A stretch of 45,086 nt of DNA, taken from NCBI RefSeq assembly GCF_018274385.1, contig NZ_JAAFYZ010000065.1, positions 1 to 45,086 of the forward strand, written 5' to 3'. This stretch comes from Catenulispora pinistramenti. GTDB lineage: Bacteria > Actinomycetota > Actinomycetes > Streptomycetales > Catenulisporaceae. The number at the start of each line of letters is the position of its first letter. Within the stretch, counting starts at the first letter, position 1. The notes under the pieces were generated by a model, which was given only the letters and a program-made list of their open reading frames with translations, ran no database searches and was not told the origin of the DNA. Both the position numbers and the translations under genes were made by a program. This document shows positions 1 through 45,086 of this stretch, piece after piece.

Positions 1-366
1 TCTGACTTGCTGGAGTTGAAGAGGCCTGAGGTGGGGCGGGGTTGTGAACGCGCGAACCGGCAGCCGACAAACACACCCACCACCCCGAACCCCGAACCGG
101 CACAACTATGACCGAAGGCCGTAAAAAGCCTTGAAACCCACAGACTAACCGCAACCCGGCCAGCAACCTAGCGAAACCACCACGCCGACAACCTCCGCCC
201 AGGCCAAGTCATCACCAGGGCAAACGTTGCCTGATACGGCACTAGCGTGTCCCAGCACATCGGATCGCAGCCCGGCGGCGACAAGTAGCCGCCCGGCTTA
301 CGGCCCAGCGGCGAGAAGTGGCAGCCTGGCTCGCAGCCCGGCGGCGACAAGTAGCTGCCGCCCGGC
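1..366. other. Gene-poor left edge
   Basis: I see no supportable coding region here. Short open frames on both strands lack a ribosome-binding site and recognisable protein sequence. The stretch is less GC-rich than its surroundings up to about position 240. It has one weak stem (AAGGC/GCCTT, near 114-132). Its right part runs into the tandem repeat at 266-392. It probably holds the 3' untranslated region of the leftward repeat-protein gene and whatever separates it from a gene outside the window. Confidence 0.5.
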
Positions 367-392
367 TCACAACCCAGCAGTGACAAGCAGCC
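266..392. repeat. Degenerate tandem repeat, about 33-37 bp unit, nearly 4 copies
   Basis: Four adjacent units share a core like CAGCCCGGCGGCGACAAGTA. Units 1 and 3 (from 266 and from 332) are almost identical over 24 bases; units 2 and 4 are diverged. The array crosses the stop codon (367-369, leftward strand) of the HEAT-like gene, so unit 4 encodes its last residues and the others lie just downstream. This looks like a minisatellite at the gene's 3' end. Confidence 0.65.
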
Positions 393-1776
393 GGTCCATC
401 TCGTCGACCGGCAGGTGCGGCGAGGCCGCGGCGGCGTGCACCACGTGCTCGCAGTCGTCGCAGAGCAGGGCGATCAGGTTCGGCGTCGGCAGGCTTCGGT
501 GCCCGGCCACGGCGGCGCGTACCGAGGCCTCGGGGTCCTTGGCCAGTGCCACGGCCAGGTCGGCTGGCAGGTCCGGGTCGTCGCAGGCCATTGCCCGCAG
601 GCGTGGCTCGGCGTCCACGGCGAACCGGCGCAGTGTCTCGGCGGGGTGGGTGAGGACCGGCTCGTACTCCCACCACATGCTCAGCCGGTCCCAGTGGTGC
701 GCGCGCTCGATCCGCTCGGCGCGTTGCGGGTCGACCAGGTGCGGCGCGGTGTGGACCATGGTGATGCGGACCTGTTCGTCCGGGTCGTCCAGCAGTTTGC
801 GGACGGCCTCGATCGGCAGTTCGGTGCTGCGGGCGGCCGCGGCGCGGAAGCAGGGGTAGGGGGAGTCGACGTGCCGCTCGGCCTCGGCGGTGACCCAGGC
901 CGGTCGCAGTGTGCTGAGTGCGGAGTCGGCTTGCAGGTACTCGAAGACCAGGCTGTAGCCGTCGTCGGCGGCGATCAGGTCGTCCAGGGTCGGGGCGTTC
1001 TCGGTGATGTCGGCGTGGATCGCCGCGCGCACCGCCTCGGGGGTGTCCGGCCGGGCGAAGATCGCCAGTCGGACGACTGGACTGGGATCCCGAGTAAGGA
1101 CGTTGAGCATGGGGTCCGGCAGGTCCGGGCGCGCGGCCAGGCCGGCCCGCACCTCGCTGTCCGGATCCCGGGCCAGGAGATCGATCAGGGCCTCGTCGAG
1201 GTCGAGGTGGCCGAAGTAGGCGCAGAAGGCCGCGGAGCGGACCCGCTCGTCCGGGTCGCCCAGCAGCACGTCGCGGACGTTGGCCGGGGCCTGGGCCCAC
1301 CACCGTGCCAGCATGACGCGGATCTGCGGCTCCGGGTCGGCGGCCAGCCGGGCGCGCAGGTCGGCCGGGACGCCCTCGGTGCGGGCCAGGGTCTCGCGGA
1401 CCTCGCGGGCCGGATCGTCGATCAGCGTCTCGAACAGTCGGCGGCCGGCGTCCTTCGGGGTCTCCGGGCAGATCCGGCCGTCGCCGCCGACGATCACCGC
1501 GGCCCGGATCCCCGGCTCCCGGTGCCGGGCCAGCACCGTGCGGAACCGGTGGCACAGCCACGGGTTCAGCGCGAGTGCGTGCACCTGCCAGCGGTCGTCG
1601 CGACCGATGATCTCGGCGACCATGGCATCGGTCAGGTCCGGCCGTTCGGCCACCGCTTGCAGCGCGCGCGGTCGGGCGAGCAGCCGGAACACCATGTCCG
1701 GCGGCAGCGCCGGATTCTCCGCGAGGCCTTTGACCGCCTCCAAAACCGTGACATCGCGCGGCCCATCCCCGGCCAT
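367..1776 (-). CDS. HEAT/leucine-rich-variant repeat protein
   Basis: This 469-residue protein is built almost entirely from helical repeats. Segments such as DPxxxVRxAxAxxPxLP recur roughly every 22-35 residues from about residue 20 to the C-terminus, the pattern of HEAT or LRV (leucine-rich variant) repeat proteins. No signal peptide, membrane segment or catalytic motif is visible, so a soluble scaffold or binding role is inferred; the partner is unknown. The ATG at 1774-1776 has a GGGGA Shine-Dalgarno six bases upstream. The gene stands alone on the left strand, divergent from the ABC exporter, with inverted repeats in the shared upstream region. Its last codons run into the tandem repeat at 266-392, so the C-terminal few residues may vary between strains. 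The repeat class is fairly sure; the function is not known. Confidence 0.85.
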   Translation of the reverse strand: MAGDGPRDVTVLEAVKGLAENPALPPDMVFRLLARPRALQAVAERPDLTDAMVAEIIGRDDRWQVHALALNPWLCHRFRTVLARHREPGIRAAVIVGGDGRICPETPKDAGRRLFETLIDDPAREVRETLARTEGVPADLRARLAADPEPQIRVMLARWWAQAPANVRDVLLGDPDERVRSAAFCAYFGHLDLDEALIDLLARDPDSEVRAGLAARPDLPDPMLNVLTRDPSPVVRLAIFARPDTPEAVRAAIHADITENAPTLDDLIAADDGYSLVFEYLQADSALSTLRPAWVTAEAERHVDSPYPCFRAAAARSTELPIEAVRKLLDDPDEQVRITMVHTAPHLVDPQRAERIERAHHWDRLSMWWEYEPVLTHPAETLRRFAVDAEPRLRAMACDDPDLPADLAVALAKDPEASVRAAVAGHRSLPTPNLIALLCDDCEHVVHAAAASPHLPVDEMDRLLVTAGL

Positions 1777-1836
1777 GTCGTCCCCGTCCTTCCGCCCCGC
1801 GACCCCCGTCGCGGGTTTCCCTTCAGGAGCTGCTGC

Positions 1837-1875
1837 ACTACGAGCAACCCCACCGCTCGTCGTACTTCGTAGTAC
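1837..1875. promoter_or_regulatory. Cluster of competing inverted repeats
   Basis: Three overlapping inverted repeats sit here: ACGAGC (1840-1845) with GCTCGT (1855-1860); ACTACGA (1837-1843) with TCGTAGT (1867-1873); and GTACT (1862-1866) with AGTAC (1871-1875). The first two cannot form together. Lying 60-100 bases upstream of the leftward start, they could be an operator or a leader-RNA switch. No known regulator site was recognised. Confidence 0.35.
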
Positions 1876-2077
1876 CCGTACATACGTGCGAGTAACGTGG
1901 CGTCGGCCACGCTGGCCCGGCCCCGAGGCGTTCCGGTCAGGACAAGGTCGGCGTGTGGCAGCTTCGTCACTGATCGTAGAGTGTGCCCCTCGCGGTCCGG
2001 TCCCGATCGTCGCAATGTCCCCAACAAACCGGGAGTAATACCCGCGCCTATGGAATGGGGTTTACCCGACCCGGTGT

Positions 2078-2106
2078 TGTCCGCCAGAGTGGAAGCCGGG
2101 TAGGGA
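2078..2106 (+). promoter_or_regulatory. Candidate promoter of the ABC exporter operon
   Basis: TTGTCC (2078-2083) and TAGGGA (2101-2106) are 17 bases apart, a fair fit to a housekeeping actinobacterial promoter (TTGACN, TANNNT). The last -10 base is A rather than T. It would give a leader of about 18 bases before the TTG start. Confidence 0.35.
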
Positions 2107-2131
2107 GTCGGCGTGACATGGGTGGGATGAG

Positions 2132-3961
2132 TTGAGCACGGAGAGTTTACAGACGGCTGCGCGGACGCAGAAATCGATCCTCAGACGGGGATTCGGGTTG
2201 CTCGGCGTGGCGATCCGGACCGAGCCGCGGGTGTTCGCCGCTGCGGTCGGCGGCAGCGCGGTGTACGGGATCATGACGGTCGGCGCGGCCTCGGCGGTCG
2301 GCTGGGCCACCGACCACGCGGTGCTGCCGGCGTTCCGGGCCGGGAAGGTGCCGGTCGGGGCGACCGTCACGGCCGGGCTGCTGATCCTGGGCGTGGCGCT
2401 GGCCAAGGTGATGGGCATCATCGGGCGGCGGCTGCTGGCCGGGGTGATGCAGTTCCGGCTGCAGTCGCGCTACCGGCGCGCCGTCTCCGAGCGCTACCTG
2501 CAACTCCCGCTGTCCTGGCACCGGCGCCACCCCACCGGCCAGCTGCTGTCCAACGCCGGTTCGGACGTGGACATGACCTGGCAGTTCATCGCGCCGCTGC
2601 CGATGTCGCTCGGGGTGCTGATCATGATGGTCGCGGCCCTGGTGTCGATGGTGCTCACCGATCCGGTGCTGGCCATCGTCGGCTTCCTGCTGTTCCCGGC
2701 GATCATCGTGCTCAACACCGTCTACCAGCGCTTCGCCGCGCCCCGGCTGGCCGCGGCGCAGGAGATGCGGGCCGGGGTCGCCGAGATCGCCCACGAGTCC
2801 TTCGACGGCGGCCTGGTCGTGAAGACCCTGGGCCGCGAGGACGTGGAGACCGCGCGCTTCGCCGTCGCCGCCGACCAGCTGCGGGACGCCAACATCGCCG
2901 CCGGCCGGGCCCGGGCCTTCTTCGATCCGGCGCTGGAGGCCGTCCCCAACTTCGGGGTGCTGGTCGCGCTGCTGGTCGGCACCTCCCGGGTGGCCTCCGG
3001 CGCGATCCAGGCCGGGCAGGTCGTGCAGGTCGCCTACCTGATCACGCTGCTGGCCTTCCCGCTGCGGGCGATCGGCTGGGTGCTGGGCGAGCTGCCGCGC
3101 TCGGTGGTCGGCTACGCCCGGGTCAAGGCCGTGCTCGACGCGCGCGGCGACATGTCTTACGGCACCGCCCAGGCGCCGGCCGCCGGCGCCGCCGACGTCC
3201 GGTTGGAGCACGTCAGCTTCGGCTACGCCGGCCAGGAGATCCTGCGCGACGTCGACCTGAGCCTGCGGCCCGGCTCGACCGTGGCGCTGGTCGGGCCGAC
3301 CGGCGCCGGCAAGTCCACGCTCACCGGGCTGCTGGCCAGGCTCTCCGATCCGGACAGCGGCAGCGTCCGGCTGGACGGCACCGACGTCCGGGAGTTCGCC
3401 CGCGGCCAGATCCCGGCCCAGGTCTCGCTGGTCCCGCAGCAGACCTTCCTGTTCGCCGACAGCATCCGCGACAACATCCGGCTGGACCGCGACGCCGACG
3501 ACGAGCAGGTCTGGGCCGCGCTGCGGCTGGCCCAGGCCGACCGGTTCGTCAAGCGGCTGCCCGAGGGCCTGGACTCGGTCATCGGCGAGCGCGGCGCGAC
3601 CCTGTCCGGCGGCCAGCGGCAGCGGCTGGCGCTGGCCAGAGCCCTGATCCGGCAGCCCCGGCTGCTGATCCTGGACGACTGCACGGCCAGCGTGGACCCG
3701 CAGGTCGAGGCCGCGATCCTGGGCGGGCTCCGAGAAGCCGCCGGCGAGGGCACGCTGGCCAGCACGGTCCTGGTCGTCGCCTACCGCAAGGCCACGATCG
3801 CGCTGGCCGACGAGGTGGTCTACGTCGAGCGCGGCCGGATCATCGACCACGGCCCGCACCTGGAGCTGGTCGAGCGCTGCGAAGGCTACCGCGACCTGAT
3901 CACCGCCTATGAACGCGACCACGACGAGCGCGACAGCGCCCTGCAGGAGGTCGGGACATGA
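2132..3961 (+). CDS. ABC exporter subunit with degenerate ATP site (TMD-NBD half-transporter)
   Basis: This 609-residue half-transporter has an N-terminal six-helix membrane domain (about 30-320) and a C-terminal ATPase. Walker A is GPTGAGKST at 388-396 and the signature LSGGQ is at 491-495. The Walker B ends Asp515-Asp516, where the catalytic residue is normally Glu, and the switch-loop His is Tyr551 (VAYRKAT). These are hallmarks of the degenerate partner in heterodimeric type IV exporters. It overlaps the next gene by four bases (ATGA), so the pair very likely forms one transporter. The TTG start at 2132 is the only one in frame before the membrane domain and follows GGGATGA closely. Codon 6 is TTA, rare in high-GC actinobacteria. 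The substrate (drug, lipid or peptide) cannot be told. Confidence 0.93.
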   Translation: MSTESLQTAARTQKSILRRGFGLLGVAIRTEPRVFAAAVGGSAVYGIMTVGAASAVGWATDHAVLPAFRAGKVPVGATVTAGLLILGVALAKVMGIIGRRLLAGVMQFRLQSRYRRAVSERYLQLPLSWHRRHPTGQLLSNAGSDVDMTWQFIAPLPMSLGVLIMMVAALVSMVLTDPVLAIVGFLLFPAIIVLNTVYQRFAAPRLAAAQEMRAGVAEIAHESFDGGLVVKTLGREDVETARFAVAADQLRDANIAAGRARAFFDPALEAVPNFGVLVALLVGTSRVASGAIQAGQVVQVAYLITLLAFPLRAIGWVLGELPRSVVGYARVKAVLDARGDMSYGTAQAPAAGAADVRLEHVSFGYAGQEILRDVDLSLRPGSTVALVGPTGAGKSTLTGLLARLSDPDSGSVRLDGTDVREFARGQIPAQVSLVPQQTFLFADSIRDNIRLDRDADDEQVWAALRLAQADRFVKRLPEGLDSVIGERGATLSGGQRQRLALARALIRQPRLLILDDCTASVDPQVEAAILGGLREAAGEGTLASTVLVVAYRKATIALADEVVYVERGRIIDHGPHLELVERCEGYRDLITAYERDHDERDSALQEVGT

Positions 3962-5799
3962 CCACCGCCACCGCCGACCTCGAATCCGACCTCGACGACG
4001 AGCAGACCTCCCCGGCCCCGGGCGGCTACCAGCTCCCCGAAGCCCTCGACGGCGGCTACGCGGTCCTGCGCCGCGGCGTCCGCCTGGCCCCGGCCTTCAC
4101 CAAGGGCCTGGGCCTGACCATCACCTTCGCGCTGATCGCCACGGTCGGCCGGATCGTGATCCCGCTGACCGTGCAGCAGAGCCTGGACCACGGCATCCTC
4201 GCCAAGGGCGGCCCGGACTACGGCGTGGTGCGCAACATGGTCGCGTTCAGCGCCGTGGCCGTGCTGGCCACGGCCGTGTCGGCCTACCTGATGAACTTCC
4301 GGCTCTACACCTCCAGCGAGCGCGGGCTGGCACAGGTGCGCACCAAGGCGTTCCGGCACATCCACGACCTGTCGCTGCTGCACCAGCAGACCGAGCAGCG
4401 CGGCGCCCTGGTCAGCCGGGTCACCAGCGACATCGACACGGTCACGGTGTTCATCCAGGAAGGCGGCATGCAGCTGTTCGTGGCCGCCGCCCAGGTGACG
4501 GTCGTGACCATCGTGATGGCCGTGTTCTCCTGGCAGCTGACCATCCTGGTCTGGATCTGCTTCGTGCCGCTGTTCCTGGTCATGCGCAAGATCCAGAAGC
4601 GGACCGGGCGCGCGTACCGCAAGGTGCGCCGGCGCTACGGCAAGATGCTCGGCGAGGTGTCCGAGGCGCTGGTCGGCGCCGACGTGCTGCGCGCCTACGG
4701 CATCGAGGACCGCGTCGGCGGGCGGATCGGCGCGGCGGTGGAGAACACCCGCGACTCGCAGGTGCGGACCCAGCGGCTGATCGTCATCACGTTCTCGATG
4801 GGCGAACTGGTCGTCGGCCTGGTCAACTCGGCGATCGTGGTGGTCGGCGTGCTGCTCGGGGTCGGCGGCCACCTGTCCGCCGGCGACCTGGCGGCGATGC
4901 TGTTCCTGGTGAACCTGTTCATCTCGCCGGTGCAGTTCGCCACCGAGATGCTGAACGAGGCGCAGAACGCGATCGCCGGCTGGCGCCGCATCGTCGGGCT
5001 GCTGGAGCAGCCGCCGGACGTGGTGGACCCGGGCACCGCCGGGGTGGCCCCGCCCGACGGCCCGCTCGGCGTCGGCTTCGAAGAGGTCGTGTTCGCCTAC
5101 CCCGGCGGCGCCCCGGTGCTGCACTCGCTGACCACGGAGATCACTGCGCGCACCAGGGTCGCGGTGGTCGGGGAGACCGGATCGGGCAAGACCACGTTCG
5201 CCAAGCTGCTGACCCGGCTGATGGATCCGAGTTCCGGCCGGATCCTGATCAACGGGGTGCCGTTGAAGGACATCGGCTTCGAGACACTGCGCTCCCGCAT
5301 GGTGATGGTGCCGCAGGACGGCTTCCTGTTCGACATGACGGTCGGCGACAACGTCCGCTACGGCAAGCCCGGCGCGAGCGACGCCGAGGTCCGGCGCGCG
5401 TTCGCGGACCTGGGCCTGACCGACTGGCTGGACGGACTGCCCCAAGGCCTGGCCACCCGGGTCGGCCAGCGCGGCGAGTCGCTGTCGGCGGGGGAGCGGC
5501 AGCTGGTCGCGCTGGCCCGGGCCTACATCGCCGATCCGGACCTGCTGGTGCTGGACGAGGCCACCTCGGCGGTGGACCCGGCGACCGAGGTGCGGATCAC
5601 GCGCGCGCTGGACGGGCTGACCCGTGGTCGGACCTCGATCGCGATCGCGCACCGGCTGTCGACCGCCGAGGCCGCCGACGAGGTGTTCGTGTTCGACGCC
5701 GGGGAGATCGTCGAGCGCGGGCCGCATCGGGAGCTGGTCGGGGCCGGCGGGGTGTATTCGGGTCTTTATGAGAGCTGGGCTCGGCAGCAGAGGTCTTGA
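3958..5799 (+). CDS. ABC exporter subunit with intact catalytic residues
   Basis: This 613-residue partner half-transporter has an N-terminal membrane domain (about 50-340) and a C-terminal ATPase. Walker A is GETGSGKTT at 405-413, Walker B ends Asp533-Glu534, and the switch His is His565. Its signature is LSAGE (509-513) instead of LSGGQ. Combined with the upstream protein, one composite site joins this protein's Walker A/B/His with the partner's canonical LSGGQ, and the other joins two altered halves. That asymmetry is known for TM287/288- and BmrCD-like exporters. The ATG at 3958 overlaps the upstream stop and follows CAGGAGG (3944-3950). The first 30 residues are acidic and probably disordered. 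Export of an unknown compound is inferred. Confidence 0.94.
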   Translation: MTTATADLESDLDDEQTSPAPGGYQLPEALDGGYAVLRRGVRLAPAFTKGLGLTITFALIATVGRIVIPLTVQQSLDHGILAKGGPDYGVVRNMVAFSAVAVLATAVSAYLMNFRLYTSSERGLAQVRTKAFRHIHDLSLLHQQTEQRGALVSRVTSDIDTVTVFIQEGGMQLFVAAAQVTVVTIVMAVFSWQLTILVWICFVPLFLVMRKIQKRTGRAYRKVRRRYGKMLGEVSEALVGADVLRAYGIEDRVGGRIGAAVENTRDSQVRTQRLIVITFSMGELVVGLVNSAIVVVGVLLGVGGHLSAGDLAAMLFLVNLFISPVQFATEMLNEAQNAIAGWRRIVGLLEQPPDVVDPGTAGVAPPDGPLGVGFEEVVFAYPGGAPVLHSLTTEITARTRVAVVGETGSGKTTFAKLLTRLMDPSSGRILINGVPLKDIGFETLRSRMVMVPQDGFLFDMTVGDNVRYGKPGASDAEVRRAFADLGLTDWLDGLPQGLATRVGQRGESLSAGERQLVALARAYIADPDLLVLDEATSAVDPATEVRITRALDGLTRGRTSIAIAHRLSTAEAADEVFVFDAGEIVERGPHRELVGAGGVYSGLYESWARQQRS

Positions 5800-5806
5800 G
5801 CGAGTC

Positions 5807-5836
5807 GGGCAGCAGGCGGCAGGGGTTCTGCTGCCC
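5807..5836 (+). terminator. Hairpin after the ABC exporter operon
   Basis: GGGCAGCAG (5807-5815) pairs perfectly with CTGCTGCCC (5828-5836) across a 12-base loop, eight bases after the exporter stop codon. There is no T-tract, as is common in high-GC actinobacteria. Confidence 0.55.
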
Positions 5837-5846
5837 AGGCGGCTCC

Positions 5847-5875
5847 GCGGTCAAGCGGTGGTGCCGCTTGACCGC
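5847..5875. terminator. Perfect 12-bp hairpin at the 3' end of the DUF1707 gene
   Basis: GCGGTCAAGCGG (5847-5858) pairs with CCGCTTGACCGC (5864-5875) around a TGGTG loop. It includes the stop codon of the leftward DUF1707 gene and faces the end of the exporter operon. It may stop transcription in both directions. There is no T-tract. Confidence 0.5.
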
Positions 5876-6477
5876 TCCGCCTCGTCCGGCGTCTCCCAGA
5901 CGGTCGTGACCGAGCCGTGCTTGTTCCGCCCGACCAGGTGGATGCGCAGCGTCTCCGGCGTGCCGTCGTCGGGGCCGTTGGTGATCGCCACGCTGCCGTG
6001 CCGTACCGACAGCTCGTTGGCGTCGACCACCATCCCCGGCGCGAGCACGAGCACCACGCCGTTGCCCCGGCCCTGGATCTCGACGATCAGCTCCGGCCCG
6101 GTCAGCACTGCTCGGGTCAGGTCCAGAGTCACGGTGCACCACAAGGTGCGCAGCACCAGCCGGTGCGGCAGCGTCCAGCGGCCCTCGCGGCGCACCGGGC
6201 CGTGCTTCTCCCGGATCAGCACCGACTCCACGGCCGGCCCCGCCGGCGCCGGAACCGCGGGCAGCGGACGCGCGGCGGCGCCGATCGCGACCAGATCCGC
6301 GGTCAGCGGCGCCAGCGCCTCGAAGGTGCGCGCCGCCAGCGCCTGCTCGACCCGCTCGTCATACTCCGCCGCGTCCAGCCGGCCGTCGGTGACCGCGGAC
6401 CGCAGCGTGTCGATGACCCGGTCGCGGTCCGCGTCGGACGCGCGCAGAACGGGTTGGCTGGACGGATCAGTCGACAT
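5851..6477 (-). CDS. DUF1707 domain protein with LiaF-like C-terminal part
   Basis: Residues about 11-55 carry the DUF1707 signature ([15 protein letters not shown], then [17 protein letters not shown]), a small helical domain common in actinobacteria. Residues about 85-195 look like the beta-rich C-terminal domain of LiaF/cell-wall-stress proteins (DUF2154-like); this second call is weaker. There is no membrane segment in the 208 residues, so it is probably cytoplasmic. The ATG at 6475-6477 is preceded by GGGAGAA. The gene is monocistronic and diverges from hisI. A perfect inverted repeat (6510-6528) overlaps its likely promoter and suggests repressor control. Function is not established for the family; a link to envelope stress is inferred. 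Confidence 0.85.
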
Positions 6478-6509
6478 TCGAGTTCTCCCGGCGCGGCGGC
6501 GATGACCCT

Positions 6510-6528
6510 CACGTTATATCGCAACGTG
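6510..6528 (-). promoter_or_regulatory. Palindromic operator over the DUF1707 promoter
   Basis: CACGTT (6510-6515) and AACGTG (6523-6528) flank an AT-rich centre, ATATCGC. On the leftward strand the centre reads GATATA, a plausible -10 box about 35 bases from the start codon. A dimeric repressor bound here would cover the promoter. The regulator is unknown. Confidence 0.4.
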
Positions 6529-6560
6529 GCCCCTGGCGGATCCCCGTCTGGCCCGCGGGC

Positions 6561-6572
6561 GACAATGGGTGC
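6561..6572 (+). promoter_or_regulatory. -10 box giving a likely leaderless hisI transcript
   Basis: GACAAT at 6561-6566 lies exactly six bases before the hisI ATG, and no Shine-Dalgarno is present. Transcription would begin at or next to the A of the ATG. No clear -35 box is visible. Confidence 0.5.
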
Positions 6573-7019
6573 ATGACCGACGAAGTCCCCGCCCCCGCCG
6601 CCACGCCGGGCCCTGTGCTCGCCCCCGCGATCGCCGCCCGGCTCAAGCGCGACGAGCACGGCCTGTTCGCCGCGATCGCGCAGCAGCACGACACCGGCGA
6701 GGTGCTGATGCTGGCGTGGATGGACGACGAGGCGCTGCGGCGCACGCTGGCCACCGGGCGGGTCACCTACTGGTCCCGGTCCCGGCGCGAGTACTGGACC
6801 AAGGGGGCCACGTCGGGGAACGTGCAGGTGCTGAAGTCCGCGGCGCTGGACTGCGACGGGGACGCGGTGCTGCTGAAGGTGGACCAGTCCGGCGGGGCCT
6901 GCCACACCGGGGACCGCACCTGCTTCGACGCCGGCGCGCTGCCGCTCGGGGCGACGGCGGGGAAGGTTGTGGGGGAGGCGTCTGCGTCGCAGGGCACTCT
7001 GGGAGAATCACCGGCATGA
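6573..7019 (+). CDS. hisI: Phosphoribosyl-AMP cyclohydrolase
   Basis: HisI opens the adenine ring of phosphoribosyl-AMP, the third step of histidine synthesis, using zinc and magnesium. The 148-residue protein has the family core [17 protein letters not shown]. The three zinc cysteines are Cys94, Cys110 and Cys117, in the LDCDGD and [10 protein letters not shown] motifs; the aspartates after Cys94 bind magnesium. The length is usual for the single-domain form, with about 20 extra Pro/Ala-rich residues at the N-terminus. The stop overlaps the trpE start by four bases (ATGA), coupling histidine and tryptophan genes as in other actinobacteria. The start lacks a Shine-Dalgarno and is probably leaderless. 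Confidence 0.97.
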
Positions 7020-8566
7020 CGGCCTTCCCCCCAGGGGTGGACACCCCGGACCTGCCGACCTTCCGCGAGCTGGCCGAGAACCGCCGGGTGATCCCGGTGG
7101 TGCGGCGGGTCCTGGCCGACGGCGAGACGCCGGTCGGGCTGTACCGCAAGCTCGCCGGGGAACGGCCCGGCACCTTCCTGCTGGAGTCGGCCGAGCGCGG
7201 CATCTGGTCGCGCTACTCCTTCGTCGGCGTCAGCACCGGCGCCGCGCTGAGCGAGCAGGACGGCGCCGCGCACTGGATCGGCGAGCCGCCGGTCGGGCTG
7301 CCGACCGAGGGCGACCCGATGGACGTGCTGCGCCAGAGCCTGGAACTGCTGCACACCCCGCGGCTGCCGGGCCTGCCGCCGCTGACCGGCGGCCTGGTCG
7401 GCTACCTGGGCTACGACGCCGTGCGCCGCCTGGAACGGCTGCCGGAACTGGCCAAGGACGACCTGCGCATCCCGGAGCTGACCTTCCTGCTCAGCCTGGA
7501 CCTGGCGGTCCTGGACCATGCCGACGGCTCGGTGTGGCTGATCGCCAACGTGGTCAACCACGACAACCTGCCCTCCGGCGTGGAGGCCGCTTATGCGCGC
7601 GCCGTGGAGCGGCTGGACGCGATGACCGCCGCGCTGAACGCGCCGGTGGTGAACGTGCCGCTGGTCTACGACCCGGCCGCGGCGCCGTCGTTCAGCGCCA
7701 ACCGCACCTCCGAGGACTACCGCGAGACGGTGCTGCGCTGCATCGAGGAGATCAAGTCCGGCGAGGCCTTCCAGATCGTGGTGAGCCAGCGGTTCGAGGC
7801 CGAGGTGAAGGCCTCGGCGCTGGACGTCTACCGGGTGCTGCGCGCGACGAATCCGAGCCCGTACATGTACCTGCTGCGGGTCCCGGGCCCGGACGGCACC
7901 GGAGCCGACGGCTTCGACATCGTCGGCTCCTCGCCCGAGGCGCTGGTGAAGGTCACCGAGGGCCGCGCCATGCTGCACCCGATCGCCGGCACCCGCCCGC
8001 GCGGGGCGGACCCGGAGCAGGACGCGCAACTGGCCGCCGACCTGCTGGCCGACCCCAAGGAGCGGGCCGAGCACCTGATGCTGGTCGACCTCGGCCGCAA
8101 CGACCTGGGCCGGATCGCCGCGCCGGGCTCGGTGGAGGTCGTGGACTTCATGGCGGTCGAGCGCTACAGCCACGTCATGCACATCGTCTCCACGGTGATC
8201 GGCGAGCTGGCGCCGGGCAAGACCGCCTTCGACGCGGTCAGCGCGACCTTCCCGGCCGGGACCCTGTCCGGCGCCCCGAAGCCGCGCGCGATGGAGATCA
8301 TCGAGCACAACGAGCCGACCCGGCGCGGCCTGTACGGCGGCATCGTCGGCTACCTGGACTTCGCCGGCGACGCCGACACCGCGATCGCGATCCGCACGGT
8401 GCTGATCCGCGACGGTATGGCGTATGTGCAGGCCGGCGCGGGGATCGTGGCCGACTCCGACCCGGCCGCGGAGGACCAGGAGTGCCGGAACAAGGCGATG
8501 GCGGTGCTGAAGGCGGTCGCGGTCGCCGGGACGCTGCGCTCGGCCGTCGGGGAGGATGCACGGTGA
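7016..8566 (+). CDS. trpE: Anthranilate synthase component I
   Basis: TrpE converts chorismate to anthranilate, the committed step of tryptophan synthesis, using ammonia from the TrpG glutaminase, which is not in this window. The 516-residue protein has the LLES feedback-inhibition motif near residue 57 ([17 protein letters not shown]) and the chorismate-binding set: [37 protein letters not shown] and [10 protein letters not shown]. The ATG at 7016 overlaps the hisI stop and follows GGGAG. It is followed, with a GTGA overlap, by the tryptophan membrane protein. Tryptophan feedback control is expected from the LLES motif. TrpG is not fused. Confidence 0.97.
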
Positions 8567-9444
8567 GTGCGGGAGCTGAGAAGGACGCGGGGGCCGGCGG
8601 CCAGCAGGCGGCCGAGGGCGGCGGCGTAGCCGCGGCGGAAGCCGGGCACTCCGGCGGCGGCATGCCTGGTGGCGGCGAGATCGGCGGCGGCACGCCTGGT
8701 GCCGGTGAGCCCGGCGGCACGACCGCTGTCGGCAAGCCTGGTGTCGGTGCCCCCGGTGCCCCCGGTGCCCCCGGTGTCGCCGACCCGGCGGCCGACCCCG
8801 CCGCCGCGGCCCGCCGAGCCGGCCGCCGCGAACTGACCATCACGGTCCTGATCGCCCTGCTCGGCGGCGTGATCGCCTGGGCCTGCGCCGGCCGTACCTG
8901 GGCCACCGGCCTCGCCGGCTCGGCCCCGAACACCCTCAAGGTCACCGCCAGCGGCAACGACCTGTCGGCCGGGGTGACCGCCCTCGGCCTGACCGCGCTG
9001 GCCGGCGCGCTCGCGCTGTTCGCCACCCAGCGCCTGGCCCGCCGGCTGGTCGGCGTGCTGTTGATCGCCGCCGGGATCGGCACGGCCGTCTACGCGTTCG
9101 GCGAACGCGGCACGAGTCACGCCGCCCGCGTCCTGGCCCAGAAGGCCGCGGCGAAGGGCTACGCGACGGACTCCGTCCACGCGCACAGCTCCTCCTGGTG
9201 GCTGCTCGCCGTCATCGGCGGGGTGCTGGTGGTGCTGGCCGGGGCCTCGGCCGTGCTGCGCGGCGGCGGCTGGCCGGGGATGTCCTCGCGCTACGAGAAC
9301 GCCGCCTCCAAGGCCGCCGCGCGCGCCGCCGACACCGGCAGCGCCAAGGACCTGTGGGACGCCCTGGACCGGGGCGAAGACCCCACCGAACCGGCCGAGG
9401 CGCCCGCCGTCGCGCTCAACACCACCCCGGGCGCGGAGCATTAG
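8563..9444 (+). CDS. Trp-operon-associated integral membrane protein
   Basis: This 293-residue protein belongs by position and topology to the conserved membrane protein found between trpE and trpC in actinobacteria (Trp biosynthesis-associated family). Its biochemical role is unknown. Residues 1-80 are Gly/Ala/Pro-rich, with repeated GAPGAPG-type segments. Four membrane helices follow at about 91-109, 137-155, 162-179 and 211-232, then a charged tail of about 60 residues. The GTG at 8563 overlaps the trpE stop (GTGA) and follows GGAGG (8551-8555), so it is translationally coupled to trpE. The N-terminal low-complexity part is encoded by imperfect GGTGCC-type repeats and may vary in length. 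Confidence 0.88.
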
Positions 9445-9461
9445 GCCGAATCGGTGACAAT

Positions 9462-9482
9462 GGAGGGGTCTTGAGACCCTCC
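9462..9482 (+). terminator. Hairpin between the trpE operon and the HGxxPAAW gene
   Basis: GGAGGGGTC (9462-9470) pairs with GACCCTCC (9475-9482), with one bulged G and a TTGA loop. It ends the hisI-trpE transcript or sits at the 5' end of the next one. A GACAAT box (9456-9461) directly precedes it, so both roles are possible. Confidence 0.4.
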
Positions 9483-9501
9483 CGTCAGCGCAAGGAGCAC
9501 C

Positions 9502-9708
9502 ATGTCGTCATCCAGCGGCGAAGACCACGGCAGCACCCCCGCGGCCTGGACCGCCGTCTTCCTCTGCATCGTCGGCTTCCTGATCGGCGGCGCCGGGCTG
9601 GTCATCGGCACCCCGGCCCTGGCCATCGTCGGCGGTGCGATCGCCGTGGTGTCCCCGGTCGTCGGCAAGGTCATGTCCGCGATGGGCCTGGGCGCCGCCG
9701 CGAAGTAG
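9502..9708 (+). CDS. HGxxPAAW family small membrane protein
   Basis: This 68-residue protein carries the family motif His-Gly-x-x-Pro-Ala-Ala-Trp at residues 9-16 (HGSTPAAW). Two hydrophobic segments follow (about 17-35 and 39-57), so it is a small inner-membrane protein. Members of this actinobacterial family regularly sit beside trp genes; no function is known. The ATG follows AAGGAG (9491-9496) at good spacing. A GACAAT -10 box at 9456-9461 suggests its own promoter, and a strong hairpin (9724-9760) follows, so it may be a separate unit between trpE and trpC. Confidence 0.9.
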   Translation: MSSSSGEDHGSTPAAWTAVFLCIVGFLIGGAGLVIGTPALAIVGGAIAVVSPVVGKVMSAMGLGAAAK

Positions 9709-9723
9709 CCGTGCCCGCCCGAA

Positions 9724-9760
9724 CCGGCCGCGGACCTGGGATCGCCGGACCCGCGGCCGG
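9724..9760 (+). terminator. Hairpin after the HGxxPAAW gene
   Basis: CCGGCCGCGG (9724-9733) pairs perfectly with CCGCGGCCGG (9751-9760) across a 17-base loop, 15 bases after the stop codon. There is no T-tract. Confidence 0.5.
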
Positions 9761-9904
9761 GCCCGTTCGTCCCACCAGAAGATCACTGGACTTCGGCGGT
9801 CCCCGGGAGCCGCTAGAGTGAGACGTCGGACACGCCGCCCACCCAGTCGTATTCTCGGGGCGCCGCGGTCCATCTTGTGAGGCGATCGAGGGGAGCTGAC
9901 GACG

Positions 9905-10729
9905 GTGAACGTACTTGCCGAGATCATCGAAGGCGTCCGCCTCGACCTTGCCGAGCGCCAGGAAGAAGTCACCCTCGACGATCTGAAGGCCAAGGTCGCC
10001 CGGCTGGACAGCGCCATCGACGGGGTCGAGGCCCTGCGCCGCGGCGGATCCGGCGGCGACGGCGTGAAGGTGATCGCCGAGGTGAAGCGCTCCTCGCCGT
10101 CCAAGGGCGCGCTCGCGGCCATCGCGGACCCCGCGGGCCTGGCCGCCGACTACGAGGCCGGCGGCGCGACCGTGATCTCCGTCCTCACCGAGCGGCGCCG
10201 CTTCGGGGGCTCGCTGGCCGACCTGGACGACGTCCGCCAGAAGGTGGACATCGCGGTCCTGCGCAAGGACTTCATCGTCACCAGCTACCAGCTCTGGGAG
10301 GCCCGCGCGCACCGCGCCGACCTGGCCCTGCTGATCGTCGCCGCCCTCGAACAGCCGGCCCTGGAGTCGCTGATCGAGCGGGCCGGCAGCATCGGGCTGA
10401 CCCCGCTGGTCGAGGTGCACGACGAGGAGGAGGTGCGCCGCGCCCTGGACGCCGGCGCCCGCCTGATCGGCGTCAACGCCCGCGACCTGAAGACCCTGGA
10501 GGTCAAGCGCGACACCTTCGCGCGACTGGCCCCGCTGATCCCGGACGACGTCGTGCGCGTCGCCGAGTCCGGCGTCCGCGGCCCGCACGACCTCATCGCC
10601 TACGCCAACTCCGGCGCCGACGCGGTCCTGGTCGGCGAGTCGCTGGTGACCGGCAAGGACCCGCGTGCCGCGGTCGCCGACCTGGTCGCGGCCGGTGCGC
10701 ATCCCGCACTGCGGAACGGTCGCGGCTGA
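9905..10729 (+). CDS. trpC: Indole-3-glycerol phosphate synthase
   Basis: TrpC closes the indole ring, turning carboxyphenylamino-deoxyribulose phosphate into indole-3-glycerol phosphate. The 274-residue TIM barrel has the family motifs in order: [13 protein letters not shown] with catalytic Lys61, the LRKDFI motif, [26 protein letters not shown], and the phosphate-binding VAESGVR and [10 protein letters not shown] segments. The length is normal. The GTG at 9905 begins the conserved N-terminus and follows a GGGGAG about ten bases upstream. A TAGAGT box at 9814-9819 could be a promoter some 80 bases upstream. The next ORF downstream is the Trp-rich leader ahead of trpB. Confidence 0.96.
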
Positions 10730-10759
10730 CGGCCGGGCCGGTGGAGTAGAGTCCAGACC
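10725..10759 (+). promoter_or_regulatory. Promoter of the trpBA leader, probably leaderless
   Basis: TAGAGT (10747-10752) is a good -10 box. GCTGAC (10725-10730), overlapping the end of trpC, is a fair -35 at 16 bases. The GTG of the leader ORF starts seven bases after the -10 box, so the RNA should begin at that codon. Confidence 0.5.
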
Positions 10760-10846
10760 GTGATGTCCAGCCAGCCGAGGGCCGCGGCCCGCCGCCGACC
10801 GTGGTGGCGGCATGCCCCGGCGGCGCGGCGATGGCAGGAAGCGTAA
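10760..10846 (+). CDS. Candidate tryptophan leader peptide upstream of trpB
   Basis: A 28-codon ORF (GTG at 10760, or ATG at 10763) ends at TAA 10844. It has tandem Trp codons 15 and 16 (TGGTGG at 10802-10807) and a third Trp at codon 25. The segment PWWRHAPAAR recalls the Trp-run-plus-HPAA ending I remember for streptomycete trpE leader peptides. The ORF lies between trpC and trpB, where Streptomyces carries the small trpX/trpM gene, but it does not resemble that protein as I recall it. Three Trp in 28 residues, a promoter pointing at the first codon and a hairpin overlapping the stop codon together suggest ribosome-mediated control of trpBA. A stable peptide product is not implied. This is inference from layout. 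Confidence 0.55.
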   Translation: MMSSQPRAAARRRPWWRHAPAARRWQEA

Positions 10847-10876
10847 GAGCCACGCGCTCTTAGTCAGACTTCTGCC
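10833..10876 (+). promoter_or_regulatory. Hairpin in the trpBA leader (attenuator or antiterminator)
   Basis: TAAGAGC (10844-10850) pairs perfectly with GCTCTTA (10856-10862) around CACGC. The stem extends outward through GGCAG and AAG (10833-10841) with CTTCTGCC (10869-10876), interrupted by an internal loop and one bulge. The leader ORF's third Trp codon and its stop codon lie in the 5' arm, so a translating ribosome would control whether it forms. No T-tract follows. Confidence 0.5.
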
Positions 10877-10913
10877 ATAGCACGTCCCCATCACTCATCA
10901 CCTGGACATCCCC

Positions 10914-12188
10914 ATGTCTGAACAGACCGATCCGCGCGCTGAGATCATCTCCGCGTACGCGGCCACGGCCGCGATGCCCGACGACACCGGGCACTTCCCC
11001 ACCGACGACACCCTGTTCGGCGGCCGCTTCATGCCCGAGGCGCTGATGGCCGTTTTGAAAGAGGTCACCGAGGCCTACGAGACCTCCAAGACCGACCCGG
11101 CGTTCCACCGGGAGTTCGCCGACCTGCTGCTGCACTACGCGAACCGCCCGAGCCTGCTGACCGAGGCGCGCAACCTGTCCCGGCGGGCCGGCGCGCGCAT
11201 CCTGCTCAAGCGGGAGGACCTGAACCACACCGGTTCCCACAAGATCAACAATGTGCTGGGCCAGGCGCTGCTGGCCAAGCGCATGGGCAAGACCCGGGTC
11301 ATCGCCGAGACCGGGGCCGGGCAGCACGGCGTGGCCACCGCGACCGCCGCGGCGCTGCTCGGGCTGGACTGCGTCGTGTACATGGGCGCCGAGGACACCA
11401 AACGGCAGGCGCTGAACGTGGCCCGGATGCGGATGCTCGGCGCCGAGGTGGTGCCGGTCGCGATCGGGTCGCAGACCCTCAAGGACGCGATCAACGAGGC
11501 GCTGCGCGACTGGGTGGCCAGTGCCGACACCACGTACTACCTGCTCGGGACCGCGGCCGGTCCGCATCCGTTCCCGGCGATGGTCCGCGACTTCGCGCGG
11601 GTCATCGGCGTGGAGGCGCGGCGGCAGACGCTGGAGGCCACCGGAGCGCTGCCGGACGCCGTGTGCGCGTGCATCGGCGGCGGCTCCAACGCGATCGGCG
11701 TCTTCCACGCCTTCCTGCCGGATGAGTCGGTGCGGCTCTACGGCTTCGAAGCCGGCGGGTCGGGCCTGGCGACCGGGCTGCACGCGTCGTCCATCACCGG
11801 CGGTTCGGTCGGCGTCCTGCACGGCACCCGCACCTTCCTGCTCCAGGACGAGTACGGCCAGACCAAGGAGAGCCACAGCATCTCGGCCGGGCTGGACTAC
11901 CCGGCGGTGGGTCCCGAGCATGCGTATCTGCACGCCACCGGCCGTGCGATCTACGAACCCGTGGACGACCGCGAGGCGATGGACGCCTTCCGCGTCCTGT
12001 GCCAGACCGAGGGCATCATCCCGGCCATCGAGTCGGCGCACGCCATCGCCGGCGCCCTGCGCATCGCGCCGCGGCTGGCCGAGGAACTCGGACGCGAACC
12101 GGTGATCGTCGTGAACCTGTCGGGCCGCGGCGACAAGGACATGCACACCGCGGCTGGCTACTTCGGCTTCGAGGGGGGAGACCTGTGA
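10914..12188 (+). CDS. trpB: Tryptophan synthase beta chain
   Basis: TrpB joins indole, channelled from TrpA, to serine with pyridoxal phosphate to make tryptophan. The 424-residue protein has the cofactor lysine Lys110 in HTGSHKINN, the ETGAGQHG motif after it, the phosphate-binding GGGSNA at 255-260 and the C-terminal SGRGDKD. It is the standard TrpB1 form that pairs with TrpA. The ATG at 10914 has no good Shine-Dalgarno, and its first codons can pair with a leader segment (TCAGAC at 10864-10869 with GTCTGA at 10916-10921). This fits control of initiation by the leader. The stop overlaps trpA (GTGA). Confidence 0.97.
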
Positions 12189-12994
12189 ACCGGCTCCAGG
12201 ACGTGCTCAAGAACGCGCGGGCCGAGAACCGCGCGGTCCTCATCGGCTACCTGCCGGCGGGCTACCCGAGCGTGGAGGGCTCCATCGACGCCATGCGCGC
12301 CATGGTCGAGGGCGGCTGCGACATCATCGAGGTCGGCCTGCCGTACTCCGACCCGGCGATGGACGGCCCGGTCATCCAGGCCGCCGCCGACCAGGCGCTG
12401 GCGCACGGTGTCAGCACCCCGGACGTCATCCGCGCGGCCGGAGCGGTCGCCGACACCGGCGCGGCCGCGCTGATCATGTCCTACTGGAATCCGATCGAGC
12501 ACTACGGAGTCGACCGCTTCGCCGCCGAACTGGCGGCCGTCGGCGGCAGCGGCGTCATCACCCCGGACCTGATCCCCGAGGAAGCCGGTCCGTGGATCGC
12601 CGCGACCGATGCCCACGACCTCGGCCGGGTCTTCCTGGTCGCGCCGAGTTCCAGCGCCGAGCGGATCGCGCTGACCGCCGAAGCCTGTACCGGCTTCGTC
12701 TACGCCGGTGCGGTGATGGGCGTCACCGGCGCCCGGGAGCAGGTCGGCCACGCGGCGCAGGAGCTGGTAGCGCGCACGAAGGAGGCGACCGGGCAGGCGG
12801 TCTGCGTCGGCCTCGGGGTCTCCACCGGCGAGCAGGCGGCGGAGATCGCGGGCTACGCGGACGGCGTGATCGTCGGCTCGGCCTTCGTGCGCCGGCTGCT
12901 GGACAACCGCGATCCGCGCAAGGGCGTGGACGCGGTGCGCGAACTGGCCGCGGAACTCGCCGACGGCGTGCGGCGGGGGAGTAAGGCGCGGTAG
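12185..12994 (+). CDS. trpA: Tryptophan synthase alpha chain
   Basis: TrpA cleaves indole-3-glycerol phosphate to indole and glyceraldehyde 3-phosphate and passes indole to TrpB. The 269-residue TIM barrel has both catalytic acids at the classical positions, Glu49 ([11 protein letters not shown]) and Asp60 (MDGP). The [15 protein letters not shown] and phosphate-binding GVST and GSAFV segments follow. The GTG at 12185 overlaps the trpB stop by four bases and is preceded by a GGGGGGAG run, so the two chains are translationally coupled. The strong hairpin at 13032-13064 closes the operon. Confidence 0.97.
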
Positions 12995-13031
12995 CAGTCG
13001 CACACAGTAGCTGAGAAACCGCTAGGAAGTT

Positions 13032-13064
13032 CCCTCGCGGGAGTGAGTGGCACTCCCGCGAGGG
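13032..13064 (+). terminator. Terminator of the trp operon
   Basis: A perfect 14-bp stem, CCCTCGCGGGAGTG (13032-13045) with CACTCCCGCGAGGG (13051-13064), encloses an AGTGG loop 38 bases after trpA. A weak pyrimidine tract follows. It is one of the strongest hairpins in the window. Confidence 0.8.
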
Positions 13065-13142
13065 TGTTCCCTACCTGTAATTTATGAAGCCCGCCCAGAC
13101 TTGAGGCGCGAACGCGCCGCGATCGCCCGAGGACAGAAGGTT

Positions 13143-13682
13143 ATGACTTCGATGGCTTCCAAGGCCTCCGCCACGGACAAGGCCGCGCCCACCTCCGGCG
13201 GCATCCGCGGTTTCGTGGGCGACAACCAGCAGTGGATCAGCCTGGTCATGCGCGTGCTGTTGGCGGCGATGTGGTTCAACTACAGCCTCGGCAAGCTGAC
13301 TTCGCCGGAGACCAACGCGCAGAGCGTGCGGGCCTTCCGGATTCTGCCGGAATCGCTGGTCTCCCCGTTCGGGTACGCGCAGCCCTACCTTGAGCTGGCA
13401 CTGGGCCTGCTGCTGATCCTGGGCCTGGGCACCCGGCTGGTGGCGGTCTTCTCCGCGCTGCTGCTGCTGGTCTACATCGGCGGCATCATCTCGCTGGGCG
13501 CCCGGGGCATCGCGATCAGCTGCGGCTGTGGCGGCTCCGGCGGCCTGGTGCCCAAGGGGCACACCCGCTACACCCTGGACGTGCTGCGCGACCTGCTCTA
13601 CATCCTTCCGGCGGCGTGGCTGATCTGGAAGCCGGCGTCCAAGTTCTCGCTGGAGCGGGCGCTGCTGGGCGACCCGATCTGA
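13143..13682 (+). CDS. MauE/DoxX-like redox-associated membrane protein
   Basis: This 179-residue protein has four predicted membrane helices (from about 37, 80, 100 and 150) and a Cys-Gly-Cys pair (Cys127 and Cys129) in a loop before the last helix. It matches the MauE-type branch of the DoxX superfamily, proteins linked to disulfide handling outside the membrane. The two DsbA-like genes directly downstream support a shared role in extracytoplasmic thiol chemistry, possibly feeding electrons to or from them; that is inference. The ATG at 13143 follows AGAAGG. A longer frame back to 13047 starts inside the trp terminator and is rejected. A TAATTT -10 box at 13078-13083 could drive it. Confidence 0.85.
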   Translation: MTSMASKASATDKAAPTSGGIRGFVGDNQQWISLVMRVLLAAMWFNYSLGKLTSPETNAQSVRAFRILPESLVSPFGYAQPYLELALGLLLILGLGTRLVAVFSALLLLVYIGGIISLGARGIAISCGCGGSGGLVPKGHTRYTLDVLRDLLYILPAAWLIWKPASKFSLERALLGDPI

Positions 13683-13771
13683 GCTTCGCCGGGCGGCTGG
13701 TCCGAGCGTGGCGGTGACCCGTTCTGGCCTGTCCGATTGTTCCGTTATGAGAACCCCCGCACCATGGGGTC

Positions 13772-14620
13772 ATGACGAGCACTGGCGGCGGCGGCCCGCG
13801 CCGTAGCGGACGGGAACGGGCCGCCGAGGCGCGGCGGCAGCAGGCCGCGGCCGATCGGCGCCGCAAACAGCTGGTGATCGGCGGCGTGGCGGTGGCGGTG
13901 ATCGCGCTGGCCGTGCTGATCGGCGTACTGGTGCAGCACAACACGTCGAACAACAACAAGAAGGCGCGCAACGCCTACGGCGCCGGTCAGCCCTTCGCGG
14001 CCCCCGCCGGCGTGGTGCCGGGCCCCGGATCTCCCACCGACCCCGGGGCCATCGTCTACGGCAAGAGCGAGGCCAAGGTCACCGTCGAGGTGGACGAGGA
14101 CGTCCGCTGCCCGTTCTGCAAAGAGGCCGAATCCTTCTTCGGCGCCACCAACAAGGAGTATGCCGACGCCGGCAAGATCCAGGTCCACTACCGGCTGGTC
14201 GACCTGATCGACCGCAACGGCGGCGGCCAGGGCTCGCTGGTCGGCGGCTCGACACTGGCCTGCGCCGCGGACGTCGGGCAGGCCGAGTTCATCGCCTTCC
14301 ACGACCTGATCTTCAAGAACCAGCCGGACGAGACGACGGACTCCTACAGTTCCGTGGACACCATGCTCAACCTGGCCAGCCAGGTCCCCAACCTGCGCAG
14401 CGCGACGTTCGACCAGTGCGCCCGCAGCGGCAAGTACGCGCAGTGGATCAAGGACAACTACACCTGGCTGGGCAAGAAGCTCGGCGGCAGCGTCGGGACA
14501 CCGGACATCTACATCGACGGCACCTCGTTCCCGTTGCAGGATCCCAACGCGGTCCCGGGCACCCAGCAGACCGCCAACTACAAGGCCGCGCTGGACGCCG
14601 CCGTCGCCAAGCAGGGCTGA
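13772..14620 (+). CDS. Membrane-anchored DsbA-like thioredoxin protein (first copy)
   Basis: The protein (282 residues) has a basic cytoplasmic N-terminus, one membrane helix at about 34-54, and an extracytoplasmic thioredoxin-fold domain of the DsbA/Thioredoxin_4 type. The active site is Cys113-Pro-Phe-Cys116 and the cis-proline is Pro244 in VGTPDIYIDG. It should oxidise or isomerise disulfides in exported proteins. The second copy, 210 bases downstream, is clearly related (same anchor layout, CPVC site, similar spacing), so the pair looks like an old duplication. The ATG at 13772 is 89 bases after the MauE-like gene; no strong Shine-Dalgarno is seen. A hairpin at 14635-14665 ends this part. 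Confidence 0.92.
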   Translation: MTSTGGGGPRRSGRERAAEARRQQAAADRRRKQLVIGGVAVAVIALAVLIGVLVQHNTSNNNKKARNAYGAGQPFAAPAGVVPGPGSPTDPGAIVYGKSEAKVTVEVDEDVRCPFCKEAESFFGATNKEYADAGKIQVHYRLVDLIDRNGGGQGSLVGGSTLACAADVGQAEFIAFHDLIFKNQPDETTDSYSSVDTMLNLASQVPNLRSATFDQCARSGKYAQWIKDNYTWLGKKLGGSVGTPDIYIDGTSFPLQDPNAVPGTQQTANYKAALDAAVAKQG

Positions 14621-14634
14621 CGATCGCACTACGA

Positions 14635-14665
14635 GGCCGCGGCCTGGCACCACCAGGTCGCGGCC
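14635..14665 (+). terminator. Hairpin between the two DsbA-like genes
   Basis: A 13-bp stem with one G-T wobble pairs 14635-14647 with 14653-14665 around a CACCA loop, 14 bases after the first gene's stop. A TAAGAT -10-like box follows at 14752-14757, so the second gene may be transcribed separately. Confidence 0.5.
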
Positions 14666-14830
14666 TGGCGAACAAGACCCCGGCCTAAAAGTTCCTGAAG
14701 GATTTGCCGCAACCCCGACCACCTCCGGTGCGTTTTCAGGCAGTCACCGCATAAGATGCGGTGCGCGCGCCCTGAGACGGAACGGCGGCGTGCCAATACC
14801 AGACGGCATCGGACAGGACTGTTAACGACG

Positions 14831-15835
14831 ATGAGCCAGGCGAACCGGGTAGGAAAGCAGAACGCTCGCGAGCGGGTGATGGCGGAGAAGATCGCCCGCC
14901 AACGGGCTGAGCGGCGCCGCAAGCAGTGGACCATCGGCGGGGTCGTGGTCGTGGTCATCGCCGTGGCCGGCGGCGTCGGCATCGCGGTCAACGCCGCCAA
15001 GCACGACAGCGGCACCTATCTGGCGCCGGTCGGCGCGGTCGTCGACCCGCAGGCCAAGTCCAGCAAGGACCTGGGCATCCACGTCGGCTCGGCCGACGCG
15101 CCGGTGAAGATGACCGTGTTCGAGGACTTCCGCTGCCCGGTCTGCCAGGAGATCGAGGGCGCCGTCGAGCCGACGTACAAGCAGTACGTCGAGGCCGGCA
15201 AGCTGCAGATCACCTACCACCCGGTCCGGCTGATCGACAGCAACAACGGCGGCAAGGGCTCGCTCAACGGCGGCAACGCCGCGGCCTGCGCGCAGGACCA
15301 GGGCGAGTTCGTCCCGATGCACGACCTGCTCTACGCGAACCAGCCGAACGAGGAGACCGACGGCTACGGCGACAACTCCAAGATCCTTTCGATCGCGGAC
15401 CAGGTCCCGGCGCTGAAGGTCAGCACGGCGTTCCAGACCTGCGTCACCAAGGGCCAGCACGACACCTGGGTGCAGGACAACGCCGACCAGTTCAACAAGC
15501 TGCAGCTGCCCGGCACGCCGACCATGTTCATCGACGGCCAGCAGCTGACCTTCGGCCAGCAGAACCAGGCCGCGGTGCTGCAGTACTTCCAGGGCCAGCT
15601 GGACGCGGCGTTCAAGAAGGACGGCAGCAAGGCCGGCACCCCGACCACGCTGCCGACCGCACCGGCCTCGGCGCCGTCCTCGGGCGCGTCCTCCTCCGGT
15701 GCGCCTTCCGCCTCGGGTTCGTCCTCGGGTGCGTCGTCCTCCTCGGGTGCGCCGTCGTCCTCCGGCTCGTCCTCGGGCACGCCGTCCTCGACCGGCTCCT
15801 CCTCCGGTTCCACCCCGACTTCGTCGAAGTCCTGA
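14831..15835 (+). CDS. Membrane-anchored DsbA-like thioredoxin protein (second copy)
   Basis: This 334-residue relative of the upstream protein has a charged N-terminus rich in Arg and Lys, a membrane helix at about 33-53, the active site Cys102-Pro-Val-Cys105 and the cis-proline Pro230 (PGTPTMFIDG). Residues 271-334 form a Ser/Gly/Pro tail with repeated SSGxxSSSG blocks, probably a flexible wall-spanning or linker segment. I chose the ATG at 14831 because the family starts with a short MSQ-type basic leader. An in-frame ATG at 14756 would add 25 arginine-rich residues with little support. It ends 75 bases before lgt. Confidence 0.9.
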   Translation: MSQANRVGKQNARERVMAEKIARQRAERRRKQWTIGGVVVVVIAVAGGVGIAVNAAKHDSGTYLAPVGAVVDPQAKSSKDLGIHVGSADAPVKMTVFEDFRCPVCQEIEGAVEPTYKQYVEAGKLQITYHPVRLIDSNNGGKGSLNGGNAAACAQDQGEFVPMHDLLYANQPNEETDGYGDNSKILSIADQVPALKVSTAFQTCVTKGQHDTWVQDNADQFNKLQLPGTPTMFIDGQQLTFGQQNQAAVLQYFQGQLDAAFKKDGSKAGTPTTLPTAPASAPSSGASSSGAPSASGSSSGASSSSGAPSSSGSSSGTPSSTGSSSGSTPTSSKS

Positions 15836-15910
15836 CCGCACCCGGCCTGAGCCGCGGCTGACCGAGAGGCGGCCGCGGCCCACCCGAACCCCAGAGGACG
15901 CCCGCCCCCG

Positions 15911-17074
15911 ATGAGCCTCAACCCCGCCCACCAGGTCGCCACGTACCTGGCGGACATCCCGAGCCCGACCAAGGCCCAGTACCACCTGGGACCGATCCCG
16001 ATCCGGATGTACGCCATGTGCATCCTGGCCGGGATCCTCGTCGCCGTCTGGCTCGGCGACAAGCGCTGGCGTGCCCGCGGCGGCAAGCCGCAGGAGGTCG
16101 TCGACATCGCCATCTGGGCGGTGCCGTTCGGCCTGGTGGGCGGGCGGCTCTACCACGTCATCACGACCTCGGCCCCGTACTTCGGCAAGGGCGGGGACCC
16201 GGTCAAGGCGTTCTACGTGTGGCAGGGCGGCCTGGGGATCTGGGGTGCCATCGCCCTGGGCGCGCTCGGTGCCTACATCGGCTGCCGCCGCCGCGGCGCC
16301 TCGCTGCTCTCCTTCGCCGACGCGGTGGCGCCCGGCGTGGTGCTGGCCCAGGCGATGGGCCGCTGGGGCAACTACTTCAACAACGAGCTCTACGGCGGCC
16401 ACACCAGCCTGCCGTGGGGCTTGAAGGTCCACGTCATGGACACCACGACGCAGACCGCGGTGGTCGGCCCGGACGGCAAGGCCGAACTGGTGGCCGGCGG
16501 GCCGTTCCACCCGACGTTCCTGTACGAGTCGATCTGGTGCGTGGGCGTCGCGATCCTGCTGCTGTGGGCCGACCGCCGGTTCAAGCTCGGCAACGGCCGG
16601 GTGTTCGCGCTTTATGTCGCGGCCTACACCGTGGGCCGGTTCTGGATCGAGTCGCTACGCATCGACGACGCGCACCACTTCCTCGGTATGCGGCTCAACG
16701 ACTGGACCTCGATCATCGTCTTCCTCGGCGCGGTCGTCGGGTTCTTCTGGCTGGCGAAGAACCGGCCGGGACGCGAGGACTCGCCCTACTTGGCGCTCGC
16801 GGCCGAGACCGCGGATTCCGCCGAGACCGCCGAGACCGCCGAGGATGGCCAGACCACCGAGGTCGGCGAGAGCGCCGAAACCCCTGAAAACCCAGGTGAG
16901 GAAGCCCTTACTGAGGATGCCCTTGTTGGCGCGCAGGCCGGAGAACCTGAAAAACTGGTGAAGGACTCCGAGCCGACCGCCGAGGAGACGTCCGAGGAAT
17001 CAGTAGTCATCCCGGCACAGGACGAGGCACCGGAAGCGGTGCCGACCCCGACTGGCAAGGCGAACGAGTCCTAG
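15911..17074 (+). CDS. lgt: Prolipoprotein diacylglyceryl transferase
   Basis: Lgt transfers diacylglycerol from phosphatidylglycerol to the lipobox cysteine of secreted prolipoproteins, the first step of lipoprotein maturation at the membrane. The 387-residue protein shows the Lgt signature GRWGNYFNNELYG at 150-162 (essential Arg151 and Asn154 equivalents), HPTFLYES from His200, and the late GRFWIESLR motif, spread over about seven membrane helices. After about residue 287 comes a 100-residue acidic tail (AETADSAETAETAE and similar). Such tails occur in streptomycete Lgt proteins and look cytoplasmic and disordered. A likely client lies in this window: the lipoprotein at 30538-31767. The VIT-family gene follows after 30 bases, probably in the same transcript. 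Confidence 0.96.
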   Translation: MSLNPAHQVATYLADIPSPTKAQYHLGPIPIRMYAMCILAGILVAVWLGDKRWRARGGKPQEVVDIAIWAVPFGLVGGRLYHVITTSAPYFGKGGDPVKAFYVWQGGLGIWGAIALGALGAYIGCRRRGASLLSFADAVAPGVVLAQAMGRWGNYFNNELYGGHTSLPWGLKVHVMDTTTQTAVVGPDGKAELVAGGPFHPTFLYESIWCVGVAILLLWADRRFKLGNGRVFALYVAAYTVGRFWIESLRIDDAHHFLGMRLNDWTSIIVFLGAVVGFFWLAKNRPGREDSPYLALAAETADSAETAETAEDGQTTEVGESAETPENPGEEALTEDALVGAQAGEPEKLVKDSEPTAEETSEESVVIPAQDEAPEAVPTPTGKANES

Positions 17075-17104
17075 AACCCGTTACCGCCAGCCAGGATCGA
17101 GTCG

Positions 17105-18046
17105 ATGAATCACCCTGACGCGCCTGTTCTTGTTTCCGATCCGATCACCGATATCGCTGAATCCGCCGAATCCGCCGACGTCGCATCAGGCGTCGGCGAT
17201 CCCGCCGCCCCGGCTCTGCCCGGCGCGCGCGACGGGCTGCACGACGATGTGGCCGGCCCCGGCGGCCCAGCCGGCCCCGGCGGTTCCGGAGGTTCCGGCG
17301 AGGGCTCCGGCTCCGGCCCGGCCGACCGCTCGCACCCGGCCTACCAGGGCCCCTCGATCCCGAAGAACCACCACCGGGACGTCACCGGCGGCTGGCTGCG
17401 GCCGGCCGTGTTCGGCGTCACCGACGGCCTGGTCTCCAACTTCTCGCTGATCGCCGGCATGGCCGGCGGCGATGCCGGACACAAGACCATCGTGCTCACC
17501 GGCCTGGCCGGTCTGGTCGCCGGCGCCTGTTCGATGGCGGCCGGGGAGTTCATCTCGGTGGCCAGCCAGACCGAGGTCACCCAGGCCGAGATCGAGCTGG
17601 AGCGGCTGGAGCTGGCCCGGCGCCCGGCCGCGGAGATGAAGGAGCTCGCGGAGTTCCTCACCGAGCGCGGGCTGGACGCCGACCTGGCCCTGGAGGCGGC
17701 CCGGCAGATCCACCGCGACCCGGACCAGGCGCTGATCGTGCACGTGCAGGAAGAACTCGGCGTGGACCCGACCGACCTGCCCAGCCCGGTGGTGGCCGCG
17801 GTGTCCAGCTTCGGGTCGTTCGCGATCGGCGCGGTGCTGCCGCTGCTGCCGTACCTGCTGGGCCTGAACCAGCTGTGGGTGGCGATGCTGCTGGCCTTCG
17901 GCGGGCTGTTCGCCTGCGGGGCGATAGTCTCGCGCGTGTCCTCCCGCACCTGGTGGTTCTCCGGCCTGCGCCAACTGCTGTTCGGCATGGCCGCCGCTGT
18001 GGTGACCTTCGGACTCGGCGCGCTGATCGGCGGACACCTAGGCTGA
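17105..18046 (+). CDS. VIT1/CCC1 transporter family protein
   Basis: This protein (313 residues) has a disordered Gly/Ser/Pro-rich N-terminus (to about residue 95), then a VIT1/CCC1-type core. That core has the PAVFGVTDGLVSNFSLIAGM first helix, AGACSMAAGEFISVASQ second helix, a central charged cytoplasmic segment (about 160-220) and three C-terminal helices. Members move iron or manganese across membranes or act in metal tolerance; the substrate here is unknown. The ATG at 17105 follows AGGATCGAG and sits 30 bases after lgt. Confidence 0.88.
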   Translation: MNHPDAPVLVSDPITDIAESAESADVASGVGDPAAPALPGARDGLHDDVAGPGGPAGPGGSGGSGEGSGSGPADRSHPAYQGPSIPKNHHRDVTGGWLRPAVFGVTDGLVSNFSLIAGMAGGDAGHKTIVLTGLAGLVAGACSMAAGEFISVASQTEVTQAEIELERLELARRPAAEMKELAEFLTERGLDADLALEAARQIHRDPDQALIVHVQEELGVDPTDLPSPVVAAVSSFGSFAIGAVLPLLPYLLGLNQLWVAMLLAFGGLFACGAIVSRVSSRTWWFSGLRQLLFGMAAAVVTFGLGALIGGHLG

Positions 18047-18249
18047 GCCGCGATGGTGTACAAATCACATCATCCGGGCTAATCGGTGTTCGCCGGCCGC
18101 CTTCCCGTGGGAGATGACTCGCGAGATCGGGTGTCGAGGCAACCACACATGTCCCACCCGCGTCGAAGACGTAGAGCATACGGGCAAGCACGGGGCCGCT
18201 GACGGGGATCGGCGCGGTTCTGCGATCATGGCGAGGAGAGGTGCGGCTG

Positions 18250-19896
18250 TTGTCCGCGAAGAGCGAGGAGCTGGAAGACCTGCGCGACGGGGAACCGGCG
18301 CAGGGCCATACCGCCGCGGTTCACGGGAGCGGAGCGGGTGGTCCGTCCGCCGAGGCTGATGCGTTGGCCGAGACGGTCTCGCTGCCGGCGGCCGATCCGG
18401 CCCTGGCCGAGACGGTGTCGCTGAACGTGGCCGACGAGCGGGACCACATGCGGGTCCGACCATCGGCCGACCTCCACTCCGCCCCTGCCGCGGTGCCGCA
18501 GGACGTCGCGGAGGAGACGGCACGGGCCGTCGCCGAGGCGTCCGCGGACGGCGCCGAGGGAACCGCCGGAGCGGGATTCGAGCCCGGTGCGCAGGACGGC
18601 TCCGAGGGTGAGGCGGCCGAGGCCCCGTTCCCCTCGCGCCGCCGGCGGCACACTCCGTTGTACGGCCGCGGTGTCCGGGTCCTGCCGTGGAAGCACAAGG
18701 CGCGCCTGAACCCCGCGCAGCGCCGCCGCCGCAAGATCGTGGTGCGCTCGCTGTGGGGCTGCGTGCTGGTCTTCGTCGGCACCGTCGGCTGGTCCATCGG
18801 CGGCGCGCTGACCTCGCCGGGCACCGACACCGTGCAGGCCCGGCTGGCCGAGTGGGGCCGCGACCACGGCATGGGCGGCGCGGTGGCGCAGCTGGAGCAG
18901 TGGCAGTACGACCTGAACCCGCCGGCCAAGGGCGGTTCGGTGGACGCCAAGCAGTTCACCGACCTCGGGCCCACGGCCGGTGCGCCGAGCGGGGCCAAGC
19001 CGTCCAAGGGCGGCGCCGTCCCGGGCAAGCCGGGCGCGCCGAGCAGCCAGGCCGCGGACGTGATCGCGATGCAGCCGCGGATGCCGGCCCCGCCCGGACT
19101 GACGCTGGAGCCCGGCGAGGGCGTGTTCCAGGTCGCGGTGCAGACCCCCAACGGCCAGCCGGTGGTCCAGGTCGCGCGCATCCGCCCGGACGCGGTCTAC
19201 ACCGGCACCGCCGCCGACGTGGCCGTGATCGACCAGAAGCACAGCAGCTACGTGCTGCACCCGGGCCACGAGGGCGGCCTGAACTCGATCATCAAGGACG
19301 TCCCGAACCAGATCGACGCCAACGCCCGCCCGAACCTGATCGCGCTGTTCAACGGCGGCTTCAAGATCAGCGAGAGCCAGGGCGGCTACTACGACCACGG
19401 CGTCACCGCGGCCGCCCTGGTCAACGGCGCGGCCAGCGAGGTCATCTTCAAGGACGGCCACATGGCGGTCGGCATGTGGGGACGCGACTACAGCTTCCAG
19501 AAGAACAGCGACATCGTCAGCGTCCGCCAGAACCTCAAGCTCATGGTCGACAACGGCCAGGTCGTCCCCTACATCGACGACAGCTCCGTCTGGGGCCGCG
19601 CCGACCACGGCTCGGCCGCCGTCTGGCGCTCCGGCGTCGGCGTCAAGGCCGACGGCGACATCGTCTGGGTCGGCGGCAACACCCTGACCGCCCCCTCCCT
19701 GGCCCGCCTGCTGAAGGACGCTGGCGCGGTCCGCGCGATGCAGCTGGACATCAACCTGCGATGGGCGGACTTCCAGTACTTCCCGGCCCACGACGGGAAC
19801 CCGGACAACTCCAAGCTCTACGAGGACTTCCTCCAGGGGCCGAACAAGTTCTTTGAGAACTCGACGAAGGACTTCATGGCCGTCTACCTGCGCTGA
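18250..19896 (+). CDS. Membrane-anchored phosphodiester glycosidase family protein
   Basis: This 548-residue protein has an acidic, disordered cytoplasmic N-terminus (to about 135), a basic patch, one membrane helix (about 170-190, VVRSLWGCVLVFVGTVGW) and an extracytoplasmic domain. From about residue 285 this domain matches the phosphodiester glycosidase (NAGPA, DUF2233) family, with LFNGGFKIS, DHGVTAAALV and the late MQLDIN motif. The family's eukaryotic founder removes GlcNAc from mannose-6-phosphate diesters. In bacteria a role on wall-linked phosphodiester sugars is likely but unproven. The GAGGAGAGG Shine-Dalgarno (18233-18241) is too close to an in-frame GTG at 18241; the TTG at 18250 (or CTG at 18247) fits better. 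A strong terminator follows. Confidence 0.85.
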   Translation: MSAKSEELEDLRDGEPAQGHTAAVHGSGAGGPSAEADALAETVSLPAADPALAETVSLNVADERDHMRVRPSADLHSAPAAVPQDVAEETARAVAEASADGAEGTAGAGFEPGAQDGSEGEAAEAPFPSRRRRHTPLYGRGVRVLPWKHKARLNPAQRRRRKIVVRSLWGCVLVFVGTVGWSIGGALTSPGTDTVQARLAEWGRDHGMGGAVAQLEQWQYDLNPPAKGGSVDAKQFTDLGPTAGAPSGAKPSKGGAVPGKPGAPSSQAADVIAMQPRMPAPPGLTLEPGEGVFQVAVQTPNGQPVVQVARIRPDAVYTGTAADVAVIDQKHSSYVLHPGHEGGLNSIIKDVPNQIDANARPNLIALFNGGFKISESQGGYYDHGVTAAALVNGAASEVIFKDGHMAVGMWGRDYSFQKNSDIVSVRQNLKLMVDNGQVVPYIDDSSVWGRADHGSAAVWRSGVGVKADGDIVWVGGNTLTAPSLARLLKDAGAVRAMQLDINLRWADFQYFPAHDGNPDNSKLYEDFLQGPNKFFENSTKDFMAVYLR

Positions 19897-19917
19897 GGTT
19901 TCGCGGTATCGCGGTAG

Positions 19918-19957
19918 AGCAAGCAGCGCGGCGCACTGAAGCGCCGCGCTGCTTGCT
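19918..19957 (+). terminator. Terminator after the glycosidase gene
   Basis: A perfect 17-bp stem pairs 19918-19934 with 19941-19957 around an ACTGAA loop, 22 bases after the stop codon. It is the longest perfect hairpin in the window. It lies only four bases before the duplicated leader element R1. Confidence 0.85.
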
Positions 19958-19961
19958 GCAT

Positions 19962-20015
19962 CAAGGGCCAATGCCGTCCCGCCGTGTCAGTGGACACGAC
20001 GGAAGGACGAGCCCG
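19962..20015 (+). repeat. Leader element R1 (copy of the gltB leader)
   Basis: From CAAGGGCCAA to GGAAGGAC (19962-20008), this stretch matches R2 upstream of gltB at about 42 of 48 aligned positions by eye. It folds as CGTGTC (19983-19988) with GACACG (19993-19998), extended by CCG with CGG (20000-20002) and GTC with GAC. The Shine-Dalgarno GGAAGGA is therefore in the 3' arm. The ATG of the 52-aa gene follows seven bases later. Confidence 0.75.
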
Positions 20016-20174
20016 ATGAACCTCCTCAACCAGATCTTCACGCTGACCACCTCGGCCGCGGTCGCCATCAACGCGACCCTGACCGCGGTCGGCAAGGTCG
20101 GCAAGATCGCCGAAGCCCGGCGCCAAAAGAACTCATCCACTGTCGGTGAGTTGGATTCGCCCGCGGGGGAATAG
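20016..20174 (+). CDS. Small unknown protein sharing its leader with gltB
   Basis: This 52-residue ORF starts at ATG 20016 behind GGAAGGAC (20001-20008) at ideal spacing. Residues 1-35 form a hydrophobic or amphipathic helix ending in KIAEARRQK; the last 15 are polar and acidic. I recognise no family, and there is no clear signal peptide or cysteine. Its 5' leader is nearly identical to that of gltB, 430 bases downstream, so the two are probably controlled alike and a link to glutamate synthesis is possible. No promoter is obvious after the upstream terminator; a TAGAGC box at 19915-19920 overlaps it. The good start signal and codon use favour a real gene. Confidence 0.6.
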   Translation: MNLLNQIFTLTTSAAVAINATLTAVGKVGKIAEARRQKNSSTVGELDSPAGE

Positions 20175-20362
20175 GGGAGAAGAGGCGTAGCCGCCGTCCG
20201 GCGGGCCGTCGGCGCGCCATCGAAATCCCGTGCCGACCCGGCGTCGCACCCGGCCCAGCTCAAGATCCACATCAAATTAGCCGGTCTCACTATCCGGAAC
20301 ACATCTCAAGACCACCGGTCCCGAACTGTGAGATACTCCACTCCCCACCGGCACCACCATGT

Positions 20363-20379
20363 TGTAACCTCTGCTTACA
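20363..20379 (+). promoter_or_regulatory. Inverted repeat upstream of gltB (possible nitrogen-regulator site)
   Basis: TGTAA (20363-20367) and TTACA (20375-20379) flank seven bases. GTAAC at 20364-20368 matches the first half of a GlnR box (GTnAC-n6-GAAAC), but the second half fits poorly. It lies 70-90 bases before gltB in AT-richer DNA, where a nitrogen-control site would be expected. Confidence 0.35.
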
Positions 20380-20394
20380 CCTGATCGGATTGCG

Positions 20395-20450
20395 CAAGGG
20401 CCAAAGACGTCCCGCCGTGCCAGACTGACACGACGGAAGGACAGCCCCTC
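20395..20450 (+). repeat. Leader element R2 of gltB
   Basis: This is the gltB copy of the duplicated leader (core 20395-20442). It can fold with CGTG pairing CACG, CCG with CGG and GTC with GAC, placing GGAAGGAC (20435-20442) in the 3' arm, eight bases before the ATG. Differences from R1 fall mostly in the upper stem and loop, so the lower fold is kept in both. Confidence 0.75.
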
Positions 20451-25119
<4,669 letters not shown>

Positions 25120-25127
<8 letters not shown>

Positions 25128-26580
25128 CCCCCGTGGTTTCCTGACCACCCCGCAGCAGCACCCCGAGCGCCGCCCGGTCACCGAGCGCGTCCAGGACTGG
25201 AAAGAGGTCTACAAGCCCGGCGGGCTCCTGCCGATCATCAGCAAGCAAGCCGGCCGGTGTATGGACTGCGGCATCCCCTTCTGCCACAACGGCTGCCCGC
25301 TCGGGAACATCATCCCGGAGTGGAACGACCTGGTGTGGAAGGGCGACTGGGAGGGTGCCTCCGAGCGGCTGCACGCGACCAACAACTTCCCGGAGTTCAC
25401 CGGGCGGCTGTGTCCGGCGCCGTGTGAGACCGCCTGTGTGCTGGGCATCAACCAGCCGCCGGTGACCATCAAGAACGTCGAGGTCGCGATCATCGACCGG
25501 GCCTGGGAGGACGGGACCGTCAAGCCCCTGCCGCCCGAGCGGCTCTCCGGGCGCACCGTGGCCGTGATCGGCTCCGGTCCCTCGGGCCTGGCCGCCGCGC
25601 AGCAGCTCACGCGGGCCGGGCACACGGTCGCCGTCTACGAGCGGGCCGACCGGATCGGCGGCCTGCTGCGCTACGGCATCCCCGAGTTCAAGATGGAGAA
25701 GCGGCACCTGAACCGGCGGATCGAGCAGATGCGCGCCGAGGGCACGAAGTTCCGTCCCGGTATGCACATCGGCGTCGACCTGACCGGCGACGCGCTGCTG
25801 GCCCGCTATGACGCCATCGTGCTCGCGGTCGGCTCGACCAAGGCCCGCGATCTGGAGGTGCCGGGGCGCGATCTGGCCGGGGTGCACCAGGCGATGGACT
25901 ACCTGCCCTACGCGAACAAGACCTGCGAGGGTGACTACCTGACCGCGCCGATCGACGCGTTCGGCAAGCACGTGGTGGTCATCGGCGGCGGCGACACCGG
26001 CGCGGACTGCCTGGGCACGGCCACCCGGCAGGGCGCCGCCTCGGTCACCCAGCTGGAGATCATGCCGCGGCCTACGGATGAGCGGCCCGGGCACCAGCCG
26101 TGGCCGACCTACCCGATGATCTTCCGGGTCTCCTCGGCGCACGAGGAGAACGGCGAGCGCGTCTACGCGGTGTCCACCACCGAGTTCGTCGGCGACGACA
26201 ACGGCCGGGTCCAGGCCCTGAAGCTGACCGAGGTGCGGTTCGAGGGCGGCCGTCCGGTCCCGGTCGAGGGCACCGAGCGCGAGATCCCGGCCGATCTGGT
26301 CCTGCTGGCCATGGGCTTCGTCGGCCCCGAGCGCGGCAACGGCCTGATCGACCAGCTGGGCCTGGCCCTGGACGAGCGCGGCAACATCGCGCGGGACGCC
26401 GAGTACGCGACCAACGTGCCCGGTGTCTTCGTGGCCGGGGACGCCGGACGCGGGCAATCGCTGATCGTCTGGGCGATCGCCGAGGGCCGCTCGGCGGCCA
26501 GTTCGGTGGACGCCTACCTGAGCGGTGCCAGCACGCTGCCCAAGCCGATCCCGCCGACCGCGCGGCAGGTCACGGTCTGA
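25120..26580 (+). CDS. gltD: Glutamate synthase (NADPH) small subunit
   Basis: GltD oxidises NADPH and passes electrons through FAD and two [4Fe-4S] clusters to GltB. The 486-residue protein has N-terminal cluster cysteines Cys47, 50, 55, 59 ([13 protein letters not shown]) and Cys98, 102, 106 (CPAPCETAC), an FAD-binding GSGPSG near 150, an NADPH-binding GGGDTG near 290, and the late [18 protein letters not shown] motif. The GTG at 25120 overlaps gltB and follows GGAGG (25109-25113), so the subunits are co-translated. Two near-identical hairpins follow. Confidence 0.97.
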
Positions 26581-26623
26581 GCGGGGGCCGACCTGAGAGC
26601 GTGGCCGCCCGCACCGCGGTCCT

Positions 26624-26689
26624 GTGCGGGTGGCCACCCTCGGCCACACCCGCGCAGTCCCGTGCGGGTGGCCACCCTCGGCCACACCC
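26624..26689. terminator. Duplicated terminator-like hairpin after gltD
   Basis: A 28-base sequence (26624-26651) is repeated exactly at 26662-26689, period 38. Each copy folds into a GCGGGTG-GCC / GGC-CACCCGC stem with a two-base bulge. They lie between the convergent gltD and DUF4190 genes, so the pair probably ends transcription from one or both sides. Confidence 0.6.
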
Positions 26690-26726
26690 CGCCCGCGTCA
26701 GCCGGGCAGTTGGCGAGTAGCCTCGG

Positions 26727-27302
26727 TCAGCGGTTCGCCAACAGGATCAGACCAAGGATCCACAGCACCAGCGTGACGATGCCGAGCACGAACCCGGCCT
26801 GCGCCACACCGCGGTTGGTGGCCTCGCCACGGGCCACCCGGTTCAACCCGATCCGCCCGAAGATGATCGCCAGGATGCTGCACGGGCCCACCAGGAACCC
26901 GACGACACCCAGGACCAGGGCCGCGACGCCCATGCCGTTGCGGCGTCGGACCGGGGGAGCGCCGTACTCGCCGTACTCGTAGCCACGGCCGCCGCCGTAG
27001 GTCGGGAACGCTTCCGGCGGCAGCGGCGGCGGAGCCGGGTACTGCTGGCCGGGCTCGGCGTACTGCGGCGGTGGTTCGGACGGTGAGGGCTCCGCGGAAT
27101 ACGGGGACTGCTGGTCCCGCGCAGGCTGTTCATCATCCGCGGAGTTCTGAGGCGGGGAGGAAGGAGGCTGAGCCGGCCCTTCTGGCACCGCACCCGCGGG
27201 CTGCTCCGAGCTCAGCGGGCGCTGCGGGGCCTCGGGCTCCGCCGGCCGCCCGGTTCCCGGCTCCCCGGGTTCCGAGGCCTCCGGGGGAGGGGTTGTCGTC
27301 AT
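26727..27302 (-). CDS. DUF4190 domain membrane protein
   Basis: This 191-residue protein has a long Pro/Glu/Gln/Tyr-rich cytoplasmic N-terminus (to about 120), then the DUF4190 core of two membrane helices around a short loop (VAALVLGVVGFLVGPCSILA, then FGRIGLNRVARGEATNRGVAQAGF, then LGIVTLVLWILGLILL). The family is widespread in actinobacteria without a known function; proline-rich tails often serve as binding regions. I prefer the ATG at 27302. A TTG at 27311 is closer to a GGAG and would add three residues. It is transcribed towards gltD and away from pyk. Confidence 0.85.
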   Translation of the reverse strand: MTTTPPPEASEPGEPGTGRPAEPEAPQRPLSSEQPAGAVPEGPAQPPSSPPQNSADDEQPARDQQSPYSAEPSPSEPPPQYAEPGQQYPAPPPLPPEAFPTYGGGRGYEYGEYGAPPVRRRNGMGVAALVLGVVGFLVGPCSILAIIFGRIGLNRVARGEATNRGVAQAGFVLGIVTLVLWILGLILLANR

Positions 27303-27391
27303 GGAGGCCAATTGTCTCCGTTACACCCGGTTCATTCCATACAGACACACGGTGAACGGCGGCGGAAAGTTGTGTTCGGCGCCGTGAGAAC

Positions 27392-27423
27392 TTGTCAGAC
27401 CGGAAAAAGCTACTAACGAGTAG
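27392..27423 (+). promoter_or_regulatory. pyk upstream region with a palindrome
   Basis: TTGTCA (27392-27397) is followed 16 bases later by TAACGA (27414-27419), a modest promoter fit. A perfect inverted repeat, CTACT-AACG-AGTAG (27410-27423), overlaps the possible -10 box and could bind a regulator. The start codon is 17 bases further on. Confidence 0.35.
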
Positions 27424-27440
27424 GACATAAGGTAGTAGGC

Positions 27441-28922
27441 ATGCGCCGCGCGAAAATCGTTTGTACCCTGGGCCCGTCCGCCGGAACCCTAGAGCAGCTC
27501 ACCGCCCTGGTGGAAGCCGGCATGAATGTGGCCCGCTTGAATCTCTCCCACGGTTCTTATGAGGACCACGAAGAGCGATATCGAAACGTCCGGCAGGTCG
27601 CCACGAATAGCGGCCAGGCCATCGGCATCCTGGTCGACCTGCAGGGGCCGAAGATCCGGCTGGGCACCTTCGCCAACGGCAAGGAGGTCCTGGCCAACGG
27701 CGCGCAGTTCACCATCACCACGCGCGACGTCGCCGGGGACGCCACCATCTGCGGTACCACGTACAAGGGGCTGCCCGGCGACTGCAAGCCCGGCGACCCG
27801 ATCCTGGTCGACGACGGCAAGCTGTTCCTGGAAGTCCAGAGCGTCACCGACACCGACGTGGTGACCCGGGTGATCGAGGGCGGCCCGATCTCCAACAGCA
27901 AGGGCATCAACCTGCCGGGCGTCTCGGTCTCGGTCCCGGCGCTGTCCGAGAAGGACGAGCTGGACCTGCGCTGGGCCCTGGGCAAGCCCGAGCCCGGCCA
28001 CGGCAACCCGGGTGTGCGGGCCGACATGATCGCGCTGTCCTTCGTCCGGGACGCCGTCGACATCGAGCGGGTCCACGAGATCATGGACGAGGTCGGGCAC
28101 CGGGTGCCGGTGATCGCCAAGATCGAGAAGCCGCAGGCCGTGGCCAACCTGGACGCCATCGTGGACGCCTTCGACGCCATCATGGTGGCCCGCGGCGACC
28201 TGGGCGTGGAGCTGCCGCTGGAGCAGGTCCCGATGGTGCAGAAGCGCTGCATCACGCTGTCCCGGCGCAACGCCAAGCCGGTCATCGTGGCCACCCAGAT
28301 GCTGGACTCGATGATCACCAACTCCCGGCCGACCCGCGCCGAGGTCTCCGACGTGGCCAACGCGGTGCTGGACGGCACCGACGCGGTGATGCTCTCGGCC
28401 GAGACCTCGGTCGGCGCCTACGCGGTCCAGACCGTGGAGACCATGGCCAAGATCATCACCGCGGCCGAGGAGGAGACCCTGGCCGCCGGCCTGAAGCCGG
28501 CCCTGAGCAAGCCGCGCACCAAGGGCGGCGCCGTGGCCCGGGCCGCGGCCGAGCTCGGCGAGAACCTGTACGCCAAGTACCTGATCGCCTTCACCGAGAG
28601 CGGCGACACCGCCCGCCGGCTGTCCCGCTACCGTCCCCCGACGCCGGTGATCGCCTTCACCCCGCACAACGAGATCCGCAACCAGCTCGCCCTGAGCTGG
28701 GGGATCCGCACCTTCTGCAGCCCGGAGGTGGACCACACCGACGAGATGGTGCGCCAGGTCGACACCGAGCTGCTGCAGCTGGAGCTGTGCAAGCCCGGCG
28801 ACACCGTGGTCATCATCGCCGGCTCCCCGCCCGGGATCCCCGGCTCCACCAACGCGGTGCGCGTGCACCGCGTGGGCGACGCCATCACCGGTGCCGCACC
28901 GGCCTACCGCGAGGCGCACTGA
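27441..28922 (+). CDS. pyk: Pyruvate kinase
   Basis: Pyruvate kinase transfers phosphate from phosphoenolpyruvate to ADP, the last step of glycolysis. The 493-residue protein has the complete family pattern: RRAKIVCTLGP at the N-terminus, NVARLNLSHG, DLQGPKIRLG before the B domain, the active-site signature KIEKPQA with its lysine near 230, MVARGDLGVELP, and ATQMLDSMI with DGTDAVMLSAETS. A normal C-terminal allosteric domain follows. The ATG at 27441 has a weak AGG just upstream. It is monocistronic, divergent from DUF4190. Confidence 0.97.
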   Translation: MRRAKIVCTLGPSAGTLEQLTALVEAGMNVARLNLSHGSYEDHEERYRNVRQVATNSGQAIGILVDLQGPKIRLGTFANGKEVLANGAQFTITTRDVAGDATICGTTYKGLPGDCKPGDPILVDDGKLFLEVQSVTDTDVVTRVIEGGPISNSKGINLPGVSVSVPALSEKDELDLRWALGKPEPGHGNPGVRADMIALSFVRDAVDIERVHEIMDEVGHRVPVIAKIEKPQAVANLDAIVDAFDAIMVARGDLGVELPLEQVPMVQKRCITLSRRNAKPVIVATQMLDSMITNSRPTRAEVSDVANAVLDGTDAVMLSAETSVGAYAVQTVETMAKIITAAEEETLAAGLKPALSKPRTKGGAVARAAAELGENLYAKYLIAFTESGDTARRLSRYRPPTPVIAFTPHNEIRNQLALSWGIRTFCSPEVDHTDEMVRQVDTELLQLELCKPGDTVVIIAGSPPGIPGSTNAVRVHRVGDAITGAAPAYREAH

Positions 28923-29060
28923 CCGCGGCCGGGCCCCGGCCCGCGGCCCGGTGCGGAATCGCCCCGCCGCAGACGGATTTTCGCGCCACGGCGCCTTCCT
29001 CGGACCTGATCGGGTCCGGGGCGGGCGCCGCTGTTGCTCGCGGGCCGACCGGCTCGCGAG

Positions 29061-29165
29061 CGAATTGTCAGCTCCCGAACTGCTTGTCCGCGAACTGCTT
29101 GTCCCTGAGTGGCTTGTTCGTGGACTGTTTGTCCGTGGACTGCCCTGCTGTGAACTCCCTTGCCC
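29061..29165. repeat. 15-bp tandem repeat, 7 copies
   Basis: Seven uninterrupted 15-base units run from 29061. Units 2 and 3 (29076-29105) differ at one base (CGAACTGCTTGTCCG); the others are diverged. Read rightward from 29060 they encode a five-residue period, A-N/D-C-L-S, like pentapeptide-repeat proteins. The frame has no convincing start and runs on into the antisense of the tRNA. It is either a remnant of a pentapeptide-repeat gene or a non-coding minisatellite between pyk and the tRNA. Confidence 0.7.
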
Positions 29166-29172
29166 CCACACG

Positions 29173-29205
29173 AAAAAACCCGCCCGCCGGAACGGCGAAC
29201 GGGTT
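29173..29205 (-). terminator. Intrinsic terminator of the tRNA gene
   Basis: On the leftward strand, AACCCG and CGCCG pair with CGGCG and CGGGTT (29177-29205) around a TTC loop with a small internal loop. A run of T follows (29178-29173). It begins 16 bases after the tRNA and is the only classical T-tailed terminator in the window. Confidence 0.85.
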
Positions 29206-29220
29206 CGGGTATTTCAGAAG

Positions 29221-29294
29221 TGCTCCGGGTGGGACTCGAACCCACACTGAATGGTGTTTGAGACCATCTTCTCTGCCGATTGGAATACCGGAGC
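29221..29294 (-). tRNA. tRNA-Leu (anticodon CAA) with short variable loop
   Basis: The 74-base cloverleaf has a 7-bp acceptor stem (GCTCCGG/CCGGAGC, discriminator A), a 3-bp D stem with GG in the loop, an anticodon stem ATGGT/ACCAT around CTCAAAC (anticodon CAA, leucine codon UUG), and a T arm GTGGG-TTCGAGT-CCCAC. CCA is not encoded. The variable loop is only five bases (TCAGT), whereas tRNA-Leu normally has a long extra arm. The leucine label therefore rests on the anticodon and A73 alone. A good terminator follows, so it is transcribed as its own unit. Confidence 0.85.
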
Positions 29295-29336
29295 ATCGAT
29301 CGGGCGAAAATCGGCCATCCGTTCCCCACGGATGAC

Positions 29337-29355
29337 TGTGATCACCTGCGTCACA
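29337..29355. promoter_or_regulatory. Palindromic site between the tRNA and the ANTAR regulator
   Basis: GTGATCAC (29338-29345) is a perfect palindrome. TGTGA (29337-29341) and TCACA (29351-29355) also form an inverted repeat, with nine bases between, too wide for a standard Crp site. On the leftward strand a TATGCT box lies just beyond it, a possible tRNA promoter. Confidence 0.25.
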
Positions 29356-29451
29356 GCATACCGGACCGGCGACCGCCCCCCGCAACCAGTTCTGGCGCAG
29401 GTAGGCTCGTACCGAAACGAATACCCGGCACCGCCGCCTAGTGAGGACCCC

Positions 29452-30087
29452 ATGACCACCGAGCCGACCCGCACCCGCCGAGTGATCATCGCCGAGGACG
29501 AGGCGCTGATCCGCCTGGACCTGAAGGAGATGCTCCAGGAGGAGGGGTACGAGGTCGTGGCCGAGGCTTCCGACGGCGCCGCCGCGGTCCGCCTGGCCGA
29601 GGAGCACCGCCCGGACCTGTGCATCTTCGACGTGAAGATGCCGGTGCTGGACGGGATCACCGCCGCCGAGCAGGTGATCGAGGCGCGGATCGCGCCGGTG
29701 CTGATCCTCACCGCCTTCTCCCAGCGCGACCTGGTGGAGCGGGCGGCCGAGGCCGGGGTGATGAACTACCTGGTCAAGCCGTTCACCAAGGACAAGCTGG
29801 TACCGGCCATCGAGATCGCCGTCTGTCGGCACACCCAGCTGACCGCGCTGGAGGGCGAGGTCGCCGACCTGGCCTCGCGGCTGGAGACCCGCAAGCTGGT
29901 GGACCGGGCCAAGGGCATCTTGCAGACGGTGCACGGGATGACCGAGCCGGAGGCGTTCCGCTGGATCCAGAAGACCTCGATGGACCGGCGGATGACCATG
30001 AAGGAAGTCGCCGAGGTGGTCATCAGCGGGTCGACGGCGGTCGGCTCCCCGGCACCCGGCGGTGCGACCCCGGCCAAGGCGGAGTGA
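29452..30087 (+). CDS. pdtaR: ANTAR-type response regulator (PdtaR-like)
   Basis: This 211-residue protein has an N-terminal receiver domain with acidic pocket (IIAEDEALIR), phosphorylated Asp60 (FDVKMP), conserved Thr (ILTAFS) and Lys (YLVKPF). A C-terminal ANTAR RNA-binding domain follows (about 140-195; LVDRAKGILQTVHGMTEPEAFRWIQ is its hallmark). Such regulators, like mycobacterial Rv1626, are phosphorylated by a cytosolic histidine kinase and bind paired RNA hairpins to prevent termination. The ATG at 29452 follows GAGGA (29443-29447). In-frame sequence upstream overlaps the tRNA and is not coding. No kinase gene is nearby. Its RNA targets are not evident here. Confidence 0.93.
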   Translation: MTTEPTRTRRVIIAEDEALIRLDLKEMLQEEGYEVVAEASDGAAAVRLAEEHRPDLCIFDVKMPVLDGITAAEQVIEARIAPVLILTAFSQRDLVERAAEAGVMNYLVKPFTKDKLVPAIEIAVCRHTQLTALEGEVADLASRLETRKLVDRAKGILQTVHGMTEPEAFRWIQKTSMDRRMTMKEVAEVVISGSTAVGSPAPGGATPAKAE

Positions 30088-30537
30088 GCCGCGCCAAGGC
30101 GGAGTGCGCCCCGCGAAGGCTCAAATAACGATCTTACGAACCGGCCGGCGGCTGTGACGGGTGTCACGGCGCCGGCCGTCGGCTTTTCCCCGGGGCGAGG
30201 GCTCCGGCGCACCGTCCGCGGCCCCGGAATCCGTAACATGCCAGTACCTTGAGCACTGATTACCGACCCTGCGATGACCCCGTCACCACGGGCCGTGAAG
30301 ATCAACGCACCTCAAAACCGCGCGCGCTCGCCGGGCGGGCCACTACCGGGCATTTGGCTCTGGTCGGGGCCTCACGCCGGTTGGTAACGAGAGCATCACG
30401 CGATCTCCGACCCCCTCCCCACGGGTGACGAACAGCACTAGCCTTCCCATCACCCATGTGGTGACCGCGTGAATTCGGACGAGTACCAAATGCCCATACG
30501 GCTGATGCCCGTCCGACGATCAGGGAGGATCTGCAAA
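30088..30537. other. Intergenic region before the amino-acid importer
   Basis: These 450 bases contain the hairpin at 30143-30177 and then no clear coding sequence. A TAGCCT -10-like box lies at 30438-30443, about 95 bases before the importer start. The frame opening at 30469 is an in-frame upstream extension without start signals. The DNA is less GC-rich between 30360 and 30540, as expected of a promoter region. Confidence 0.5.
30143..30177 (+). terminator. Hairpin after the ANTAR regulator gene
   Basis: GGCCGGCG (30143-30150) pairs with CGCCGGCC (30170-30177). An inner stem GTGAC (30154-30158) with GTCAC (30163-30167) closes a GGGT loop. It lies 56 bases after the stop codon. Confidence 0.65.
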
Positions 30538-31767
30538 GTGCGGACCATCAACCGAGTGCGGGCCGGCGCTGTTATTGCCGCGGGCGTGTTCGCACTTTCG
30601 GCTTGTGCGGGAAGCTCGACGAAGTCCGGGGGCGGCTCTACGTCGAGTTCGACCGGGAGCGGGAGCTCCACGTCGGCCGCCAATAACGGCAAGCCCACGC
30701 TGGAAATCGGCGTGCAGGGCCCGTTGTCCGGTGCCAACCAGGCCCTGGGCCTGAACATCGACTGGGGCGTCAAGCTCGCCGTCCAGCAGGAGAACGCCAA
30801 GGGCGACCTGCCGTTCAACCTCGCGGTCAAGGAGGCTGACGACCAGGGCCTGCAGAACAACGGCGCGGACGAGGCGAACCTGCTGATCCAGGACCAGAAG
30901 GTGATGGGCGTCGTCGGCCCGGCCTTCTCCGGTCCGACCGCCGCGGCCGGCGCGCTGTACTCCACGGCCAACCTGGTGGCGATCAGCCCCTCGGCGACCG
31001 CCCCCAAGCTGACCGCCTCCGGCTTCAAGACCTTCTACCGGGTTGTCGCCAACGACAACATCCAGGGCAAGGCCGCCGCCGACTACATGGCCAAGGCCCT
31101 CAAGGCCAGCAACGTCTTCGTGGTCGATGACAAGTCGCAGTACGGCCAGGGCCTGTCCACCGCCATCGTCGCCGAGCTGAAGGCCGACGGCGTCACCGTC
31201 GAGACCGACAGCGCGCAGGCCGGTACCCAGGACTACTCGCAGCTGGCCTCCAAGGTCGCCTCTTCCGGCGCCAAGGCCATGTACTACGCGGGCTACTACG
31301 CCGACGGCGGCGTGTTCGCCAAGGCGCTGAAGTCCGCCGGCTACAACGGCACGATGATGTCCGGCGACGGTTCCAAGGACCCGAACTTCATCACCACCGC
31401 CGGCAAGGACGCCGCCGAGGGCTGGCAGTTCACCTGCGCCTGCCTGGACGCCGGGACCAACCCGAAGTACGCGGCCTTCGTCTCGGCCTACAAGCAGTTG
31501 GCCAACGCCGAGCCCGGCACGTACTCCATCGAGGGCTACGACGCGGCGAACACCATCATCAGTGTCCTGAAGGGCCTGAACACCGCCACCCCGACCCGCC
31601 AGGCGGTGGCCGACGCGGTGGGCAAGGTGGACTACCAGGGACTGTCGAAGGAGGTCAAGTTCACCTCCACCGGTGACATCTCGACCACCGCGGTGTACGT
31701 CTACCAGATCAAGAGCGGTGTGATCACGCTGCTCGGCGACGTCAACACGCTGGTCGGCGGCAGCTGA
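30538..31767 (+). CDS. Branched-chain amino-acid-type ABC importer, substrate-binding lipoprotein
   Basis: This 409-residue lipoprotein has a signal peptide (MRTINRVRAGAVIAAG...) ending in the lipobox LSAC with lipidated Cys23. A Ser/Thr/Gly linker leads to a periplasmic-binding-protein type I fold (Leu/Ile/Val-binding family; LEIGVQGPLSG start, GVVGPAFSGPT, YGQGLS motifs). It captures the substrate outside the membrane for the permease encoded downstream. The GTG at 30538 follows AGGGAGG (30522-30528), making this start firm. Two hairpins separate it from the permease genes. The exact ligand (branched-chain amino acid or similar) cannot be told. Confidence 0.94.
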   Translation: MRTINRVRAGAVIAAGVFALSACAGSSTKSGGGSTSSSTGSGSSTSAANNGKPTLEIGVQGPLSGANQALGLNIDWGVKLAVQQENAKGDLPFNLAVKEADDQGLQNNGADEANLLIQDQKVMGVVGPAFSGPTAAAGALYSTANLVAISPSATAPKLTASGFKTFYRVVANDNIQGKAAADYMAKALKASNVFVVDDKSQYGQGLSTAIVAELKADGVTVETDSAQAGTQDYSQLASKVASSGAKAMYYAGYYADGGVFAKALKSAGYNGTMMSGDGSKDPNFITTAGKDAAEGWQFTCACLDAGTNPKYAAFVSAYKQLANAEPGTYSIEGYDAANTIISVLKGLNTATPTRQAVADAVGKVDYQGLSKEVKFTSTGDISTTAVYVYQIKSGVITLLGDVNTLVGGS

Positions 31768-31782
31768 TCCGAGATCGCAGCC

Positions 31783-31809
31783 GGTGTCCCGCCCCAGCGG
31801 CGGGACACC
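31783..31809 (+). terminator. First hairpin between binding protein and permeases
   Basis: GGTGTCCCGCC (31783-31793) pairs perfectly with GGCGGGACACC (31799-31809) around CCAGC, 16 bases after the stop. It probably acts as a partial terminator or 3' stabiliser that keeps the binding protein in excess. Confidence 0.6.
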
Positions 31810-31874
31810 GGCGCCCCGCCGGTCTGCTGGCGCCCGGGTCACCCGGCCCGATCGCACCGGACAAGGACTCCCGC

Positions 31875-31913
31875 GAGCCGTGGCCCGTCAGGTTCCACTG
31901 CGGGCCACGGCTC
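31875..31913 (+). terminator. Second hairpin between binding protein and permeases
   Basis: GAGCCGTGGCCCG (31875-31887) pairs perfectly with CGGGCCACGGCTC (31901-31913) across a 13-base loop, and GCG bases beyond can add to the stem. It lies 58 bases before the permease start. Confidence 0.55.
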
Positions 31914-31970
31914 TCGCGTGATTTCGGGCCGTCCCCGCCACCCTGACGCCTCCTGCACAGGAAGCTTTTT

Positions 31971-32927
31971 ATGTACTTCACCCAACACTTCTGGGAACTG
32001 CTGTTCCAAGGGATCAGGCTAGGCTCCCTCTACGCCCTGATCGCCATCGGCTACACGATGGTCTACGGCGTGCTCCAACTGATCAACTTCGCCCACAGCG
32101 AGGTGTTCATGTCCGGCGCTCTGGGCGGCGTGTTCATGCTCACCGCGCTGGCCGGCACCAACGGCAACATCCCCAGCGGCTTCTCAGCCTTCGAATACAC
32201 GGCCCTGGCCCTGATAGCCGGCGCCGTGGTCAGCGCCGCGGTGGCCTTCTCCCTGGAGCGGGTCGCCTACCGGCCGCTGCGTAAACGGCACGCGCCGAAA
32301 CTGGTGTATCTGATCACCGCGATCGGTGCCTCGATCTTCCTGTACAACCTGGCCGGCAAGCTGTTCGGCCGGAACAACCTGCAGGTTCCGGAGTCCTTCC
32401 ACTCCGGTCCGGTGTTCGTGCTCCCGGGCAGCGGCCCGTCCGGACCGCGCACCGTGAAGACCCTGGACGTCCTGATCATCGCCACCGCGTTCGTCATGAT
32501 GATCGTGCTGGACCTGGTGATCAACCGCACCAAGCTGGGCTCCGGCATCCGGGCGGTGGCCCAGGACGCCGAGACCGCGCAGCTGATGGGCGTGGACGTC
32601 GGCAAGGTGATCTCCCGGACCTTCATCATCGGCGGCCTGCTGGCCGGCGTCGGCGGCGTGCTGTACGCCATGTTCCACGCCGTGAGCTACACGATGGGCT
32701 TCATCCCGGGCATCAAGGCGTTCACCGCCGCGGTGCTCGGCGGCATCGGAAACGTGCGCGGTGCCATGCTCGGCGGTCTGCTGCTGGGCATTGTGGAGAG
32801 TTTCAGCCAGGGCATCATCCCCAATGGCTTGGAATGGGTGGACGTGGTCTCCTTCGTGGTGCTGGTCGTGGTGCTGCTGATCCGGCCGACCGGCATCCTG
32901 GGCGAGCGGACGGGGAGGGCGGCGTGA
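31971..32927 (+). CDS. livH: Branched-chain amino-acid-type ABC importer permease (LivH-like)
   Basis: This 318-residue polytopic permease has about eight membrane helices. The LivH hallmarks are GSLYALIAIGYTMVYGVLQLINFAH near the N-terminus, SGIRAVAQDAETAQLMGVDV (the coupling loop that contacts the ATPases) and GGIGNVRGAMLGG late in the protein. The ATG at 31971 follows AGGAAG (31959-31964). It overlaps livM by four bases (GTGA), so permease and ATPase genes form one translationally linked operon. Confidence 0.95.
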   Translation: MYFTQHFWELLFQGIRLGSLYALIAIGYTMVYGVLQLINFAHSEVFMSGALGGVFMLTALAGTNGNIPSGFSAFEYTALALIAGAVVSAAVAFSLERVAYRPLRKRHAPKLVYLITAIGASIFLYNLAGKLFGRNNLQVPESFHSGPVFVLPGSGPSGPRTVKTLDVLIIATAFVMMIVLDLVINRTKLGSGIRAVAQDAETAQLMGVDVGKVISRTFIIGGLLAGVGGVLYAMFHAVSYTMGFIPGIKAFTAAVLGGIGNVRGAMLGGLLLGIVESFSQGIIPNGLEWVDVVSFVVLVVVLLIRPTGILGERTGRAA

Positions 32928-34414
32928 GCACGACCTCGATCTCCGAGCTGTCGGCACAGGTCCGGCGGCTGCGCAAGCAGGACGCCTGGTGGAAGAACCC
33001 GATGCTGGGCCGGCTGGCCATCATCTTGGCGCTGGTGCTGGTCCTGAGCATCCTGACCAACCAGGTGCAGGGCTCCTCGTCCGACTACACGCTGCTGTTC
33101 AAGAGCAGCTGGTTCTCCAGCCGCGGCGCCCAGTACGTGATCGGCGGCGTGCTGATCTGGATCATCGCCGAGGCCTGGCGGATCCAGGGCCTGCGCCGGA
33201 TAGCCGGGCAGACCATCAGTGTGGCCGGCCGGCGGACCGCGCTCATCGTGCCGCGCTCGTTCACCAGGCAGTACTCACGCCTGGCCGGGTTCTTCAGGTG
33301 GCTGATCCCGAACAGGTGGTTCCGGCGGGTCCTGGTGCTGGCCGTGGTGGCTGTGGCGATCTTCCTGCCGTACCTGGGCCTGTTCACCCTGCCGTACTTC
33401 CAGTCCGTGCTGGCCGGCCAGGTCGGCGTGTATGTGCTGGCCGCGCTCGGGCTGAACGTGGTGGTCGGCTGGGCCGGCCTGCTGGACCTGGGCTACATCG
33501 CGTTCTTCGCGATCGGCGCGTACACCACCGCGATCCTGTCCGGCAAGCTCCCGGTGGGCGCCGACGGCAACCCCGAGGCGCACCCGCCGATCCACCTGAA
33601 CCTGTTCTTCGCCTTCCCGATCGCGGTCGTGCTGACGATGACCGCCGGTCTGATCCTGGGCGCCCCGACGCTGCGGCTGCGCGGCGACTACCTGGCGATC
33701 GTGACGCTGGGCTTCCATGAGATCGTGCTGCAGCTGGCCAAGAACAACCCGCACAACCTGACCAACGGCCCGTTGGGCGCGACCGGGATCTCCACGTTCC
33801 GCTTCAACCTGTTCGGCGTCCACTACGACTGGAACCCCACGGACTCCAAACCGTACTGGTTCCTGGCGATCGGGCTGATCCTCATCGTGGTCTTCGCCTT
33901 CCGCCGACTGGAACACTCCAAGGTCGGCCGGACCTGGACCGCGATCCGCGAGGACGAGGTGGCCGCGGCCGCCTCGGGCGTGCCGACCGTGAAGTACAAG
34001 CTGATGGCCTTCATGATCGGCGCTTCCACCTCCGGCTTCGCCGGCGTGCTGGCGACGGCGAAGATCACCGCGATCACCCCGGACAACTTCCCACTCCAGC
34101 TGTCCATCTTCGTGCTCGCCTACGTCATCTTCGGCGGCATGGGCTCGCTGACCGGCGTGATCGTCGGCGCCTCGCTGATGACCTTCCTGCCGTTCTTCCT
34201 GCAAGGCCCACCCTCGTGGTTCAACAGCGGTAAACCGGTGGTGGACCCCAAGGACATCCCGATGTGGGTCGGCGCGGTGCTGCTGACCATGATGATCTTC
34301 CGGCCGCAGGGCCTGATCCCGTCCAAACGCCGGGCCCAGGAACTGGCCCAGGCCGAGCACGGGGTCGGCGACGCGGACGCGATGACCGAGCCGGCGGAAG
34401 GAGTGGCACCGTGA
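32924..34414 (+). CDS. livM: Branched-chain amino-acid-type ABC importer permease (LivM-like)
   Basis: This protein (496 residues) is longer than a simple LivM. The first 150 residues add charged segments and two or three extra helices before the transport core. From about residue 160 it shows the family pattern: GVYVLAALGLNVVVGWAGLLDLGY, LRLRGDYLAIVTLGFHEI, WTAIREDEVAAAASGV (coupling loop) and FGGMGSLTGVIVGA. It pairs with LivH to form the channel. The GTG at 32924 overlaps livH and follows GGGGAGGG. The stop overlaps livG by four bases. Confidence 0.95.
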   Translation: MSTTSISELSAQVRRLRKQDAWWKNPMLGRLAIILALVLVLSILTNQVQGSSSDYTLLFKSSWFSSRGAQYVIGGVLIWIIAEAWRIQGLRRIAGQTISVAGRRTALIVPRSFTRQYSRLAGFFRWLIPNRWFRRVLVLAVVAVAIFLPYLGLFTLPYFQSVLAGQVGVYVLAALGLNVVVGWAGLLDLGYIAFFAIGAYTTAILSGKLPVGADGNPEAHPPIHLNLFFAFPIAVVLTMTAGLILGAPTLRLRGDYLAIVTLGFHEIVLQLAKNNPHNLTNGPLGATGISTFRFNLFGVHYDWNPTDSKPYWFLAIGLILIVVFAFRRLEHSKVGRTWTAIREDEVAAAASGVPTVKYKLMAFMIGASTSGFAGVLATAKITAITPDNFPLQLSIFVLAYVIFGGMGSLTGVIVGASLMTFLPFFLQGPPSWFNSGKPVVDPKDIPMWVGAVLLTMMIFRPQGLIPSKRRAQELAQAEHGVGDADAMTEPAEGVAP

Positions 34415-35868
34415 CCACGCACAGCACGATCGTCCCGCAGCCGCCGGCCCCCGCCGACGCCCCGGTCCTGCGGGCCGACGGCATCACGCTCCGCTTCGGC
34501 GGTCTGACCAGCCTGGACGGCGTCGGCCTGACCCTGAACCGGGGCGAGATCCTGGCGGTGATCGGCCCCAACGGCGCCGGCAAGACCTCGCTGTTCAACA
34601 GCCTGACCGGCGTCTACCTGCCGCAGGAGGGCACGATCGAGTTCCTGCCGGCCGGCGGGGCGGTGGTCCCGCTGGTGCACAACAACGTGCTCGGGCGCCG
34701 GGTCAGCCGCAAGCCGCACCTGGTGAACCGCGCGGGTATCTCGCGCACGTTCCAGAACATCCGCCTGTTCAACGCCCTGACGGTCCTGGAGAACGTCCAG
34801 ATCGCCGCCGAGACCCGCAGCGCGTCGGGCCCGATCGGCGTCATGCTGGGCCTGCCCCACAACCGCCGCAACGAGCGCGAGGCCCGCAGGCACTCCCGCG
34901 AGATGCTGGACTTCGTGGGCCTGAGCGGCAAAGAGCAGAACATCGCCGGCTCGCTGTCCTACGGCGACCAGCGCCGCCTGGAGATCGCCCGGGCCATGGC
35001 CAGCAACCCCAAGGTGCTCCTGCTGGACGAGCCGGCGGCCGGCACCAACCCCTCGGAGAAGCTGGGCCTGGCCCAGCTCATCACCCGCATCAACACCGAG
35101 CTGGGCATCAGCATCCTGCTGATCGAGCACGACATGCGCCTGGTGATGTCGGTCGCGCACCGCATCACGGTGCTGAACTTCGGCAAGGTGATCGCCTCCG
35201 GCGCTCCCGCCGAGGTGCAGCAGAACCCGGCGGTGATCGAGGCCTACCTCGGGAGCGACGCGGCTGAGGAGGCGGCGGAGGCGGCTGCGGCGGCTGACGC
35301 GGCTGCCGGGGACGGGGCCGGTACTGAGGCTTCAGCTGCCGAGCTGCCGGCGTCCGATCTGGGCGATGGCGATGCGAAGGCTGATGTGGTTCCCGATGCC
35401 GCCGAGGCCTCGACCGCTGATGCTGAGGTGGCTGGCGCGGCTGAGGCCGGTGCCGATGCTCCGGCTTCCGATGCCGCCGAGGCTTCGGCTGCTGAGGTTT
35501 CGACTGCTGAGGCCGAGGCGTCGGCTGCGGAATCCGGCGAGTCGGAGTCTGCCGCCGAATCTGGCGCGGTGGAGTCTGCGGCCGAATCCGGCGCGGCGGA
35601 GTCTGCGGCCGAATCCGGCACCGAGGCGTCGGCGGCTGAGTCTTCGGCCACTTCGGCCGAATCGGCGCAGCTGTCCGAGGCCGAGTCGGCTGCTGAGTCT
35701 TCGGCGACCTCCGCGGAGTCCGCTCAGCTGGCCGAGGCCGAGGCTGAACCTGATGCCGATGCCGATGCCGATGCCGAACCGGATGCCGAATCTTCAGCCG
35801 AGCCCCCGGCCAAGCGATCCCCATCCGAATCCCCGGCCCGCGACACCACCGAGGAGGGCTCCGCGTGA
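34411..35868 (+). CDS. livG: LivG-like ABC importer ATPase with a long acidic tail
   Basis: Residues 1-283 are an ordinary LivG ATPase: Walker A GPNGAGKTS at 52-60, signature LSYGDQ at 182-187, Walker B Asp206-Glu207, switch His240, and the C-terminal PAVIEAYLG. Residues 284-485 are a tail unlike the family, almost only Ala, Glu, Ser and Asp, with repeats such as ESAAESGA and SSATSAESAQL and no positive charge until the last 20 residues. It is probably disordered and may tether or regulate the transporter. The GTG at 34411 overlaps livM and follows GGAAGGAG; the stop overlaps livF (GTGA), so the tail is translated in frame to the end of the operon spacing. Confidence 0.94.
   Translation: MTTHSTIVPQPPAPADAPVLRADGITLRFGGLTSLDGVGLTLNRGEILAVIGPNGAGKTSLFNSLTGVYLPQEGTIEFLPAGGAVVPLVHNNVLGRRVSRKPHLVNRAGISRTFQNIRLFNALTVLENVQIAAETRSASGPIGVMLGLPHNRRNEREARRHSREMLDFVGLSGKEQNIAGSLSYGDQRRLEIARAMASNPKVLLLDEPAAGTNPSEKLGLAQLITRINTELGISILLIEHDMRLVMSVAHRITVLNFGKVIASGAPAEVQQNPAVIEAYLGSDAAEEAAEAAAAADAAAGDGAGTEASAAELPASDLGDGDAKADVVPDAAEASTADAEVAGAAEAGADAPASDAAEASAAEVSTAEAEASAAESGESESAAESGAVESAAESGAAESAAESGTEASAAESSATSAESAQLSEAESAAESSATSAESAQLAEAEAEPDADADADAEPDAESSAEPPAKRSPSESPARDTTEEGSA
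35530..35775 (+). repeat. In-frame repeats encoding the LivG tail
   Basis: Imperfect units of about 24 bases (GAGTCTGCGGCCGAATCCGG type) recur between about 35547 and 35625. A roughly 54-base SSATSAESAQL-encoding block occurs twice (about 35640-35740), and GATGCC is repeated four times at 35752-35775. All periods are multiples of three, so gain or loss would alter tail length without a frameshift. Confidence 0.7.
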
Positions 35869-36638
35869 GCGACCAGGCGTCGACCATCCCCGCCCCGCGC
35901 ACCGAGGCGTCCCCTTCCGACAACGCCGCGCTCCTGGAGCTGAGCTCGGTCGAGGTCGCCTACGGCGGCATCGTCGCGCTGAAGGGCATCGACCTGGAGG
36001 TCCGGCAGGGCGAGATCGTGGCCCTGCTCGGCGCGAACGGCGCCGGCAAGACCACCACCCTGCGGACCGTCTCGGGCCTGCTCAAGCCGCGCTCGGGCGA
36101 GGTCCGGTACGCCGGGGAGGCCCTGACCGGCATCCCGGCGCACAAGATCGTCCAGCTGGGCATCGGCCACTCCCCGGAAGGCCGCCGCATCTTCTCCCGG
36201 ATGACCGTCCTGGAGAACCTGCAGATGGGCGCCTACCGCTTCAAGTCGGTGTCCCAGAAGGACCTGGACCAGGTCTTCGAGCTGTTCCCGCGGCTGCAGG
36301 AGCGCCGCACCCAGCTCGGCGGCAACCTGTCCGGCGGCGAGCAGCAGATGCTCGCCATCGGCCGGGCCATGATGGGCCAGCCCGCGCTCCTGCTGCTCGA
36401 CGAACCCTCGATGGGCCTGGCCCCGCTGATCGTGGCCCAGATCTTCGAGATCATCGAGCGCATCAACGCCCTGGGCACCACCATCCTGCTGGTGGAACAG
36501 AACGCGGCCCAGGCGCTGAAGCTGGCGCACCGGGGCTACGTCCTGGAAACCGGCGAGGTCGTGATGAGCGCCCCGGCCGGCGAGCTGCTGAACGACCCGC
36601 GCATCCGCGAGGCCTACCTCGGCGAGACCGCCGAGTAG
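35865..36638 (+). CDS. livF: LivF-like ABC importer ATPase
   Basis: This 257-residue ATPase has Walker A GANGAGKTT, signature LSGGEQQ, Walker B LLLLDEPSMGLAP and the LLVEQN switch segment typical of LivF, where Gln stands in for the usual His. It pairs with LivG to power the LivHM channel. The GTG at 35865 overlaps the livG stop and follows GAGGAGG (35851-35857). A strong terminator follows, closing the operon. Confidence 0.96.
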   Translation: MSDQASTIPAPRTEASPSDNAALLELSSVEVAYGGIVALKGIDLEVRQGEIVALLGANGAGKTTTLRTVSGLLKPRSGEVRYAGEALTGIPAHKIVQLGIGHSPEGRRIFSRMTVLENLQMGAYRFKSVSQKDLDQVFELFPRLQERRTQLGGNLSGGEQQMLAIGRAMMGQPALLLLDEPSMGLAPLIVAQIFEIIERINALGTTILLVEQNAAQALKLAHRGYVLETGEVVMSAPAGELLNDPRIREAYLGETAE

Positions 36639-36663
36639 GAGCGGCAGTACAGCTGGCAGAACA

Positions 36664-36712
36664 ACAGGCCGTGGTCCCCGATGCCTTACCCGGCAAGGGG
36701 ATCACGGCCTGT
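36664..36712 (+). terminator. Terminator of the importer operon
   Basis: A 16-bp stem with one G-T wobble pairs 36664-36679 with 36697-36712 around a 17-base loop. CTTTACCT follows as a short T-rich tail. It begins 26 bases after livF. Confidence 0.85.
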
Positions 36713-36796
36713 CTTTACCTCTAGCCCAACCGCCCCGAAGCCGCCCGCAGGAACTCAGCCCGCCGCCGGCCAGAGCAGGCGGTAGACGCTACGCGC

Positions 36797-37933
36797 TCAC
36801 CCGGTCCCGCAAGCCACCTGCATCATCTCCGTGACCAGCCCCGGCCGCAGTGCCGCCAAGGACGTCTGCTCCGAGGAACCACTGTTCCCAGGGCCTGAAC
36901 CCGCCATCTGGCCCGTGATCTCCACCCCGCCCATGCCGCCGTTCCACGCCGGTGGGTGCGTGCAGTCGGTGACGTGCCAATGGGTGGCCAGGCGGGCCGT
37001 CTGGCCCGGAGTGACGACCACCGGCAGCCCGGAGGCGGTGATGGTGACGCCCGTCTGCCTGGACGCCGGGTCCTGCACGTTCCACGTCGCTATCCCCGCG
37101 GCCTCGATCGTGAACGTCAGGTCGAAGCCCTGCGGATCGGCGGGCGCGCCGATCGGCTGCGTCGTGTCGATCGCCGTGACGGCGAACGCGCTGCCGGAGT
37201 TCCCGGCCACGGCGCCGGGCCCGGCACAGATCGCAGTCTGCTGACGCGTGTAGTCGTCCCACAGGGTGTCAGAGAGCGGATAGGCGTAGTCGCGCCGGAC
37301 GTTCGGATCCTGCGGGGTGCTGACGCTGTACCGGATCGTCACGGGCAGCACCGGCAGGGGTTGCCCGTCGCAGCCGTATGGCAGCGTCACCGGCACCGAC
37401 ACCGTGGTCCCGCCGTTCAGGGCCTGAGCCGGCCACGCCGTCGCCGAGCCGATCCGCGTCCCCACCGCGTCCCACAGCTCGGCGCTGACCACGCTCAGCC
37501 GGGTCGCCGAGCCGTTGGTCAGCTCCAGGCCCAGCACCGCGTGGTCGACGCTGTCGTCGTCCGTGAGCGAGGTGGTGCTCAGCCGCACCTTGTAGAGGTC
37601 GGCGTCCACTTGCGAGGGGGGCGGGTTCGGCTGCGGCGTCGCCCGCCGCGCGCCGGTCGTCGGCCACACCACGAAAGCCAGCACGACGGCCACGGCGAGC
37701 GCTCCGGCGATCTGCAGGCCGCGGGGGAGCCGGGCGATCAGCGACGGTACGGCGTCGTCACCGTCGATGGTCTCGAACCCGCTGGCGGCGCAGTTCGGTT
37801 CGCCGCCCTCCGCCAGCCGCTCGTCGTCGAACTCGTCGTCCAGCTCGACGACGAGTTCGAACTCCGCGGGGTCCGGCTCCCCGGCCGCGTCGGGCGCGCC
37901 GCCGCCCGAGGGGTCCCCCCTGCCTGGTCCCAT
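36797..37933 (-). CDS. Unrecognised membrane-anchored protein
   Basis: This 378-residue protein has an acidic cytoplasmic N-terminus (to about 60; EFELVVELDDEFDDE), a single membrane helix at 72-90, and a large extracytoplasmic part. I recognise no family. The external part looks beta-rich: alternating hydrophobic residues, AVLGLELTNGSATRLSVVSAELWD near 130-155, and two similar halves that could be immunoglobulin-like domains. Four cysteines there (in PYGCDG, AICAG, TDCTHP and VACGTG) could form disulfides. A GACAAT box six bases before the ATG (37940-37945) suggests a leaderless transcript. A receptor or wall-associated sensor is possible but unproven. Confidence 0.75.
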   Translation of the reverse strand: MGPGRGDPSGGGAPDAAGEPDPAEFELVVELDDEFDDERLAEGGEPNCAASGFETIDGDDAVPSLIARLPRGLQIAGALAVAVVLAFVVWPTTGARRATPQPNPPPSQVDADLYKVRLSTTSLTDDDSVDHAVLGLELTNGSATRLSVVSAELWDAVGTRIGSATAWPAQALNGGTTVSVPVTLPYGCDGQPLPVLPVTIRYSVSTPQDPNVRRDYAYPLSDTLWDDYTRQQTAICAGPGAVAGNSGSAFAVTAIDTTQPIGAPADPQGFDLTFTIEAAGIATWNVQDPASRQTGVTITASGLPVVVTPGQTARLATHWHVTDCTHPPAWNGGMGGVEITGQMAGSGPGNSGSSEQTSLAALRPGLVTEMMQVACGTG

Positions 37934-37939
37934 GGACGC

Positions 37940-37945
37940 ATTGTC
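37940..37945 (-). promoter_or_regulatory. -10 box of the unrecognised membrane protein gene
   Basis: GACAAT on the leftward strand lies exactly six bases before the ATG, the same arrangement as at hisI. No Shine-Dalgarno is seen, so a leaderless transcript is likely. Confidence 0.45.
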
Positions 37946-38018
37946 CGTCGTGGATCAGCCGGGCACCAGAGGATCAGCGACTCCGGTGTTCCGGTCGGCA
38001 ATATCGCTCCAGCCGCCG

Positions 38019-38450
38019 CTATCCCTTCACCAGACACGTGATCCGGCTGGTGCAGCAGCGGCGCCCGGACTCGTCGGTGATCACGATCTCGCTGACCACC
38101 AGCGTCCGCCCGGCGGACAGCACCCGGCAGGTGCCGGTGACCCGGCCCTCTTTGGCCGAGCGGTGGTGGGTGGCGTTGATGTCCACGCCGACCACCTGCT
38201 TGTCCGGGCCGGCGTGCAGCGCGGCCATCAACGAGCCCAGGGTCTCGGCCAGCACCACCGAGGCGCCGCCGTGCAGCAGACCGTAGACCTGGGTGTTGCC
38301 GGCCACCGGCATGGTGCCGACGATCTCCTCCTTGGTCGCGGAGGCGATGACGATGTCCATGCGCTCGGTCAGGTGGCCGGCGCCGACCTCGTTGAACATC
38401 GCCGCGATCTGCTCGGCCTCGGACACCTGGCTGTTCTGGTCTATCGACAT
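38019..38450 (-). CDS. Hotdog-fold (PaaI-like) acyl-CoA thioesterase
   Basis: This 143-residue single hotdog domain has the PaaI/ComA-type motif NTQVYGLLHGGASVVLAETLGS, including the HGG turn and the following Glu expected to act in hydrolysis. A conserved DINATHHRSAKEGRVTG strand and a late SEIVITDESGR strand follow. It likely cleaves a small-acyl or aryl thioester of coenzyme A; the substrate is unknown. The ATG at 38448-38450 follows AGAGG. It diverges from polA across a region with 21-bp repeats. Confidence 0.9.
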   Translation of the reverse strand: MSIDQNSQVSEAEQIAAMFNEVGAGHLTERMDIVIASATKEEIVGTMPVAGNTQVYGLLHGGASVVLAETLGSLMAALHAGPDKQVVGVDINATHHRSAKEGRVTGTCRVLSAGRTLVVSEIVITDESGRRCCTSRITCLVKG

Positions 38451-38465
38451 CGCGGGGCCTCTTTC

Positions 38466-38550
38466 GGGGAGCTGGGCTGGGGCATTCGCGGGCGGGGCCC
38501 GGGTTTTCGCGGGCCGGGCCCGGGCTTTCGGGGGCCGGACCCGGGCGCGG
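38466..38550. repeat. 21-bp tandem repeat, about 4 copies, between the thioesterase gene and polA
   Basis: Units of 21 bases start at 38488, 38509 and 38530, with a more diverged one before them. The shared core is GGGCCCGGG followed by TTTC. They lie 16-100 bases upstream of the thioesterase ATG and 95-180 bases upstream of polA. Each unit contains a GGGCCCGGG-type partial palindrome. The array may place extra DNA or protein sites in this divergent promoter region. Confidence 0.7.
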
Positions 38551-38631
38551 AAAACTACACCACATTAACTGCAACGTGTTACAGCCAGCCTAACCACCGC
38601 CGAGTTGCCCCGGCCTGTCGGTACCTCGCCC

Positions 38632-38644
38632 TAGGATTCATACC
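38632..38644 (+). promoter_or_regulatory. -10 box giving a likely leaderless polA transcript
   Basis: TAGGAT (38632-38637) lies seven bases before the polA GTG, and no Shine-Dalgarno is present. This matches the arrangement at the trpBA leader ORF. Confidence 0.5.
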
Positions 38645-41371
38645 GTGAGCCCCGCCAAGAAGACCGCCGAAAAGACCTCCGCGTCCACCGCGACCCGCCC
38701 CGTCCTGCTGCTGTTGGACGGCCACTCGCTGGCGTACCGGGCGTACTACGCGCTGAAGGAGGCGGATCTGCGCACCACCACCGGCCAGCCCACCGGCGCG
38801 GTGCAGGGGTTCACGTCGATGCTGATCAACACGCTGCGCGACGAGCAGCCGACGCACGTCGCCGTGGCCTTCGACGTCTCGCGCCAGACCTTCCGCACCG
38901 AGAAGTTTCCCGAGTACAAGGCCAACCGCTCGGCCTCCCCGGACGACTTCAAGAGCCAGATCGGCCTGATCGACGAACTGCTCGACGGCCTCGGGATCAC
39001 GGTGATCCGCAAGGAGGGCTTCGAGGCGGACGACGTCATCGCCACCCTGACCACCCAGGCCGCCGCCGACGGCTACGAGGTCCGGATCCTCACCGGCGAC
39101 CGCGACTCGCTCCAGCTGGTCACCGAGGACGTGACCGTGCTCTACCCCAAGCGCGGCGTGTCGGACCTGTCGCGCTTCACCCCGACCGCGGTCCAGGAGA
39201 AGTACGAGCTGACGCCGAAGCAGTACCCCGACTTCGCGGCCCTGCGCGGCGACCCGTCGGACAACCTGCCGAACATGCCCGGCGTGGGGGAGAAGACCGC
39301 CGCGAAGTGGATCCGCGAGTTCGGCTCGCTGGCCGATCTGGTGGCGCGCGCCGACGAGGTCAAGGGCAAGGCCGGGGAGACGCTGCGGGGGCACCTGGAG
39401 CAGGTGCGCCTCAACCGCGAGCTCACCGAGCTGGTCCGGGACGTGCCGCTGGAGCAGGGCCCGACCGACCTGGCCTGGACCTCCGAGGGCGACCCGGAGG
39501 CGGTGTACCAGCTGTTCGACACGCTGGAGTTCTCCACCTCGATGCGGGACCGGGTGGCGCCGCTGCTGGCCTCCGGTGCCGACGCCGAAGCGGTCGGCGA
39601 CGCCGTGGAGCTGGAAGGCCAGGTGCTCCAGACCGGGGAACTGGCCGACTGGCTGGCCGCCAACGCCACCGGCGACGGCGCCACCGGCGTGGCGGTGCGG
39701 GGCCGCTGGAGCCACGGCACCGGCGAGGTCGAGGGCCTGGCCTTCGCGACCGCCGCCGGCACCGCCGCGTACGTCGACGTCACGCAGCTGGACCCGGCCG
39801 ACGAGCAGGCGCTCGCGGCATGGATGGCCGATCCGCGGCGGGCCAAGGTGCTGCATGACGCCAAGGGCCCGACCCTGGCGCTGGCCGCGCGCGGCCTCAC
39901 GCTGGCCGGTGTGGTCGCCGACACCGCGCTGGAGGCCTACCTGGCGCAGTCCGGCCGCCGCTCCTTCGACCTGGAGCCGCTGGCCGAGGAGGTGCTGGGC
40001 CGCCGCCTGTCGCCCGGGGACGCCGACGCCCAGGGCACGCTGTTCGCCGACGAGGACGCCGAGGCCGAGCGTCAGATGAGTGCCGCGCACGCGGTGCTGG
40101 ACCTGGCCGACGCGCTGCGCGAGAAGCTGGCCGACACCGGCGCCGGGCAGCTGCTGACCGACATCGAGCTGCCGCTGGTCGGGGTGCTGGCCGAGATGGA
40201 GAAGGTCGGGATCGCCATCGACACCCGGCTGTTCCAGGAGCTGGAGAAGGGCTTCACCACCGAGGCGGCCGAACAGGTCGTCCAGGCCCGCGATCACGCC
40301 GGCGTCGAGAACCTGAACCTGGGCTCGCCCAAGCAGCTGCAGGAAGTGCTGTTCGAGACCCTGGGCATGCCCAAGACCAAGAAGATCAAGACCGGCTACA
40401 CCACCGACGCCGACGCCCTGGCCTGGCTCCAGGTCCAGACCCAGCACCCGTTCCTGGACCACCTGCTGCGCTGGCGCGAGGTGAACCGGCTCAAGACGGT
40501 GGTCGAGGGCCTGTCGAAGTCGGTGTCGGACGACGACCGCATCCACACCACCTACAACCAGATGATCGCCGCCACCGGCCGGCTGTCCTCGGTGGACCCG
40601 AACCTGCAGAACATCCCGATCCGCACCCTGGAAGGGCAGCAGATCCGCAAGGCGTTCATCGCCGGCGCCGACTACGAGTCGCTGATGACGGCCGACTACA
40701 GCCAGATCGAGATGCGCATCATGGCGCACCTGTCCGAGGACGCCGGCCTGATCGACGCCTTCACCTCCGGCGAGGACCTGCACAACACCGTCGCCTCCAA
40801 GGTCTTCGACGTCGACGCCACCGCCGTCGAACCCGAACACCGCCGCCGCATCAAGGCCATGAGCTACGGCCTGGCCTACGGCCTGTCCGCCTTCGGCCTG
40901 TCCCAGCAGCTCGGCATCGAGACCTCCGAAGCCGGCAAGATGATGGACGACTACTTCCAGCGCTTCGGCGGCGTCCGCGACTACCTGCACGAAGTGGTGG
41001 TCCAGGCCCGCGCCACCGGCTACACCGAGACCATGTTCGGCCGCCGCCGCTACCTCCCCGACCTGGCCAGCGACAACCGCCAGCGCCGCGAGATGGCCGA
41101 GCGCATGGCCCTGAACGCCCCCATCCAGGGCTCGGCCGCGGACATCATCAAGGTGGCGATGATCCGCGTCCGCGACGCCCTCCGCGAGGAGCAGCTGAAG
41201 TCACGGATGCTGCTCCAGGTCCACGACGAACTGGTGCTGGAGATCGCCCCCGGCGAGGCCCAGCGCGCTGAGGAACTGGTGCGGCGGGAGATGGCGGCGG
41301 CCGCCGAGCTGCGGGTACCGCTGGACGTTTCGGTCGGGGTGGCGGCCAACTGGGCGGATGCCGCGCACTAG
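38645..41371 (+). CDS. polA: DNA polymerase I
   Basis: PolA fills repair gaps and removes Okazaki-fragment primers. The 908-residue protein has an N-terminal 5'-3' exonuclease (about 18-310; LLLDGHSLAYRAYYAL, FEADDVIATL, ILTGDRDSLQLV, GVGEKTAAKW) and a middle region in the position of the 3'-5' exonuclease that lacks its catalytic Asp-x-Glu. A complete family A polymerase follows (GRLSSVDPNLQNIP, TADYSQIEMRI, RRIKAMSYGLAYG, MLLQVHDELVLE). Loss of proofreading is normal for actinobacterial PolA. The GTG at 38645 is the start; its transcript is probably leaderless. No clear hairpin follows. Confidence 0.97.
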   Translation: MSPAKKTAEKTSASTATRPVLLLLDGHSLAYRAYYALKEADLRTTTGQPTGAVQGFTSMLINTLRDEQPTHVAVAFDVSRQTFRTEKFPEYKANRSASPDDFKSQIGLIDELLDGLGITVIRKEGFEADDVIATLTTQAAADGYEVRILTGDRDSLQLVTEDVTVLYPKRGVSDLSRFTPTAVQEKYELTPKQYPDFAALRGDPSDNLPNMPGVGEKTAAKWIREFGSLADLVARADEVKGKAGETLRGHLEQVRLNRELTELVRDVPLEQGPTDLAWTSEGDPEAVYQLFDTLEFSTSMRDRVAPLLASGADAEAVGDAVELEGQVLQTGELADWLAANATGDGATGVAVRGRWSHGTGEVEGLAFATAAGTAAYVDVTQLDPADEQALAAWMADPRRAKVLHDAKGPTLALAARGLTLAGVVADTALEAYLAQSGRRSFDLEPLAEEVLGRRLSPGDADAQGTLFADEDAEAERQMSAAHAVLDLADALREKLADTGAGQLLTDIELPLVGVLAEMEKVGIAIDTRLFQELEKGFTTEAAEQVVQARDHAGVENLNLGSPKQLQEVLFETLGMPKTKKIKTGYTTDADALAWLQVQTQHPFLDHLLRWREVNRLKTVVEGLSKSVSDDDRIHTTYNQMIAATGRLSSVDPNLQNIPIRTLEGQQIRKAFIAGADYESLMTADYSQIEMRIMAHLSEDAGLIDAFTSGEDLHNTVASKVFDVDATAVEPEHRRRIKAMSYGLAYGLSAFGLSQQLGIETSEAGKMMDDYFQRFGGVRDYLHEVVVQARATGYTETMFGRRRYLPDLASDNRQRREMAERMALNAPIQGSAADIIKVAMIRVRDALREEQLKSRMLLQVHDELVLEIAPGEAQRAEELVRREMAAAAELRVPLDVSVGVAANWADAAH

Positions 41372-41501
41372 GCGCTGCTGCTTGGTTGGTTGCTAGGTTG
41401 GTCCGCTGGTTGGTGGGTGCTGCTCTTGATCGGGCGCTTGTTGCGAGGTGTGTTTGCGCCATGCGCGGATATCGCCCACATGCATCGCCTACGTGCGTTA
41501 C

Positions 41502-43115
41502 CTACGTACTCTGCGCCACCGCGCCCACCGCCTGCGGATCATCCTCCACCTCAGCCACCACCGCGGTGACCTCGCCCGCCGTCCGCGCCGTCAAGCACAC
41601 CGTCACCGACACCGTCGCGGTCGCCAGCGTCGACGCCGCCGCGGCCGTCACGATCGCGCCCGCCGACCCGTGCGCGAAGCCCACGATCACCGTCGTCTCC
41701 AGCACGATCCCGCCGAGCACCACCGCCGACACCGCGTGCGAGCGCCGCGCCACCCCGTCCAGCAGCGCCAGGTTCACCAGCGCCAGCAACGCTCCCACGC
41801 TCGTGAACAGCCAGCCGTCCGCGCCCAGGTCGAACCCGCCCGGTGTGGCGTACTTGTCCCCGAACGCCAGCCCGATCAGCGGATCGCCGCCCACGCCCGC
41901 GAGCGCGATCCCCAGCACCCCGATCCCGCCGGTCAGCGCCAGCGCCACCGACAGCGCCCGGCGCCGTTCGGTCGGCCGCGCCAGCCGCGGGTACGCGAGC
42001 ATCGCCACGAAACTCGGCGCGAAGAACGCCGCCCGCGCCAGCAGTGCGCCGGTGTTGTAGCGTCCCAGGTCCCCGTCGGTCAGGTACCGGCTGGCCAGCA
42101 GCGTGTCGAGCACCGTCAGCAGCAGGATGCCGCCGAGCCCGCCGGTCGCCCGCAGCACTTCCGTCAGATAGCCGCTGTGTCCGAGGTGGTGTTCGGCGAC
42201 CCGCTGGGCTGCCGCCTCCACCGGTCCGGTCGCCGCCGCTGTGGTCTGACCGGCGTGACGGGTCTGACCGGCCTGACCGGCCTGACCGGCCTGACCGGCC
42301 TGACCGGCCTGACCGGCTTCGGTGTCCATCGCGATCACCGTGTCCATCGCGACCACCATGTCCATCGCGTCGATCGGGCCCGCCGCCGGCGAACCGGCCT
42401 CCGCCCCACTCGCAACCTCCCGCAGCAACCACCGCCCCGCCACCGCCGCGAACGCCCAAGCCGCCGTCTGCACCGCCATCACCGTCGTCGGCGACGACTG
42501 CGCCGAAGCCGCCGCGGCCCCGATCACCAACCGCGACCCCTGCGCCGCCAGATACAGCAGGGTCATCGTCATGAACCGCGACGTCCCCTGCGCGATCCCC
42601 AAGTACGACGCGAACACCGTGTTCGCCGCCAACGACACCCCCGTCCACACCACGCCCCCGACCGTCACCGACGGCAACAACGCCGCGATCGCCGGAGCCA
42701 GCGCCATGAACAAGGCGGCCACCCCGATCCCGACCGCGAACCCCCGCCACCGCAAGCCGCGCACCAAAGCCCCGCGCGCCGCCGGCGACGCCTCCGCGAC
42801 CACCGCCAACCGCCGCGCGTTGATCGCCTGCACCGCCAGCCCCGGCACGGTCCCGATCAGGAACACCGACAGCAGCGTCCCCAACTCCGCGTACCCGCCG
42901 GGCCCCAGGCCCCGCGACAGCACCAGGTTGAACCCGTACGCCAACACGTTCCCGAGCCCGGTCCCGACCGCCACCAGCAGCCCGGCCGACGCGCGGCCAC
43001 CCCCGCCTCCGCCGCGCGCGCTCCTGCCTTCGCGGGGCAGGCTCCCACCCCCGCGGCGTGCGCCCGCGACCTCGACGGCCGAACTTCCCCGCTCGTCCCT
43101 GGCCTTGCGGAGCAT
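41502..43115 (-). CDS. Polysaccharide flippase-like membrane protein
   Basis: This 537-residue polytopic protein with about 12-14 helices resembles the MATE/Wzx-type polysaccharide exporters (oligosaccharide flippases). It has an early AYGFNLVLSRGLGPGGYAELGTLL segment, then paired helices throughout. It probably flips a lipid-linked saccharide across the membrane, in keeping with the glycosyltransferase and methyltransferase beside it. A middle loop (about residues 245-290) carries in-frame repeats: MD-T/M-V-I/V-A and a Gly-Gln-Ala run. I chose the ATG at 43115 because GGAGGG lies six bases upstream; a GTG at 43181 would add 22 residues without a ribosome site. Confidence 0.85.
   Translation of the reverse strand: MLRKARDERGSSAVEVAGARRGGGSLPREGRSARGGGGGGRASAGLLVAVGTGLGNVLAYGFNLVLSRGLGPGGYAELGTLLSVFLIGTVPGLAVQAINARRLAVVAEASPAARGALVRGLRWRGFAVGIGVAALFMALAPAIAALLPSVTVGGVVWTGVSLAANTVFASYLGIAQGTSRFMTMTLLYLAAQGSRLVIGAAAASAQSSPTTVMAVQTAAWAFAAVAGRWLLREVASGAEAGSPAAGPIDAMDMVVAMDTVIAMDTEAGQAGQAGQAGQAGQAGQTRHAGQTTAAATGPVEAAAQRVAEHHLGHSGYLTEVLRATGGLGGILLLTVLDTLLASRYLTDGDLGRYNTGALLARAAFFAPSFVAMLAYPRLARPTERRRALSVALALTGGIGVLGIALAGVGGDPLIGLAFGDKYATPGGFDLGADGWLFTSVGALLALVNLALLDGVARRSHAVSAVVLGGIVLETTVIVGFAHGSAGAIVTAAAASTLATATVSVTVCLTARTAGEVTAVVAEVEDDPQAVGAVAQST
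42247..42375 (-). repeat. In-frame minisatellites inside the flippase gene
   Basis: Eight 9-base units (TGACCGGCC on the given strand, 42247-42318) encode the Gly-Gln-Ala run; five consecutive units are identical. Next to them, three 18-base units (42322-42375, TCCATCGCGA core) encode the MDTVIA-type repeats. Both periods keep the frame, so copy number could vary and change only a loop. Confidence 0.85.
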
Positions 43116-43384
43116 CGACGTCCCTCCGGTGCAGTGCCGCGCGCTGTCGCCCGAGCTGTCCGCTGTCCTTTGAGCGGTCACGCTAGACGTCGCCGAAGCC
43201 GAAGCACGACCAACCGGCGCCCGTCCGAGTGAACTTCGCTCCCGGATGCCCGCCGACGGCGCGCCACATCCCCAGAACCCCCGCGCCGGCCACGTCGCCC
43301 CGTACGATCAAAGTTCGGTCCGCGACCCTCGCCCGAACGGCGCCGTCGCACGTGTCGCCCGCCGCCGCGCGTCGTTGTATCGCA
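43116..43384. other. Divergent region between flippase and glycosyltransferase genes
   Basis: No separate gene is supported. On the leftward strand TAGCGT (43181-43186) could be the flippase -10 box. On the rightward strand TACGAT (43303-43308) could serve the glycosyltransferase, giving a leader of about 70 bases. No ribosome-binding site is obvious before the glycosyltransferase GTG. Confidence 0.4.
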
Positions 43385-44590
43385 GTGCACTTAGCCATCC
43401 TGAACTGGCGCGACCCCTGGCAGCAGACCGCCGGGGGAGCGGAGGCCTTCGCCTACGAGGTCGCCCGCGGCTTCGTGGAACGCGGCGACACCGTCGACTT
43501 CCTGACGTCCCGCGAACCGGGCCAACCACGCCGCGAGCTCCGCGACGGAATCAGATGGCTGCGACGCGGCGGACGCTGGTCGGTCTACCCCGCCGTCCTC
43601 GCACACTTGATCAGGGTTCGATTATGCGGGCCCGCATACGACTTCGTGATCGACTGCCAGAACGGCATCCCCTTCTTCTCACCACTGGCCCTGTCCCGAC
43701 GCCGCACCGGCCTCGCGCTCGTCGTCCACCACGTCCACGACGAGCAGTTCGGCACCCACTTCAGCCGCCCGCTCGCCGCCTTGGGACGCTGGCTGGAGGG
43801 TCCGGCGGCGCGGCGGGTCTACCGACGGCACCAGGCGGTGGCCGTATCGGAGTCCACCATCGCGGCGATGCGGACCCGACTGCGCTGGACCGGGCCGATC
43901 GTGCTCGTGCCCAACGGCGTTACGAGAGAAGGGTTTCCGGCCTCCTCTTTAACTCCAGCCTTAACCCTGGCCTTACGTCCAGCCCCACCTTCAGCCCTAC
44001 CCACTGCCCCACCTCTGGCGCCCCCGCGACTCGTCGCGGTCGGCCGGCTGGTACGCCACAAGCGCCTGGAACACATCGTCCACCTCGCCGACGACCTGGC
44101 CGAGACCTGGCCCGGCATCGAAGTCCACATCGTCGGCCGCGGCCCCGACGAGCCCCGGATCCGCGCCGCCGCCTCCCTGCTCCGCCACGCCGCCCGCGTC
44201 CACATCCACGGCCACCTGCCCGCCGAAGCCAAGAACGCGTTGGTGGCGACGTCCGCACTCCACCTGTCCGCCTCCCAAGGCGAGGGCTGGGGCCTGTCGG
44301 TCCTGGAGGCCGCCGCGCTGGGCGTGCCGACCGTCGCCTACGACGTCGACGGCCTGCGCGACGCCATCCGCGACGGCGTCACCGGCTGGCTCGTCGCCCC
44401 CGGCGCCACGCTCGCCGACACGGTGTCCTCGGCGCTGAAGGAGCTGGACGCCGACCCGGCGCTCGCCTCCGAGATGCGGTCGTCGTGCATCGCGTGGGCC
44501 GCCGAGTTCGACTGGGACCGTACCCGCAACGCGATGGCGCAGTTGGCGGTCAGGAACTCGCGCAGCCCCGGCACCCGCACGATCGCGTGA
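43385..44590 (+). CDS. Family 4-type glycosyltransferase
   Basis: This 401-residue GT-B enzyme has an N-terminal acceptor domain (NWRDPWQQTAGGAEAFAYEV near the start, with the GGAE loop), a linker, and a C-terminal donor domain. The donor domain holds VGRLVRHKRLEHIV, HGHLP and the EX7E motif in ASQGEGWGLSVLEAAALG. It should transfer a sugar from a nucleotide donor during envelope or exopolysaccharide synthesis. The GTG at 43385 matches the usual family start. The interdomain linker is expanded by a 12-base repeat. The gene has five TTA codons (3, 80, 189, 193, 197), very unusual at this GC content. Its end overlaps the convergent methyltransferase frame by about 250 bases. Confidence 0.9.
   Translation: MHLAILNWRDPWQQTAGGAEAFAYEVARGFVERGDTVDFLTSREPGQPRRELRDGIRWLRRGGRWSVYPAVLAHLIRVRLCGPAYDFVIDCQNGIPFFSPLALSRRRTGLALVVHHVHDEQFGTHFSRPLAALGRWLEGPAARRVYRRHQAVAVSESTIAAMRTRLRWTGPIVLVPNGVTREGFPASSLTPALTLALRPAPPSALPTAPPLAPPRLVAVGRLVRHKRLEHIVHLADDLAETWPGIEVHIVGRGPDEPRIRAAASLLRHAARVHIHGHLPAEAKNALVATSALHLSASQGEGWGLSVLEAAALGVPTVAYDVDGLRDAIRDGVTGWLVAPGATLADTVSSALKELDADPALASEMRSSCIAWAAEFDWDRTRNAMAQLAVRNSRSPGTRTIA
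43951..44022 (+). repeat. 12-bp tandem repeat in the glycosyltransferase linker
   Basis: Six imperfect 12-base units (AACTCCAGCCTT, AACCCTGGCCTT, ACGTCCAGCCCC and so on) encode a Leu/Pro/Ala-rich linker of four-residue period between the two Rossmann domains. Two of the gene's five TTA codons lie in this array, and a third overlaps its left edge. The array is clearly less GC-rich than its flanks. Confidence 0.75.
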
Positions 44591-45067
44591 GCCCACGCGG
44601 GGTGATAGCGCGGGAAGACGGCCAGCCTCTGCACCGCCCCATCCCGCTCCGCCTCCCGCACCCACCCCAGCACCCGCCCGACCGAGAGCGGGAAGAGCGA
44701 CGTGCCGTACCGATTGGTCGGGGGAGCGCCACGCCGCCGCTCATACCGCCGCGCCGCCCACTCGCCCCCGAGGTAGTGCCACGGCGAGGTCTCGTGCCCG
44801 CCCAACGGCCCCAGCCAGTTGGTGAAGCACACGAACACCACCCCGCCCGGCCGCGTGACCCGCACCATCTCCTGAAGCATCCGCCGCGGCTCCACCACAT
44901 GTTCGAGCACGTTGGACGAAAAGCAGACATCGACGACCCCATCCCGCACCGGCAACGCCGCCGCATCGCCACACACATCCCCGACCGCCCGCAGATCCAC
45001 CGACAGGTACCGAGCACCCGCCGCCTCAAAAGCCGCCGCGAAGAACCCCGGCCCACCGCCCACATCC
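44338..45067 (-). CDS. SAM-dependent methyltransferase (5' end missing)
   Basis: The frame enters from the right edge at DVGGGPGFF, the glycine-rich SAM-binding motif I. Class I methyltransferase features follow: VDLR (acidic ribose-binding end), GDAAALPVRDGVVDVCFSSNVLEHV and VRVTRPGGVVFVCFTNW. The family body seems to end near VPGLREFLTANCAIAL. About 50-60 further residues, antisense to the glycosyltransferase, are Ser/Ala-rich and probably an unselected extension to the TAG at 44338. The start is lost because the contig ends in adapter sequence. Methylation of a sugar or lipid in the neighbouring polysaccharide pathway is inferred. Confidence 0.85.
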
Positions 45068-45086
45068 CTGTCTCTTATACAAATCT
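45068..45086. other. Nextera/Tn5 mosaic-end adapter remnant (not genomic)
   Basis: The final 19 bases match the synthetic Tn5 mosaic end CTGTCTCTTATACACATCT at 18 of 19 positions (A instead of C at 45082). Native Tn5 ends differ more. This is leftover library adapter at a contig end, so bases after 45067 should not be read as genome. Confidence 0.93.

Follow-up and report, generated by a model that had tools for sequence, protein, structure and literature searches.

A conserved hairpin upstream of gltB in actinomycetes as a candidate single-hexaloop ANTAR target

Glutamate synthase (GOGAT) provides a main route by which glutamine is turned into glutamate, and control of its gltB gene is the question raised by the locus described here. 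In the window, the stretch of 45,086 nt from an actinomycete genome of 11.46 Mb that we analyzed, the leader of gltB occurs twice, once before gltB itself and once before an ORF encoding 52 amino acids (Table 1). The sequence-only reading took the two copies for a shared element that can hide the Shine-Dalgarno sequence in a lower stem and that coordinates gltB with a small protein. The duplication is real, in that a recount gave 42 identical positions out of 48 aligned, GGAAGGAC lies 7 nt (19962 copy) or 8 nt (gltB copy) before the ATG, and the GTC/GAC and CCG/CGG pairs that had been proposed can form. We found that the 19962 copy folds better than shuffled sequences (z -2.94), whereas the gltB copy does not (z +0.55); thus, the lower fold at gltB draws no support from folding energy alone. 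When the whole genome was searched with the element at the DNA level, only two places were found at E <= 0.001, beyond what chance would give: the query itself (3.5e-26) and the other copy (6.7e-10), with no third copy at that threshold. A later covariance model recovered the two copies in this genome at E 8.9e-6 and 0.0016, and the next match had an E value of 0.067.

Table 1. Features of the gltB locus, in coordinates of the window
Feature	Position	Strand	Basis or remark
180 bp with second copy and first ~40 codons of 52-aa ORF	19957..20136	+	blastn of 19401-20460 against L008
Leader copy 1	19962-20008		before 52-aa ORF
Second HP1 copy, GGGCC [AATGCC] GTCCC	19965..19980	+	before 52-aa ORF; not found in nine congeners
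52-aa ORF	20016..20174	+	Pfam, relatives search, congener comparison
Predicted gltB -10 box, TAACCT	20365..20370	+	kept in congeners; few changes in Streptomyces
Leader copy 2	20395-20442		before gltB
HP1 of gltB, GGGCC [AAAGAC] GTCCC	20398..20413	+	conserved upstream of gltB; outer-pair covariation
HP1 stem	20398-20402 / 20409-20413
HP1 hexaloop	20403-20408		loop A1 = 20403, G4 = 20406
P2, alternative RBS-occluding helix	20409..20442	+	pairing from sequence, predicted probability; excludes HP1
P2 strands, GUC/GAC	20409-20411 / 20440-20442
P2 strands, CCG/CGG	20412-20414 / 20434-20436
P2 strands, CGUG/CACG	20416-20419 / 20429-20432
gltB Shine-Dalgarno region, GGAAGGAC	20435..20442	+	sequence
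gltB, glutamate synthase large subunit	20451..25127	+	Pfam GATase_2, Glu_syn_central, Glu_synthase, GXGXG
gltD, glutamate synthase small subunit	25120..26580	+	Pfam Fer4_20, Pyr_redox_2; 8-nt overlap with gltB
PdtaR-like ANTAR response regulator	29452..30087	+	Pfam Response_reg and ANTAR; PDB match

We considered the possibility that the duplicated leader coordinates gltB with the 52-aa protein, as the presence in this genome of two copies with good Shine-Dalgarno spacing might suggest. Comparison with relatives made this very improbable, and we rejected it. The second copy and the ORF were found in this genome only: in the nearest relative (L008), both flanks match at 94%, and 47 other bases stand in place of the 180 bp that hold the second copy and the beginning of the ORF, while in each of nine congeners searched a single strong copy (E below 1e-9) was found, immediately ahead of gltB. 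No Pfam family matches the ORF, a search of 60 genomes gave no credible relative (best E 0.026), and the 60 nt before the second copy contain no block resembling the gltB promoter. Moreover, the in-frame end of the ORF (20140-20174) is a remnant of the 3' end of a regulator gene, and L004, L007 and L010 have at this site upstream of gltB the whole gene, which we take from its sequence to be of the PadR type. The ORF is probably not a conserved gene; it would consist of an insert fused in frame with what is left, at the 3' end, of a lost PadR-type gene. We also note a perfect 17-bp inverted repeat with a 6-nt loop and without a T run (19918-19957), largely shared with L008, which lies just after a phosphodiester-glycosidase-type ORF (18241-19896).

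Conservation in relatives, on which the sequence-only reading had staked its element, thus held for the copy upstream of gltB; the second copy and the 52-aa ORF were not found there. In Streptomyces and neighboring genera, the leader has the form AGGGCCA-RNG-UCGUCCC, then a variable hairpin, then GACGACGGGAG and the start codon. A first covariance model matched 84 of 296 genomes of the class at E <= 0.1 (with strict filters, under which the window's own genome was missed). Of the 57 matches outside genus g4, we fetched the 38 best, together with two second hits in g4 genomes; 35 of these best 38 immediately precede gltB and share its strand. Among the fetched matches, L113, L118 and both g4 second hits (L119, L129) lie away from gltB, and L092 is at a contig edge. 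With a stricter pattern applied to named genomes, 78 of the 80 matches listed (of 119 stretches) immediately precede gltB, and in two the sequence stops too early to tell what follows; the genera among the matches listed are Nonomuraea, Actinomadura, Microbispora, Streptosporangium, Kribbella, Jiangella, Phytoactinopolyspora, Embleya and Streptomyces.

A survey that began from the GltB protein found it in 107 of 118 genomes of the class. We read upstream regions in 95 of these genomes, 97 in all since two genomes give two (the window's own genome, seven g4 genomes, G138, G170, G172 and G224 were left out), and scored each for a strict hairpin, that is, a GGGCC-N6-GUCCC core with eight fixed bases (loop G4 included) and a standard outer pair, using the best window per region and preferring a standard outer pair. 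The strict hairpin was present in 82 of the 97 regions, representing 55 of 62 genera and 28 of 32 families. Three further regions (G217, G199, G139) have the eight bases without the outer pair. The remaining twelve comprise six from family f6 (two of them second gltB copies), three from f13, in which GltB identity is 41-43%, one from f12, G158, which is cut by a contig end, and G187, whose region is too short and stops before the start codon. In the two f6 genomes from which two gltB copies were read (L331, L335), one copy has the hairpin and the other lacks it.

Outside the class, 56 genomes were searched (six of them chosen on a match to a second model, R2); 41 have gltB, and 30 loci were read. 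The strict hairpin occurred in 12 of the 30, with GltB identity of 52-67%, and was absent from seven loci at 52-57% identity and from eight at 46% or less; of the last three, G530 has one mismatch, while in G490 and G495 the hairpin is CGGGC[6 nt]GCCCG. A perfect hairpin of this form, with loops GUCGUC and AACGGU, stands upstream of gltB in L345 and L358 (other classes), a possible further variant of the element. At the level of the phylum, R2 matched 14 of 296 genomes, eight of them in the window's order; of the six matched genomes outside the class, one (G597) has its match at gltB. A cis-acting element in the gltB leader is thus conserved over most families of the class that we examined and in some other classes.

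The hairpin sequence by itself is less specific. In 292 genomes of the class, the bare 16-mer GGGCCARYGTYGTCCC was found at 115 places, spread over 111 genomes, compared to 17 for a reversed control pattern. We fetched 30 of the places; 22 of these proved to be at gltB and 8 elsewhere, a background about the size that the control predicts. The eight matches with no gltB following (L380, L381, L382, L383, L389, L390, L397, L402) are probably due to chance, although some could be other targets.

The proposal that the element is an undescribed one agrees with the Rfam searches, which gave no gathering-level match at the leader. With E up to 10, there was no match over the gltB copy, and a sub-threshold match to Rubella_3 (20 bits, gathering 35) overlaps the second copy; with E up to 5, no match was found over the element in 15 related loci.

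The best-conserved part of the leader is a short hairpin, GGGCC-hexaloop-GUCCC, which we call HP1. It lies upstream of the lower stem that contains the Shine-Dalgarno sequence and excludes that stem. HP1 has a stem of five positions with a C.U mismatch (pairs 1-16, 2-15, 3-14 and 5-12), and thus at least 3 bp closed by a hexanucleotide loop. We looked for covariation in genus-level sets with one row per genus and core sequence. The inner pairs are invariant, but the outer pair varies and is standard in 66 of 69 rows, compared to 56.2 +/- 1.35 in shuffles (0/5000): it is GC in 58, CG in 4, GU in 2, and UA and AU in 1 each, with the 3 CC rows unpaired. The next pair out is also in excess (36/69 compared to 25.6 shuffled; 16/5000), while neither pairs further out nor three slid controls showed an excess of pairing in these 69 rows. 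A tool count on A5 gave a covariation of 0.141 compared to 0.054 shuffled (0/500), with 89.1% of cells paired compared to 83.9%. In the same count, pairs changed on both sides were no more frequent than in shuffles (213/500), and a +2 slide gave a covariation of 0.132, near that of HP1, with 49.7% of cells paired. In family f20 (L323, L326, L330, L333, L340), the hairpin is CGGAC[ARCGUY]GUCCG, in which the C.U mismatch is replaced by A-U, like A27-U36 of eutP. A closing helix P1, formed by GGGC and a GCCC before the start codon, fitted Streptomyces and Catenulispora, but was dropped because several other leaders (L098 and L112, for example) lack its 3' strand.

The position of HP1 relative to the promoter bears on whether it acts as RNA or as DNA. 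A TANNNT box is found 8-60 nt upstream of HP1 in 66 of 82 regions of the class (23.6 +/- 4.0 in shuffles), mostly at 15-25 nt, and this spacing suggests that HP1 should lie near the 5' end of the transcript; in the window, the transcript would start near 20376-20378. We considered that HP1 might instead work as double-stranded DNA, as an operator for a repressor or an activator in the form of an imperfect dyad, GGGCC-N6-GTCCC, shortly after the transcription start. The half-sites are about one helical turn apart, the usual 15-25 nt between the -10 box and HP1 would suit such a site, and the symmetric changes of the outer pair fit a palindromic site as well as they fit a stem. We nevertheless think an operator improbable, since the distance from the -10 box varies from 23 to 53 nt in the 15 Streptomyces-type leaders that we read (it is 33 in the window), and since the C4/T13 asymmetry and the loop purine-1 and G-4 stay on the coding strand of gltB in the leaders found, although the sites are probably inherited vertically, which could also keep them there. 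Two further points against an operator come from RNA pairing and are given below. Separately, a block upstream of the -10 box (20284-20345), GTCTCA..GGAACACATCTC..GTCCCGCACTGTGAGATAGTCCACT, is strongly conserved in congeners, and Streptomyces-type leaders have a related GTCCGnAT..TGGAAC/GTGAGA block in a similar place; this block is possibly an operator for a transcription factor. In S. coelicolor, gltBp1 is a member of the HrdB regulon (PMC6344877), and GlnR is reported as a regulator of gltBD (PMC10704036), and thus other control of gltB exists.

If HP1 acts in the message, its effect on gltB might be exerted through the ribosome binding site. We found that the 3' strand of HP1, with part of the loop, is complementary to a strand that lies no more than 45 nt from the start codon, such that an alternative helix, P2, could form in place of HP1 through the GUC(C) strand that both share. 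With start codons assigned by a rule of thumb, 54 of 93 leaders have GACGAC in that 45-nt interval, compared to 1.7 in shuffles (maximum 9). A full 6-bp P2 match, G-U allowed, is present in 63 of the 93 and missing in 30, those of the Catenulispora type included. Matched variant arms occur in five leaders, as GUUGUC/GACAAC (3, all in f27), GCUGUC/GACAGC (1) and GCAGUC/GACUGC (1). Over all 93 leaders, each leader's own P2 pairing beats permuted pairings (0/1000, with kinship not removed), but it does no better than permuted pairings in the 32 leaders with variant arms (157/1000), and pair 8 of P2 adds nothing (998/5000). Thus, P2 as a fully covarying helix is only partly supported, with the variant-arm subset and the 30 leaders that lack the match against it.

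Folding predictions, made with the same start codons for 73 of the 93 leaders, without the named loci and the long leaders, favor P2 over HP1. The predicted probability of P2 is above 0.5 in 62 of the 73 leaders, compared to 45% of shuffled tails, and that of HP1 is above 0.5 in only 2, compared to 15% shuffled; in the window, the gltB leader has predicted probabilities of 0.78 for P2 and 0.04 for HP1. Thus, the more conserved hairpin is the one that the free RNA is predicted to avoid, which is expected if something must bind to stabilize HP1. Both the HP1-complementary GACGAC near the start codon and the lean of free folding to P2 argue against the DNA operator. Of the original idea of a hidden ribosome binding site, it holds that the strand beside the site can be paired away, but the lower stem containing the Shine-Dalgarno sequence is not the part that is best conserved.

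The loop of HP1 has a signature of its own. In a search that left the loop free, G occupies position 4 in 82 of 85 stem matches. Position 1 is a purine in 84 of them (69 A and 15 G) and C in the remaining one, so that A is usual there but not universal. The three matches without G4 are second matches in G124 and G211, each of which also has a match with G4, and the match in G187, which stops short of the gltB start. This signature led us to compare HP1 with ANTAR-target RNAs, in which each hairpin has a hexanucleotide loop with A1 and G4 (PMC8164766, PMC3369931). In hairpin P1 of eutP, the identity of the bases matters both in C28-G35, the pair that closes the loop, and in the A27-U36 pair beneath it (PMC3369931). 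HP1 has C5-G12 and then U13 where eutP has C28-G35 and then U36, although these bases were required by our search; below the closing C-G, an A-U as in eutP is found only in family f20, with C.U elsewhere. G4 is reported to be the only base-specific ANTAR contact and a single hexaloop to be the minimal motif, and single-hexaloop targets may exist (PMC8934654), while both hexaloops are needed in vivo for antitermination by EutV (PMC3369931, PMC8934654). We examined whether the gltB leaders fit the classical dual-hairpin motif, with a linker of 2-25 nt, and rejected it: a second A1/G4 hexaloop hairpin within 45 nt downstream was found in 4 of 66 leaders, compared to 5.7 in shuffles. Since the second hexaloop is missing, the leader falls outside the dual-hairpin definition, and its resemblance is to an ANTAR target of the single-hexaloop kind.

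We also examined whether ANTAR proteins occur where the hairpin does. Among 101 genomes with the strict hairpin, a hand tally gave an ANTAR domain for 99 (the exceptions, with no ANTAR gene detected, are G144 and G209, which is 60% complete), compared to 14 of 23 genomes without the hairpin (Fisher 2.5e-6); six genomes with near or variant hairpins were dropped from this table (G139, G217, G199, G490, G495, G530). ANTAR genes are common, often with several per genome. The nine genomes that lack both hairpin and ANTAR domain belong to f58 (six genomes), f66, f80 and f82, and since six of the nine are in one family, these represent few independent losses and the association is confounded by kinship. 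Proximity gave a further indication. An ANTAR gene lies within 35 kb of gltB in at least 53 of 119 genomes that have one (read by hand), while outside the class no ANTAR gene is that close to gltB among the matches listed. Each of seven f27 genomes tested, which are small (1.3-2.2 Mb), has the hairpin and one ANTAR gene, 7-8 kb from gltB. In the window, the ANTAR gene is about 9 kb downstream, after gltB, gltD and pyk, and a tRNA gene on the minus strand (29221-29294, Rfam match) lies between pyk and the regulator gene. The best PDB match of the regulator is 1s8n/1sd5, a 'putative antiterminator' (E 3.4e-79), followed by 6wsh/6ww6 (1e-40). We take 1s8n to be Rv1626/PdtaR.

These observations can be assembled into a switch. 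The gltB message would start with HP1, that is, GGGCC, a hexaloop that begins with a purine, mostly A, and has G as its fourth base, and GUCCC. In the free RNA, the 3' strand of HP1 and its loop would pair with the strand beside the Shine-Dalgarno sequence or start codon to form P2, which would hinder translation. HP1 would be recognized by a response regulator with an ANTAR domain, most likely the PdtaR-like one whose gene lies 9 kb downstream. When made active by its signal, the regulator would hold HP1, such that P2 is blocked and gltB is translated. The computations give the conservation and covariation of HP1, its tie to gltB, its loop signature, its co-occurrence with ANTAR proteins and the predicted default to P2; we infer from them that an ANTAR protein binds, that it would activate rather than repress, what its signal would be, and that it would act at the level of translation. 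The balance of the evidence tips somewhat toward this reading, in which the gltB leader is a single-hexaloop ANTAR target, likely of a PdtaR-like regulator, that switches gltB translation. The wider claim, that gltB in much of Actinomycetota is under translational control by a PdtaR-type ANTAR regulator through such a single-hexaloop target, is one we find as easy to doubt as to believe.

The same HP1/P2 switch might instead be read by another ligand, either a metabolite (glutamine, glutamate or 2-oxoglutarate) or another RNA-binding protein. Feedback by a metabolite of the pathway would suit the tie to glutamate synthase, glutamine riboswitches and a gltD candidate motif exist elsewhere (PMC2864571, PMC8632094), and the second ANTAR hexaloop is missing. 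However, the conserved part is only about 16 nt, which is small for an aptamer, its best-conserved loop positions are those of ANTAR hexaloops, and four families without a detected ANTAR domain are also without the hairpin. We consider another ligand unlikely, though more probable than the DNA operator.

If the ANTAR reading is true, a conserved RNA switch acts on the GOGAT message in most actinobacterial families examined, antibiotic producers included, and a large gap in actinobacterial nitrogen control would be filled. The widespread PdtaR/ANTAR regulators would gain a concrete conserved target, for which loop G4 offers a one-base test, and PdtaS/PdtaR-type signaling would be tied to the glutamate pool. 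It would also follow that ANTAR proteins can act with one hexaloop at a ribosome binding site, rather than two at a terminator, and the gltB leader would be a widespread natural case of the single-hexaloop site predicted in 2022.

In the literature searched, which took in the main text of PMC8164766 and few subscription papers, we found no description of the gltB leader element, although an earlier listing may exist; neither gltB nor glutamate appears as a term in the main texts of PMC8164766, PMC11537054 and PMC8131098. Among known elements, the glnA and Downstream-peptide glutamine riboswitches are likewise associated with nitrogen assimilation genes, glutamate synthase included (PMC2864571), but their Rfam models do not match the gltB leader (E up to 10 for the window, E up to 5 for the 15 related loci). 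The gltD (SRC-18-1) motif of Brewer et al. (2021), compared here by description, resembles the gltB leader in lying upstream of a glutamate synthase gene and in having a possible RBS-occluding hairpin; it is found at gltD of Selenomonadales/Veillonellales, and the section that describes it gives no ANTAR link (PMC8632094).

The closest likeness is to the ANTAR-target RNAs of the EutV/eut, NasR/nasF and AmiR/amiE leaders, which share with HP1 a short stem, an A1/G4 hexaloop and an ANTAR response regulator in the same genome. In the gltB leader, P2 would be the counterpart of the repressing helix that competes for a strand of these hairpins, and the C-G closing pair followed by U, as in eutP, consists of bases that our search required. 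About 37% of published actinobacterial ANTAR targets overlap a ribosome binding site or start codon (Mehta and Ramesh 2021, PMC8164766). Unlike the ANTAR-target RNAs, the gltB leader has one hexaloop, not two, and a competing helix at the ribosome binding site, not at a terminator, and it is tied to a single gene, gltB, over many families. Desulfotomaculum reducens belongs to a phylum other than Actinomycetota. In this species, ANTAR dual hairpins are reported at glutamate synthase genes (Ramesh et al. 2012, PMC3369931). Compared by description, these substrates differ from the gltB leader in having the dual hairpin, and the case is an independent precedent for a link between ANTAR regulation and glutamate synthase.
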